DNA of 64,000 bases, taken from the NCBI GenBank assembly GCA_015233725.1, contig JADFXD010000002.1, positions 22,437-86,436 of the forward strand, in the 5' to 3' direction. The stretch's first letter is position 1, and the number at the start of each line of letters is the position of its first letter. Shown in pieces: positions 1 through 64,000 of the stretch. The notes below the pieces were generated by a model, which had not been told where the DNA came from, did not search any database, and worked only from the letters and a program-made list of their open reading frames with translations. The stretch is from Nitrospirota bacterium. GTDB lineage: Bacteria > Nitrospirota > Thermodesulfovibrionia > Thermodesulfovibrionales > Magnetobacteriaceae. The translations under genes and the position numbers were made by a program.

Positions 1-1272
1 ATAGAGGCCCTCAAGGCAGGAAAGATGGACGACGCCAAGAAACTCAACGAAGAGCGTATAAGGCCGCTGGGAAGGGCTACAGAAGAAAGCGTCAACACCC
101 TGAAGAAGCTCCAGGTGGATGCGGCAAAGAGGCTCTATGATACCTCACTGAAGGCATATGAGTCCTCGCGTAATATTGCAATAGCATCCATTGTGATAGG
201 TCTGATATTTGCGATTATCGTTGCGCTGTGGATAATTAACAGCATTGTGAGGCCGCTAAACGATGGCGTAGGCATCGCCAACAGCCTGGCCGAGGGTGAC
301 CTCACCGTATTGATCAACGCCTCCGGCAAGGACGAGACCGGGCAGCTCCTTACAGCGATGAAGGACATGGTCGCTCAACTCAAGGAGGTCATTGGCAACG
401 TGCAGATGGCCGCGGATCAGGTTGCAGCAGGCAGCAACGAGTTAAGCTCAAGCGCACAGCAGATATCAGAGGGCGCCACAGAGCAGGCGGCATCGATACA
501 GGAGACGTCTTCGTCGATGGAGGAGATGTCGGTCAACATCAAGCAGAATTCGGATAACGCCGCCCAGACGGACAGGATCGCCGTAAAATCGGCGCATGAC
601 GCCCAGGTAACAGGCCAATCCGTCAGCAAGGCCGTCAGCGCGATGAGAGAGATAGCCAGTAAGATTAACATCGTAGAGGAGATAGCCAGGCAGACCAATC
701 TGTTAGCCCTCAACGCGGCGATCGAGGCTGCCAGGGCAGGTGAACATGGCAAGGGTTTTGCCGTTGTGGCCTCCGAGGTCAGGAAACTCGCCGAGCGTTC
801 ACAGAAGGCCGCCGGGGAGATCACCGAGCTGTCAGGGACAAGCGTTGAGGTTGCAGAGAACGCCGGTGACATGCTCCTGAAGCTCGTGCCAGACATCCAG
901 AGGACAGCCGAGTTGATCCAGGAGATCAGCGCGGCAAGCAACGAGCAAAACGCAGGGGCCGAGCAGATCAACAAGGCGATCCAGCAACTGGACAACGTCA
1001 TCCAGAAAAACGCCTCCGCCGCCGAGGAACTGGCCTCCACCTCCGAGGAACTCTCCGCCCAGGCAGGGATGCTCCAGGAGGCGATATCGTTCTTTAAACT
1101 CGGCAACAGCGGCAAGAGAAGGTCAGCCGTAACACCCCAGGCTCACAGACCCAAGACAGTACAGATAGCCCATATCCCCCCAAAGGCAACCCCACCAGCC
1201 AATAGGCGCGAGACAAGACCCAACATCGACCTCGCCGATAAAACCAGCGACGCCGACTTCGAACACTATTAA
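1..1272 (+). CDS. Methyl-accepting chemotaxis protein, 5'-truncated by the window edge
   Basis: Frame is open to base 1 ([14 protein letters not shown]...); TM segment, HAMP, and MCP signalling hairpin motif [41 protein letters not shown]. Confidence 0.95.
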
Positions 1273-1353
1273 AAGAAAAAGCAAGAAGGGGGCGGCGCCG
1301 CCCCCCCCTCAGCCCCCCCTGCAAGGGCACCAGTGCCCTTGACCCCGTAATGC
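1272..1353 (+). repeat. Composite dispersed repeat R1 (purine tract + GC hairpin + CAAGGG..CCCTTG hairpin)
   Basis: aaaagaaaaagcaagaagggggcggcgccgccccc...gcaagggcaccagtgcccttgaccccgtaatgc; same plan recurs about 14 times in the window. Confidence 0.85.
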
Positions 1354-1426
1354 TTATCTGTATCATTAGCATTGTAAATTTTGGTTCAGAGTTTGCACAA
1401 ATGCTTGTAGTTATTTTATTATAGAC

Positions 1427-2647
1427 ATGGTGTTAAAGTTTATGAATAAAAATAATATTAACGATAAATCGGGCAATCACTTTCAACGATTGGTTGAGAC
1501 CGCCAGAGATGCTATACTGGTGATAGACCATAAAGGTTCAGTCATGTATTGCAATAATGCCTCCACAAGGCTCCTGGGTTATACGAGCGACGAAATAATC
1601 GGTATAAACGTAGGGAAATTGTTTCCCAAGGGGTGGGATTTATTGCAAAGAGAGACGAAGGTAAGTGAGTCTCTTGTTGTTAAAAAGGATGGTAGCAGGT
1701 TCCCTGCGGAGGTGACTGTCTCAGGTTATGATTTTGACAACCTGAGGTATTTTATGGCGATGGTTCGGGACAACTTGTATCAGCATAGAGATGAGGACAT
1801 ATACGACAACGAGTCTTATTCGTATAGGCAGGCAAAGATAGAGGTAGAGACCCTTCTCAGGCAAAAGGATCTTCTTATACGGCAACAGGATCAGATATTT
1901 GAGATGTACGTATATTCAGCCCATACCTTAAAGAATTACCTGTCGACCATTATAACCTTCTTTGAGTTGCTGAAAAGACGCAAGAATAATCCTGAGAAGC
2001 TCAGTGATCTGCTTGAGGAAGACTATATAGAAAGCCTCGACTTTGAGCTAAAAAACATGTACGACCTCCTTATTAGCGTCCTTAAGAGTACCACTGTCAA
2101 TAACGTCGAGGAAAACGACCTGAATGTCTATGAATACATAAAAAAGAACCTCCTGCCATTACGTATGGGTAAGAAAAGCAGTTATTTGAAGGTAGAGAAC
2201 AATTTTCCATGCGATAAGCAATATTACATCAGGGGTATAGCCGTAAACCTGAACACCATCTTGAGAAACGTATTTAACAACGCCCGAGATGAGGTCATTA
2301 TGCACTATGGCCCATGGGATGATGCCTTTTATGCCGAGGGTAACATTAAAATGCTTGAGACAGAAGAATCGCATATTATAATAGATGGGCATGTCAATGG
2401 CAATAACGTGCTCATCACCATATCTAACAGAGGAAGACTGATACCGGATGACAAGAAAGAGAGCATTTTTGAAAAAGGCGTTACCTTTAAGACAACCGGT
2501 ACCGGCTATGGCCTGACCGACTGTCGCAAGATCGCCGGCGAAATGGGTGGTAAGATATGGGCAGAGGATTTTGGTGACAAAGGAGCGACGTTTTGTATCC
2601 AACTGCCCCTTGTCAATGTAATAGAAGGAGGTGTTATAGATGATTGA
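1427..2647 (+). CDS. PAS-domain sensor histidine kinase
   Basis: PAS-like N-terminus (ETARDAILVIDHKGSVMYCNNAS), H-box-like SAHTLKN, HATPase region NVFNNARDE...GTGYGLTDCRKIAGEMGGKIW. Start may be the ATG at 1442. Confidence 0.88.
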   Translation: MVLKFMNKNNINDKSGNHFQRLVETARDAILVIDHKGSVMYCNNASTRLLGYTSDEIIGINVGKLFPKGWDLLQRETKVSESLVVKKDGSRFPAEVTVSGYDFDNLRYFMAMVRDNLYQHRDEDIYDNESYSYRQAKIEVETLLRQKDLLIRQQDQIFEMYVYSAHTLKNYLSTIITFFELLKRRKNNPEKLSDLLEEDYIESLDFELKNMYDLLISVLKSTTVNNVEENDLNVYEYIKKNLLPLRMGKKSSYLKVENNFPCDKQYYIRGIAVNLNTILRNVFNNARDEVIMHYGPWDDAFYAEGNIKMLETEESHIIIDGHVNGNNVLITISNRGRLIPDDKKESIFEKGVTFKTTGTGYGLTDCRKIAGEMGGKIWAEDFGDKGATFCIQLPLVNVIEGGVIDD

Positions 2648-3077
2648 CCCACGCGTTAAAATGCTCATAAGGCAGCAATTCAAGACAATGAAGGTCCTCC
2701 TGGTAGATGACATGATGCCTAATATAAAAAATAACACCATGTTGCTGGAGGACCTGGGATTTTCAAAGGCCAACATAACCACAGCCTCAAATGGCGCACA
2801 GGCGTTTTCAAAACTGATGGTGACTAAGCCTAACTTTATCATCACGGACTGGAACATGCCTATGGTGGACGGGTTGACGTTTGTCAAAAAGCTGCGCGCA
2901 CTGGAGGCCTATAAAGATATACCGGTGATTATGATCACGGCAGAACCCGATAAAAAATTGAAGGATGTGGAGGAGTATGTCAACGCCTTTCTAAAAAAAC
3001 CCTATACGATACAGTATCTTGAGGATATAATCTACTCGGTGGTGGCAAGGAAACTGCTCAAAGACAAAAAGGTTTAG
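2640..3077 (+). CDS. CheY-like response regulator
   Basis: REC fold: VLLVDDMMPN..ITDWNMPMVDG..VIMITAE..FLKKPYT; overlaps the upstream kinase gene by 8 bp. Confidence 0.92.
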   Translation: MIDPRVKMLIRQQFKTMKVLLVDDMMPNIKNNTMLLEDLGFSKANITTASNGAQAFSKLMVTKPNFIITDWNMPMVDGLTFVKKLRALEAYKDIPVIMITAEPDKKLKDVEEYVNAFLKKPYTIQYLEDIIYSVVARKLLKDKKV

Positions 3078-3172
3078 GTATACAATTGAATCGCTGTCAT
3101 TATGTTAAGACACTTGACTATTATGCATAACTATGTCAACATAGACATAACTATACATAACAGGGTCTGACA

Positions 3173-3589
3173 ATGCCTAAAAAGCAGTATGGTATAAAAA
3201 ACATATTAAAAGATGGTGAGGCACTCCGTTACCTGGATAACGCCAGGGAGATACTGAGAAACACCCCTGTCGAAGGGGATATTTATTCAGATAAAAAGCC
3301 CGTCAGAGAGGTCTTTGCTACCGCGTATCTTGCCGTGTTGGAGGCTATTAATGAGATATTGCTTAAAAAAGGACTAACCGCAAAACAACTCCCTAAATCT
3401 GTCGATGGCTACAGAGATGCCCTAATGCGATATCTGTCGGTCAATAATGGGAAGCTCATGAAAGAATTCAACTGTCTGTATGAATCGCTACATATAGCAG
3501 GATACTACAGAGGCTTGCTGTATAGAGTACCCACGGTTAAAGACGAATTAGATGTCACTGAGAAGTTTATTAAAAAGCTATTAATGTAG
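3173..3589 (+). CDS. Small helical protein, DUF5618-like
   Basis: 138-aa ORF; YLDNAREILRNTPVEGDIYSDKKPVREVFATAYLAVLEAINEILLKKG resembles the DUF5618/HEPN-like small protein pattern; family name is from memory. Confidence 0.6.
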   Translation: MPKKQYGIKNILKDGEALRYLDNAREILRNTPVEGDIYSDKKPVREVFATAYLAVLEAINEILLKKGLTAKQLPKSVDGYRDALMRYLSVNNGKLMKEFNCLYESLHIAGYYRGLLYRVPTVKDELDVTEKFIKKLLM

Positions 3590-3591
3590 GC

Positions 3592-3666
3592 ATAATGGGG
3601 TCAAGGGGACTGGTCCCCTTGCAGGGGGGTTCAAAGGGGGGGCGGAGCCGCCCCCGTCTTTCTTTT
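3592..3666 (-). repeat. Composite dispersed repeat R2 (inverted orientation)
   Basis: cataatggggtcaaggggactggtccccttgcagggggg...gggcggagccgcccccgtctttcttt; ends about 14 bp before the probable ATG of the next gene. Confidence 0.85.
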
Positions 3667-3679
3667 GGCGGTGTGTGGT

Positions 3680-6600
3680 ATGAAAGCGATTGAATGGGCA
3701 GTTGGTGATGTGTTGTTAGACCTCTATGAGATACGGGAGGTCTATAAGAGCGGTGGAATGGGGGTGGTCTACCGGATATATCACAGGGGCTGGAATGTGG
3801 AATTGGCCATGAAGAGCCCGCGTCCTGAGTACTTTCAAAAGGAGGAGGACAAGCGCAACTTCGAGCGTGAGGCCGAGACCTGGATGGACCTGGGGTTGCA
3901 TCCCAACATCGTAAGCTGCTACTACATAAGACGTATGGATGATATCCCCCGTGTCTTTGCCGAATATCTTGGCGGGGGTAGTCTGAGGGACTGTGTCCGC
4001 AATCATAAGTTAACGACCCTGGAGACCATCCTGGATATAGCGATCCAGTTTGCCACCGGTCTGCAGTACGCCCACGAAAAAGGCCTGGTGCATCAGGACG
4101 TCAAGCCAGCCAATGTCATGTTGTCCCAGGATGGCGTGGTCAAGGTGACGGACTTTGGACTGGCCAAGGCCAGGGCACTCACTGACAACAAGGCCAGGGA
4201 TAAGGATACAGACTTATTAAACAGGGGTATCCTGGTCAGCTATGGCGGCATGACACCGGCCTACTGCTCCCCGGAGCAGGCAAACTCCGCCCCCCTGTCC
4301 ACAAAGACAGACATATGGTCCTGGGGGGTATCCATGCTGGAGATATTCGTAGGGCGCATTACGTGGATGGCCGGCAACATTGCCTATGTCGCCTTGGATG
4401 GCTACCTCGCCCAGGGACCAGTTGACGAAACAATACCGCTTATGCCTTCAGCCTTTGTAGACCTACTGAGACGATGCTTCCAGAAAAAACCGGCAGATCG
4501 TCCTGACTCCATGCTTGAGATCATAGGCGAGCTAAAGGCCATGTATAGTGATATCGCTGGCAAGGCGTATCCACGTACCCCATACCTGGCTGGCCGCGCA
4601 ACTGCCGATGGTATCAACAACAGGGTTATCTCGCTGATAGACCTTAAAAAGGCCAAGGGGGTTGATTCCCTCTGGAGGGAGGCCCTAAAGACCGACCCTC
4701 ACCACTTTGAATCCACGTATAATCTGGCGCTGTATGAGTGGAAGAACGGCACTATCACGGAAAAAGACGTGATTCGCAGGATAAAGGCGATCACCAATAA
4801 GCGCCATATGAACTGGCATGAGTATCACCTCCTGGGCAATCTGTTCCTGTTTTTTGGCAACTATTCAGGCGCGGTTGAGGCGCTCTGGAAGGCAATAAGG
4901 CCGGAGTACTCAACAGCAGCGGAGATCAAGGACCTGGTACTGGCCCTCTGCGCCGATGGCAGACATCTTATCACCACGGCCAGTAGCAAGGACTCTGCTG
5001 CCATGACACGGTGGAAAGATGTCGAGAGACACTGCAAGAGCATCATAGATAACATACCCGATAACATAGACCCCTACATAGTATCTGCCTACATGTTGGC
5101 CCTGACCAGACAGGGCAGACAGAGGGAGTCGCATGAGTTTTATGGCCAGTGCCGCAACCAGTACAGTGATAAGTTAGCCCATATGCCTTCCTCTGTAACC
5201 GAGGCCTTTAATCACTATCTCCCCGGGTTTGAGGTGCTTCACACCATAGAGGAACATAACGGCATAGTTGCCTCTCTGGCAGTAACCCCCGATGGCAAAA
5301 GGGCCCTCTCTGCCGGCAGCGACGACAAGAGCGTGCGTGTGTGGGATATTGAAGAGGGCAGATGCCTGACCACCCTGTATGGACACACCGATTGGGTCAC
5401 ATGCGTGTGCGTAACCTCCGATGGTAGATTTGCCATCTCAGGCAGCAACGACAAGACCCTGCGTCTGTGGGATATAGGCCCTGACACTGAAAATACCACG
5501 GGCAGGTGTGTGCGGGTCTTTAGCGGCTCCCCCGACATGATAACAGCCGTGGCCGTCACCCCCGATAGTCGATACATCCTGTCAGGGGGCAACGACGCAC
5601 TCTTGCGCCTGTTTAGTCTACCTGGCGGTGGACAGTTGCGGATATTCAGGGGGCATGAGGGCAGGATCACCTCCGTGGCAATTACCCCTGATGGCTACTA
5701 TGCGGTAAGCGGCAGCACGGACAAGAAGGCGTACCTGTTCAACATCGTTACAGGCAAGCCGCTGCGCACCTTCACTGGACATACGGGTAGTGTGACGTCG
5801 GTTGCCATAAGCCCTTCAGGGACATGGTTACTCACCGGCAGCGAAGACACTACCCTAAGGCTATACAACATCTCAACGGGTGAGTGTGTACATACCTTCA
5901 GGGGACATACGGGTAGCGTCTTATGTGTGGCGTTCTCCGCCGATGAGACGCTTATCATATCTGGCAGCGCTGATGAGACCCTATGCCTGTGGGATATAAG
6001 TAGCCGTCAAAGGGTCTGTTTGTTCAAGAAGTTTGAGGGCCCTGCCATGGCAATCACGCCATCGGGTGCAAGGGCGGTCTGTAGCATCTGGAATGGTATC
6101 AGGATATTGGAAATCGCCAATCACTATGCCCTGTCATATGCCGTGGCCATCCCGGTGTCGTCACTGGAGGCGGAGGAGCGCGAGGGTAGCTTCAAAAGAG
6201 AGATAGAACGCGCAAGGCACCTCATCCAGACCAACAACATCAGGGACATCCCCGAAATTATAAAAAAGGCCCGTGACATAAAGGGCTATGAAAAGGACAG
6301 AGAGGCCATTGAGATAAAGGAGGAGGTAGCGGCCTATTTCCCCAAAAAAGAGCTCCTTGGCGCATGGCAACTCAACGCCTGGGAACTTTACAATCCTGAG
6401 GGGCACACAGGTGGTGTCAACGCCGTGGCGGTCACACCGGATAACATGTATGCCCTCTCCGGGGCAGAGGATGGTCGTCTGTATCTGTGGGAGCTTGACA
6501 CTACCGAGCTTAAGGCCGTGTTTGATGGCCACGAGGGCAGTGTTCTAACCCTGGATATCAGCCCTGATGGCAGATATGCCCTCTCGGGCTCCAGCGACAA

Positions 6601-9600
6601 GACGATCCGTCTGTGGGAACTACCAGGTGGCCGCTGCAGGCACGTCCTTAGAGGCCACACAGGTGTCATAAACACGGTGGCCTTTGGCACAGACCCACGT
6701 TATGCCCTCTCTCAAGACTACAAAGGCCTGTTACACTTCTGGGACCTGCTCAACAAGGAGTCCATACGAACATTACATGACAAGGAGGGGCTTACGGCAG
6801 CAGCGCTACACCCTGACCTCAGATACGCCGTCACTGGAGGCAGCAATGGCGCCATCACCATATGGGATATAGCCCTTGAGGAGCGTTATCGAACCATCAA
6901 GATGCTAAACAACAGCATAACGGCAGTGGCAGTGAGCGCCGATGGCAGGTTTATCCTGGCAACCGGACTCTACGAGGGGGCCATCCAGTTGTGGGACTTC
7001 AGAAGTGGCAAGACCATTCGCAACTTTAAGGGACACACCGGAGGGATAACCACAGCCTGCTTCAGTGCCGATGTCAAGCACATATTGTCCGTGGGCAGCG
7101 ACACAACCGTTCGCATCTGGGATGTAGAGACCAACAGGGAGCTGCGCAAGTTCACCTTGCCAGGTGGTAAGATAAACACGGCGGTCTTTAGTCCAAACGC
7201 CTGGCTATGTGTCACAGGCAGTGCGGATAGGACGTTAAGCTCGTTCTACCTGGACTGGGACCTCGACGCCACCAGCTACGAGGACTGGGATGACAGGGCA
7301 AGACCATATCTGGAAATATTCTTGACCCTGCACACACCCTTTGTACAAGACACCCTGTTTCGAAAGGGTATACCACAGTACAGTGAGGAGGACTTCCACG
7401 CCCTTGTCAGGCAATTAAGTCTAAACGGCTTTGGCTGGCTCACACCCGAGGGTATCAAGCAAAAACTCAGACAGCTTGAGAAAGACGCAGTAGATAAATG
7501 GACAGAGGCAGACAAGACATATAAAACCCTCCTGGACCTCAGCAAGTCCCTCATGCAAGAGGGTCTTGGCATAAAAATGATAACCGCCCTTGAGACGATT
7601 AAAAAGGCTTCTTCCATAAAGGGCTATGCCAGAGATGAGGAACTGCTAAGGGTGTATGAGGAGATATCAAGCGTATTTCCCAAGAAGAGCCTCGTTTCGA
7701 TATGGAAGGTTAGATACCTCAAGGGGCATGAGGGGGCCATTAACACGGTGGCTATCAGCGCTGACGGCAGATATGCCGTTTCAGGTGGTGATGATAGAAA
7801 GGTTTGTCTGTGGGACCTGGCGGCCAGGGCGCTATTGAGGGACTTCCCGGGTCATACGGCGGAGGTTAGGGCGGTGGTCTTTGTAAATAATGATCGCTTC
7901 CTTTCAGGCGCTGCGGATAGGACACTGCGGCTATGGGATATCAAGAGTGGTCGATGTCTCAGGGTCTTTAGCGAGCACTCTGAGGCGATAACCTCGCTCT
8001 GGGCGGACAGTGATGGCTTGCTGGCTGTCTGTGGCTGTCTTGATGGTTCGATCCGTCTATGGGATATAGACAGCGGGGACATCGTTGGGATATATAAGAC
8101 CACTGCCGGCAATGTCAACGCACTGGCGGTAAGCCCTGACCTTAAGGTGATGCTTACCGGGGGCAAAGACAGGACGCTTACCCTGTGGCATTTGAGCACA
8201 AGGCAGCCTCCGTCTGTTATGCAGGGGCACTCTGATACGATAAACGCTGTGGCAATTGCCCCCAATGGCAGGTTTGCCGTATCGGGCAGCGAGGACAGGT
8301 CGGTGCGGAGTTGGGACCTGTCCACTGCTATGGCAATGTCCACTTACGAGGGACATACATCAGGGGTAACAGCCGTTGATATAAGCCCAGATGGCGCCTT
8401 TGTTATATCCGCCGGAAGGGATAACAATCTCTGTCTCTGGAGGCTATCAGGCAATAATGAGGATAGTACGTTGAGGGGGGCTAATGATGAGGCTCGGACA
8501 TTCAATGGCCATGATGATGTGGTCCTGGCCGCGGCGTTTACCCCTAATGCCTCTCATGTCTTATCGGCCGGGGCGGACAAGACTATCTGTATGTGGCACC
8601 TTCAATGGCAGGAAGAGCTGGTTGAGACTGACGAGGGACAGCAGCAGTGCCAGGTCTACATAGAGGACTTCCTCCTGCGGCACAGACCCCTTATGAAGGA
8701 CTCTCTTGCGAGAAAGGGAAAACCCCTGTGGGGTAAAGACGACCTCAACGCCTTGCTTGAGCAGTTACGCTACCGCGGACTTGGCCTGATACCACCACAG
8801 TGGGTTCAGCAACGCCTTATACAGCTCAGTGATGAGCAGGCTCACAAGGCCAGGGAGGTTGAGGCCTTATTTGTCGAGTTGATAGAGGTGGCGAGGGCGT
8901 CACTGAAAGAGCGCTCTTATGCAAGGGCCCTGGAGTTTGTCTCAAGGGCCATCCGCGCCGAGGGCTACGAAAGGGACCCCAGGGCGCTGGCGGTGATGGA
9001 ACAGTTGTCACTGATCTATCCCCGAAACAAGCTAAACACCTCCTGGAAGCACAAGACCCTTCAGGTAAAGGGGGCAAACATGAGCCTGTTTATTTTTATG
9101 CCACCAGATGTAACCTGGAGCGCCCAGGAGCGTCCTGGAGCGATAAAGAACCAGGAGCGTCCGGCAGCGACAAAGACAGGCAAAGAGTATGTCCGTTATG
9201 CCATTAGGGTTGCCAGTGACAGGGCGTTGTCATTGTGGGACCTGGAGACGTGGCGGTCGGTGGTGGTATTTAGGGGGCATCAGGGTGAGGTGACCTCTGC
9301 GGATATCACGGCAGATGGCAGGTTGGCAGTATCTGGCAGCAAGGACACGACCCTGCGTCTGTGGGACGTTGCCACAGGGCAGTGCAGGGGGGTCTTTGAA
9401 GGGCACACGGGGGGGGTTAACACGGTGGCCATCACGCCAGATGGCAAGTACGTCCTATCCGGCAGCGATGATGCCACGCTGCGCCTGTGGGATGCTACTA
9501 CGATGGCGCGGCTGAAGGTCTTTAAGAACAACGCCTCTGTGGTTAAGTCTCTGAAGATAAGCCCTGATGGGATATACCTTTTTTGTGGAAACTCAGACGG

Positions 9601-10312
9601 CACGATTAACTTTATGGATATCTCATTAGGTAGGGTCATACACACCTTTAGTGGGCATGAGGGGGAAATAACGTCGCTTATCGTCTCACCAAATGGGCGT
9701 CATGTCATCTCCTGTGGCGTTGATGCGGTGATACGGATGTGGGACATCCCAACGGGTGAGTGTCTTCGCCTCTTTACCGGACATGCCGGGGCGGTTACAA
9801 CGGCAGCCATCACGCCTAATGGTCGATACCTCATCTCAGGCAGCACTGACAAGACCGTGCGTATATGGGATGTACAGTCTGCCGAACTCATTCAGGGCAT
9901 AAAGTGGCACGCCGGGGAGGTACGCTGTGTTGCCATCAGCGGCGATGGCACGTTTATGTTCTCGGGGGGGCTTGACCCCTTTGCATACCTGTGGTATCTG
10001 GATTGGAACCTCCAGGGCAGACCCATTACCCAGTGGGACGATGGCGCCAGGGCATATTTGGAGGCGTTTCTCTGTATGCGGACATTAAGGCTCGGAGGCC
10101 TCTCCATGTTCTCAAGGAAACCACAGTGGTCAGATGATGAATTTAACACCCTCCTGAAAAAACTCGCCTATGCAGGTTACGGATGGCTCTCTCCACAAGG
10201 TGTTAGGCAAAAACTCGACGAAATGACCAATAAATACAAGGCTATACTGGCAGAAAAAAAGAAGCTCTTCGAAAAACAATTCAGGCCAGATTCACCGTAT
10301 AAAATATTCTAA
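3680..10312 (+). CDS. Giant Ser/Thr protein kinase with TPR-like segment and several WD40 beta-propeller blocks
   Basis: ORF track starts at TTG 3665; ATG 3680 gives MKAIEWAVGDVLLDLYEIREVYKSGGMGVVY. Kinase motifs HQDVKPANVM and VTDFGLA; many WD40 repeats (GHTGSVTSVAISPSGTWLLTGSEDTTLRLYNI). Confidence 0.93.
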   Translation: MKAIEWAVGDVLLDLYEIREVYKSGGMGVVYRIYHRGWNVELAMKSPRPEYFQKEEDKRNFEREAETWMDLGLHPNIVSCYYIRRMDDIPRVFAEYLGGGSLRDCVRNHKLTTLETILDIAIQFATGLQYAHEKGLVHQDVKPANVMLSQDGVVKVTDFGLAKARALTDNKARDKDTDLLNRGILVSYGGMTPAYCSPEQANSAPLSTKTDIWSWGVSMLEIFVGRITWMAGNIAYVALDGYLAQGPVDETIPLMPSAFVDLLRRCFQKKPADRPDSMLEIIGELKAMYSDIAGKAYPRTPYLAGRATADGINNRVISLIDLKKAKGVDSLWREALKTDPHHFESTYNLALYEWKNGTITEKDVIRRIKAITNKRHMNWHEYHLLGNLFLFFGNYSGAVEALWKAIRPEYSTAAEIKDLVLALCADGRHLITTASSKDSAAMTRWKDVERHCKSIIDNIPDNIDPYIVSAYMLALTRQGRQRESHEFYGQCRNQYSDKLAHMPSSVTEAFNHYLPGFEVLHTIEEHNGIVASLAVTPDGKRALSAGSDDKSVRVWDIEEGRCLTTLYGHTDWVTCVCVTSDGRFAISGSNDKTLRLWDIGPDTENTTGRCVRVFSGSPDMITAVAVTPDSRYILSGGNDALLRLFSLPGGGQLRIFRGHEGRITSVAITPDGYYAVSGSTDKKAYLFNIVTGKPLRTFTGHTGSVTSVAISPSGTWLLTGSEDTTLRLYNISTGECVHTFRGHTGSVLCVAFSADETLIISGSADETLCLWDISSRQRVCLFKKFEGPAMAITPSGARAVCSIWNGIRILEIANHYALSYAVAIPVSSLEAEEREGSFKREIERARHLIQTNNIRDIPEIIKKARDIKGYEKDREAIEIKEEVAAYFPKKELLGAWQLNAWELYNPEGHTGGVNAVAVTPDNMYALSGAEDGRLYLWELDTTELKAVFDGHEGSVLTLDISPDGRYALSGSSDKTIRLWELPGGRCRHVLRGHTGVINTVAFGTDPRYALSQDYKGLLHFWDLLNKESIRTLHDKEGLTAAALHPDLRYAVTGGSNGAITIWDIALEERYRTIKMLNNSITAVAVSADGRFILATGLYEGAIQLWDFRSGKTIRNFKGHTGGITTACFSADVKHILSVGSDTTVRIWDVETNRELRKFTLPGGKINTAVFSPNAWLCVTGSADRTLSSFYLDWDLDATSYEDWDDRARPYLEIFLTLHTPFVQDTLFRKGIPQYSEEDFHALVRQLSLNGFGWLTPEGIKQKLRQLEKDAVDKWTEADKTYKTLLDLSKSLMQEGLGIKMITALETIKKASSIKGYARDEELLRVYEEISSVFPKKSLVSIWKVRYLKGHEGAINTVAISADGRYAVSGGDDRKVCLWDLAARALLRDFPGHTAEVRAVVFVNNDRFLSGAADRTLRLWDIKSGRCLRVFSEHSEAITSLWADSDGLLAVCGCLDGSIRLWDIDSGDIVGIYKTTAGNVNALAVSPDLKVMLTGGKDRTLTLWHLSTRQPPSVMQGHSDTINAVAIAPNGRFAVSGSEDRSVRSWDLSTAMAMSTYEGHTSGVTAVDISPDGAFVISAGRDNNLCLWRLSGNNEDSTLRGANDEARTFNGHDDVVLAAAFTPNASHVLSAGADKTICMWHLQWQEELVETDEGQQQCQVYIEDFLLRHRPLMKDSLARKGKPLWGKDDLNALLEQLRYRGLGLIPPQWVQQRLIQLSDEQAHKAREVEALFVELIEVARASLKERSYARALEFVSRAIRAEGYERDPRALAVMEQLSLIYPRNKLNTSWKHKTLQVKGANMSLFIFMPPDVTWSAQERPGAIKNQERPAATKTGKEYVRYAIRVASDRALSLWDLETWRSVVVFRGHQGEVTSADITADGRLAVSGSKDTTLRLWDVATGQCRGVFEGHTGGVNTVAITPDGKYVLSGSDDATLRLWDATTMARLKVFKNNASVVKSLKISPDGIYLFCGNSDGTINFMDISLGRVIHTFSGHEGEITSLIVSPNGRHVISCGVDAVIRMWDIPTGECLRLFTGHAGAVTTAAITPNGRYLISGSTDKTVRIWDVQSAELIQGIKWHAGEVRCVAISGDGTFMFSGGLDPFAYLWYLDWNLQGRPITQWDDGARAYLEAFLCMRTLRLGGLSMFSRKPQWSDDEFNTLLKKLAYAGYGWLSPQGVRQKLDEMTNKYKAILAEKKKLFEKQFRPDSPYKIF
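9124..9177 (+). repeat. Two in-frame copies of the 27-bp palindromic module inside the giant kinase CDS
   Basis: ccaggagcgtcctggagcgataaagaa + ccaggagcgtccggcagcgacaaagac, encoding QERPGAIKNQERPAATK. Confidence 0.85.
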
Positions 10313-10314
10313 AG

Positions 10315-10477
10315 AAAGAAGAAAAGAAAGGGGCAGCTCCGCTTCTTTGTCGCTCAAGGCACGCTCCTGGCCCCCTTTAGAACCCCCTGCAAGGGGTCAC
10401 AGCCCCCTTGACCCCTTATTGCGATGGCTTGTTAGTTGCGTTGGGGCTTGGAGATAGTCCCCTTGACCCCTTATTGC
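10315..10477 (+). repeat. Composite dispersed repeat R3 with a duplicated tail
   Basis: aagaaagaagaaaagaaaggggcagctccgcttctttgtcgctcaaggcacgctcctgg...; cccttgaccccttattgc occurs at 10405-10422 and 10460-10477. Confidence 0.75.
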
Positions 10478-10530
10478 TCGATCTTGTTATCTATGTATTT
10501 TTTTTGCATCCTTTTTTGTTAATATACTAC

Positions 10531-19961: not shown

Positions 19962-21188
19962 TCAAGACATTTTTTTTTGCAATAAATAATCCGGTTTTTT
20001 TACCATGACAATAAAGATGAGCCCCACGACAAATAGTAGGGTTATGGATATAATGGCGGGTCTTTGGCTTTTAAAGTGAGTCGATAAGCCACCAAAGAGC
20101 AGGGGGCCAATTATCGCCGAGGTCTTACCGATCATGGCGTAGAGGCCAAAAAACTCCGATTCCCTGCCCTGGGGGATGAAGCTGGCGAAGTACGTCCTTG
20201 ATGCCGCCTGTATGGTGCCAAGCCCCAGACCGGCAGCGGCACACAGCACAAAGAATGTCGTCGTGGTAGTTATAAAGTAGGCGCTCACCGTTATACAGCT
20301 CCAGTGAATCAGGGATAGGACGATTACCGGTTTACCACCCCATTTGTCTATCGGGCTGGCCATGAGCATGGCGCCAAGGATGGCCATTATCTGGACGATC
20401 AGGAATAGGTATAGGAGTTGTGCATTGGGGACGTGTATGGTCGTAGCGGCGTAGATGCTTGAAAACGCTATAACCGTGTTTGTACCGTCTGCGTAAAAGA
20501 AGTAGGCAAGCATGAACCTCTTCAGTTGGCGCATCTGCCACAGTTGCCTGGCATTGTTGGTGAACCCTCCGAGGTGTTTAGAGATACACCCGGTGATATT
20601 GGCGGTCTTTTTATCGGTAGGCAGGTATATAAAAGCCGGCAGCGAAAAGACCAGGAAGAACAGCGCCGTCGCTATCCACAAAGACCCAAGCGTCTGTGCC
20701 TTGACAAACGGCCAGGCAATGCCAAGAGACAGCAGCGACCCCAGGTATCCAAAGGCAAAACCCCATGCAGAAACCCGTCCGTGATAGTGTCTGTCTGCTA
20801 TGTCGTTAAGATAGGAGTTGTAAAACACCATAGCGGTCTCAAACCCTATATTGGCTATGACTACCAGGACAAAGCCATAAAACACCATCCCCGGCTTGAC
20901 TACGTACAGGGCTGCTATGGCTATCACTGAGGTCAACGTCGATGCGGCCATGAACCGCTTCCTGATGCCGCCGTAGTCTGCAAAAGCTCCGACAACAGGC
21001 GCCGTGACGGCCACGATGGCCATACTCAGCGATATTACCCGACCCCACCACATATCCCCACTGCCACCGGTGTTGCCAACCACCATATTTACAAAATAGA
21101 CCGGATAGACAACGGTCATTATAATGGCCCGATAGCTCGAGCTGGCAAGGTCATAGATGCACCAGCTCAGTATCTCTGCCCTCTTCAC
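19962..21188 (-). CDS. MFS transporter, UMF1/Atg22-like
   Basis: 12-TM-like ORF; MKRAEILSWCIYDLASSSYRAIIMTVVYPVYF..GLGLGTIQAASRTYFASFIPQGRESEFFGLYAMIGKTSAIIGPLLFG. Confidence 0.88.
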   Translation of the reverse strand: MKRAEILSWCIYDLASSSYRAIIMTVVYPVYFVNMVVGNTGGSGDMWWGRVISLSMAIVAVTAPVVGAFADYGGIRKRFMAASTLTSVIAIAALYVVKPGMVFYGFVLVVIANIGFETAMVFYNSYLNDIADRHYHGRVSAWGFAFGYLGSLLSLGIAWPFVKAQTLGSLWIATALFFLVFSLPAFIYLPTDKKTANITGCISKHLGGFTNNARQLWQMRQLKRFMLAYFFYADGTNTVIAFSSIYAATTIHVPNAQLLYLFLIVQIMAILGAMLMASPIDKWGGKPVIVLSLIHWSCITVSAYFITTTTTFFVLCAAAGLGLGTIQAASRTYFASFIPQGRESEFFGLYAMIGKTSAIIGPLLFGGLSTHFKSQRPAIISITLLFVVGLIFIVMVKKPDYLLQKKMS

Positions 21189-21238
21189 GTTTTTAAGCGC
21201 CTAAACATAAATAAGAAAAAAACGGGACAGCTCTGACT

Positions 21239-22891
21239 TCAAGTCGCCCACCCAATAGACACTACGGTCACTTTAACCTGCTCTACTATATGCTCCTGAG
21301 ACAATTGCGCGTGTATGTCTTCATCATGGGAGGGCACAAAGAGGGCGATAGTCACCGAGTCCTTACCGAGGCTTCTTGCATACCTGGCAGCCTGCTCCTT
21401 ATCACCCCTTAATTCAGAGAGGTTCGTAAGGCTCTTTACCTCAATGATTGCCTCGATATCACCACACCTCAGATGCAGGTCAACCTTCCCATTGCCTGTG
21501 GGAAACTCCGGGCTTACAATACACCTGCGCCCAATGGCAGCCTGCAGCCAGGCATAGAGGTGAAAATGCCCAACTGCCTCTGTATAATTCAGATCAGCAC
21601 GTCTTGGCTGACTCTGCCACGGATTAAACCCCTTTGCAGTTAAGCGCATCAGGTAATCCTTATATCTCTGCAAGAGGGCCGGTAGGTTTAATCTCTCTGA
21701 TTCAAAGACATCATCCAGGGTATCTAAAAGCTGTAATGCTGGAATTGGAAGGTTATCACCTACCAGTACATCTGTTAGGGCATTGTAAATACGTTCCTGT
21801 ACAAAGGCAGATGAGAACCGGCAGGTATCAATCTTATCACCCATGTTGTCTGGTACAACTTCTATATCTATGATCCCATTCATATACAGGTAGTTGCACC
21901 AATCCTTATCCATACTAAATGGTATATCCGATCTGGTAAACAGACTCACCACCTGCTCCTTATACAAACCCTGCGCCTTCTTGACAAGATTCAATACCGT
22001 ATTATTCCACTCTCTCCTGAGCGCCATATGGTAGACTCGTTCAAAGAGGGCAATATCTATTGTGGTTGCTATCCCTGGATTATACTTCTCTGTAAGGAGC
22101 TCGCCAAACCAGCACACAAGCCCTGGCTGACCTCTGGTCACTTGATAGAGCTTATCAACCACTGTAGGGCCAATGTTTTGTCCACTCTCAGCTATGTACT
22201 GTTGAAATAGCTCAGAGACCTCCTCCCTGGTGAAATTTGGTATATGCGTTGACCGCTGGATGTTAAATGGAGAGCCTCGTTCACTATCTACACCGAGCAC
22301 CGCCCTTACACCAATGAGGGCAAGGCCGTGCAGCAGATACGAGTCTCGCTTAAGGTACATATCTCTAAACATGGTTACCAGTGTATCGATGACCTTGGGA
22401 GGTAAGCTGTCAAACTCATCGATGAACAGGATCACAGGATGGTCAAAGATGCCCCCAGCACGGTCAAAGAGTCCTTTGAAAGCCTGCCAATTCTTAGGGA
22501 TATCTATCCTGCTCTTGAAGGTCTCCCAGATCAGCATAGGGACATTGGTAAGGAAGCTATCCTCGGTATCATCTTTTTTGAGGATCGTACCCTGAACAGA
22601 CATGGTTCCAACAACAAAGCGGTCGTTATACCTGGCCTGGATATCATCCCTGACCTGTCTCATGATCCAGGTCTTGCCGGTCTGTCTTGGCGCCCAGATA
22701 GTAAAATATCGGCCACCCTCATCTATGTCGCCTATTAACTGTCCTGCACACCTCTCTATTAACCCCCTGCGATGTACACAGAAATTCATCCGACAGTCAA
22801 CCGGACCATATGAATCAAAACTCCTCATAATAGAACCCCCATCAACCCCTCTAATCTTTCTAAAGTAATCTGCATACTTTAATTGTACCAA
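21239..22891 (-). CDS. AAA ATPase (AAA_35-like) with C-terminal PD-(D/E)XK nuclease-like region
   Basis: Walker A APRQTGKTW, Walker B VILFIDEFD, C-terminal GNGKVDLHLRCGDIEAIIEVKSL. Start may be the internal Met at 22828 (MRSFDSYGPVD). Confidence 0.8.
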   Translation of the reverse strand: MVQLKYADYFRKIRGVDGGSIMRSFDSYGPVDCRMNFCVHRRGLIERCAGQLIGDIDEGGRYFTIWAPRQTGKTWIMRQVRDDIQARYNDRFVVGTMSVQGTILKKDDTEDSFLTNVPMLIWETFKSRIDIPKNWQAFKGLFDRAGGIFDHPVILFIDEFDSLPPKVIDTLVTMFRDMYLKRDSYLLHGLALIGVRAVLGVDSERGSPFNIQRSTHIPNFTREEVSELFQQYIAESGQNIGPTVVDKLYQVTRGQPGLVCWFGELLTEKYNPGIATTIDIALFERVYHMALRREWNNTVLNLVKKAQGLYKEQVVSLFTRSDIPFSMDKDWCNYLYMNGIIDIEVVPDNMGDKIDTCRFSSAFVQERIYNALTDVLVGDNLPIPALQLLDTLDDVFESERLNLPALLQRYKDYLMRLTAKGFNPWQSQPRRADLNYTEAVGHFHLYAWLQAAIGRRCIVSPEFPTGNGKVDLHLRCGDIEAIIEVKSLTNLSELRGDKEQAARYARSLGKDSVTIALFVPSHDEDIHAQLSQEHIVEQVKVTVVSIGWAT

Positions 22892-22932
22892 AAGACCTGA
22901 AGACAGGGCAATTTACATTTGACTAAGGATAT

Positions 22933-22962
22933 AAAGAAAGGAAAGAAGGGGGGCGGCGCTGA
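22933..22962 (+). repeat. Truncated copy of the composite repeat (purine tract and half hairpin)
   Basis: aaagaaaggaaagaaggggggcggcgctg without the downstream modules. Confidence 0.5.
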
Positions 22963-22986
22963 TCAATTATATCTTGTTCACAGTAA

Positions 22987-23922
22987 CTATCCTGTTATTA
23001 ACGAGACAACAATCGGTAGCGTGATAAAGGAAATTGCCGTGGTAACGACTATTAACAACGCGCACAGGGTGACATCAAGGTTGTACCTGGCTGCTATCAA
23101 GAGCGAAACAACCATTGTGGGCATGGCTGCCTCGACGATACACGAGTTCATGGCCACCCCCTTAAGACCAATGCCTCCAGCCACTTCAAAGGCAATCACA
23201 GGCCCTAAGGCCAGCTTTATAATCGCGGCAGGTACAACTGCCCATGCGTGTTTTATCTTTGGCAGTGTTATAGCCAACCCAATGCTAAAGATCATCAGCG
23301 GCACAACGAGGTTCCCTAGCATAGTCAGTGATTTTAAGACAAACGCCGGCAAGCTCACGTTTGCAGCCTTTAGGGCAACACCGCCGGCAATCCCCCATAT
23401 GGGTGGCAATAACGCTATAGTCCTGATCGATTGTGTAAGCCTCACGCCCTTGCCCGTCCCATGTACGGAGGCTATCTGTGCTGCCACAAGCCACAACAAC
23501 GGTGTCGTGGAAAACAGGTCGTAGTACAACACATACCTTGCCGCCCCCTGACCAAAGACCTCTGAAATAACAGGTAAACCCAAAAACGTCGTATTGCCAA
23601 AGGCTGAACCTATTATCAGCACGGCCCTTTCAGCGGGGCTTATCTTAAACCACCGCTCCAACAACCTGTAGAGCAAAAACGCCATAGCCAGAGTCAACAG
23701 GATCGTCACACTGCTAACAATTGGAACGAGCACGGCCTCAAAATCCAACATCGAGTCATAGAAAATCCTCAGGCACAGGGCAGGCACAAACAGATTCAAC
23801 ACACACGCGTTGATGGCCTGACGGATGTCGTTGGCATCAAGCCCGCCAACCCTCAAACGCCTAAATACTATCCCTGACAGTATGATCAGTCCAAACGATA
23901 AAAGCGTATCATGCACAGTCAA
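22987..23922 (-). CDS. AEC (auxin efflux carrier) family permease
   Basis: ~10 TM ORF; LLWLVAAQIA..LPPIWGIAGGVALKAANVSLPAFVLKSLTMLGNLVVPLMIFSIGLAI. Confidence 0.88.
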   Translation of the reverse strand: MTVHDTLLSFGLIILSGIVFRRLRVGGLDANDIRQAINACVLNLFVPALCLRIFYDSMLDFEAVLVPIVSSVTILLTLAMAFLLYRLLERWFKISPAERAVLIIGSAFGNTTFLGLPVISEVFGQGAARYVLYYDLFSTTPLLWLVAAQIASVHGTGKGVRLTQSIRTIALLPPIWGIAGGVALKAANVSLPAFVLKSLTMLGNLVVPLMIFSIGLAITLPKIKHAWAVVPAAIIKLALGPVIAFEVAGGIGLKGVAMNSCIVEAAMPTMVVSLLIAARYNLDVTLCALLIVVTTAISFITLPIVVSLITG

Positions 23923-24016
23923 TTATAGCAAAAGACCAGTTGCAAATATAGAGGCCATCAGCAATTCAGGGTAAAAAAACATGTAACGCCCCAGCGACTG
24001 TAAGGAGCGATTTTGA

Positions 24017-26161
24017 TTATGGTGCGTCAAGGGGACTAGTCCCCTTGTGGGTGGGTCTGAGGGAGCCAGGGGCGTCCTGGATCGGTAAAGAAGCGGCTCC
24101 GCCCCCCTTCTTTTCTTTTTCTTTGTACCTGCCAACCCCGGTTTTCAGCTCTGCCAACACCTCCTCGTTGCCTGGACCGGGACAAAAACGCAGCCGGTAA
24201 TGCAGCCTTATCAACCTTGCCAGCTCCTCCTCAGTGATGGCGCCGTGGGGGTGGGGCATCCCGGCCACAAAACCGCCTTGCCTTATACGCTCAAGCCACT
24301 CCAGGAGGCTCTCCCACGGATGACGCGGAAGTGTCCGCTGAACGAGTATGCCCTCAAGCTCCTTAAATGGCGACACCACCAAATCAACCCCCTGACGTTG
24401 AGAAGTGTCCTTGAGTGGCCTCTTAATCCGCATGGTCAGGGCAAACAACGACCGATTCCTGATCAGGATGTAAGCAAACACTACACCAAATAACCCATAT
24501 AGAGCATACTGTGCCTGCCCTACCACACCTTCATCCAACCACTTGCGAAATCCAAAGAGAGTATAGTCAAACACGTCCCTAACCGGTTGAAGAAGCGGTG
24601 AGTCCCTTTCCTCATCCTCCAGCCACGTAGACGGAGTTGAGTCGATAGCAACCCACCTGCCGTTGTGCCAGGCCACCGACCAGGCATGGGCATGACGCTG
24701 ACGCACGATGAACTGCCCCCTGGCGCCGTACTCATTGACCAAATAACCGGTAACGTATCGGGCCGGGACATTCAACGCCCTGAGAATCAGCGTTGTGGCC
24801 GTTGCATAGTACTCGCAATGACCAGACTTCGTTGTCTCCAAAAAGTCCTCCAGGGGGGATACGCCTGCCGGTGCGGCGTCCTTGCTGCCAAGTGAGTACC
24901 TGTAGCCGTTCTGAAATATCAGGGGCAACCTGTAGAGTATCTCTCCCACGGTGAGTCCCCGTAACTTATAATGTCCTATGAAGCTGTCTATAACGGTCTT
25001 TTCCTTATCCGTAACGACAACGTCTGCCTCACCAGGTGGAGATGAGACCTCATTACCGGCGTCGTACCTGACACTGTAGGCCAAATAACCAGCATCTCTC
25101 TCCACCTTTAGCGTACCGAGGCTGTTTACGTGTAACCGCTTGGCAACGAGGTCATCGATCCCTGTGCTGCCTGCGGGATGGGGAAGGGTCGTCTCGTCAT
25201 CCGAGTGTGTTGTCTGGATGGTGAGCACGTGGGTGTTCGCTAATGCCTCTGAGCCTACAAACCTCCATGTCTGTTTTTCAGAATCGCGTTTTTTGGCCTC
25301 TGGCGTTACCAGTTTAAACCTCTTTTCGGAGACGTGCCAGTTGGCATTGTCGTAGACATCGTACACTGCATTGATTAGGAGCAAAGGGTTGTTGCTGGTG
25401 ACCTTCATAATTATGCGGCTTGACTGCTTGAGCCTGCCCACGTATCCAATCTGTGTCCTGGTCAGGGTCGGGTCGGAGCGTTTAGTTGCGTTCATATAAA
25501 GGTTTGCCTCAATGTCCGCCAGGTAGTATTGCAGACGTGGCAGACTGCCTTGCCCCCAAAAGCCCAATAAACAGACGATCAACGACAGGCACAACCAGTG
25601 AACTACGCCAAATCGTCGGCTGCGCTCGGGATAGAGCGCCCAGAGAGACAGGATCGCTGCACCAGGGAAATACCACTCGGAATCGTAATCGGACACGCTC
25701 GCGGAGGCCACCAGGATGGGAAGTATGGCATAGCTGAAGTCGATACCTCGATCCTGGGATATGTCATGAATCCCCTTGAGCCTTCTCCCGATTAACATAA
25801 ACAGCGACCGCACAGGGATCATCCCACGCTCACTGTAGTACTGCACCAGCAGGATTGGGCTCATAAACACTGGCATCCACTTTATAAATGGCATGACCCA
25901 GACACGTTTGTTGGTCCCGGAAAAATACAGGTAGATCAGGAAGGCAAAGCACAGTATGGTCACAAGGTTGACAAGCGCCCTGAACCGCTCCTGGCCGATG
26001 TCAAGCCGCAGCGGTATGAACCGTGCCGACTCAAGCGCTACACCAAGGGCAATAGCCAGTGTCAAGGCCTGTTCGTGCCAGCCCCAGAAGACAAATGCCG
26101 ACCCGATTAATAAAGGTGACACGCCGCCTCTATTGATCGGGAAAGGCAGTTCGCCTTTCAC
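24017..26161 (-). CDS. TgpA-like transglutaminase membrane protein (DUF3488/transglutaminase core)
   Basis: Catalytic region FLETTKSGHCEYYATATTLILRALNVPARYVTGYLVNEYG..HAHAWSVAWHNGRWVAIDSTPSTW; flanking TM segments; C-terminal ~35 aa are translated repeat R6. Confidence 0.9.
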   Translation of the reverse strand: MKGELPFPINRGGVSPLLIGSAFVFWGWHEQALTLAIALGVALESARFIPLRLDIGQERFRALVNLVTILCFAFLIYLYFSGTNKRVWVMPFIKWMPVFMSPILLVQYYSERGMIPVRSLFMLIGRRLKGIHDISQDRGIDFSYAILPILVASASVSDYDSEWYFPGAAILSLWALYPERSRRFGVVHWLCLSLIVCLLGFWGQGSLPRLQYYLADIEANLYMNATKRSDPTLTRTQIGYVGRLKQSSRIIMKVTSNNPLLLINAVYDVYDNANWHVSEKRFKLVTPEAKKRDSEKQTWRFVGSEALANTHVLTIQTTHSDDETTLPHPAGSTGIDDLVAKRLHVNSLGTLKVERDAGYLAYSVRYDAGNEVSSPPGEADVVVTDKEKTVIDSFIGHYKLRGLTVGEILYRLPLIFQNGYRYSLGSKDAAPAGVSPLEDFLETTKSGHCEYYATATTLILRALNVPARYVTGYLVNEYGARGQFIVRQRHAHAWSVAWHNGRWVAIDSTPSTWLEDEERDSPLLQPVRDVFDYTLFGFRKWLDEGVVGQAQYALYGLFGVVFAYILIRNRSLFALTMRIKRPLKDTSQRQGVDLVVSPFKELEGILVQRTLPRHPWESLLEWLERIRQGGFVAGMPHPHGAITEEELARLIRLHYRLRFCPGPGNEEVLAELKTGVGRYKEKEKKGGGAASLPIQDAPGSLRPTHKGTSPLDAP
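24021..24125 (-). repeat. Composite dispersed repeat R6, overlapping the 3' end of the transglutaminase CDS; contains one 27-bp module (24064-24090)
   Basis: gtcaaggggactagtccccttgtgggtgggtctgagggagccaggggcgtcctggatcggtaaagaagcggctccgcccccc. Confidence 0.85.
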
Positions 26162-27645
26162 GATCTCCCCCCTGTCAACTGCCTCAGCCCTTCCTGGATA
26201 TTGGACGTCTCTATCATGGTTACAACGGAGCTGTAGGGTGGTCGCAGCAATTCCCCTAATGTGTCATCTACCGGCTTCTTTGACGCTACAGGTTGCACCT
26301 GCTCGTTGTGTAGCATGATGACCCTAAAGGGCAGACCGCTGGCCAGCAGGTAGTCCAGGAGCTCCTTTCTGGCACGGTCGTACTGGATAAAGACGCAGAG
26401 CAGGCTGCTCGTTATTGAGAGCCTCTTTTTGACGCTGTTGGCAAGCACGCTAAAGTCCTTGTCCTGACACAGACTCACACCGGCCAGTAGTTCCAGGGCG
26501 TCCACCCTGTGAGCCAGCCCCCTGCCTGTGGTAAAGCAGTAAACGTCGTTCTCTACAAAGATGAGGTCAAGCAGTGAGTCCTGATCATTGATAGAGACGA
26601 TCAGCGAGGCCGCTATGCTGACGCAGACCTCAAAGACGCCCTCAAGTGATTGCCCCTGTAAGCCAGAGACATTAATTGAGCCAGAGGTATCCATTGAGCC
26701 AAAGGTGTCCATAACGAGGACATGTCTGCTGAAGAATTCCTCCTGATACTTTCTGACCACCGGCTTGTTGGTCTTTGCCCAGCTCTTCCAGTCTATGATG
26801 CGGATCGGGTCACCGGGGGCGTAATCGCGCAGGGCATAGAACTCCCCCGACTCCCCAACGGACATGGCAAGGGCAACGCCCCCCTGGTTGTGCATCCGTC
26901 CACCGCTGAGGTAGATATCCGGCATCGCATAACGCTGCGGAAGCACCATAAGGGACTGCTCCAGGGGGACCTTGATTACCGCCCTGAACAACCCCAACGG
27001 GTCATTACGCGCTATTAGCACGGTCTTAAATATTATCTTTCCCCGTCGGTTTGGGGTCAGGTTCAACGTGACCTCGCAGCTTGACCCCGTATAGAGCTCC
27101 GGTATGGCAACGGCCCTTGTCACTGTAACCGCCGCTGCCCTGTCAACCAGGTAGCGCCACACGGATCGGACAACGGCCTTGCAGTCCAGGAAATCCCGGA
27201 GTGTTGGTCGTGGGTCCTCGAGGAGGTCGATGACCTCAAGCCCCCTCTCCAAGGGGTGAGCCACCCCTGGCATAAAAGCCACTGCAGGACGCTCCTGCTT
27301 TTGTTTCGTTGAGGGGGCCAACTCTATTTGCAGTTTGTAGGAAAACTCGGTCTGGGCGCTGACGTGAGGCGGCAGGATTCGGCTGACCCTGACCGTGAGG
27401 CTAAATCGCAGGGCATAGAGTATCGACGTCACAACCATCACAAACAGGAGTGTAAATATCTCATACGCCATTGTATGGCGCATGTCCATTCCCAGGATGC
27501 CTGCAAATATCATCGCAGCGAGCGTGAACTTCCCCGCCTTGGTAAAACGTGTATTTATCTTGAAAAACAGGCCTGATGTATACCAGTGTAAGTAATACGC
27601 AAGGCGATGGCGTCCCGGGGCGGATAAGAAACTGGGGCGACGCAT
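26158..27645 (-). CDS. DUF58 domain protein
   Basis: Two N-terminal TMs; DYAPGDPIRIIDWKSWAKTNKPVVRKYQEEFFSRHVLVMDTFGSM is a DUF58 hallmark; between MoxR and transglutaminase genes with overlapping starts/stops. Confidence 0.93.
   Translation of the reverse strand: MRRPSFLSAPGRHRLAYYLHWYTSGLFFKINTRFTKAGKFTLAAMIFAGILGMDMRHTMAYEIFTLLFVMVVTSILYALRFSLTVRVSRILPPHVSAQTEFSYKLQIELAPSTKQKQERPAVAFMPGVAHPLERGLEVIDLLEDPRPTLRDFLDCKAVVRSVWRYLVDRAAAVTVTRAVAIPELYTGSSCEVTLNLTPNRRGKIIFKTVLIARNDPLGLFRAVIKVPLEQSLMVLPQRYAMPDIYLSGGRMHNQGGVALAMSVGESGEFYALRDYAPGDPIRIIDWKSWAKTNKPVVRKYQEEFFSRHVLVMDTFGSMDTSGSINVSGLQGQSLEGVFEVCVSIAASLIVSINDQDSLLDLIFVENDVYCFTTGRGLAHRVDALELLAGVSLCQDKDFSVLANSVKKRLSITSSLLCVFIQYDRARKELLDYLLASGLPFRVIMLHNEQVQPVASKKPVDDTLGELLRPPYSSVVTMIETSNIQEGLRQLTGGRS
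27240..27313 (-). repeat. In-frame repeat insert in the DUF58 CDS: GGGGTGAG-type module plus variant palindromic module
   Basis: ctccaaggggtgagccacccctggcataaaagccactgcaggacgctcctgcttttgtttc, translated KQKQERPAVAFMPGVAHPLERG. Confidence 0.7.
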
Positions 27646-28607
27646 TACGCCGGACAGGGTACTGTCCTGAGGATGTCGTTGACGATATCGTGAGCGCTTG
27701 CACCCTCAAATACAGCGTGAGGGTCCAGTGCGATACGATGAGCCACAACGGCTGCTGCCACCTCCCTGATGTGATCCGGTGTAACGAAATCGCTGCCATC
27801 ACAGAGGGCAAGTGCGCGGCTGACGCTCATCAGGGCAATGGATGCCCTGGGGCCGGCTCCGAGCTTGACGTCCTTGACTATCCTGCTCTGGTGCGTTATA
27901 TCAACGATGTACTTACACAGCTCGCGGCTGATATAGACATTTTTAGTGGCCTCCTGGACCGTCTTGATTTCGTTGACCGAGATGCAAGACTCTATGGCCG
28001 CCAAGGGGTGTGAGTGCAGTTGGGCAGTCAGGATGTCGGTCTCTCTTTCGGCGGAGACGTAGCCGAGGCTCAACTTCATGGTAAACCGGTCCAGCAGGGC
28101 CTCTGGCAGTGGGTAGGTGCCATGAAACTCAACAGGGTTCTGCGTGGCCAGTACGAAGAACGGATCGGCCAGCGGATATGATGTGTCATCCACCGTGACC
28201 TGCTGCTCCCCCATGCACTCCAGCAGGGCTGATTGCGTGCGCGGTGAGGCGCGGTTGATCTCATCGGCAAGCAGGATGTTTGTAAAGACCGGCCCCCTGC
28301 GAAAAGAGAACCTCTTGACCTCGGGGTCAAACATGGATATGCCAACGATGTCAGAGGGCAGGAGATCGGGCGTGAACTGTATGCGCTTGAAATCGGCATG
28401 TATGGTCTTTGCAAATGCCTTGGCCAGCATGGTCTTGCCCGTGCCCGGAAAATCCTCAAGCAGGACATGTCCACCGGCACAGAAGGCCGCTATCAGCTTT
28501 CTTATCGTTGTGGCCTGTTCCATGATAACGCCGTTGAGGTTGTTACGCAGGCGCGCGACGATGTCCGAGACCTCGATAAGGTTGTTTATTGTATGTTCAG
28601 CTTGCAT
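27645..28607 (-). CDS. MoxR-family AAA ATPase
   Basis: GGHVLLEDFPGTGKTMLAKAFAKTIHADFKRIQFTPDLLPSDIVG..LLADEINRASPRTQSALLECMGEQQVTVD. Confidence 0.97.
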   Translation of the reverse strand: MQAEHTINNLIEVSDIVARLRNNLNGVIMEQATTIRKLIAAFCAGGHVLLEDFPGTGKTMLAKAFAKTIHADFKRIQFTPDLLPSDIVGISMFDPEVKRFSFRRGPVFTNILLADEINRASPRTQSALLECMGEQQVTVDDTSYPLADPFFVLATQNPVEFHGTYPLPEALLDRFTMKLSLGYVSAERETDILTAQLHSHPLAAIESCISVNEIKTVQEATKNVYISRELCKYIVDITHQSRIVKDVKLGAGPRASIALMSVSRALALCDGSDFVTPDHIREVAAAVVAHRIALDPHAVFEGASAHDIVNDILRTVPCPA

Positions 28608-28688
28608 TTATCGTAAGCAATCGCATATAATCAATCTAAAGCTGGTATATATTACCATATGTAAAATTGCTTAAACAAGGAGTGTAAT

Positions 28689-31172
28689 ATGCTTGAAAAG
28701 ACAAAAGAGGTGTTATCTGTAGTAGTGTTTGTCCTATCGATGATAATATGTCTGCCTTTAAGCGCCTATCCGGATGCCCTTGACAACTGGCACTGGAGAA
28801 ATCCCTTGCCAACTGGCAACGGACTTTCCGGGGTTAGCTATGGCAGCAGCACATTTGTTGCCGTGGGCAATGGCGGTACAATCCTGACCTCTCCCGACGG
28901 TGTGACTTGGACTATCAGGACATCCGGTTCTTCTCAACCGCTTTCCGCGGTTAGCTATGGCAACAACACGTTTGTTGCCGTGGGAGGCAGCACAATCCTG
29001 ACCTCTCCCGATGGTGTGACATGGACTCAGATGACCTTAGGCGTTTATGCTTCTCTTTCTGCGGTGAGCTATGGCAACGGCACGTTTGTGGCCGTGGGGG
29101 GTGGCGGCGCAATCCTGACCTCTCCCGATGGCGTGACATGGATACAGAGGACATCTGGGGCTCTTAATGCACTTTATGCAGTGGGCTATGGCAACGGTAT
29201 ATTTGTTGCCGTGGGAAGCAGCATAATCCTGACATCCTCCGATGGTATAACCTGGATACAGAGGACATTGGGCTTTGCTGCCTCTCTTTCTGCCGTAAGC
29301 TATGGCAACGACACGTTTGTGGCCGTGGGCGGCAACATAATCCTGACATCGCCTGATGGCGTAACATGGACTAAGAGGACATCCGGCACTACTGCCTGGC
29401 TTTCTACGGTTAGCTATGGCAACAACACGTTTGTTGCCGTTGGATATGAAGACTCAACCACAACTAAGTACGCAATCCTGACCTCTCCCGATGCCTTGAC
29501 ATGGACTAAGAGGGCATCCGGCACTCCTGCTTCTCTTTCAGCGGTAAGCTATGGCAACGGCACATTTGTTGTCGTGGGCGATAGCGGCACAATCCTGACC
29601 TCTCCAGACGGTGTGACCTGGACTAACAGGACGTCCGTCTCTTCTGCCTATCTCTCTGCGGTGAGCTATGGAAACGGCACATTTGTTGTCGTGGGCGATA
29701 GCGGGACAATCCTGACATCGCCCGACGGTGTGACCTGGACTAACAGGACATCCGTCTCTTCTACCCATCTCTCTGCGGTAATCTATGGCAATGGCACATT
29801 TGTTGTCGTTGGCGATAGCGGGACAATCCTGACATCGCCCGATGGTGTGACATGGACTCAGAGGACATCTGGCGCTTCTGAGGCGCTTAAAGGAGTGAGC
29901 TATGGCAGCAGCACGTTTGTGGCCGTTGGAAGTGTGGCCTCAACCCAAACAAACACCGTCCTGACCTCCCCGGATGGCGTGACCTGGACTAAAAGGACAT
30001 CAGGTGTTGCTGGAGTGTTTACAGGGATAGGCTATGGCAACAATACCTTTGTTGCCCTTGGAAGCATCTATGACTCGACACTTAGCACTACCGCATTTAT
30101 CCTGACCTCGCCCGATGGTGTGACATGGACTCAGAGGACTTGGACCGCCAGAGCCTCTAATTCCCTCCATGGAAAGGAAGTAGCCTCTCACCCTAACGCC
30201 ATGGGTTATTATGAAAATTTTAATGGAGTGAGCTATGGTAACAACACGTTTGTTGTCGTAGGGAGTGTGTTTGCCTCATATGTTACTTCAAGTATAATCC
30301 TGACGTCGTCCGACGGCGTAACCTGGACAATGAAGAACCAATCAGGCCCTAATGACTGGCTCTCCGCTGTGATCTATGCCAACAACACATTTGTTGCCGT
30401 AGGAAGCAGCGCAATGTCAGGCCAGACAATCCTGACCTCGCCCGACGGCGTGACCTGGACCAAGAGGGCTGGATTCCCTTCTGTTTCGCTCTCTGGAGTA
30501 AGTTATGGCAACAACACATTTGTTGCCGTTGGAAATGGCGGCACTATCTTGCAGTCTGATAAGCTGGAGAGCACAGCTTCGCTTAAGATAACCTCACCCA
30601 ATGGAGGCGAAACCTGGTTGGCTGGTTCCTCACAGACCATCAGGTGGCAATCGGCTAACCTGACACAGGACGGATTACTGTATCTCTTCTATTATGACGG
30701 AGGTACGTGGCAGTATGTAACGGCTCTGTCATCCGATAAGACATCATACACATGGCAGGTGCCAAATACGCCAACGTCAAGTGCATACATCCTTATAGGT
30801 TCCTGGGCCAATAATAAATGGGAGGCCTCTGATATCAGCGACGGGGCATTTACGATAACCGCCTCTGCTACTATCCCTGCCATACACATAACCTCACCCA
30901 ATGGTGGCGAAGCCTGGTCGGCTGGTTCCTCACAGACCATCAAGTGGCAATCGTCTAACCTGACACAGAGCGGGTACCTGTATCTCTTCTATTACGACGG
31001 AGGTGTGTGGCAGTATGTAACGTGGCTGTCTCCCACTAGTACATCATACACATGGCAGGTGCCAAATACGCCAACGTCAAGTGCATACATATGGATGGGT
31101 TCCTGGGCCAATAATAAATGGGAGGCCTCTGATATCAGTGACGGGGCATTTACCATATCAAGCCCTCATTAG
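28689..31172 (+). CDS. Secreted repeat protein: ~15 tandem ~39-aa beta-propeller-like repeats plus two C-terminal KNH-like (Ser/Thr-rich, PF10342-type) domains
   Basis: Signal peptide; repeats SYGNGTFVAVG..ILTSPDGVTWTxRTSG; two copies of ITSPNGGExWxAGSSQTIxWQSxNLTQxGxLYLFYYDGGxWQYVT. Confidence 0.85.
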   Translation: MLEKTKEVLSVVVFVLSMIICLPLSAYPDALDNWHWRNPLPTGNGLSGVSYGSSTFVAVGNGGTILTSPDGVTWTIRTSGSSQPLSAVSYGNNTFVAVGGSTILTSPDGVTWTQMTLGVYASLSAVSYGNGTFVAVGGGGAILTSPDGVTWIQRTSGALNALYAVGYGNGIFVAVGSSIILTSSDGITWIQRTLGFAASLSAVSYGNDTFVAVGGNIILTSPDGVTWTKRTSGTTAWLSTVSYGNNTFVAVGYEDSTTTKYAILTSPDALTWTKRASGTPASLSAVSYGNGTFVVVGDSGTILTSPDGVTWTNRTSVSSAYLSAVSYGNGTFVVVGDSGTILTSPDGVTWTNRTSVSSTHLSAVIYGNGTFVVVGDSGTILTSPDGVTWTQRTSGASEALKGVSYGSSTFVAVGSVASTQTNTVLTSPDGVTWTKRTSGVAGVFTGIGYGNNTFVALGSIYDSTLSTTAFILTSPDGVTWTQRTWTARASNSLHGKEVASHPNAMGYYENFNGVSYGNNTFVVVGSVFASYVTSSIILTSSDGVTWTMKNQSGPNDWLSAVIYANNTFVAVGSSAMSGQTILTSPDGVTWTKRAGFPSVSLSGVSYGNNTFVAVGNGGTILQSDKLESTASLKITSPNGGETWLAGSSQTIRWQSANLTQDGLLYLFYYDGGTWQYVTALSSDKTSYTWQVPNTPTSSAYILIGSWANNKWEASDISDGAFTITASATIPAIHITSPNGGEAWSAGSSQTIKWQSSNLTQSGYLYLFYYDGGVWQYVTWLSPTSTSYTWQVPNTPTSSAYIWMGSWANNKWEASDISDGAFTISSPH

Positions 31173-31220
31173 GTATTTGAAATGTTGCGTATAATCAGCC
31201 CACCGTCAATAGAGTAAAAA

Positions 31221-31320
31221 GTGGTCAAGGGCACTGGTGTGCCCTTGCAGGTGGGTCTGAGGGAGCCAGGAGCGTCCTGGAGCGTAAAAGAGGGCAAAGC
31301 CCTCCCTTCTTTTTCTTTAT
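31221..31320 (-). repeat. Composite dispersed repeat R7 (contains one 27-bp-type module at 31266-31291)
   Basis: gtcaagggcactggtgtgcccttgcaggtgggtctgagggagccaggagcgtcctggagcgtaaaagagggcaaagccctcccttc. Confidence 0.85.
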
Positions 31321-31330
31321 GTTTGCAAAG

Positions 31331-33571
31331 TCATAAATCCATCGAGGTATCGATCAACGTTGGGGGGTCTCCGTTGCCCTGAGTATCTACGCTGTCTGGG
31401 ATATCTCCGTTGCCGTTGCCTGACTCCCCGATGTCAGTGGGAGTGTCCAGCCGCAGGTAAGAAGTGGAGCTTGCACCGGCCTCTCTGGGGGGCGTATCGA
31501 CTTCAGTGGTTATGCTGACAGGTTCGACTGCAGGCTTAACCGGCTGCTGTTGTGGGGGGTCGGAAGTGAAAGCGTCGCAGACTCTATTACCTTGCCCGGT
31601 TGTAAGCCATCTGATAAACTCAAAGCTATCACGGTAGTTTACAGAGGGATGAATCAGCGGATTTACCGCCATGACATAATTATGATTATTAAGCACAGGG
31701 TTGTTGTCCACAAAGACGTCGAGTTTGAGATTTTCCGCGGATTTCATATCTTCAAACGCGGCCTTATCGGTGATGGTATATGCCATGAGCCTTTCAGTCA
31801 ATCTGAGGGTATCGGACATCGACTGTCTGGTTTCGATGTACCATGACTGTGCCGTTGGGTCAATCCCCAGCGACCTCCACAGGGCCATCTCCTGCATATA
31901 GACCCCGGAGTTATCCCCGCGCGAGATAAACAGACCGCCATTCCCACACGCTATTGCCCTTAGGGCCTCTTGTGGTGAAATGCCAATTCTCAGTTTAGCC
32001 GGATTCGAGTAGTGACCAACCAGCAGAAGCTCATTACGCTTTAGTCTGTGTATCTCAACGAAACACCTGTCGGAGGCAGGAGCATTATCGGCCTCAGTAT
32101 TATAGTCGGCGTTGAGTGTAGCAAATGCCATGTCGATATGCCCTCTCTTGCCAAGCTCCAGGGCCAATCCCGAAGAGACGGGGGAGACGTGTATCTCTAT
32201 GCCCTCTTTTTCCATATACGCAGGGATTATGTCTTGCATACACCCGCTGTCAATAATACTCGTCGATACTGCACACCGGATTTGCCTGGTCTTTGTGCGC
32301 CGTAGCTGTATCTCCATCTCGGTACATTTCGTATTGACCTGCCTGAGTCTCTCGGAGATCACAGATGAGAGGTTTCTGTAGAGCTTAAAACACAGACTTT
32401 CACTGGTCTTTCTGAGTACGACCTCGTTGATCTCGATAACGGTACAATCCGTCTGTGCCGTTGCCGTGGCTGACCGCAGGGATTGATCCAGTATGGCCAT
32501 CTCTCCAAAACAGGCGCCCTGTCCAAGGGTGGCAATGGTCTTTTCATTATCAGCTACCTTCTTTGAGATCGTAACATTACCGCTGACAATAACGTACATC
32601 TTCTGTCCGACCGTGCCCTCCTTAAAGATCACCTCTGACTTTGGGAAGTAGACGATCGTGCTCATCTTCATGACCTGATAGATTTCGTTGTGGGTGAAGT
32701 CGCAAAAGAAGGTGTAGTTTTCCTTCAGTGAGATGATGAGGTCTCTCATGTCCTTGTCGGTGAGTTCGGGGAGGTCTGCGTACTCCTCCTTTTCGATGGC
32801 GTGGAGGAATAGCTCGAGGTCATCGGCCAGATCGGCTGCTGAGGCGTAGCGGTCTTCCTTGTTCTTTTCGAGCCCCCTAAGGACGATCCTGTTTATCTCG
32901 TGCGGGATATCGCTATTGATCTCATACAGTGGTTCAGGGGTCTCATTGAGGACGGCCTTGAACAGGGCCTTCAGGGAGTTGGCAAGAAACGGCTTTATGC
33001 CAGTAAATAGCTCATACGCCAGGACGCAGAGCGAGTATATGTCAGTTTGGCGGTTAAGGGGTTGTCCAAAGAGCTGTTCCGGTGACATGTAGTTGGGCGT
33101 GCCGCTTAAAGATGTCCGTGAGTCGATAGTATCCTTGGACTCTGCCGTGGCAATGCCAAAGTCCATGATCTTTATCTGGCTGTCGTCGATTATCATGATG
33201 TTGGCAGGTTTTATATCCTTGTGTATGATACCATTTTGGTGGGCATAGTGCAACGCCCTGGCTATGAGGATTATGATCTTTACCTTTTCCTTAAGTGGCA
33301 GCCTTTCCTGTTCCACTATGATGTCCTTTAAGGTCACCCCGTTGACGTACTCCATGAAGATGAAGTGAGTGTCTTCAAACTTCTCCACGTCGTAGATCAT
33401 CGTGATGTTTGGATGGTGCAGCTTACCGAGATTCTTGGCCTCCTGGAGATTCCCCGCGGTCTTGGCGGCAACAATCCTCTCTATAAGCGTATCATACCCC
33501 TTGTATACAACCCCCTGCGCCCCACGCCCTATCTCCGTGAGGTTTATATACCTCCCCAAGTTAAGCAGCAT
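31331..33571 (-). CDS. Ser/Thr protein kinase + cyclic-nucleotide-binding domain + TupA-like (tungstate-binding) domain
   Basis: Kinase HKDIKPANIMIIDDSQIKIMDFGIA; cNMP fold FPKSEVIFKEGTVGQKMYVIVSGNVTISKK..FGEMAILDQSLRSATATA; TupA-like CAVSTSIIDSGCMQDIIPAYMEKEGIEIHVSPVSSGLALELGKRGHIDMAFA..FISRGDNSGVYMQEMALWRSLG..AYTITDKAAF..LNNHNYVMAVNPLIHPSVNY. No signal peptide or TM apparent. Confidence 0.85.
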   Translation of the reverse strand: MLLNLGRYINLTEIGRGAQGVVYKGYDTLIERIVAAKTAGNLQEAKNLGKLHHPNITMIYDVEKFEDTHFIFMEYVNGVTLKDIIVEQERLPLKEKVKIIILIARALHYAHQNGIIHKDIKPANIMIIDDSQIKIMDFGIATAESKDTIDSRTSLSGTPNYMSPEQLFGQPLNRQTDIYSLCVLAYELFTGIKPFLANSLKALFKAVLNETPEPLYEINSDIPHEINRIVLRGLEKNKEDRYASAADLADDLELFLHAIEKEEYADLPELTDKDMRDLIISLKENYTFFCDFTHNEIYQVMKMSTIVYFPKSEVIFKEGTVGQKMYVIVSGNVTISKKVADNEKTIATLGQGACFGEMAILDQSLRSATATAQTDCTVIEINEVVLRKTSESLCFKLYRNLSSVISERLRQVNTKCTEMEIQLRRTKTRQIRCAVSTSIIDSGCMQDIIPAYMEKEGIEIHVSPVSSGLALELGKRGHIDMAFATLNADYNTEADNAPASDRCFVEIHRLKRNELLLVGHYSNPAKLRIGISPQEALRAIACGNGGLFISRGDNSGVYMQEMALWRSLGIDPTAQSWYIETRQSMSDTLRLTERLMAYTITDKAAFEDMKSAENLKLDVFVDNNPVLNNHNYVMAVNPLIHPSVNYRDSFEFIRWLTTGQGNRVCDAFTSDPPQQQPVKPAVEPVSITTEVDTPPREAGASSTSYLRLDTPTDIGESGNGNGDIPDSVDTQGNGDPPTLIDTSMDL

Positions 33572-33591
33572 CGACCTCTACCTCCATTTTA

Positions 33592-33662
33592 TGAAGAAGA
33601 AGAAAGAAAGAAGGGAGGGCAAAGCCCTCCCTTCTTTCCCTTTCTTTTTCGCTTTCTTTGTC
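33592..33662 (-). repeat. Composite dispersed repeat R8, long near-palindrome between fhs and the kinase
   Basis: gaagaaagaaagaagggagggcaaagccctcccttctttccctttctttttc; hairpin gggagggc-aaa-gccctccc flanked by purine/pyrimidine tracts. Confidence 0.85.
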
Positions 33663-33663
33663 T

Positions 33664-35427
33664 TTAGAATACGCCTTTGACTCTGCCTGTTTCGGCGTCT
33701 ACGTCGACGCGTCTGTAGGCGGGGTCTGAGGATGTGCCGGGCATCAGTTTTATGTCACCGGCCACGGGGACTACGAATCCTGCACCCTTGTACAGGAGTA
33801 TGTCTCTTATGATCAGCTTCCACCCCTTGGGTACGCCCTTCTTGTTGGGGTTGTCGGAGAGACTCAGGTGTGTCTTGACCATGCAGGTGCCGAGCTTGCT
33901 TAACTCGGGGTCGGATTCTATGTTCTGGGCCTTCTTAAGCGCATCGGGTGAGTACTCAACCCCTTCTGCTGCATAGACCTTTGTGGCAATGGTGTGGATC
34001 CTCTCCCTTAACGGCATCTCAAGGGGGTAGAGGAACTTGAATTCGTTTTCTTCGTTACAGGCGTCAATGACAGCATCCGCCAGTTCAAGGGCGCCCTCGC
34101 CGCCTTTTTCCCAGTGCCTGGAGACGGCCACCCTGGCCCCTACTGCCTCTGCCATCCACTTAACGGCATTGATCTCGTTGACCGTATCCGTGTAGAAGGC
34201 GTTGATACAGACAACCGGATTGATACCAGCGCTCTTGATCGTGTTGATATGGTGGACGAGGTTTACACAACCCTTTTCAGTCCACTCGACGTTTTCGCCC
34301 TTGTACTCATCGGGGATCGGCCTGCCTGGAACGGGGATCGGGGCGCCACCGTGACACTTCAGTGCCCTCACCGTTGCCACGATGACAGCCGCGTGTGGCT
34401 TTAGACCAGAGTACCTGCACTTGAGGTTCCAGAACTTCTCAAACCCGATATCGGCGCCAAATCCGCTCTCTGTCACATTATAGTCGGCCAGTTTTAGCCC
34501 CACCCTGTCGGCAATAATCGACGACTGCCCGATGGCTATATTGGCAAACGGCCCGGCGTGTACCAGGACGGGCTGTCCCTCAATTGTCTGCAGCAGATTG
34601 GGGTTTATGGCCTCTATCATCCACGCCGTCATGGCCCCTGCAACTTCCAGGTCTTCCGTGGTGACGGGTCTACCATGACGGTCATATGCCACCACGATCC
34701 TGCCCATACGCTCCCTGAAGTCCTTGAGGTCTGTTGCCACGGCCAGGATCGCCATTATCTCCGAGGAGACGGCTATGTCAAACCGACTCTCCATCATCGC
34801 TCCATCCATCTTGCCACCGAGGCCGATGGTCATCTTTCTGAGGGACTGGGCGCAGAAATCTATTATCCATGCCATCTGAACGTTCTTTGGGTCTATGTTG
34901 AGGCGTTTGAGGTTCCTCTTGAGCAACTGCTCGTCGTTGTAGTTGTTCTCATGCTGCATCCGCGAGGTCAGGGCAACCATCCCCAGGTTGTGGGCGTTCA
35001 TTATGGCGTTGATATCGCCCGTGAGTCCCAGGGAAAACGGTGTCAGCGGGATGCACTGTGACAGTCCCCCACCAGCGGCCGAGCCCTTGATGTTCATCGT
35101 CGGACCGCCAGAGGGCTGCCTGATGACCCCCACGACCCTCTTCTGTCTCTTGCCAAGCCCCTGGACGAGTCCCATAGTTGTTGTCGATTTACCCTCGCCA
35201 AGGGGGGTGGGCGTTATGGCCGTGACGTCTATGTACTTGCCATCGGGTTTGCCCGCCATACGGCTTAGAACCTTCTTAAAGTCAACCTTGCCGATGTAGT
35301 GACCATGCGGTAAGAGCTCCTCTTTCTCAAGTCCCAGTTCGTCGGCGACCTGATATATCTGCTTCATGTGAGCCTCAGCAGCCTCGGCTATTTCCCAATC
35401 GGCGTGTTTAGTTGGATCCAGTGGCAT
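33664..35427 (-). CDS. fhs: Formate-tetrahydrofolate ligase
   Basis: [78 protein letters not shown]. Confidence 0.97.
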
Positions 35428-35489
35428 TAGTAATTCCTCCTTTTATCGCTGGTGCAGCCGCACCTAATATTTATTTAATTTGCTAACGT

Positions 35490-38237
35490 CTATAGCTTAT
35501 CTATCCTGACTGCGCAGGCCTTGTACTCTGGGGTGCCGGCGATGGGGTCGCGTACCCCAGAGGTCAGGATGTTTGTAAGTGCGTCCTCAAAGTGAAAGGC
35601 CAGAAACACGTTGCCTGCCTGTGAGCGTTGAGTTACCTCTGCTTTAACATATATCTCTCCCCGACGTGATGACACCCTGACTTTTTCGCCGTGGGCTATG
35701 TTTAGTCGTGTGGCATCGGCGTGGTTTATCTCTATCGTCTCCTCAGGGGACAGCTCCATGATCCCCCTGACCCGCCTTGTCATAGAGCCGTTGTTGTAGT
35801 GTTGCAGTCTCCGGCCCGTGATAAGGACATATGGGTACTCTGTATTGGGCAACTCGCCAGAGCCTGCGTGCTCTACGGCTACGAACAGGGCCTTTCCACT
35901 GGGACGATTGAACTGCAGCTCATAGAGCGTGGTCGTACCGGGATGGTCTTTGGTAGGACAGGGCCATTGTATACCCTGTTTTTCAATCCGCTCGTAGCTG
36001 ATACCGCCGTAGTTGGGGGTCAGGCTTGCTATCTCGTCCATTATCTCAGAGGGGTGGGTATAGTTCATCTCAAACCCCATCCTCTTTGAGAGCTCCTGGA
36101 GAACCTGCCACTCGGCCATACCGGCAAGGGGTTCTATGGCCTTTCTGACCCTCTGCACCCTGCGTTCGCCGTTTGTGAATGTGCCATCCTTCTCCGCAAA
36201 GGATGCCCCGGGCAGGATGACGTCGGCAAAGCGTGTTGTATGGGTGTGGAATATGTCACAGACGACGAAGAACTCAAGGGCGTCAAATGCCTTCCATATA
36301 TGATTGATATTGGGATCGGTATGGGCGGTATCGGCTCCCATGGTGAATAGCCCTTTGAATGTTCCCTCGATGGCCCTATCAAACATCTCTACGGATTTGA
36401 GACCGGCAATGGTTGGGAGTTTTACATCCCATGCCCGTTCAAACTTTTCTCTGACCTCGGGCTTTGATACATACTGGTATCCCGTATATACATTTGGGGC
36501 AGGCCCCATGTCGGAGGCACCCTGGACGTTGTTCTGTCCCCTCAGCGCCATTATGCCCGTTGACGGTCTGCCGATATGTCCGCATGTAAAGGCAAGGTTG
36601 GCTATAGCCATGACATTTTCAGTACCCGTGTGATGCTCGGTGACGCCAAGGCCGTAGAGGATCATGGCATTTTTGGCCTTTGCGTAGAGGCGTGCTGCCT
36701 TTTCGAGCTTGTCTACTGAAACCCCGGTTATCTGTTGGGTGTATTGTGGGGTGTATTTCTTGACGGCTTCTCTGAGTTCATCGAATCCCTCGGTACGGTT
36801 TTTGATGAACTCGTCGTTTTGGAGTCCGTCTCTGAGTATGATATGGATAAGACCGTGTAACAGGGCGATGTTTGACCCTGGCCTTAAGTTCAGCCAGACA
36901 TCGGAGAACTTGACAAGGTCAATACGCCTGGGGTCGCCAATGATGATCCTGGCGCCGTTTCTGATTGCCGCATTTACGTGAAGGGACACTATGGGGTGTC
37001 CTTCCGTGGTGTTTGAGCCAAATATAAACAGCACGTCGGCATCCTTTATCTGTTCCAGGGAGTTACTCGCGGCTCCCGCACCCAATGAGGTGGCCAGACC
37101 GGCCACAGTTGGGGCATGTCAGACACGGGCACAGTTATCCACATTGTTGGTGTTGAGTGCCACCCGCACCCATTTTGCAAACAGGTAATTCTCCTCGTTG
37201 GTGCATCGTGAGGAAGAGAACCCTCCTACACTGTCGGGGCCGTATTTGTTTTTTAGTTCCATGAACTTCGATGCCACAAGGTCGAGGGCCTCATCCCACT
37301 CTGCCTCTCTGAATACGGCCATCGGGTCTTTCAGAACCTCCGGGGAGGTATCCGTTACGCCCTCGCGGCGGATGAGGGGTTTGGTTATCCTGTCGGGGTG
37401 TTGTATGAAGTCATAGCCAAAGCGTCCCTTTACGCATAGGTTTCCTTTGTTGACGGGGGCGGCGTAGTCGGATGTGACCTTGACGATCTTACCTTTATTG
37501 ACGTTGAGGTAGAAGTTGCAGCCTGTGCCACAGTATGTACAGGTCGTACGCACGCGCTCAACGCTGCCGACCCGGCCCTTGCCCCGTGCCTGTTTTTCGG
37601 TGAGCGCCCCCACAGGACAGGCCGAGACACACTGGCCACAGAACACACATATATCCGGCGTGAGGGGCTTTCCAAAGGCCGTGTCGGGCTTGGAGTAAAA
37701 TCCCCTGCCGGTCATATCTATCGTGCCCTTCATCACCACGTTCTGACAGATGTTGACGCAACGACCGCACAACACACACTTATTGGGGTCGTAAGAGATG
37801 AAGGGATTGTCGTCCTTTTTAGGCAGATTCCACATCTCACCATAGTAATTGTCGTATCTGACGCCATACATATAGACAAGTTCCTGAAGCGTACATGCCC
37901 CAGCCTTTTCGCATAACATGCAGTCGTTGGGGTGATTGGACAACAGTAGCTCCAGTACAGTCTTTCTGAGCCTGGTTATCCTGTCGCTATCTGTTGTCAC
38001 CTCCATGCCTTCCCTGATCGGGGTTGTACAGGACGACAGGGGTCGCCCCTGTCCCTTTACCTCCACCAGACAGAGCCGGCAGCCACCATAGGCCTCCAGG
38101 CGCTCGTCGTAGCACAGCGTTGGCACATATATGCCGCTGTCACGGCAGACCTGTAAGATCGTCTTACCACTTGCAGCGGTAACCGTCTTACCGTTTATAG
38201 TCAATGTTATCGTATCTTGCGCAATTGCTGTTGTCAC
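35490..38237 (-). CDS. fdhA: Formate dehydrogenase catalytic subunit, NuoG-like N-terminus, selenocysteine at in-frame UGA (37119-37121)
   Basis: Two track ORFs (37119-38237 and 35490-37106) share one frame: ...NNVDNCARV-[TGA]-HAPTVAGLATSLGAGAASNS. N-terminus has 2Fe-2S/4Fe-4S motifs (CVLCGRCVNICQNV, CVFCGQCVSACPVGA, CTYCGTGCNFYLN). Confidence 0.95.
37078..37121 (-). promoter_or_regulatory. Putative bacterial SECIS element downstream of the Sec UGA
   Basis: On minus strand UGA-caugCCCCAAcuGUGGCC-GGUCU-GGCCACcucaUUGGGu: outer CCCAA/UUGGG and inner GUGGCC/GGCCAC stems with a GGUCU apical loop. Confidence 0.85.
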
Positions 38238-38266
38238 TTTAAATCTCCTTTATACTTAATGACGTC

Positions 38267-40051
38267 TCAGCGTTTATCTACCGCGTTAAACTTACACACG
38301 TCATAACACGAGTTACACTTTATACACAGGCCATGATCGATATAGTGAGTCTTTTTCTTCTCACCGGTGATGGCCTTAACCGGACACACCCTGGCACACA
38401 TCGTACAGCCCGTGCAGGCGTCTTCCTTGATAGTGTACGTCAGCAGTGCCTTACACACGCCAGCCGGACAGCGTTTGTCTATGATGTGGGCATCATACTC
38501 GTCCCTGAAGTACTTTAACGTACTCAGTATTGGGTTTGGGGCGGTCTGCCCCAGTCCGCACAGGCTTGAGTCTATGACATCCCTTGCCAAGGCCTCTAGT
38601 GTAACCAGGTCGTTGGCCTTGCCCTTACCCTCGGTAATCCTGGTGAGGATCTCCAGGAGTCTCTTTGTCCCCACGCGGCAGGGCGTACACTTGCCGCAGG
38701 ATTCCGCCTGGGTGAACTCGAGGAAGTACTTGGCGATATTGACCATGCAGTCGCCCTCATCCAGGACGACCATGCCGCCAGAGCCCATGATAGAGCCAAC
38801 ACTGGCCAGCGACTCGTAATCAAGATGGGTGTCCAGGAGACTCTCCGGGATACATCCACCGGATGGGCCACCGGTCTGTACGGCCTTAAACCGCCTGTCC
38901 TTTTCTATACCCCCGCCTATACCGTAGATGACCTTGCGCAGGGGGATACCCATCGGCACCTCGATGAGGCCGGAGTTCTTTATCTTTCCAGTGAGGGCAA
39001 ACACCTTTGTCCCCTTGCTCTTTTCCGTCCCAAGGGAGGCAAACCACTCTGCCCCTCGTCTGATTATGTACGTGACATTAGCCAACGTCTCGACGTTGTT
39101 TATGATCGTGGGTTTACCAAACAGCCCCTTTTGTGCGGGAAACGGGGGCTTGCTTCGCGGCATACCCCTGTTACCCTCGATGGAGGCTATCAGGGCCGTC
39201 TCCTCACCGCAGACAAACGCCCCGGCTCCGAGCTTGACCTTGATGTCGAACTTAACCCCTCTGCCAAAGATGTTGTCGCCCAGAAAGCCCTTCTGACGAG
39301 CATGTTTCAGCGCCAGCTCCAGCCTCTGTACGGCCAGGGGGTACTCAGCCCTTATGTAGACGTAGCCCTTCGTTGTACCAATGGCATACGCGGCGATGAT
39401 CATCCCCTCGATAACGACGTGCGGGTTGCCCTCCACAACTGACCTGTCCATAAATGCCCCTGGGTCGCCCTCATCGGCGTTACAGATGAGGTACTTCTGC
39501 GAGGCCTGCTCTTTGGAGCCAAACTCCCACTTCAGCCCCGTGGGGAAGCCTGCCCCACCCCTGCCCCTTAGCCCCGACAGCTTTATGGTGTCAATGGTAT
39601 CCTGCGGTGATAGCGTGGCCAGCACCTTTTTAGCCGCCTCATAGCCCCCAACCTTGATATACGCCTCTATGTCCTCGGGGTCTATCAGCCCACACTCAGA
39701 GAGGACTACCTTGAGCTGTTTGTCCTCAAAGTTATGGTAGTCCACACCGGCGGCAAACTCCTCAACAGGCTGACCACCGACGACGTGTTCGTTGACTATA
39801 CGGGCAACCCTGTCGAGTGTTACCTGCTCGTATGTTGTCTTCGTACCATCGATAGAGACGTCCACCAGCACGTCTCTGGCACAGAAGCCTCTACAACCTA
39901 CCCTGTGCAGGTCGCAGTGTTTTTGGGCATGCAGAGTGGTCTCCACACCAGCACTAGCCAGTTCTACGGAGAACATCTCCATGACCTCCCTGGCCCCGGC
40001 CGCTAGTCCCCCTGTCCCCATGCACACGCTTATACTGATCTGTCTACTCAC
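38267..40051 (-). CDS. NuoF/HndC-like NAD(P)H-binding flavoprotein subunit with C-terminal 2x[4Fe-4S]
   Basis: LRGRGGAGFPTGLKWEFGSKE..YLICNADEGDPGAFMDRSVVEGNPH; GKCTPCRVGTKRLLEIL; C-terminal CTGCTMCARVCPVKAITG..CIKCNSCYDVCKFNA. Confidence 0.96.
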   Translation of the reverse strand: MSRQISISVCMGTGGLAAGAREVMEMFSVELASAGVETTLHAQKHCDLHRVGCRGFCARDVLVDVSIDGTKTTYEQVTLDRVARIVNEHVVGGQPVEEFAAGVDYHNFEDKQLKVVLSECGLIDPEDIEAYIKVGGYEAAKKVLATLSPQDTIDTIKLSGLRGRGGAGFPTGLKWEFGSKEQASQKYLICNADEGDPGAFMDRSVVEGNPHVVIEGMIIAAYAIGTTKGYVYIRAEYPLAVQRLELALKHARQKGFLGDNIFGRGVKFDIKVKLGAGAFVCGEETALIASIEGNRGMPRSKPPFPAQKGLFGKPTIINNVETLANVTYIIRRGAEWFASLGTEKSKGTKVFALTGKIKNSGLIEVPMGIPLRKVIYGIGGGIEKDRRFKAVQTGGPSGGCIPESLLDTHLDYESLASVGSIMGSGGMVVLDEGDCMVNIAKYFLEFTQAESCGKCTPCRVGTKRLLEILTRITEGKGKANDLVTLEALARDVIDSSLCGLGQTAPNPILSTLKYFRDEYDAHIIDKRCPAGVCKALLTYTIKEDACTGCTMCARVCPVKAITGEKKKTHYIDHGLCIKCNSCYDVCKFNAVDKR

Positions 40052-40511
40052 TTTCGTCCTCTCTCATGGCCTTTACCATCCTTAACAACTGGTTTATGTT
40101 GGCCTTGCCATGTACCTTTTTGTTGACTATGGCCACGGGGGCAATGCTGCAGGCCCCCACGCAGGCCACCTTTTCGATGGTTATCAGGCCGTCCTTGGTG
40201 GTAGAATCTGTCGAGGTTAGAGCAGTCTCCCGCTGAAGCCTTTCAATGAGCTTCTCCGACCCCTTGACGTGACACGCCGTGCCACAACAAAGGGTAAATA
40301 TGTTTTTTCCACGCGGCTTAAGGTGAAACTGCGCATAGAAAGTGGCAACCCCATAAAACCTGCTAATAGGAATCTCCAACGAATGCGATATGTAGGCAAC
40401 CGCCTCCTGCGGGATGTAGTTAAACTCATCCTGCAACTGCTGTAAGATGGAAACGAGATTGCCCTCGTTGTGTCGATAGTCTGCGATTATGCTATCCAGC
40501 TTTTCTGTCAT
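40044..40511 (-). CDS. NuoE-like 2Fe-2S (thioredoxin-fold) subunit
   Basis: GNLVSILQQLQDEFNYIPQEAVAYISHSLEIPISRFYGVATFYAQFHLKPRGKNIFTLCCGTACHVKGSEKLI; VACVGACSIAPVAIVN. Confidence 0.96.
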   Translation of the reverse strand: MTEKLDSIIADYRHNEGNLVSILQQLQDEFNYIPQEAVAYISHSLEIPISRFYGVATFYAQFHLKPRGKNIFTLCCGTACHVKGSEKLIERLQRETALTSTDSTTKDGLITIEKVACVGACSIAPVAIVNKKVHGKANINQLLRMVKAMREDESE

Positions 40512-40565
40512 TTATCCAACTTCCTCTTCAATATTAATATTATCTATGATAATACGCATATGAAC

Positions 40566-41096
40566 CTAATCATATGAATTATCTAATCCCTCACACCTGC
40601 CACCGTAGGGAGCAAAGTGATCAATCTTTTCAAGCAGTAGTTTCTTGGCCTTGAGCCTATAGGCATCGAGTATACCCCTGACCTCGGGGTATTTGATAGA
40701 GAGGATAGCGGCGGCCAGAAATGCCCCATTGGCGGCGCCATTAATGGCAACAGTGGCCACTGGGATCCCCGATGGCATCTGCACGGTTGACAATAAGGCA
40801 TCCATACCATTTAACTCACCCGATTTAATTGGAACACCGATTACGGGCAGCGTAGAGTAAGCTGCAATGGAGCCGGCCAAGTGGGCAGCCATCCCGGCCC
40901 CGGCGATGATGACCTCAAGCCCTCTGTCCCTGGCAGTCCTTGCGTACTCCGCCGTGATCTCGGGCAGTCTGTGTGCCGAACAGACCTTCATCTCATATCT
41001 AATACCCATGTCCCTGAGCACTTCTGCTGCCCTGGACATTACAGGCATATCACTGGCGCTGCCCATCACGATCCCTATAACAGGCCCTTCGCTCAT
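40566..41096 (-). CDS. purE: N5-carboxyaminoimidazole ribonucleotide mutase
   Basis: [72 protein letters not shown] extends to 41225, but MSEGP at 41096 is the expected N-terminus. Confidence 0.95.
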
Positions 41097-41098
41097 AT

Positions 41099-41162
41099 GT
41101 CCCTCCAAGGGGTGAGGCACCCCCGCCATAAAATGGGGTGAGGCACCCCTGCCATAAAAATG
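41099..41162 (-). repeat. Two copies of the GGGGTGAGGCACCCC-NGCCATAAAA module upstream of purE
   Basis: ccctccaaggggtgaggcacccccgccataaaatggggtgaggcacccctgccataaaaatg; minus strand contains GGAGGG just upstream of the purE ATG. Confidence 0.8.
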
Positions 41163-41282
41163 AAATTGGCAGAAGTTTGCAAATAGCAAACAACACTGAT
41201 AAGAATAAATTCTAACATATTTCACCCAAAAATAGAAGGCAAATTTATTTGAGGAGGTGGGACAGTGGTTGTGTTTTAGGCG

Positions 41283-41963
41283 TTGAGGTTGTATAATAAA
41301 ACTATGCCATTGACGTTACCAATAGAAGTGTATGAGGCGTTTGAGAAGGGGCTCGGTTATGAGGAGTCTAAACATGTCGTGAAGGCCTTTGAGACGGCAA
41401 TCTCAGATATCACCGATTACAAGTGGCAAACCAACAAGGAAGAAATCTTGTCGGAGGTGAGAAAGGAATTCTCGGAAGTAAGAAGAGAGTTCTCGGAGCT
41501 GAGAAGAGATTTCTTGGAGCTGAGAAAAGATACGGACAGGAAGTTCTCCGAGATGGACAGGAAGTTCTCCGAGCTAATAGACAAGAAGTTCGGAGAGGTG
41601 GACAAGAAGTTTGCGGAACTGGATAATAAGTTCTCCGAGCTAATAGACAAGAAGTTTGCGGAACTGGATAATAAGTTCACCGAGCTAATAGACAAGAAGT
41701 TCGGGGAAGTGGATAAGAAGTTTGCCACAAAATCTGACTTGGCCTTGTTAGAAAGCAGGATTAGCGAACGGTTTACCCGCCTCGAGGGTAAAATGGACGG
41801 CGAGTTTAAGAGAATCGATGGTGAGTTTAAGAGAATCGATGGCGAGTTCAAGGCCATGCGACTTGAGATGAAGATATTCTTTCTGCTTATCGCCTTATTG
41901 ATCCTTGCCACCAATCCCAGGGCGCTTGACATGATCGCCAAGGTCTTCGGCTTTGTGAAGTAG
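41283..41963 (+). CDS. Coiled-coil protein with C-terminal TM segment (DUF1640-like architecture)
   Basis: Repeated KFSELIDKKFGEVDKKFAELDN heptads; C-terminal IFFLLIALLILATNPRALDMIAKVF; 21/24-bp tandem repeats at DNA level. Confidence 0.75.
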   Translation: MRLYNKTMPLTLPIEVYEAFEKGLGYEESKHVVKAFETAISDITDYKWQTNKEEILSEVRKEFSEVRREFSELRRDFLELRKDTDRKFSEMDRKFSELIDKKFGEVDKKFAELDNKFSELIDKKFAELDNKFTELIDKKFGEVDKKFATKSDLALLESRISERFTRLEGKMDGEFKRIDGEFKRIDGEFKAMRLEMKIFFLLIALLILATNPRALDMIAKVFGFVK

Positions 41964-42202
41964 AGCACTCCCCCTCATATCTGAAACACCCCTGCCCTAA
42001 GACCACTGACCCCACTGATCAAAGGCTATAACATCCTCTCCTGCCTGGCATACTGCCATGCAATATACGGACTTATAGCAACTTGGCACAGCCAGGCTCT
42101 GCCACATGGATATGGTCTCGGCATCACTTACCCTCCTTCTGTAATCGGAAGAATCCTTGCTAAGTAAGAGAGCATAAACGTTTATAACAATATCACCCCC
42201 TA

Positions 42203-42286
42203 AGATAAAGAAAAAAGGGAGGCGGCTCCGCCCCTCCCTCGGACCCACCCCGCAAGGGGGCCAGCCCCCTTGACCCCTTCCTGCTC
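42203..42286 (+). repeat. Composite dispersed repeat R9
   Basis: aagataaagaaaaaagggaggcggctccgcccctccctcggacccaccccgcaagggggccagcccccttgaccccttcctgctcg. Confidence 0.85.
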
Positions 42287-42426
42287 GTTATAGTTATTTA
42301 TGATTTCCTGCTTATTGACAACACCTTTTGCTTTTATTTACCATCTTAATAGATGTAAGATGCAGACAGGGACGCACAAGTCTCTTGCACTACCATAAAC
42401 TAATTAAGTACCCTTTGGAGGATTTT

Positions 42427-43155
42427 ATGTCTGAATTTAGTGAGTCACAGTGGGCTAGGCTGGAGTTTAGCAGGGACTATGTTGACAATGCCGACAATTT
42501 CATTGTACAGCGCGCGATGATGTTTGATGTCTTGATGTCGTATTACAGGCACTTTATGCTTGGCAGGGGCGACGTCAATGCACGCGGTATCCTCGACCTT
42601 GGTTGCGGAGATGGCGTTATCACGCACATGCTGCTGAGGCTCGACAACGACGCCCACGCCACGCTTGTGGATGGCTCAGTCGATATGCTCGATAAGGCCA
42701 GGGCAAGGCTGAAGGGGGTTAGTGGCGTCAAGTTTATTCATGCCTCATTTGAAGAAATCATCGGGGATGATATATTGCCAAGGGGGGTTGATTTTGTCGC
42801 CTCATCCCTGGCAATCCACCACCTCAACATGACTGCAAAGACGCTGCTTTTAAGGAAGATATACGACGCCTTAAAGCCCGATGGACACTTCCTCAATATA
42901 GACGTAGTTATAGCTCCTTGCCAGTCGCTGGAGGATTGGTACATGGCACTATGGAAGGAGTGGATTATCCAGAGGCAGGCCTCTCTGAGGCTGGAGGCGA
43001 ACTACGATCACATCCCGGCTAAATACAAGTCACTCGGTGAGAATCAACCAGACACCCTGGATGACCAACTAGAGGCAATGAGAGACATAGGATTTTACGA
43101 CACCGATTGCTTTTATAAACACGGGATATTTACGATATTTGGCGGTAAGAAGTAA
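42427..43155 (+). CDS. SAM-dependent class I methyltransferase
   Basis: ILDLGCGDGVITHMLLRLDNDAHATLVDGSVDMLDKARARL; ORF track start 42328, ATG 42427 (MSEFSESQW) more likely. Confidence 0.88.
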   Translation: MSEFSESQWARLEFSRDYVDNADNFIVQRAMMFDVLMSYYRHFMLGRGDVNARGILDLGCGDGVITHMLLRLDNDAHATLVDGSVDMLDKARARLKGVSGVKFIHASFEEIIGDDILPRGVDFVASSLAIHHLNMTAKTLLLRKIYDALKPDGHFLNIDVVIAPCQSLEDWYMALWKEWIIQRQASLRLEANYDHIPAKYKSLGENQPDTLDDQLEAMRDIGFYDTDCFYKHGIFTIFGGKK

Positions 43156-43195
43156 GAAGATGAGATCAAGAACATATCCCTTTTCTTCGTCTTCT

Positions 43196-43780
43196 CTACT
43201 GCAGAGTATAATACGCCCCTGACTGACATGCCTTGCACAGTATCTTGCCATCGACCACACTCTCTCTGGCGTCGGAGATGTGTTCGGCGCATTGGCTGCA
43301 TACGACTCGTCTGAGGGGTTTGCCGGGCATATCTTCTTGGCGGACGTTAAGGGATACTTCCATGCACCTGAACAGTTCTTCATTTGTCATGACCTTGTAG
43401 GCCTCGCACTGGGCCTGCATCTGGTCATCGATGTGGGGGAAGCGGCGTTTTGCTATCTCCCTGGCCTCTTCAATGGCCAACACCCTGATGGCGTGATTTG
43501 TCCTCAGGTTTAAAAACGTGGCTGCCATCTTGCCGTAGTCAACGTATTTTAATGTCCGGTGTCCCAATGTACAACCCGTTACCGATGTAATGGCGTCAGT
43601 GGCACACCTGTCGATCTCCACATAGACGATCAGGTTTTTTCTATCCCTACCCTTTGGCTCCTCTATGCCGATTATGGTAAGCCCCAATATCGACATCCTG
43701 ACGCCAAGCACCTGCCCAGCACACAAATGCCCATGTATCCTGGCCGACTCAGCCAACAGTAGATCAAAATTATAAGCCAT
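43196..43780 (-). CDS. FmdE-like protein (formylmethanofuran dehydrogenase subunit E family) with C-terminal zinc finger
   Basis: AESARIHGHLCAGQVLGVRMSILGLTIIGIEEPKGRDRKNLIVYVEIDRCATDAITSVTGCTLGHRTLKYVDYGKMAATFLN; C-terminal CSQCAEHISDARESVVDGKILCKAC. Confidence 0.88.
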   Translation of the reverse strand: MAYNFDLLLAESARIHGHLCAGQVLGVRMSILGLTIIGIEEPKGRDRKNLIVYVEIDRCATDAITSVTGCTLGHRTLKYVDYGKMAATFLNLRTNHAIRVLAIEEAREIAKRRFPHIDDQMQAQCEAYKVMTNEELFRCMEVSLNVRQEDMPGKPLRRVVCSQCAEHISDARESVVDGKILCKACQSGAYYTLQ

Positions 43781-44074
43781 CCTGTTAATAGCTTAAACCA
43801 CAAAAAGCATATGTGTCAAGGCGTCAAAAAAAAAAAGAATAGGGACGGAGTCACCCCTGGCTCAGGTTGTCGCACCTTTTTTCTAATGCGATTGCCCTGA
43901 ACTAACCATACTCAACCCAAATTAAGCTCACGGCATTGTGGTATAATAGTCGCATAAAGTACATGCAGAGGTGGCATCAATGAAAAGTAAGTCGGTCCTG
44001 ACCCGATCCTGCCATAGTCATACAGGTAGCAGCTATGAGCGGGTATGTGGGACAAATGCCCACTTTCCCTGGCG

Positions 44075-45625
44075 ATGACTGCCGAGAGACAGTTTATAAT
44101 ACATTTGTTGAGGGCATTTTTCCTGATCTGCCTGGATGTCATGGCCTTTTATACGTCGCTGTTTGTTGCCTGGTACATCCGGGACGGCATATTGCCCCTG
44201 GTGTTTAATTGGAGCCGCTCCTTACAGCTCTTCACTGCTCCAGGACACTCCTGGTTCTTTACTGCTCCAGGACACTCCTGGTTCTTTACTGCTCCAGGAC
44301 ACTCCTGGTTGCTGGGCGGGTTGACCGAAAACTTCTCTTTTGGTATGTATGTGGGGCTGTGGTGGGTGCCAGTTACTTATGTGTCTTTCAATGCCTATAG
44401 CGGTATGTACAGTGCCAGATTGCCCTTTTGGGATGATACACGGAGGTTGATTACCAGTCTTACGCTGATTATGTTGATTGTCATGATGATCGTCAATATT
44501 GGACAGATGTCGGCAGAGATATCACGGGTGATCCTGGTGTTACTGTGGTGTATATCGCTTGTTGTCTTTCCTGTATATCGACTGTTAGGCAAAAAAACGC
44601 TTTTTAGATTCTGCGTCTTTAAGACCAAGGCGCTCATACTTGGAGCCGGTAATACCGGCAGGCTGATTAATCAATGGCTGGCTCGTGAGAAATCTATCGG
44701 CATTGAGGTTGTGGGCTTTTTAGATGACGACCAGGAAAAGATAAACACCCTGGTTGATGGCAAGAGGGTGTTTGGAGGTATAGGTGACTATGCGCCCTTG
44801 ATCAAAAACCTCAGGACAAGCACGGTGATAATTGCCATGCCCTCACTTGGCCCCAAGCGTATATCCACGCTTGCGTTTCAACTGCAACTGTGCATAAAGG
44901 ACGTCATGATCGTCCCAGACCTCTACGGTGTGGCGCTGTTGAACACGGAACTATTGCACCTGTTTTATGAGGAGATATTCCTGTTAAAGATCAAGAACAA
45001 TCTCAAGTTTGTCAAAAACCGCGTCATAAAGCGTTTGTTTGATATTGTCTCGGCTATTGTCTTATTACCCTTGTTGTTGATCATTGTTGGGATTATCGGT
45101 CTGCTCATAAAGCTGGAGTCGCGTGGGCCTGTTATTTATTCGCATCTGAGGATTGGCAAGGGTGGGAAGCCATTTAAGTGCTACAAGTTTCGCACGATGG
45201 TCAAGGACGCCGATGCCGTGCTTGCCACCCTCCTAAAGAGCAACTCCAAACTCAAGGAGTGGCAACAGCGCTACAAGTTGACAAACGACCCGAGGGTCAC
45301 CCGATTTGGCGCCTTTCTGAGAAAGACCTCGCTGGATGAGCTGCCACAGATATTTAACGTCCTCAAGGGAGAGATGAGTATTATCGGTCCGCGACCAGTG
45401 ACCGAACACGAGGTGGAGACCTACTACAAGGAGCTGGCCGAGGCATGTTTTTCCGTGTTGCCTGGCATCACGGGTCTGTGGCAGGTCTCAGGCCGCAACG
45501 ACACAACCTACGACTACAGGATCAGACTCGATAACTGGTACATCATGAACTGGTCACTGTGGCTTGACATCGTCATACTGATAAAGACTATCTCGGTGGT
45601 GTTCTTTATGAAGGGGGTGCGGTAA
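44075..45625 (+). CDS. Polyprenyl-phosphate sugar-1-phosphate transferase (WbaP-like, exopolysaccharide)
   Basis: CoA-binding-like region [17 protein letters not shown] and bacterial sugar transferase motif [96 protein letters not shown]. Confidence 0.95.
44234..44310 (+). repeat. In-frame tandem array of the 27-bp palindromic module inside the sugar transferase CDS
   Basis: actgctccaggacactcctggttcttt x2 plus a 23-bp partial third; encodes [26 protein letters not shown]. Confidence 0.95.
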
Positions 45626-45627
45626 GA

Positions 45628-46752
45628 TTGCCTTACGTGGATAAGTACCTGCTAAGGAGGCTCTACAACAGCCTCAAGCTGCGACCTCTCAAGATTGCCG
45701 CCATCAGGGCACTGGAGGCATTTAGTCTCCCCGTCTATCGCCTTGCCATTGATACCAACAACGCCTGTAACCTGCGCTGTATCATGTGTTACATGTCTCT
45801 TAAGCAATTCAGGGGGCAGCTCAGGGTGATGCCCCTTGAGGTCTTTGACTCCCTTGCCAGGGACATCTTCGGGATGGTGCGGGTATTGGAGCTCTCCTGT
45901 GGGTATGAGCCGTTTTTGACGAAGGGGTTCCTGGACTATCTGAGGGTCGCAAGGCGTTATTGTCATGGCTACATCAGCGTATGCACCAACGCGACCCTCC
46001 TGAACGATGACGTCATTGGCCGGATCGTTGCCGAGGGCTTGCTGGATGAGGTCATCGTCAGCATCGATGGCCTTACCGAGGCGACCTACAACGGCATCCG
46101 GCCAAACGGGGATTTTAAACGCGTCCTGGCCGCTCTTGGGTCTATCAAGGCTCATCGTGGTAAGGGGTCTACTCCGGTGGTCAGGATAAACTACACCATG
46201 CTGCGGTCAAACGTCGAGGAACTGAGGCATATCTATGAGTTTGCCAGGGAGTATGGCGTTGGCATTGTGCAGTTGAGGCACGCGAGGCTGGCCAGGCCAT
46301 TTGACGAGCTATTTGGGCAGTCGCTGTTTTACCATCAGGAGCTGTACGACAAGACAATAGGTGCATTAAGGCACCAGTTTGATGTCGCCAGCCCGAAGAT
46401 CGTGTTGATCCATCCGCCGTTGTTTTCTCAGAGGGAGACAACAATCAATGTCAGGTCTCCAGGAGCGTCCTGGAGCGGATCAAAAAAGCAGTGTGCGTAT
46501 CCGTGGTTTTACTTCATAATAGCCAGCGACGGGGCAGTCAAGCTCTGTCACAGCGGCGTTATCGGCAACATCAATGAGCGTCCATTCAGCGCTCTTCTGA
46601 GGTCGGATCGGGTCAGGGACATCCGCCGTCGTCTGCTGAGGGGCGAGCACAAGGCGATCTGCGCCGATTGCCTGACGATCAACGACGTCAGCGACATCAG
46701 ACAACCAGAGGCCTTCATCCGCCCCGATAAAGACTACAGGCCATATGCGTAA
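45628..46752 (+). CDS. Radical SAM / SPASM-like protein
   Basis: CxxxCxxC in NACNLRCIMCYMSLKQF; VIVSIDGLTEATYNGIRPNGDFKRVL; C-terminal cysteines CAYPWFYFIIASDGAVKLCHSGVIGNI..CADC. Starts 3 bp after the upstream stop (TTG). Confidence 0.92.
   Translation: MPYVDKYLLRRLYNSLKLRPLKIAAIRALEAFSLPVYRLAIDTNNACNLRCIMCYMSLKQFRGQLRVMPLEVFDSLARDIFGMVRVLELSCGYEPFLTKGFLDYLRVARRYCHGYISVCTNATLLNDDVIGRIVAEGLLDEVIVSIDGLTEATYNGIRPNGDFKRVLAALGSIKAHRGKGSTPVVRINYTMLRSNVEELRHIYEFAREYGVGIVQLRHARLARPFDELFGQSLFYHQELYDKTIGALRHQFDVASPKIVLIHPPLFSQRETTINVRSPGASWSGSKKQCAYPWFYFIIASDGAVKLCHSGVIGNINERPFSALLRSDRVRDIRRRLLRGEHKAICADCLTINDVSDIRQPEAFIRPDKDYRPYA
46459..46485 (+). repeat. One in-frame 27-bp palindromic module in the radical SAM CDS
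   Basis: ccaggagcgtcctggagcggatcaaaa; encodes SPGASWSGSKK. Confidence 0.85.
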
Positions 46753-46863
46753 GAAGAAAAGGGAAAGAAGGGGAGCGCCTGGCCGCCCTCCCCTCAGACC
46801 CCTCCCGCAAGGGGAGGGGTGAGGCACCCCGGCCAACAAGAAGTCCCCTTGACCCCTTCCTGC
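46751..46863 (+). repeat. Composite dispersed repeat R10 with embedded GGGGTGAGGCACCCC module
   Basis: aagaagaaaagggaaagaaggggagcgcctggccgccctcccctcagacccctcccgcaaggggaggggtgaggcaccccggccaacaagaagtccccttgacccc. Confidence 0.85.
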
Positions 46864-46918
46864 GATAGTTGTTATAATATTTCTTAGTATTCTATTAAAT
46901 ATCAAAAGGAGGTTGTAG

Positions 46919-47962
46919 ATGTCTGAGATAACGATATTACATTTATCGGATTTGCACATGGAAAAAAGTAATCTTACAAAACCTGAGGTTGTTATGAAAG
47001 CACTGTTTGAGGATTTAAAGCGTCTTAGGAATAATGAAGACCTGAAACCCGATCTTGTTTTCTTTACAGGTGATCTTGTGAAGGATGGTAGCAAAGATGA
47101 AGAGTTTAAACGTGCAAAAGAGGAATTTATTACGCCCTTAATGAAAACTTTAGGATTGTCAGAGGATTGTTTCTTCCTTGTCCCTGGCAATCACGATATT
47201 GACAGAGATAAACAGAATCAGAATAAGGATACAATTTTCTATATCAGGGCGTTATATAAGAACAAAGATGAGCGTGACAAGTTTTTTGATAATAACAAGA
47301 TGGGTTTACAAAAAGGCAAGTATATGGAGGCGCTGCATTATTTTACAGCATTAAAAAACACCTTGGACTATAGCCATATAGAACACAAAGAAAACAATAT
47401 GTTTTCTGTCTATAAGCCAACCATAAACGGTGTAAAACTTGGAATTGGCTGTTTAAATTCCGCATGGTTATCATGTGGTGCTAAATTTGACAAAAAGGAA
47501 CTAATTGTTGGCGAAAGGCAAGTTGACTGGGTATTTGAAGAGATAAGAGATTGTTCTATCAAGATAGCGCTCATGCACCATCATATTGAGGATTTAACGC
47601 CGTTAGATGGAAAATGTGTTAAAGATAAGTTACGTAATAATTTTGATTGGCTTTTTACTGGTCATTTGCATATGAATAAACTCGAATTCCGTGAAGGTCC
47701 TCAACCTTACGGTAAGTTGTTTCATAGTGTTGCAGGAGAGTTATCTGAAGATAGTGAGGGCTATTATCAAGGTTATACGATATTAAAGTTTGATTTACAA
47801 AGTAAGCAAAACACTAAAATACACAAGAGTAAATACCGAGTCTCTTGTCAAGAATTTCTCACAGATACAGATGCTGATAGCAATGTTGTAGACGCTAACC
47901 ATATGCTTGGCTCTAATTTGATTATTGCTTCCGCAAAAAATGACCCCAGACGCACAAAATAG
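46919..47962 (+). CDS. Calcineurin-like metallophosphoesterase
   Basis: ITILHLSDLHMEKS..PDLVFFTGDLVKDG..FFLVPGNHDIDRDK..IALMHHHIEDL..WLFTGHLHMNK. Confidence 0.94.
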   Translation: MSEITILHLSDLHMEKSNLTKPEVVMKALFEDLKRLRNNEDLKPDLVFFTGDLVKDGSKDEEFKRAKEEFITPLMKTLGLSEDCFFLVPGNHDIDRDKQNQNKDTIFYIRALYKNKDERDKFFDNNKMGLQKGKYMEALHYFTALKNTLDYSHIEHKENNMFSVYKPTINGVKLGIGCLNSAWLSCGAKFDKKELIVGERQVDWVFEEIRDCSIKIALMHHHIEDLTPLDGKCVKDKLRNNFDWLFTGHLHMNKLEFREGPQPYGKLFHSVAGELSEDSEGYYQGYTILKFDLQSKQNTKIHKSKYRVSCQEFLTDTDADSNVVDANHMLGSNLIIASAKNDPRRTK

Positions 47963-48019
47963 CTTCACAGGATAAGCGCAACTTGCCTCAAACTGCCTAG
48001 TCCATAGCTCAAGCCTCCG

Positions 48020-48134
48020 CATTACGGGGTCAAGGGGACTTCTTTTTGACCGGGGTGCCTCACCCCTCCCCTTGCAGGGTGGGTCTGAGGGAGGGGCGGC
48101 CAGGCGTCCTCCCTTCTCTCCCTTTCCCTTTCTT
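48020..48134 (-). repeat. Composite dispersed repeat R11 with embedded GGGGTGCCTCACCCC module
   Basis: gcattacggggtcaaggggacttctttttgaccggggtgcctcacccctccccttgcagggtgggtctgagggaggggcggccaggcgtcctccc. Confidence 0.85.
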
Positions 48135-48185
48135 TATTTTTTTAGCTGCAATCTTATGGGCAAATCTTGTACAATACTATGTAGG

Positions 48186-49742
48186 ATGGAAGCTGGGTTT
48201 GATCTGAACATGTTTATCGTCGAGTGTATGCAGGACTGCACGCAGGACAATGACGAGGTTGTCTTTGAGGGCGTGCTGAATATACTTGTCTACGAGGGCT
48301 TAATAGGCATTATCCGTGAGATGCAGGAGTATTTTACGCCCGATAACGTTGAGCTGCAGGGACAGGATGCGGATTATCTGACGTTGAATCGTCAGTTGCT
48401 TCGGCAGAGGTTGATCCAATACGCACAGGACAAGGGGATTAACCTCAACGAGGCCTCAAACGCCGCCGCCGCCATCGCAGAGCGGATCGATGACGATAAC
48501 CTCTTTGAGCTTATCAATGTCCTTACGGGCAGCGCCAAAGGCAGCGACATACATACCGCCCGACTCTGCGATCGCTTAAGCAAGGCGTGGGATACGATTG
48601 GTCAACAGAAAAACGCTATCGAGTATACCCTCAGGGCACTCGAACTAGACCTCTCATTATACGGGCAGATGCACTCTGCCGTCTCTGAGAGGTATAATGC
48701 CATCGGCGTGTCATTTAACGGTATTGGCAGGTTGGATAAGGCAATAAGCTGCTTTAACAAGGCCATTGAGGTAGACCTGAGCATCTTTGGCGAAAATCAT
48801 CCGAGGGTCTCTGCCCGATACAACAACCTCGGCATGTGCTGGAGGTCGTTGGGGGATGCCCAAAAGGCCATAGAGTATTATGAAAAGGCTATCAAGATAG
48901 ATATTGCCATCTTTGGCGACAGACACCCTCGCGTCTCCACGCTGTACAACAACATCGGCCTTGCCTGGGGGACACTTGGGGACCTGCATAAAGCCATAGA
49001 CTATTACAACAAGGCCCTCGATATAGACCTCCAGCACTATGGCAGGGGCACCCCCGATATTGCCACCATTTACAATAACATGGGGCTGGCCTGGAGGACC
49101 CTGGGGGATGTGGAAAAGGCCATCGAATTCTATACAAAGGCCCTGGAAATAGACATAAGCATCTACGAGGACAAGCACCCCAGTATCGCCAGGGACTACA
49201 CAAACATCGGTACGGTATGGAGCATCATGGGCGATAAGCACAAGGGCATAGAGTTCTATAACAAGGCCCTTGAAATAGATATACTCGTCTATGGTCGTGA
49301 CCATCCCGATGTTGCCGTCGATTACAATAACCTGGGTATGGCATGGTGCACCCTGGGATTCATTCAAAATGGCATCGAGTACTATAAGAAGGCCCTGCGT
49401 ATAGACCTCAACGCCTATGGGAAGAAGCACCCCACCGTTGCCATACGCTTTAACAACCTGGGGCTGGCCTGGCGCAACCTAGGTGAATTTACAAGGGCCA
49501 TAAGGTACTATGAAATGGCGCTCAAGATAGATATCAGCCTCTATGGCGAAAAGCACTACAGCGTGGGCAGGGACCTGAACAATCTAGGCTCCGCCTGGCG
49601 TGAGCTCGGGGATAAGGATAAGGGACTTGAGTACTTCACGCGCGCCTTCACTATCTTTTCAGAGTTCTACGGCGCCGATCACCCCACCACTAAGACCGTC
49701 AAGGAAAACCTCGATTACTGCAGGGAGTGGAGCCCAAGATAG
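48186..49742 (+). CDS. Kinesin-light-chain-type TPR protein
   Basis: About 9-10 tandem 42-aa TPRs (AIEYYEKAIKIDIAIFGDRHPRVSTLYNNIGLAWGTLGDLHK). ORF extends to 48072 but those codons translate repeat R11; ATG 48186 preferred. Confidence 0.92.
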   Translation: MEAGFDLNMFIVECMQDCTQDNDEVVFEGVLNILVYEGLIGIIREMQEYFTPDNVELQGQDADYLTLNRQLLRQRLIQYAQDKGINLNEASNAAAAIAERIDDDNLFELINVLTGSAKGSDIHTARLCDRLSKAWDTIGQQKNAIEYTLRALELDLSLYGQMHSAVSERYNAIGVSFNGIGRLDKAISCFNKAIEVDLSIFGENHPRVSARYNNLGMCWRSLGDAQKAIEYYEKAIKIDIAIFGDRHPRVSTLYNNIGLAWGTLGDLHKAIDYYNKALDIDLQHYGRGTPDIATIYNNMGLAWRTLGDVEKAIEFYTKALEIDISIYEDKHPSIARDYTNIGTVWSIMGDKHKGIEFYNKALEIDILVYGRDHPDVAVDYNNLGMAWCTLGFIQNGIEYYKKALRIDLNAYGKKHPTVAIRFNNLGLAWRNLGEFTRAIRYYEMALKIDISLYGEKHYSVGRDLNNLGSAWRELGDKDKGLEYFTRAFTIFSEFYGADHPTTKTVKENLDYCREWSPR

Positions 49743-50593
49743 TCGGCGGGGTTTCGTGTTATACAGTCCATGATCAATTCCTCGCTAAAGCCGTTTTTAA
49801 TGAGTCTCTTTGCGGCCTCAGTCACGGTCATGGAGCCGCCTAATAGGGTGTTGCTTGTGTTTGTGATCCCTCCGGCGTAGTGCGAGGACTTCGTCTCTTT
49901 TACCGTGTCGGAGACGATGATTATCTTGTCACTGGCCTTAGCGTTAAAGATCAACGATAGAGTCTTCTGATGCAGGTGGTATGGGTCGGCGATGACCTCT
50001 ACGTAGATGTCCTTGTTGGTGAGGGCAAAGCCTGCTATGCCGGGCTCGCGATGGTGGAAGGGGCGCATCGCGTTAAATAGGTGTGTCACCCCGGAAGCGC
50101 CTGCATAGAAACCGGCCTCTGCCTCGGAATATGTAGCGTTAGAGTGTCCCATGTTGACGAGTATGCCCTTTTCTCTTATCTGTCGTATCATGGGGATTGC
50201 GCCATCGAGTTCCGGCGCTACCGTGATTATCTTGACAATGTCTGATACGTCCTCCAATAAATCGGCAAGGGCCTTTTCGGATGGCTTGATAAATGCGGTC
50301 TTGTTTAGGGCTCCGCATCGTTCAGGGTTTAAAAATGGGCCTTCGAGGTGTACGCCTATAATCCTTGCCTGACTGATGGCGGTGTTTTCAGAGGATGCCT
50401 GCAGCTCCATTGCCTTTCTTACGGTTAATACGTGAAGTCGCATGATGTCTATCTCAGCGGCGTAGATGGTTGGTATGATCACACCAACACCGTTTTGCGC
50501 CTGCAGTTCAGCTATCCTTATGATCTGCTTTCTTGATGCCGTCGCCGTATCGAAACTACCTATTCCGTGTGTATGTATGTCTATAACTTCCAT
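49715..50593 (-). CDS. N-acetylglucosamine-6-phosphate deacetylase-like amidohydrolase
   Basis: VIDIHTHGIGSFDT..GVHLEGPFLNPERCGALNK..NMGHSNATYSEAEAGFYAGASGVTHLFNAMRPFHHREPGIAGFAL; ORF extends to 50689. Confidence 0.93.
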   Translation of the reverse strand: MEVIDIHTHGIGSFDTATASRKQIIRIAELQAQNGVGVIIPTIYAAEIDIMRLHVLTVRKAMELQASSENTAISQARIIGVHLEGPFLNPERCGALNKTAFIKPSEKALADLLEDVSDIVKIITVAPELDGAIPMIRQIREKGILVNMGHSNATYSEAEAGFYAGASGVTHLFNAMRPFHHREPGIAGFALTNKDIYVEVIADPYHLHQKTLSLIFNAKASDKIIIVSDTVKETKSSHYAGGITNTSNTLLGGSMTVTEAAKRLIKNGFSEELIMDCITRNPADYLGLHSLQ

Positions 50594-50699
50594 ATTATAT
50601 GTACATGTCCTTTCTACCCTATTAACGCTTGCATTTCTATATCCTGTATAATAACAATACCACCCTATGCAATTGCAAGGGCAGGGCAATCGACACCTT

Positions 50700-50785
50700 T
50701 GCTGCCAACAAGAAATAAAGAAGAAAGAAGGAGGGCGGCGGAGCTTCTTTATTCGCTCCAGGTCGCACCTGGCCCTCCCTTCTTT
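50700..50785 (+). repeat. Composite dispersed repeat R12, palindromic module nested in the GC stem
   Basis: aaataaagaagaaagaaggagggcggcggagcttctttattcgctccaggtcgcacctggccctcccttcttt. Confidence 0.85.
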
Positions 50786-50835
50786 AAAAAGTGCCCCCTT
50801 CTCTTTCTGAAAGTTTTATGCTATACTACCCTCGT

Positions 50836-52515
50836 ATGATAAAAAAGGTTGCATACTGCCTCATACAGATGCTCTTGCTGCTTGGATGCGTCCTGGCGCC
50901 GGAGAGCGCCCGGGCCTCGGATGAGACACTTCAACCGCTCGTTGACAAGACCCTGAGCTTCTTTAAGCCCCTGAACCAGAGGGTTACAGCAGCCATCCAG
51001 GGCAACGTGATAACTGTAGGAAAGGGCACAACGGATGCGGTTATCAAGGGGATGCGCCTGGAAATCTTCCGGGAGGGTGAGATGTTCTATCACCCCGTCA
51101 CCAACGAACCCGTTGGCCGATTTGAAAGATCAGTGGGCACCGCCGAGGTCATCGACGTTACCCCAAATGCCATAAAGGCAACCGTCCTATCCGGCAAGCC
51201 GCAAAAATCCGACATCGCAAGGGTCTCAGCCTCAAAGAAAAGGCTCCTGTTCTATCAGGGCAAGACGATAGACTGGTTCGTCGGGGACGCCTACTACAGA
51301 CAACTAAAAGAGACAGGCCGATTCGAGCTGATCGACACCTCGCTCGTCACCGATGACCTCACAACGATCCTGGCGGAGGCAAAGAAGTCCGAGGCCAGCG
51401 TGCTCGCCGTGGTAGATGGCGTAAAGGAAGGCAAGACCAGGTTTATAAGACAACGACTCTTCTGGGTCTCCGACGCAAAGGAGATATCCACCGACAAGCT
51501 CCCCGTCAGCGATGACTACTCAAGCAACCTGAGGTCCGCCGCCGACCCGTTTGTGACATCCAACGACGCCCCACTTCTGACCTACCAACTCTCCAGCAGC
51601 TACGACCTAATCGCCGTGGGCGACCTCGACGGCGACAAGGAAAAGGAAATACTCCTAAGCGTCGGCTCCACCGTGAAGGCATTTCAACCCACCGTAGACC
51701 TCCATCAACTGTGGACGTTTGATACAGGCAAGTTCCACGAAAACATATACCTCGACGTCATAGACCTCAATAAAAACGGCAAGGATGAGGTGATAGTCGC
51801 CTCGTATGCCTCAGATGGTGTCTACAGCTATATATACGAAATCAAGGATAACGTTCCGTCACTCCTGTGGAAGACAAAGGGCTTCCTGCGCGTACTCAAT
51901 GACAGACTGCTGTTTCAGGATTTCGATCCATCGGGCGGGTTTCAGGGCGGCGTGATAAACGTTATCTACGACGGCAATTACCGCCTGGATAAGGAACTGC
52001 TACTACCCAAGGGGATCAACCTCTACGACTTCGCCTTCCTGGAAGACCAGGACAAAGGACAGGACATAATATTCTACGACAACGATAACCACATGGTCAT
52101 CGCCGACTACAAGGGGAACCCCCTGTGGAGAAGCAAAGACGACTTTGGCGGCTTCATAAGGGAATACAAGGGAGATACCACCTCCATTGTGGGCAAATCA
52201 GCCCTCTGGCATGTCGCCGACAGGTTCCACACCACAAAGCACCAGGCGTTGGTCATCAAACGCAGGCCCGTGACCACAACCGTGATATCCCTGGGCTACG
52301 GCAAGTCCAACATCGTAAACCTGCTGTGGAACGGTTCAACCGCGGACGAAAACGCCCTGATAGACAACCTCAGCGGCAACATCCTGGACTACGTCATAAA
52401 CAAGGACAGGTTGTACATCTTGAACAAACCAATACTGGGAATGGTGGGCAAGAACATCCTCAAGGGTGAAAATCCCTTTGTGACGATACTTTCGGTCTTT
52501 CCGTTTGTCTATTGA
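50836..52515 (+). CDS. Secreted VCBS/FG-GAP-like protein with N-terminal FlgT-like region
   Basis: Signal peptide/lipobox-like MIKKVAYCLIQMLLLLGCVLA; YDLIAVGDLDGDKEKEILLSVG, IDLNKNGKDEVIVASY. ORF track starts 50791. Confidence 0.75.
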   Translation: MIKKVAYCLIQMLLLLGCVLAPESARASDETLQPLVDKTLSFFKPLNQRVTAAIQGNVITVGKGTTDAVIKGMRLEIFREGEMFYHPVTNEPVGRFERSVGTAEVIDVTPNAIKATVLSGKPQKSDIARVSASKKRLLFYQGKTIDWFVGDAYYRQLKETGRFELIDTSLVTDDLTTILAEAKKSEASVLAVVDGVKEGKTRFIRQRLFWVSDAKEISTDKLPVSDDYSSNLRSAADPFVTSNDAPLLTYQLSSSYDLIAVGDLDGDKEKEILLSVGSTVKAFQPTVDLHQLWTFDTGKFHENIYLDVIDLNKNGKDEVIVASYASDGVYSYIYEIKDNVPSLLWKTKGFLRVLNDRLLFQDFDPSGGFQGGVINVIYDGNYRLDKELLLPKGINLYDFAFLEDQDKGQDIIFYDNDNHMVIADYKGNPLWRSKDDFGGFIREYKGDTTSIVGKSALWHVADRFHTTKHQALVIKRRPVTTTVISLGYGKSNIVNLLWNGSTADENALIDNLSGNILDYVINKDRLYILNKPILGMVGKNILKGENPFVTILSVFPFVY

Positions 52516-53264
52516 CGGGCACCTGCGGCGCTGAGGAGGAACGCTTTTACTTGGACAACGGCATAATACCAAGGCACGTGGGCATTATCATGGATGGCAA
52601 CGGCAGATGGGCCAATATAAGGGGACTGCCCAGGGTAGAGGGGCACCGTCAGGGGGTTAGACGCAGCAAGGACGTCATAAACGCCAGCTTCGATATCGGC
52701 GTCAAGGTCCTCACCCTGTACGCCTTCTCGATAGAAAACTGGAGAAGACCAGAGACCGAGGTGCTAACCCTGATGGACCTCCTGGACCTCTACCTCAAGA
52801 CTGAGATAGATGACCTCATGAGCAAGGGCATAGTCTTTAAGGTGATCGGCAACAGGGAAAAACTACCCTCCGAGATACAGTTCCTGATAAAAAACGCCGA
52901 GTTCCTGACGTCCTTTAACACAGGCATGACCCTCTCGATGGCAATCAGCTACGGCGGCAGAGACGAAATCGTCCGCACGGTGAGAAGACTCGCCAGGAGC
53001 GGCGTTGACCTCCGCGACCTCGATGAATCCACCTTTGAATCCAACCTCGATACCAAGGGTATGCTCCCGGTAGACCTGATAATCCGCACGGGCGGAGAGC
53101 AAAGGATCAGCAACTTCCTGATCTGGCAGTCGGCCTACGCGGAGCTGTACTTCACCGACACCCTGTGGCCAGACTTCACTCAGGATGAGTTCTTCTCCGC
53201 CATCCACAACTACAAACAAAGGGAGAGGCGTTTTGGGTCGGTCCCTCAGAAGGTCTCCTTGTAG
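52512..53264 (+). CDS. uppS: Isoprenyl (undecaprenyl) diphosphate synthase
   Basis: IPRHVGIIMDGNGRWANIRGLPRVEGHRQGVR; YAFSIENWRRP; DLIIRTGGEQRISNFLIWQSAYAELYFTDTLWPDF. Confidence 0.97.
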   Translation: MTGTCGAEEERFYLDNGIIPRHVGIIMDGNGRWANIRGLPRVEGHRQGVRRSKDVINASFDIGVKVLTLYAFSIENWRRPETEVLTLMDLLDLYLKTEIDDLMSKGIVFKVIGNREKLPSEIQFLIKNAEFLTSFNTGMTLSMAISYGGRDEIVRTVRRLARSGVDLRDLDESTFESNLDTKGMLPVDLIIRTGGEQRISNFLIWQSAYAELYFTDTLWPDFTQDEFFSAIHNYKQRERRFGSVPQKVSL

Positions 53265-54050
53265 ATGCACACCAAGCGCCTGATAGTTGCATCCATAGCG
53301 CTGCCCATCTTCTACTGCTACGTCATGTATCTGCATCGTGGATATTTCCTGCTCCTCATCTGTGTTATGTCCTTTATCAGCCAGACAGAGTTCCTGGCCA
53401 TGTACAAGGTGAAAGAACACCAGAGGTATTTCTTTTCGCTATTGGGGATTATCCCCATCTGTATGACCTATAAGTATAACGATATCCCAACATCCCTGCT
53501 GGTTACGATGGTTGCAACGGTACTGTTTGGCAGGCTCTTCGTCCGAAAGCATCCGGAAAACGCCTTGACAGACGTTGCCCCCTACATAATCAGCTTCTTG
53601 TACATACCGGTGATGCTGAGTTATTTCGTGAAACTCTTATTCATAGGCCCGCAGATGGTCATCTTCCTGTGTGCTGTCATATGGGGGGCAGACAGTTTCG
53701 CCCTGTACGTTGGCAAGGCCATCGGAAAACGAAAGCTATACAAACAAATGAGCCCAAATAAGACAATAGAAGGCGCCATCGCAGCCATTATAGGCGCCAT
53801 CCTCTGTTGCTTGCTGCTAAGGGCATATTTTGGTCTAACCATGTCTTTGTCAAAGACATCCCTTATTGGTATAATACTAGGAGTGGTAGGCATAGCTGGA
53901 GACCTGGTGGAGTCCATGTTTAAAAGAGACGCAAATGTCAAAGACTCAGGAAGCCTGCTACCAGGACATGGCGGTATCCTCGACAAGATAGACGGTATGC
54001 TGTTTTCAGCCCCCGCCCTCTATCATATGCTTATAATGTTTACACGTTAA
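53265..54050 (+). CDS. cdsA: Phosphatidate cytidylyltransferase
   Basis: WGADSFALYVGKAIGKRKLYKQMSPNKTIEGAIAAIIGAI; GDLVESMFKRDANVKDSGSLLPGHGGILDKIDGMLFSAP. Confidence 0.96.
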   Translation: MHTKRLIVASIALPIFYCYVMYLHRGYFLLLICVMSFISQTEFLAMYKVKEHQRYFFSLLGIIPICMTYKYNDIPTSLLVTMVATVLFGRLFVRKHPENALTDVAPYIISFLYIPVMLSYFVKLLFIGPQMVIFLCAVIWGADSFALYVGKAIGKRKLYKQMSPNKTIEGAIAAIIGAILCCLLLRAYFGLTMSLSKTSLIGIILGVVGIAGDLVESMFKRDANVKDSGSLLPGHGGILDKIDGMLFSAPALYHMLIMFTR

Positions 54051-54207
54051 TAATAGAGAATGACTTACTCGAGTTTTTATTTATCTTGTGTTTATAGTGT
54101 CTACAATTTGACCAAAAAATACCCTTAAGTCATTATATTTACTTATATTTATGCTTATTCCTTACAGAACATCCGTTATAATTAATTATGGGCAGGTACT
54201 TACAAAC

Positions 54208-55587
54208 TCAAAAGCTGAACTGGACCCTGTTTCTGAGAGCGTATGCGTTGCTGCGCTCGGTCTCACGGGTTGGAAGGACACGTATAACCGTGTCGTATGC
54301 CTGACCTACGAACATATAACCGCCTTCTACGTAGTAAGTAAGATTCTTTGCTAACCTGTATGTGAGCTTGCCGTCTATCTCCACACCGAGGTTCTTTGAG
54401 GGGGCACCACCGTTTAGAGCCATTTTTTGGGCTGCCTGCAGCTCGTAGACGTAAAGCTCGCCATCAAGGTCTTTTGTAAATCTGGCGTTTGCCCCGCCTT
54501 TGATGTAAAAGGTATTGGCAATACCTGTGAAGGTGCTGCCAGCCGCTGTCTTTAACACATAATCATACACGAATGTATAGTGTGGTTCGGTTCCAAGGGA
54601 GGTGATAAACGTCTTAAAGTCCCTGCCCTTGTCTTCTGCGGATTTACCGCTACCGTAGGCTGCCTCCAAGGTTAACACGACGGGGACACCATCAGAGAGC
54701 CTATAATCTATCCCTGCTAAACCAGCCCAACCTTTTACGGTTGCATCGTCAACATTTCCAATGCCATCAAGTCTTCCGGCCTGAAGCTCGATATCACCTC
54801 TGAGCGTTGCTGCACCAAGCATGTAATTGCCACGGAGACCCAAGTTCCATATGTGGGCATGACTGTAGGCAGGAAACAATGCGCTAAAGCCCTGATCGTT
54901 GATAAATGTCGCATCAGCGCTTAAATTTAATCCACCGCCCTTATAATCTACCAGGGCAATATAGGCATCGCTATCATCCGGATAGTTATTGAGCTGCTCA
55001 TTAAACTTTATGGTACTTACCTCTATGTGTACATCTCTGGTTGGATCGATAACAACCCTGACCCCGTCATCCCCAAACTTTGTGTGGTCAAGGAATAGCT
55101 TATTGCCAAGAAACCATAACTGATGACCTACCTTGAAACCATAGATGTCATATGTATACAGCAGCCATGCCTGGCGGATTTTGAGGCTATCTATCTTCGT
55201 GTTACCATTGGGGTAAGCACCAGTATTGCCAGTTCCAGTGCCCCATATCCAGAGGTCTGACGTGTTTGTGCCGGATTCAATCTCTAAAAAGCCCTCTACT
55301 GCTTTACCTACCCTGACGTCAACGTTAAGCCTGACCTGACCATCGTAGTAGGCACTATGGTCATCGCCCACATTTTTCATGCCAGCCGTGTAGTATTTGT
55401 CGTCGAGCTGATCCTTGAGATTATGTGAAAACCATCCCCTGAACCTTAGCTCACCTGCAAGCGTTATCTTCGTCTCTTCACCCGAGACAAATACCGTAGC
55501 AGTGGAGGCCTCGTCGGCGGCGTACACAACCGACGCTGTCTCCAATACCAGCATCAACAGCATCATTAGCAATGTTAATCTCTTCAA
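54208..55587 (-). CDS. Outer-membrane porin-like beta-barrel
   Basis: Signal peptide (ending VVYAADEAS) and alternating amphipathic strands; ends ALRNRVQFSF (C-terminal Phe). Confidence 0.8.
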   Translation of the reverse strand: MKRLTLLMMLLMLVLETASVVYAADEASTATVFVSGEETKITLAGELRFRGWFSHNLKDQLDDKYYTAGMKNVGDDHSAYYDGQVRLNVDVRVGKAVEGFLEIESGTNTSDLWIWGTGTGNTGAYPNGNTKIDSLKIRQAWLLYTYDIYGFKVGHQLWFLGNKLFLDHTKFGDDGVRVVIDPTRDVHIEVSTIKFNEQLNNYPDDSDAYIALVDYKGGGLNLSADATFINDQGFSALFPAYSHAHIWNLGLRGNYMLGAATLRGDIELQAGRLDGIGNVDDATVKGWAGLAGIDYRLSDGVPVVLTLEAAYGSGKSAEDKGRDFKTFITSLGTEPHYTFVYDYVLKTAAGSTFTGIANTFYIKGGANARFTKDLDGELYVYELQAAQKMALNGGAPSKNLGVEIDGKLTYRLAKNLTYYVEGGYMFVGQAYDTVIRVLPTRETERSNAYALRNRVQFSF

Positions 55588-55588
55588 T

Positions 55589-58500
55589 TTAAACCTCCAT
55601 TATATCACTCATAGAATATTGCTTGCTATTTGGTTGATTATGCACAGTTTCCATATCTAATCCTAGTGTCGTGGCAAACCTTATCGTCTGACGCCTTGCC
55701 TGGGCGAAGTCCAGTTCTTCAATACATTTCCTGATTGGTTCTAATTGCTCTATGTTGACATAGCGCCCTAATTCCATCATCATCAGTTCAACCTCATCTG
55801 GAGAGTATTCCTTAAAGGACTGCATCATCATTACAAGTATATCTCTTGTCTTTTCTATGTCAAACTCTGCACTGCACTGCACTGCGGCCTGCCCAGGCAC
55901 CTCTAGTTTGCCAATAGAGCCAACAACCGTACTTAGTGCAGCCATGAGTTGTGTCAACAGCGCCCTGGCCTGGTCAATGTCTCGTTTATCAAGGTTATGT
56001 TCGACATCACGGCAGACCCCATATACCTGCGGCATTTCAAGATTTCCCGACAGGCCCTTAATGGAATGGGCGATCTTCCTGGCCGCATCTATATCGTTAT
56101 CATCCAGGAGAGAGGATATCCTCTGGGCTGCGTTGCCGTACTTATGCGAAAATCCAATCAATGCCCCTGTGTAAGCCCTTGGCTCTACCCATCTGTCGAT
56201 AGCTTTTTCTACGTCTATACCCTCAAGCAATGGCAAATCAAATGCCAAATCAAATGACAACCGGGCATTTTCTCCAGCCGATGTGTCAACGGACATCTGC
56301 CCAACCATCCGCCCAACCCCCTCCGGGGTTATGTCCTGTATTGTATCAAACAGTCGATCAAAATGGATAGGCTTACCAATAACGGCATCGATGCCACTTT
56401 GCATATAGGTCTCTATCTCTTCATTCATCACGCTTGCCGTTAAGGCGATGATTGGGATATGTCCATTGGAGCTGGTGGCGGATGAATCAGCGGATGCTTT
56501 AGCGTATGAATCAGCAGATAAAGCAGCTTCGAGGGCACGGATCTGCCGCGTGGCCTCCAGGCCATCCATCCGGGGCATCTGTATGTCCATAAGGATGAGG
56601 TCAAAGGTAGCACTCTTAAACCGCTCGATTGCCTCAATGCCATCCTTGGCCGCCACCACGGTATGCCCCTGCTGCCCCATGCGGGTCTTTAATAAGACGA
56701 GATTCTCTTCGATGTCCTCCGCAACAAGTATCCGAAAGACCCTGTGTGGTTTTCCAGGATGCAGCCTGCTGCCAGTGGCATCTACGTCTTGAACCAGGTA
56801 TTGAGGGGCTTTATCCGTCCTTTTCATGTTGACGGTGAAGTGAAAGGCGCTCCCCTTACCAACCACGCTTTCCACCCAGATGCGGCCACCCATCATCTCA
56901 ATCAGTTGCCTGGATATCGTCGTGCCAAGCCCTGTGCCGCCAAAGCGTCGTGTCGTTGAACCATCCGCCTGGGTAAAGGGCTCGAATATCCCCTCCAACC
57001 TATCAGCGGGGATACCGATCCCCGTGTCGGTGATATCAAAACGTATGAGGTCCTCCCCAGTGTGTGGGTGTACCTCTATGCTGATGCCGCCTCTTTCCGT
57101 GAACTTGACGGCGTTACCCACGAGGTTTATTAATATCTGCCTCAGGCGTAGGGGGTCGCCTATGAAGTTGGCGCCATATAGGGTTGGGTCAATGTTATAC
57201 GTGAGATCAAGCGCCTTTTCACGTAACCTGACATCAAACATCTGATACACGCCATAGAGCAGGTCACTGAGGTTAAAGGACTTTATTTCAAGGGTCATCT
57301 TACCGCTTTCTAGCTTGCTGACATCGAGGATATCGTTTATCAACCCAAGTAAGGTATTCGCCGAATTCATTGCGATGCCCAGGTAGTGTCTTCTGTCAGT
57401 CTCTGACAGGTTGTGGCCGTCGGTGACCAGTTCTAAGAAGCCGAGTATTGAGTTCATGGGTGTCCTGATCTCGTGGCTCATGTTAGCCAAAAAGGCAGCC
57501 TTGACCCTGGCAGATTCCTCAGCGGTCTCCTTTGCAACGGCAAGCTCCGCCGTGCGCTGCCTGATGCGTAACTCCAGGTCATCGTAGGCGTTCTTGAGGC
57601 TTGCCTCTGCCTTGTTACGTTGTACGATCTCCTCTTGTAGACGTTTATTGTTATCCTGCAACTGCTCTGTCCTCTTGTCAAAGATACCAGCCAGGAGTTC
57701 TAACTCGTCCTCAGTCCCAATCGGGCTACACTTGACAACCTCTTCCGAGGAATTGTCAACCCTCTCACACAACGTCAGGATCGGCCTGCACATGCTGTTG
57801 CCCATCCTGATGGCAATAAGGATGGCAAATATAATAAAGACAAGGCCTATTAAAAGTAGCTTAAAGATAGCATCCCAGATAACCGCTCTGTACTGTGACC
57901 TTAGCGCCCCAAGCTCAACGGATATCTTCAGTTTATCGAGGATAGAATAGCCCTTGGCGGCATAGTTCCTTGCTATGACATATGAGCTGCCTGCATGAAA
58001 GTTCTTTTCCGTAACCTTGACGTTATCGGCATACAGTCTGTAAAAAAAGTCCCCTTTGGGAAGTGTGCCATTAAAGATGTCTACCAAGTCATACTCGATG
58101 ACCAGGATTCCCTGCATAATTTGGTATAAATATACGGGTACAATGTAGACCAGATTCTTATTGTCAGATACGTAAAACCTTGGCTCTCTAAGTGTCAGGG
58201 CTATTGTCAGGTATCTCGTTTTTGAATAATCAGGGGGAATATCCAGGGTTGAGTAAATAACGCCCTTGTCAAAACGCAACAGGGTTACAGAGTGGATATC
58301 TTTCTTTGCAAAATGGTCAATTAATTTTGGCAGGTAATCCAACCTGCGCTGGTGATCGATAATGGAGCCGATCAAGATAGGATTCTTGCCGAAATTATCG
58401 GCATTCTCAAAGAGATAGGATATCCGCTCCTGGAGCTTATTCATGGCGTGTTCGGTATTTTCCATCAGGTCCTTATTTAACTCGGCGGTGAGTATCATCT

Positions 58501-58612
58501 CCAACAGAATGGCAACCACTGCTATTATAGAGATCAATAAGGCCAGTATAATTGATACGTGTTGGAGTAAGAACCTCTTTTTCAGGCTCTTCTTAGGAGG
58601 CTTAAGCGTCAC
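55589..58612 (-). CDS. Hybrid sensor histidine kinase (periplasmic sensor-HAMP-HisKA-HATPase-REC-HPt)
   Basis: FLANMSHEIRTPMNSILGFLELV; NLVGNAVKFTERGGISIEV; GGTGLGTTISRQLIEMMGGRIW; REC ILVAEDIEENLVLLKTRMGQQGHTVV..DLILMDIQMPRMDG; HPt AHSIKGLSGNL. Confidence 0.96.
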   Translation of the reverse strand: MTLKPPKKSLKKRFLLQHVSIILALLISIIAVVAILLEMILTAELNKDLMENTEHAMNKLQERISYLFENADNFGKNPILIGSIIDHQRRLDYLPKLIDHFAKKDIHSVTLLRFDKGVIYSTLDIPPDYSKTRYLTIALTLREPRFYVSDNKNLVYIVPVYLYQIMQGILVIEYDLVDIFNGTLPKGDFFYRLYADNVKVTEKNFHAGSSYVIARNYAAKGYSILDKLKISVELGALRSQYRAVIWDAIFKLLLIGLVFIIFAILIAIRMGNSMCRPILTLCERVDNSSEEVVKCSPIGTEDELELLAGIFDKRTEQLQDNNKRLQEEIVQRNKAEASLKNAYDDLELRIRQRTAELAVAKETAEESARVKAAFLANMSHEIRTPMNSILGFLELVTDGHNLSETDRRHYLGIAMNSANTLLGLINDILDVSKLESGKMTLEIKSFNLSDLLYGVYQMFDVRLREKALDLTYNIDPTLYGANFIGDPLRLRQILINLVGNAVKFTERGGISIEVHPHTGEDLIRFDITDTGIGIPADRLEGIFEPFTQADGSTTRRFGGTGLGTTISRQLIEMMGGRIWVESVVGKGSAFHFTVNMKRTDKAPQYLVQDVDATGSRLHPGKPHRVFRILVAEDIEENLVLLKTRMGQQGHTVVAAKDGIEAIERFKSATFDLILMDIQMPRMDGLEATRQIRALEAALSADSYAKASADSSATSSNGHIPIIALTASVMNEEIETYMQSGIDAVIGKPIHFDRLFDTIQDITPEGVGRMVGQMSVDTSAGENARLSFDLAFDLPLLEGIDVEKAIDRWVEPRAYTGALIGFSHKYGNAAQRISSLLDDNDIDAARKIAHSIKGLSGNLEMPQVYGVCRDVEHNLDKRDIDQARALLTQLMAALSTVVGSIGKLEVPGQAAVQCSAEFDIEKTRDILVMMMQSFKEYSPDEVELMMMELGRYVNIEQLEPIRKCIEELDFAQARRQTIRFATTLGLDMETVHNQPNSKQYSMSDIMEV

Positions 58613-60759
58613 TTTGTCCCCTTGCCAATGGGTGATATGCCTCCGTTGGCATCATACGTGGCCATAAAGTAGTCATTGACATCGAGGGCGTCATGCCTGG
58701 CCTTTGTAAATGGGGGCGAGTATGTCTTTATCAGGCCATTGTAATATTGAATATCCTCGAGGGCGTCATGTATGTTTGGCCGGTCAAGGGTCCTGGCCTT
58801 ATTGATTGCCATTGCCAGGAGGTGGACAAGGTCATAGGCCTGTGCCGTTGCCGAGGGCGCTGGTATCTCCTGCGGTGTGCTGACGTGATAGGTATCCAAA
58901 TATTCTTTGAGCACTCGTTTGGTTAATTTATTCCTGGGGTTTAAAAAAGAAAACGTCTGGACGAATCTTAAATCCACCTGTTTTGACTGATCCTTTACAT
59001 CCTGCAATACATATCCCCCAGCGGTAAGAGACCAGTGGGAGATGATCGGCATCTTCTTCTTGCGTAGCGCCAGACCTTTCATGATTGCTACCCTGTCAAA
59101 AGAAGTTGATATAAGCACCAATACCTCAGCGCCAGAGTCCTCGATCCTCCCAAGTTGTGGCAGCATATTCTCCTCGCCCATGTTAAAGTATTCTATCGCG
59201 GACGGCGTTAAGTTCATCTCATGGAGGTAGTCTGACATTATCCTCTCATTATCTCTACCCCAATCATTATTTACAAGCAAAAAGGCTATCTTTTTAGATA
59301 TCTTCAATGCCTGTTGCAGAAGGAAAGGCGTTGCCTTGACATCATTGATAGAGACCCTGAATACATAATTAGGGTTATATGGATTATTAGTGACCCTGTC
59401 TACCGCAGCCCACGGAATGAGATATATGAGTCTTTCCTTATGGATAATATCCAGTTCGGCCAGGATTGCAAGGCTGTGAAGCCCTCCCATTATTGCCACC
59501 AGGTTCTTCATTTGGCTAAAATCCTTTACGTTTTTCTGACTACGGTCAGAGACCCCTGCATGGTCTGTCACCACGATGGACAGCTTCTTGCCGAGCACCC
59601 CCCCCTGTGCGTTGATCTCGTTTATGGCAAGCTCCATCCCACGCTTTATGGCCATGCCCGTCAGGGCAGAACCCATGCTCATATCAGCGTTGAGACCGAT
59701 TATTATATCGTCATCTTGCCTGTAGTTGTACTTATGTTTGAGATACTCCAGTGTCAGGCCGATGACATCTTCCCCCACGATAGTCCTGTATTTATAGATG
59801 ATATGGCTGGTGGGCTTTTTGAAGTCTCTGATCTGTTGTTCGTTGAGATATATGACATTAACGCCCGTCTCCTTGATAGCCTTGATGTACCCCTCTTCTT
59901 TTTTGGTGACCAGCTCTCTCTCAAACGCGGTCAGCTCCTTCGCCGTTGCCATGAGGGTCTGCACGATGTCGGCAGGCAGGGAGTCGAGTGTCTTTTTGCT
60001 AAAACAAAACACGTAGGCCACATATGCGTGATTGCTTATTATCAAATGGGACTGAACCTCATGAAATTTAAGGCCGTATATGGCGGCAATAGAGTTCTCC
60101 TGGGCATCTATCACCCCGTCCTTTAGCGCCTTGTATGTCTGGTAAAAGTCTATCGGAACAGGTCTTGCCCCAAGGGCAGTGAACTGATCCGCTATGAGCT
60201 CGTTATTCATTATACGAACGTTCATGCCGTTGAAGTCCTCTGGGGAGTGCACGGGTCTGTTTGCGATGAATTGCTTAAAGCCGTTGCCCCAAAACGCCGC
60301 CCCGACAAGCCCCTCCTGCCTGAGTCTCTCCAACAGCAGGCTGCCAGGCTTACCATCCAGCATCGCATAGGCATCCTCAAGACGTGGAAACAGGAAGGGG
60401 ATATCCGTGTACTGCAGGGCCGGCAGTATCATACTTAATTTGGCCGTTGGAGCGAGCAGGATATCGAGTTGGCCATCTGTTGCCATTTCGATCATCCTGT
60501 AGTCGTCGCCCAGTTGTTGGGCGGGGGAGATGTTGATCCTTACCCGTCCCCTGGTTCTGTCCCTGACGGTATCGGCAAATCTCTGGGCGGCGATGTGCAT
60601 GGCGCTGTCTGTTGGCATGTCATGGCCAAGGCGCAACTCATAAACCCTTGCATCCTTCCCCTTAGGGGCGGACTTACCAAAGGGATGAAGGTAAAACAGC
60701 GCCACCAGCGCCACACCTAAAACGATGGCAGCAACAAATCTCATGTCGTATTTTACCAC
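58609..60759 (-). CDS. Double periplasmic receptor: TRAP DctP-like domain fused to LivK/Peripla_BP_6-like domain
   Basis: N-terminal TM/signal; DctP-like YELRLGHDMPTDSAMHIAAQRFADTVRDRTRGRVRINISPAQQLGDD..GNGFKQFIANRPVHSPEDFNGMNVRIM; LivK-like IIIGLNADMSMGSALTGMAIKRGMELAINEINAQGGVLGKKLSIVVTDHAG. Confidence 0.9.
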   Translation of the reverse strand: MVKYDMRFVAAIVLGVALVALFYLHPFGKSAPKGKDARVYELRLGHDMPTDSAMHIAAQRFADTVRDRTRGRVRINISPAQQLGDDYRMIEMATDGQLDILLAPTAKLSMILPALQYTDIPFLFPRLEDAYAMLDGKPGSLLLERLRQEGLVGAAFWGNGFKQFIANRPVHSPEDFNGMNVRIMNNELIADQFTALGARPVPIDFYQTYKALKDGVIDAQENSIAAIYGLKFHEVQSHLIISNHAYVAYVFCFSKKTLDSLPADIVQTLMATAKELTAFERELVTKKEEGYIKAIKETGVNVIYLNEQQIRDFKKPTSHIIYKYRTIVGEDVIGLTLEYLKHKYNYRQDDDIIIGLNADMSMGSALTGMAIKRGMELAINEINAQGGVLGKKLSIVVTDHAGVSDRSQKNVKDFSQMKNLVAIMGGLHSLAILAELDIIHKERLIYLIPWAAVDRVTNNPYNPNYVFRVSINDVKATPFLLQQALKISKKIAFLLVNNDWGRDNERIMSDYLHEMNLTPSAIEYFNMGEENMLPQLGRIEDSGAEVLVLISTSFDRVAIMKGLALRKKKMPIISHWSLTAGGYVLQDVKDQSKQVDLRFVQTFSFLNPRNKLTKRVLKEYLDTYHVSTPQEIPAPSATAQAYDLVHLLAMAINKARTLDRPNIHDALEDIQYYNGLIKTYSPPFTKARHDALDVNDYFMATYDANGGISPIGKGTK

Positions 60760-60824
60760 ATCCTATATATTTTTGAATAAGTGCTATGTATATTTATATA
60801 TATTTATAAACCTTATGATAGAGC

Positions 60825-60905
60825 ATTATGGGGTCAAGGGGGCCAGGTGCGACCTGGAGCGGTAAAGAAGCAGCGCCGCCCCCCTTTTTCTTTTCCTCCT
60901 TCTTT
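60825..60905 (-). repeat. Composite dispersed repeat R13
   Basis: tatggggtcaagggggccaggtgcgacctggagcggtaaagaagcagcgccgcccccctttttcttttcctcc. Confidence 0.85.
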
Positions 60906-61000
60906 CCCTCATGTTTTTTTTATCACGTGCAAATAAAATATGCGATCTATTATGTTATAATTTTTGATTACGTATTTACATTATTATTGAAGGGATAGCT

Positions 61001-61426
61001 ATGGATAGAGAAGAAGGAATGGAATTTGAGTTTAGGGACAAGCGGAGGCTCAATCAGGATGAGGCCTTAGAAGACAAACAAAGCGCTCAGGAGGCAAGTC
61101 ATCAAGCACACTGCCATGATGCACAATGCCATGAGCACATGCACCCCCCTTATGAAAATGCAGGGGAAGAGGTGGTGATGCCGGAGGTGAATTTTATCAA
61201 CTTCGTAGCGAACCTCAGTACAGACGCCATCATAAGCCTGGGGCTGGTGCAAGACCCACAGGGACAGACCTATACTGACCTGCCAGTGGCAAAATACATC
61301 ATCGATGTAATAACCATGCTACAGGAAAAGACTATAGGGAACTTGGACGATTCAGAAAACCAACAGATAACTGACATGTTGCACCAGTTGAGAATGGCTT
61401 ACGCTAATATCGCCGGCCAACCTTAA
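61001..61426 (+). CDS. DUF1844 family protein with His/Cys-rich insert
   Basis: VNFINFVANLSTDAIISLGLVQDPQGQTYTDLPVAKYIIDVITMLQEKTIGNLDDSENQQITDMLHQLRMAY; preceded by HQAHCHDAQCHEHMHPP. Confidence 0.85.
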   Translation: MDREEGMEFEFRDKRRLNQDEALEDKQSAQEASHQAHCHDAQCHEHMHPPYENAGEEVVMPEVNFINFVANLSTDAIISLGLVQDPQGQTYTDLPVAKYIIDVITMLQEKTIGNLDDSENQQITDMLHQLRMAYANIAGQP

Positions 61427-61447
61427 AATACAAAAAGGAGGTCATTT

Positions 61448-62653
61448 ATGCACCCAAAGGTTCTAACATTGATACTGGCAGGCGGGGAGGGCAGAAGGCT
61501 CTTTCCCTTAACGGCAATTCGTTCTAAACCCTCAGTTCCGTTTGGGGGTCGGTACAGGATTATAGATTTTGTCCTTAGTAACATCATTAATTCGGGGATG
61601 TACTCTATATACCTGCTGGTGCAGTACAAGTCGCAGTCGTTGATCAAGCACGTGCAGGAGAACTGGAGCCATACGTCGGTCTCCCGCGACCAGTTTATAA
61701 CCATCGTGCCTCCTCAGATGCGTAAGGGGCTGGAGTGGTTCCAGGGCACGTCGGATGCCGTGCTGCAAAACGTAAATCTCATCCAGCAGTTTAGCCCAAC
61801 TCACGTGGCCATCTTTGGCGCCGATCACATCTACAGGATGGACGTCAGCCAGATGCTGGACTTTCATATTGCCAATGATGCAAAGGTCTCCGTGGCGGCA
61901 CGACCTGTGCCCATAGAGCAGGCATCGGCCTTTGGCGTTATCAAGGCAGCGGCAAATGGATTGATCGAAAGGTTTGAGGAGAAGCCTAAAAATCCATCCC
62001 CTATGCCAAATGATCCTACGCAGGCATATATCTCAATGGGTAATTATATATTTGATACAAACGTCCTCTTAGAGTCCCTGGCCGACGCCCAGAAGAAGAA
62101 TGAGCATGACTTTGGCGGGTATGTCCTGCCAACCCTCGTTGGAAAGGTCAACCTCTTTGCCTACGACTTCTCCCTCAACAAGGTCGCCGGCACAAAGCCT
62201 TACGAGGAGGTCGGTTACTGGCGCGACGTAGGGACCATCAAGGCCTTCAAGGAGTCAAATATGGACATGCTTGGGGAGTATCCTATCTTTGATATATCCA
62301 ATCCACAGTGGCCCATACATCCAGCGCTGTCGTTGGTACCACCGGCCAAGATAATCAGTGGCACGATCAACAACAGCTTCATCTCCGATGGCGTCTACAT
62401 CAAGGGAGCCTCCATCAGTAATTCAATCATCAGAAGCGGCGTAATAATAGAGGAAGGCGTTGAGATCAACGATTGTATAATCCTGGAAAACGTACACATC
62501 AAAAAAGGTAGCCGATTGAAAAACATCATAGTGGATAAGCAAAACGTCATCAACGAGTCCGAGACCCTCGGTTTTGATGCAAACAAGGACCGGTTCAGGA
62601 TGCACGTAGATGAATCAGGCATAGGCATCCTCCCTAAGACCTCGTATAGTTAG
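61448..62653 (+). CDS. glgC: Glucose-1-phosphate adenylyltransferase
   Basis: LTLILAGGEGRRLFPLTAIRSKPSVPFGGRYRIIDFVLSNIINSGMYSIYLLVQYKSQSL; GTSDAVLQN; left-handed beta-helix C-terminus. Confidence 0.95.
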   Translation: MHPKVLTLILAGGEGRRLFPLTAIRSKPSVPFGGRYRIIDFVLSNIINSGMYSIYLLVQYKSQSLIKHVQENWSHTSVSRDQFITIVPPQMRKGLEWFQGTSDAVLQNVNLIQQFSPTHVAIFGADHIYRMDVSQMLDFHIANDAKVSVAARPVPIEQASAFGVIKAAANGLIERFEEKPKNPSPMPNDPTQAYISMGNYIFDTNVLLESLADAQKKNEHDFGGYVLPTLVGKVNLFAYDFSLNKVAGTKPYEEVGYWRDVGTIKAFKESNMDMLGEYPIFDISNPQWPIHPALSLVPPAKIISGTINNSFISDGVYIKGASISNSIIRSGVIIEEGVEINDCIILENVHIKKGSRLKNIIVDKQNVINESETLGFDANKDRFRMHVDESGIGILPKTSYS

Positions 62654-62675
62654 GCCGTAGACGGGGGAGCGTGGC

Positions 62676-63098
62676 ATGGAGGTTATTAATGAGTCTATTA
62701 CCCTGAGCACGGGTGGCAATGGTGAACTTATCGATATTACGGGACATTTGAAGGGCATCTTAGATGATTCTGGATTAAAAAAGGGCATAATGACGGTATT
62801 TGTTGTTGGCTCTACGGCGGCCATTACCACGTTTGAGTACGAATCGGGGTTAATCAGGGACATGACGGAGCTGTATGAGAGGCTGGCACCCCTTGGCAAG
62901 CACTACGCCCACAATCAGACCTGGGGGGATGGCAATGGCTTTAGCCACGTCAGGGCGGCGCTTCAAGGGCCGTCGTTGACCATACCGTTTGACGACGGGA
63001 TGCTGCTTTTAGGGACGTGGCAACAGGTAGTATTGGCCGATTTTGACAACAGACGCAGGAGTCGTAAGGTCGCCGTCAACCTGATCGGTCAACAGTAA
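62676..63098 (+). CDS. YjbQ/UPF0047 family protein
   Basis: GELIDITGHLKGILDDSGLKKGIMTVFVVGSTAAITTFEYESGLIRDM..HVRAALQGPSLTIPFDDGMLLLGTWQQVVLADFDNRRRSRKVAVNLIG. Confidence 0.95.
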   Translation: MEVINESITLSTGGNGELIDITGHLKGILDDSGLKKGIMTVFVVGSTAAITTFEYESGLIRDMTELYERLAPLGKHYAHNQTWGDGNGFSHVRAALQGPSLTIPFDDGMLLLGTWQQVVLADFDNRRRSRKVAVNLIGQQ

Positions 63099-63125
63099 AG
63101 AAAACACACAGGAGAAGAGAACGCT

Positions 63126-63398
63126 ATGGAAGAGATAGAGGTCAAGAAACCAACCGACAAAGAGCTCAGTGAGATGGGCGTAAGCAAGTGGCCTATATGG
63201 CAGAAGGAGGTCTCGACGTTTGACTGGTCATACGACTCCACCGAGATGTGCTATCTGCTTGCCGGCAAGGTGGTCGTCAAGGTCAGCGACGGCAAAGAGG
63301 TGGAGTTTGGCAAGGGCGACTTCGTGACCTTCCCCGAGGGCCTGTCCTGCACCTGGGAGGTCAAAGAACCCGTCAGGAAACACTACAAGTTTAAGTAA
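63126..63398 (+). CDS. Small cupin-domain protein (DUF861-like)
   Basis: WPIWQKEVSTFDWSYDSTEMCYLLAGKVVVKVSDGKEVEFGKGDFVTFPEGLSCTWEVKEPVRKHYKF. Confidence 0.93.
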   Translation: MEEIEVKKPTDKELSEMGVSKWPIWQKEVSTFDWSYDSTEMCYLLAGKVVVKVSDGKEVEFGKGDFVTFPEGLSCTWEVKEPVRKHYKFK

Positions 63399-63404
63399 AC
63401 CCGA

Positions 63405-63503
63405 AATACAAAGAAAAAGAAAAGAAAGAAGGAGGGACGCCTGGCCGCCCCCTCCTTAGACCTCCCCCGCAAGGGGACAAGTCCCCTTGACCCCTTCCTG
63501 CGT
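63405..63503 (+). repeat. Composite dispersed repeat R14
   Basis: caaagaaaaagaaaagaaagaaggagggacgcctggccgccccctccttagacctcccccgcaaggggacaagtccccttgaccccttcctgc. Confidence 0.85.
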
Positions 63504-63607
63504 AGGCTTGCGCGGTAACTCATGGCGTGGGTGGAGTTTGTGCTTTTTTGTTTACATAATCCTGACAATCCTCTAATCCGTTAAATCGTGGTTCAGACAG
63601 TTTTTTT

Positions 63608-63826
63608 CTAATACGATTGGCCTGATTTGGCAAGTAGAACCTCAGACAGTTCTTTTGTATTTACTCGTTTAGAGAAGGATATAATCTCAAATGCAACAAT
63701 GTTATTATCGCCATCAAAATCAACCGTCAAACCTGATTCATCGATATATTCGGTTTCTTCTATCAGGGCATCTGAAAATCTTATCTCCAACACATCGCCC
63801 TCTTTATCGTAAGATATCTTCAGCAT
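63608..63826 (-). CDS. DUF2283 family protein
   Basis: MLKISYDKEGDVLEIRFSDALIEETEYIDESGLTVDFDGDNNIVAFEIISFSKRV. Confidence 0.88.
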   Translation of the reverse strand: MLKISYDKEGDVLEIRFSDALIEETEYIDESGLTVDFDGDNNIVAFEIISFSKRVNTKELSEVLLAKSGQSY

Positions 63827-64000
63827 TGCATTTTTCTCCTTTTTATACGTCTATCAAAGAACGCACTTATAATTAGCTGTTCCTCTTTGTTTTCCCATCT
63901 ACCGATAACTCTTAAAAAACTTCCTCTCAAGCAACCAATAAAATGTATTATAGCACGTTTCGATTGCATGCAATACAGAAAGAGGGTGGTATTTTTGCAA

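Follow-up and report, generated by a model that had tools for sequence, protein, structure and literature searches.

The window, a 64,000-nt stretch of DNA from a Nitrospirota bacterium of the Magnetobacteriaceae (GCA_015233725.1, contig JADFXD010000002.1, positions 22,437-86,436 of the forward strand), contains a gene in which a Hanks-type Ser/Thr protein kinase, a cNMP-binding domain and a TupA-type PBP domain are joined in one polypeptide that ends in a variable tail (Table 1). The fhs gene lies upstream of the fusion on the same strand, with fdhA beyond it; the first-pass annotation of this DNA had placed the kinase directly downstream of fhs and a Sec-fdhA, an arrangement borne out by the 92-bp gap between fhs and the fusion and by the in-frame TGA of fdhA. 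A GGAGG ribosome-binding sequence is kept upstream of the fusion gene in all four genomes that carry it, which supports the assigned start site.

Table 1. Features of the fusion locus; coordinates are those of the window, and residue numbers are those of the fusion protein unless TupA is named.
Feature	Coordinates	Strand	Remarks
Fusion gene	31331..33571	(-)	Hanks-type Ser/Thr kinase, cNMP-binding domain, TupA-type PBP domain and variable tail; 746 aa, soluble
Protein kinase domain, residues 9-243	32843..33547	(-)	Pfam Pkinase, E 5.6e-47
cNMP-binding domain, residues 307-388	32408..32653	(-)	Pfam cNMP_binding, E 7.5e-22; cassette FGEMAILDQSLRSATA
TupA-like PBP domain, residues 427-668	31568..32293	(-)	NCBIfam TupA, PDB, profile comparison
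Variable tail, residues 669-746	31331..31567	(-)	dN/dS about 0.26-0.49; conserved PTLIDTSMDL-type motif at end
T437-S438	32258..32263	(-)	Thr11-Ser12 of the TupA TTTS motif; kept, invariant
T485	32117..32119	(-)	TupA His59; not retained (fusions: T/E/A/A)
R551 in SRGDNSG	31919..31921	(-)	TupA Arg118; kept, invariant
V557	31901..31903	(-)	TupA Thr124; lost, Val in 4/4 fusions
R582	31826..31828	(-)	Arg in every fusion; transport-type TupA has the Gly of GQGM here
D602	31766..31768	(-)	TupA Asp170; kept, invariant
Second palindrome copy	31289..31309	(-)	21 bp past the fusion stop codon
Strong terminator-like hairpin (18 bp, 9 GC)	33603..33641	(-)	Between fhs and fusion; palindrome copy at 33614-33634
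fhs, formate-tetrahydrofolate ligase	33664..35427	(-)	Neighbour, not a conserved partner
fdhA, in-frame TGA (Sec) at 37119-37121	35490..38237	(-)	Neighbour

The three-domain architecture and its boundaries, as drawn in the first-pass annotation, are confirmed by matches to Pfam, NCBIfam and the PDB. The segment that follows the cNMP domain runs straight into the TupA domain, and the TupA/PBP homology spans this domain over its full length. Pfam PBP_like_2 matches residues 431-646 (E 3.1e-9), and the NCBIfam TupA model matches residues 427-668 with an E-value of 4.4e-26 and 91.8 bits, which misses the 400-bit equivalog cut-off; that cut-off discriminates weakly here, because the standalone TupA proteins of relatives also fall below it (best about 250 bits). 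The assignment of the domain to the TupA class is reinforced by its nearest solved structures, the tungstate-binding TupA 3lr1 (E 2.9e-32) and the D. alaskensis TupA 5my5 (E 9e-26), and by a profile-profile comparison in which the fused domains of the four orthologues matched a set of 13 standalone TupA-type proteins (probability 100%, E 2.6e-60). AlphaFold2 models reached a pLDDT of 31 for the full-length protein (four sequences) and 37 for the TupA domain alone. A Kyte-Doolittle 19-mer scan of the 746 residues revealed no transmembrane helix, the most hydrophobic 19-mer (mean 1.3) lying within the kinase, and no signal peptide is evident. As no stretch is hydrophobic enough to form a transmembrane helix, the TupA domain should be cytosolic, in agreement with the location proposed earlier.

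The fusion is known from four species, a magnetic bacterium and its three nearest known relatives, all members of the genus Candidatus Magnetobacterium (Nitrospirota). In addition to the window's genome, M. casense (L003) and the metagenome-assembled genomes MYbinv3 (L004) and nMYbin3 (L002) encode orthologues that share the three domains and are 72-77% identical; since four genomes assembled independently all carry the fusion, it does not stem from faulty assembly. No fusion was found in the 16 other Magnetobacteriaceae genomes searched, which encode kinase-cNMP proteins and mostly standalone TupA proteins, and no cNMP-TupA continuity was detected beyond the genus among the 396 Nitrospirota genomes drawn. 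Peptide patterns, whose reach is close relatives and not distant convergent fusions, retrieved no close relative beyond the genus in 85,000 species genomes, and a scan of viral contigs returned no TupA relatives. Two 726-aa frames (G016, G019) were rejected as second fusions because each proved to be an ordinary TupA ORF of 264 aa within a long frame that lacks stops, and a 616-aa frame (G061) was not taken as a fusion, as it runs into TupA out of apparently non-coding sequence. The protein is real and rare, a single conserved fusion.

The kinase domain carries every motif expected of a Hanks-type enzyme, and the glycine loop, K37, E44, H117-K118-D119, N124, D137-F138-G139 and P164-E165 are invariant in all four orthologues. 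It resembles the bacterial Hanks-type kinases over the full catalytic domain (Pfam Pkinase; top NCBIfam score PknB_PASTA_kin), but the fusion lacks their transmembrane helix and PASTA repeats, and its sensors, the cNMP and PBP domains, are both cytosolic. The phosphate-binding cassette of the cNMP domain, FGEMAILDQSLRSATA, contains the Glu and Arg characteristic of the cAMP/cGMP class within an FGE...RS motif, and E357, R366 and S367 are invariant in the four orthologues. Its closest solved relatives are the cNMP domains of cGMP-dependent kinases; eukaryotic cGMP-dependent protein kinase (PKG) likewise combines a kinase and cNMP domains in one chain, whereas in the fusion the domain order is reversed and a TupA domain is added. 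On these signatures both the kinase and the cNMP domain look functional, and the latter is predicted to bind a cyclic nucleotide. Six matches to adenylate/guanylate cyclase domains in the window's genome make cAMP or cGMP a plausible input. Of the two second inputs suggested in the first-pass annotation, a cyclic nucleotide is thus compatible with the intact pocket, whereas c-di-GMP was rejected because the cassette is of the cAMP/cGMP type.

The TupA domain shares its fold family, over its whole length, with the periplasmic TupA of the TupABC importer (3lr1, 5my5, NF041772). The residues named for the anion site of DaG20 TupA are Thr9-11, Ser12, His59, Arg118, Thr124 and Asp170 (PMC5517513). 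Four of these eight residues are kept in the fusions (Thr11 and Ser12 of TTTS, Arg118 within the SRGDxSG loop, and Asp170) and four are altered. Arg118, which is retained, is essential in TupA, as the R118E variant binds neither anion, while Thr9, one of the two residues closest to the metal in a solved TupA (PMC5517513), is replaced by V/I/I/A in the four fusions. The equivalents of Thr10 are S/A/A/A, Thr124 and His59 are lost, the position of the latter (485) varying even among the fusions, and the glycine of GQGM has become an arginine. The anion loop S550-R551-G552-D553-x-S555-G556 is invariant in all four despite the stem of 1.58 substitutions per site on which the fused clade sits. Read from the alignment, the anion site is therefore half kept and altered, and tungstate specificity cannot be assumed with four of eight residues changed. 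Of the tungstate/molybdate sensor envisaged in the first-pass annotation, a TupA-class cytosolic domain within a one-component kinase stands, its tungstate specificity is weakened, and the loss of oxyanion-binding residues that would have spoken against it is partial. Apart from its pocket, the fused domain differs from TupABC-type TupA in being cytosolic, joined to a kinase and encoded away from tupBC.

The rates at which the domains evolve differ along the chain. The dN/dS ratios are 0.05-0.10 for the kinase and cNMP domains and 0.10-0.25 for the TupA domain, whose rate of evolution is two to three times that of the kinase. On these ratios the TupA domain is maintained under purifying selection, yet changes faster than the kinase and cNMP domains. 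All four orthologues share a PTLIDTSMDL-type motif at the very end of the more variable tail (31331-31400), which may serve for phosphorylation or docking. When 26 TupA domains were placed in a tree, the fusions grouped together in a single clade (100/100) on the long stem noted above, and this clade joins no particular donor. The kinase-cNMP portion also forms a clade of its own, next to two groups of paralogues from the family, although the branches are long and the exact joint is unsure. Kinase-cNMP proteins of about 450 aa from Magnetobacteriaceae (L005-L008, L111, L112), which occur as several paralogues per genome, are 42-50% identical to the fusion over the shared module, but they stop after the cNMP domain.

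The importer from which such a domain might derive appears to be missing from the genus. No standalone tupABC was found in its genomes (56-96% complete), and no match at the level of TupB was found in any of them, the best TupB matches being ModB-like or absent. ModB exceeds the curated cut-off in two of the four genomes, and neither TupB nor ModB was seen in the remaining two (92% and 56% complete). The sole other TupA-type gene of the genus encodes a lipoprotein in M. casense, while tupBC is retained in several other Magnetobacteriaceae genera. Given that no tupB was found, that there is a single other TupA-type gene and that two of the four genomes carry ModB, the fused domain would no longer be part of a transporter. 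These observations fit a scenario in which a kinase of the genus ancestor took up a TupA-type domain once and the importer was lost; as the genomes are incomplete, this loss is something we infer.

Other TupA-type and kinase-cNMP loci of the family were also encountered. In four Magnetobacteriaceae genera, the genes for a TupA-type lipoprotein and a histidine kinase overlap or lie end to end (L105:9600-12499, L144:6370-10196, L145:4331-7551 and L147:4953-7807), and a HAMP domain was found in the L105 kinase. These lipoproteins keep the pocket His59, Thr124, Arg and Asp, and carry R/K/N at the GQGM glycine that corresponds to Arg582 of the fusion. The pairs are candidate periplasmic two-component sensors of tungstate or molybdate. 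Because kinase-linked lipoproteins also depart from glycine at this site, the GQGM glycine may mark a transport role, in what is a small sample. In one genus of the family (L171, L172, L174, L175), several genomes have a kinase-cNMP gene without a TupA domain some 2.6 kb away from tupBC, with tupA elsewhere.

The surroundings of the fusion gene do not hold across the genus. A palindrome, GAAGGGAGGGCTTTGCCCTC, occurs in two copies that bracket the gene and in 40 copies throughout the genome at no more than one mismatch, whereas the reversed pattern occurs 0 times; it is a dispersed, REP-like element with the capacity to terminate transcription. Because a strong terminator-like hairpin separates the fusion from fhs and dispersed palindrome copies lie on either side, co-transcription with fhs is doubtful, and the gene looks like a recent arrival at this position. 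Weak Rfam matches over the fhs-kinase gap were judged to be chance, caused by the long hairpin. Within fdhA, a weak SECIS_3 match at 37066-37124 (-) (29.6 bits against a gathering score of 63) is consistent with a Sec formate dehydrogenase. None of the window's neighbour genes is present at the L002, L003 and L004 loci; the fusion and fhs are found on separate contigs in M. casense (C2 and C9) and in MYbinv3 (C64 and C117). The neighbours in M. casense include a PAS/GAF histidine kinase, a hybrid histidine kinase and a Peripla_BP_6 protein, those in MYbinv3 a PDDEXK_2 transposase-family protein, and those on the 4.4-kb contig of nMYbin3 an SBF-family transporter and an LMWPc protein, read as Acr3 and ArsC. 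Among the neighbours scanned, no W/Mo enzyme lies beside the orthologues, and across the fusion loci no conserved neighbour points to a ligand or substrate. In MYbinv3 the fusion is about 4 kb from genes for a CooC-like ATPase, 5-FTHF cyclo-ligase, FolD and MTHFR (L004:16422-20969). The occurrence of one-carbon genes near both this fusion and that of the window is probably chance, and we do not read it as a link, since there are two cases at different loci. The adjacency to formate dehydrogenase is peculiar to the window's genome.

We consider it about an even call that the fusion is a soluble dual-input Ser/Thr kinase that senses a cytosolic oxyanion through a TupA domain taken over from an uptake system and retuned. 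In the ancestor of Candidatus Magnetobacterium, a kinase-cNMP protein would have gained the substrate-binding protein of a TupA-type importer, minus its signal peptide, as a C-terminal cytosolic sensor. The two lobes of TupA close around the anion (PMC5517513). Closing of the fused domain on a cytosolic oxyanion, together with binding of a cyclic nucleotide to the adjacent domain, would probably alter kinase activity through the cNMP-TupA segment. Tungstate or molybdate would be the likeliest ligand by descent, perhaps bound with lower or changed affinity or specificity, and is the leading but unproven candidate. TupA binds tungstate with pM-nM affinity, picomolar binding being that of a scavenging protein. 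The changed pocket residues argue for an altered affinity or specificity, which would be more fitting for a cytosolic sensor than a scavenger's picomolar binding.

Alternatively, the TupA domain could have lost ligand binding altogether and now serve as a dock or scaffold for substrates or partners of the kinase, leaving the cNMP domain as the only sensor. The four altered anion-site residues, His59 and Thr9 included, the long stem of the fused clade and the two- to three-fold faster evolution of the domain speak for such a role. A pure scaffold, however, has no need of R551, D553, S555, G556, T437, S438 and D602, which are all invariant, and the dN/dS of the domain stays at 0.10-0.25, so that we regard this reading as rather unlikely. 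A change of specificity could instead have produced a sensor of another tetrahedral oxyanion, such as arsenate, phosphate, sulfate or selenate. The anion loop survives with other residues at the His59 and Thr124 positions, and the nMYbin3 gene adjoins the Acr3-type transporter and ArsC-type protein, but this arsenic-type neighbourhood was seen once and nothing independent points to one anion; we judge a switch of this kind to be quite improbable. The first-pass annotation had favoured a tungstate/molybdate-gated kinase that controls the adjacent formate dehydrogenase/formyl-THF system. Descent from TupA, the fhs-fdhA adjacency in the window's genome and the retained Arg118 and Asp170 equivalents agree with it. 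However, the orthologues with readable surroundings sit elsewhere, so the expected association with W/Mo enzymes fails; in M. casense no Sec-FdhA exceeds the family cut-off although the fusion is present, a terminator follows fhs, many relatives possess fhs-fdhA clusters without the fusion, and a tungsten-type AOR was not found in the genus. We consider control of the adjacent genes very unlikely.

The fusion, for which we favor the retuned dual-input kinase, is a new combination of known domains. No report of a kinase-TupA or kinase-cNMP-PBP protein was found in the open-access literature, and the main text of a survey of prokaryotic Ser/Thr kinases describes attached TPR, PASTA, WD40, GAF and other domains without periplasmic-binding or cNMP domains (PMC2877116). 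Cytosolic PBP-type regulators of W/Mo do have a precedent in the TaoR-like proteins (HTH, PBP-like and TOBE domains), and the W/Mo sensors named in the same work bind DNA and contain TOBE or PBP-like domains (PMC11980592). The output of TaoR is DNA binding, whereas that of the fusion is predicted to be Ser/Thr phosphorylation, and a Pfam scan found neither an HTH nor a TOBE domain in it. That this is the first cytosolic PBP-gated Ser/Thr kinase, formed when the W/Mo-binding subunit of an importer since lost from the genus was captured and made to convert an intracellular oxyanion signal into phosphorylation, is a tentative and somewhat doubtful proposal. If true, a cytosolic oxyanion read by a kinase would represent a different output route from that of the DNA-binding W/Mo sensors, and the protein would be an example of an importer subunit turned into a signalling domain, a conversion that can be tested site by site through the Arg, Asp, Thr and Ser that are kept, the His and Thr that are lost and the Arg that is new.
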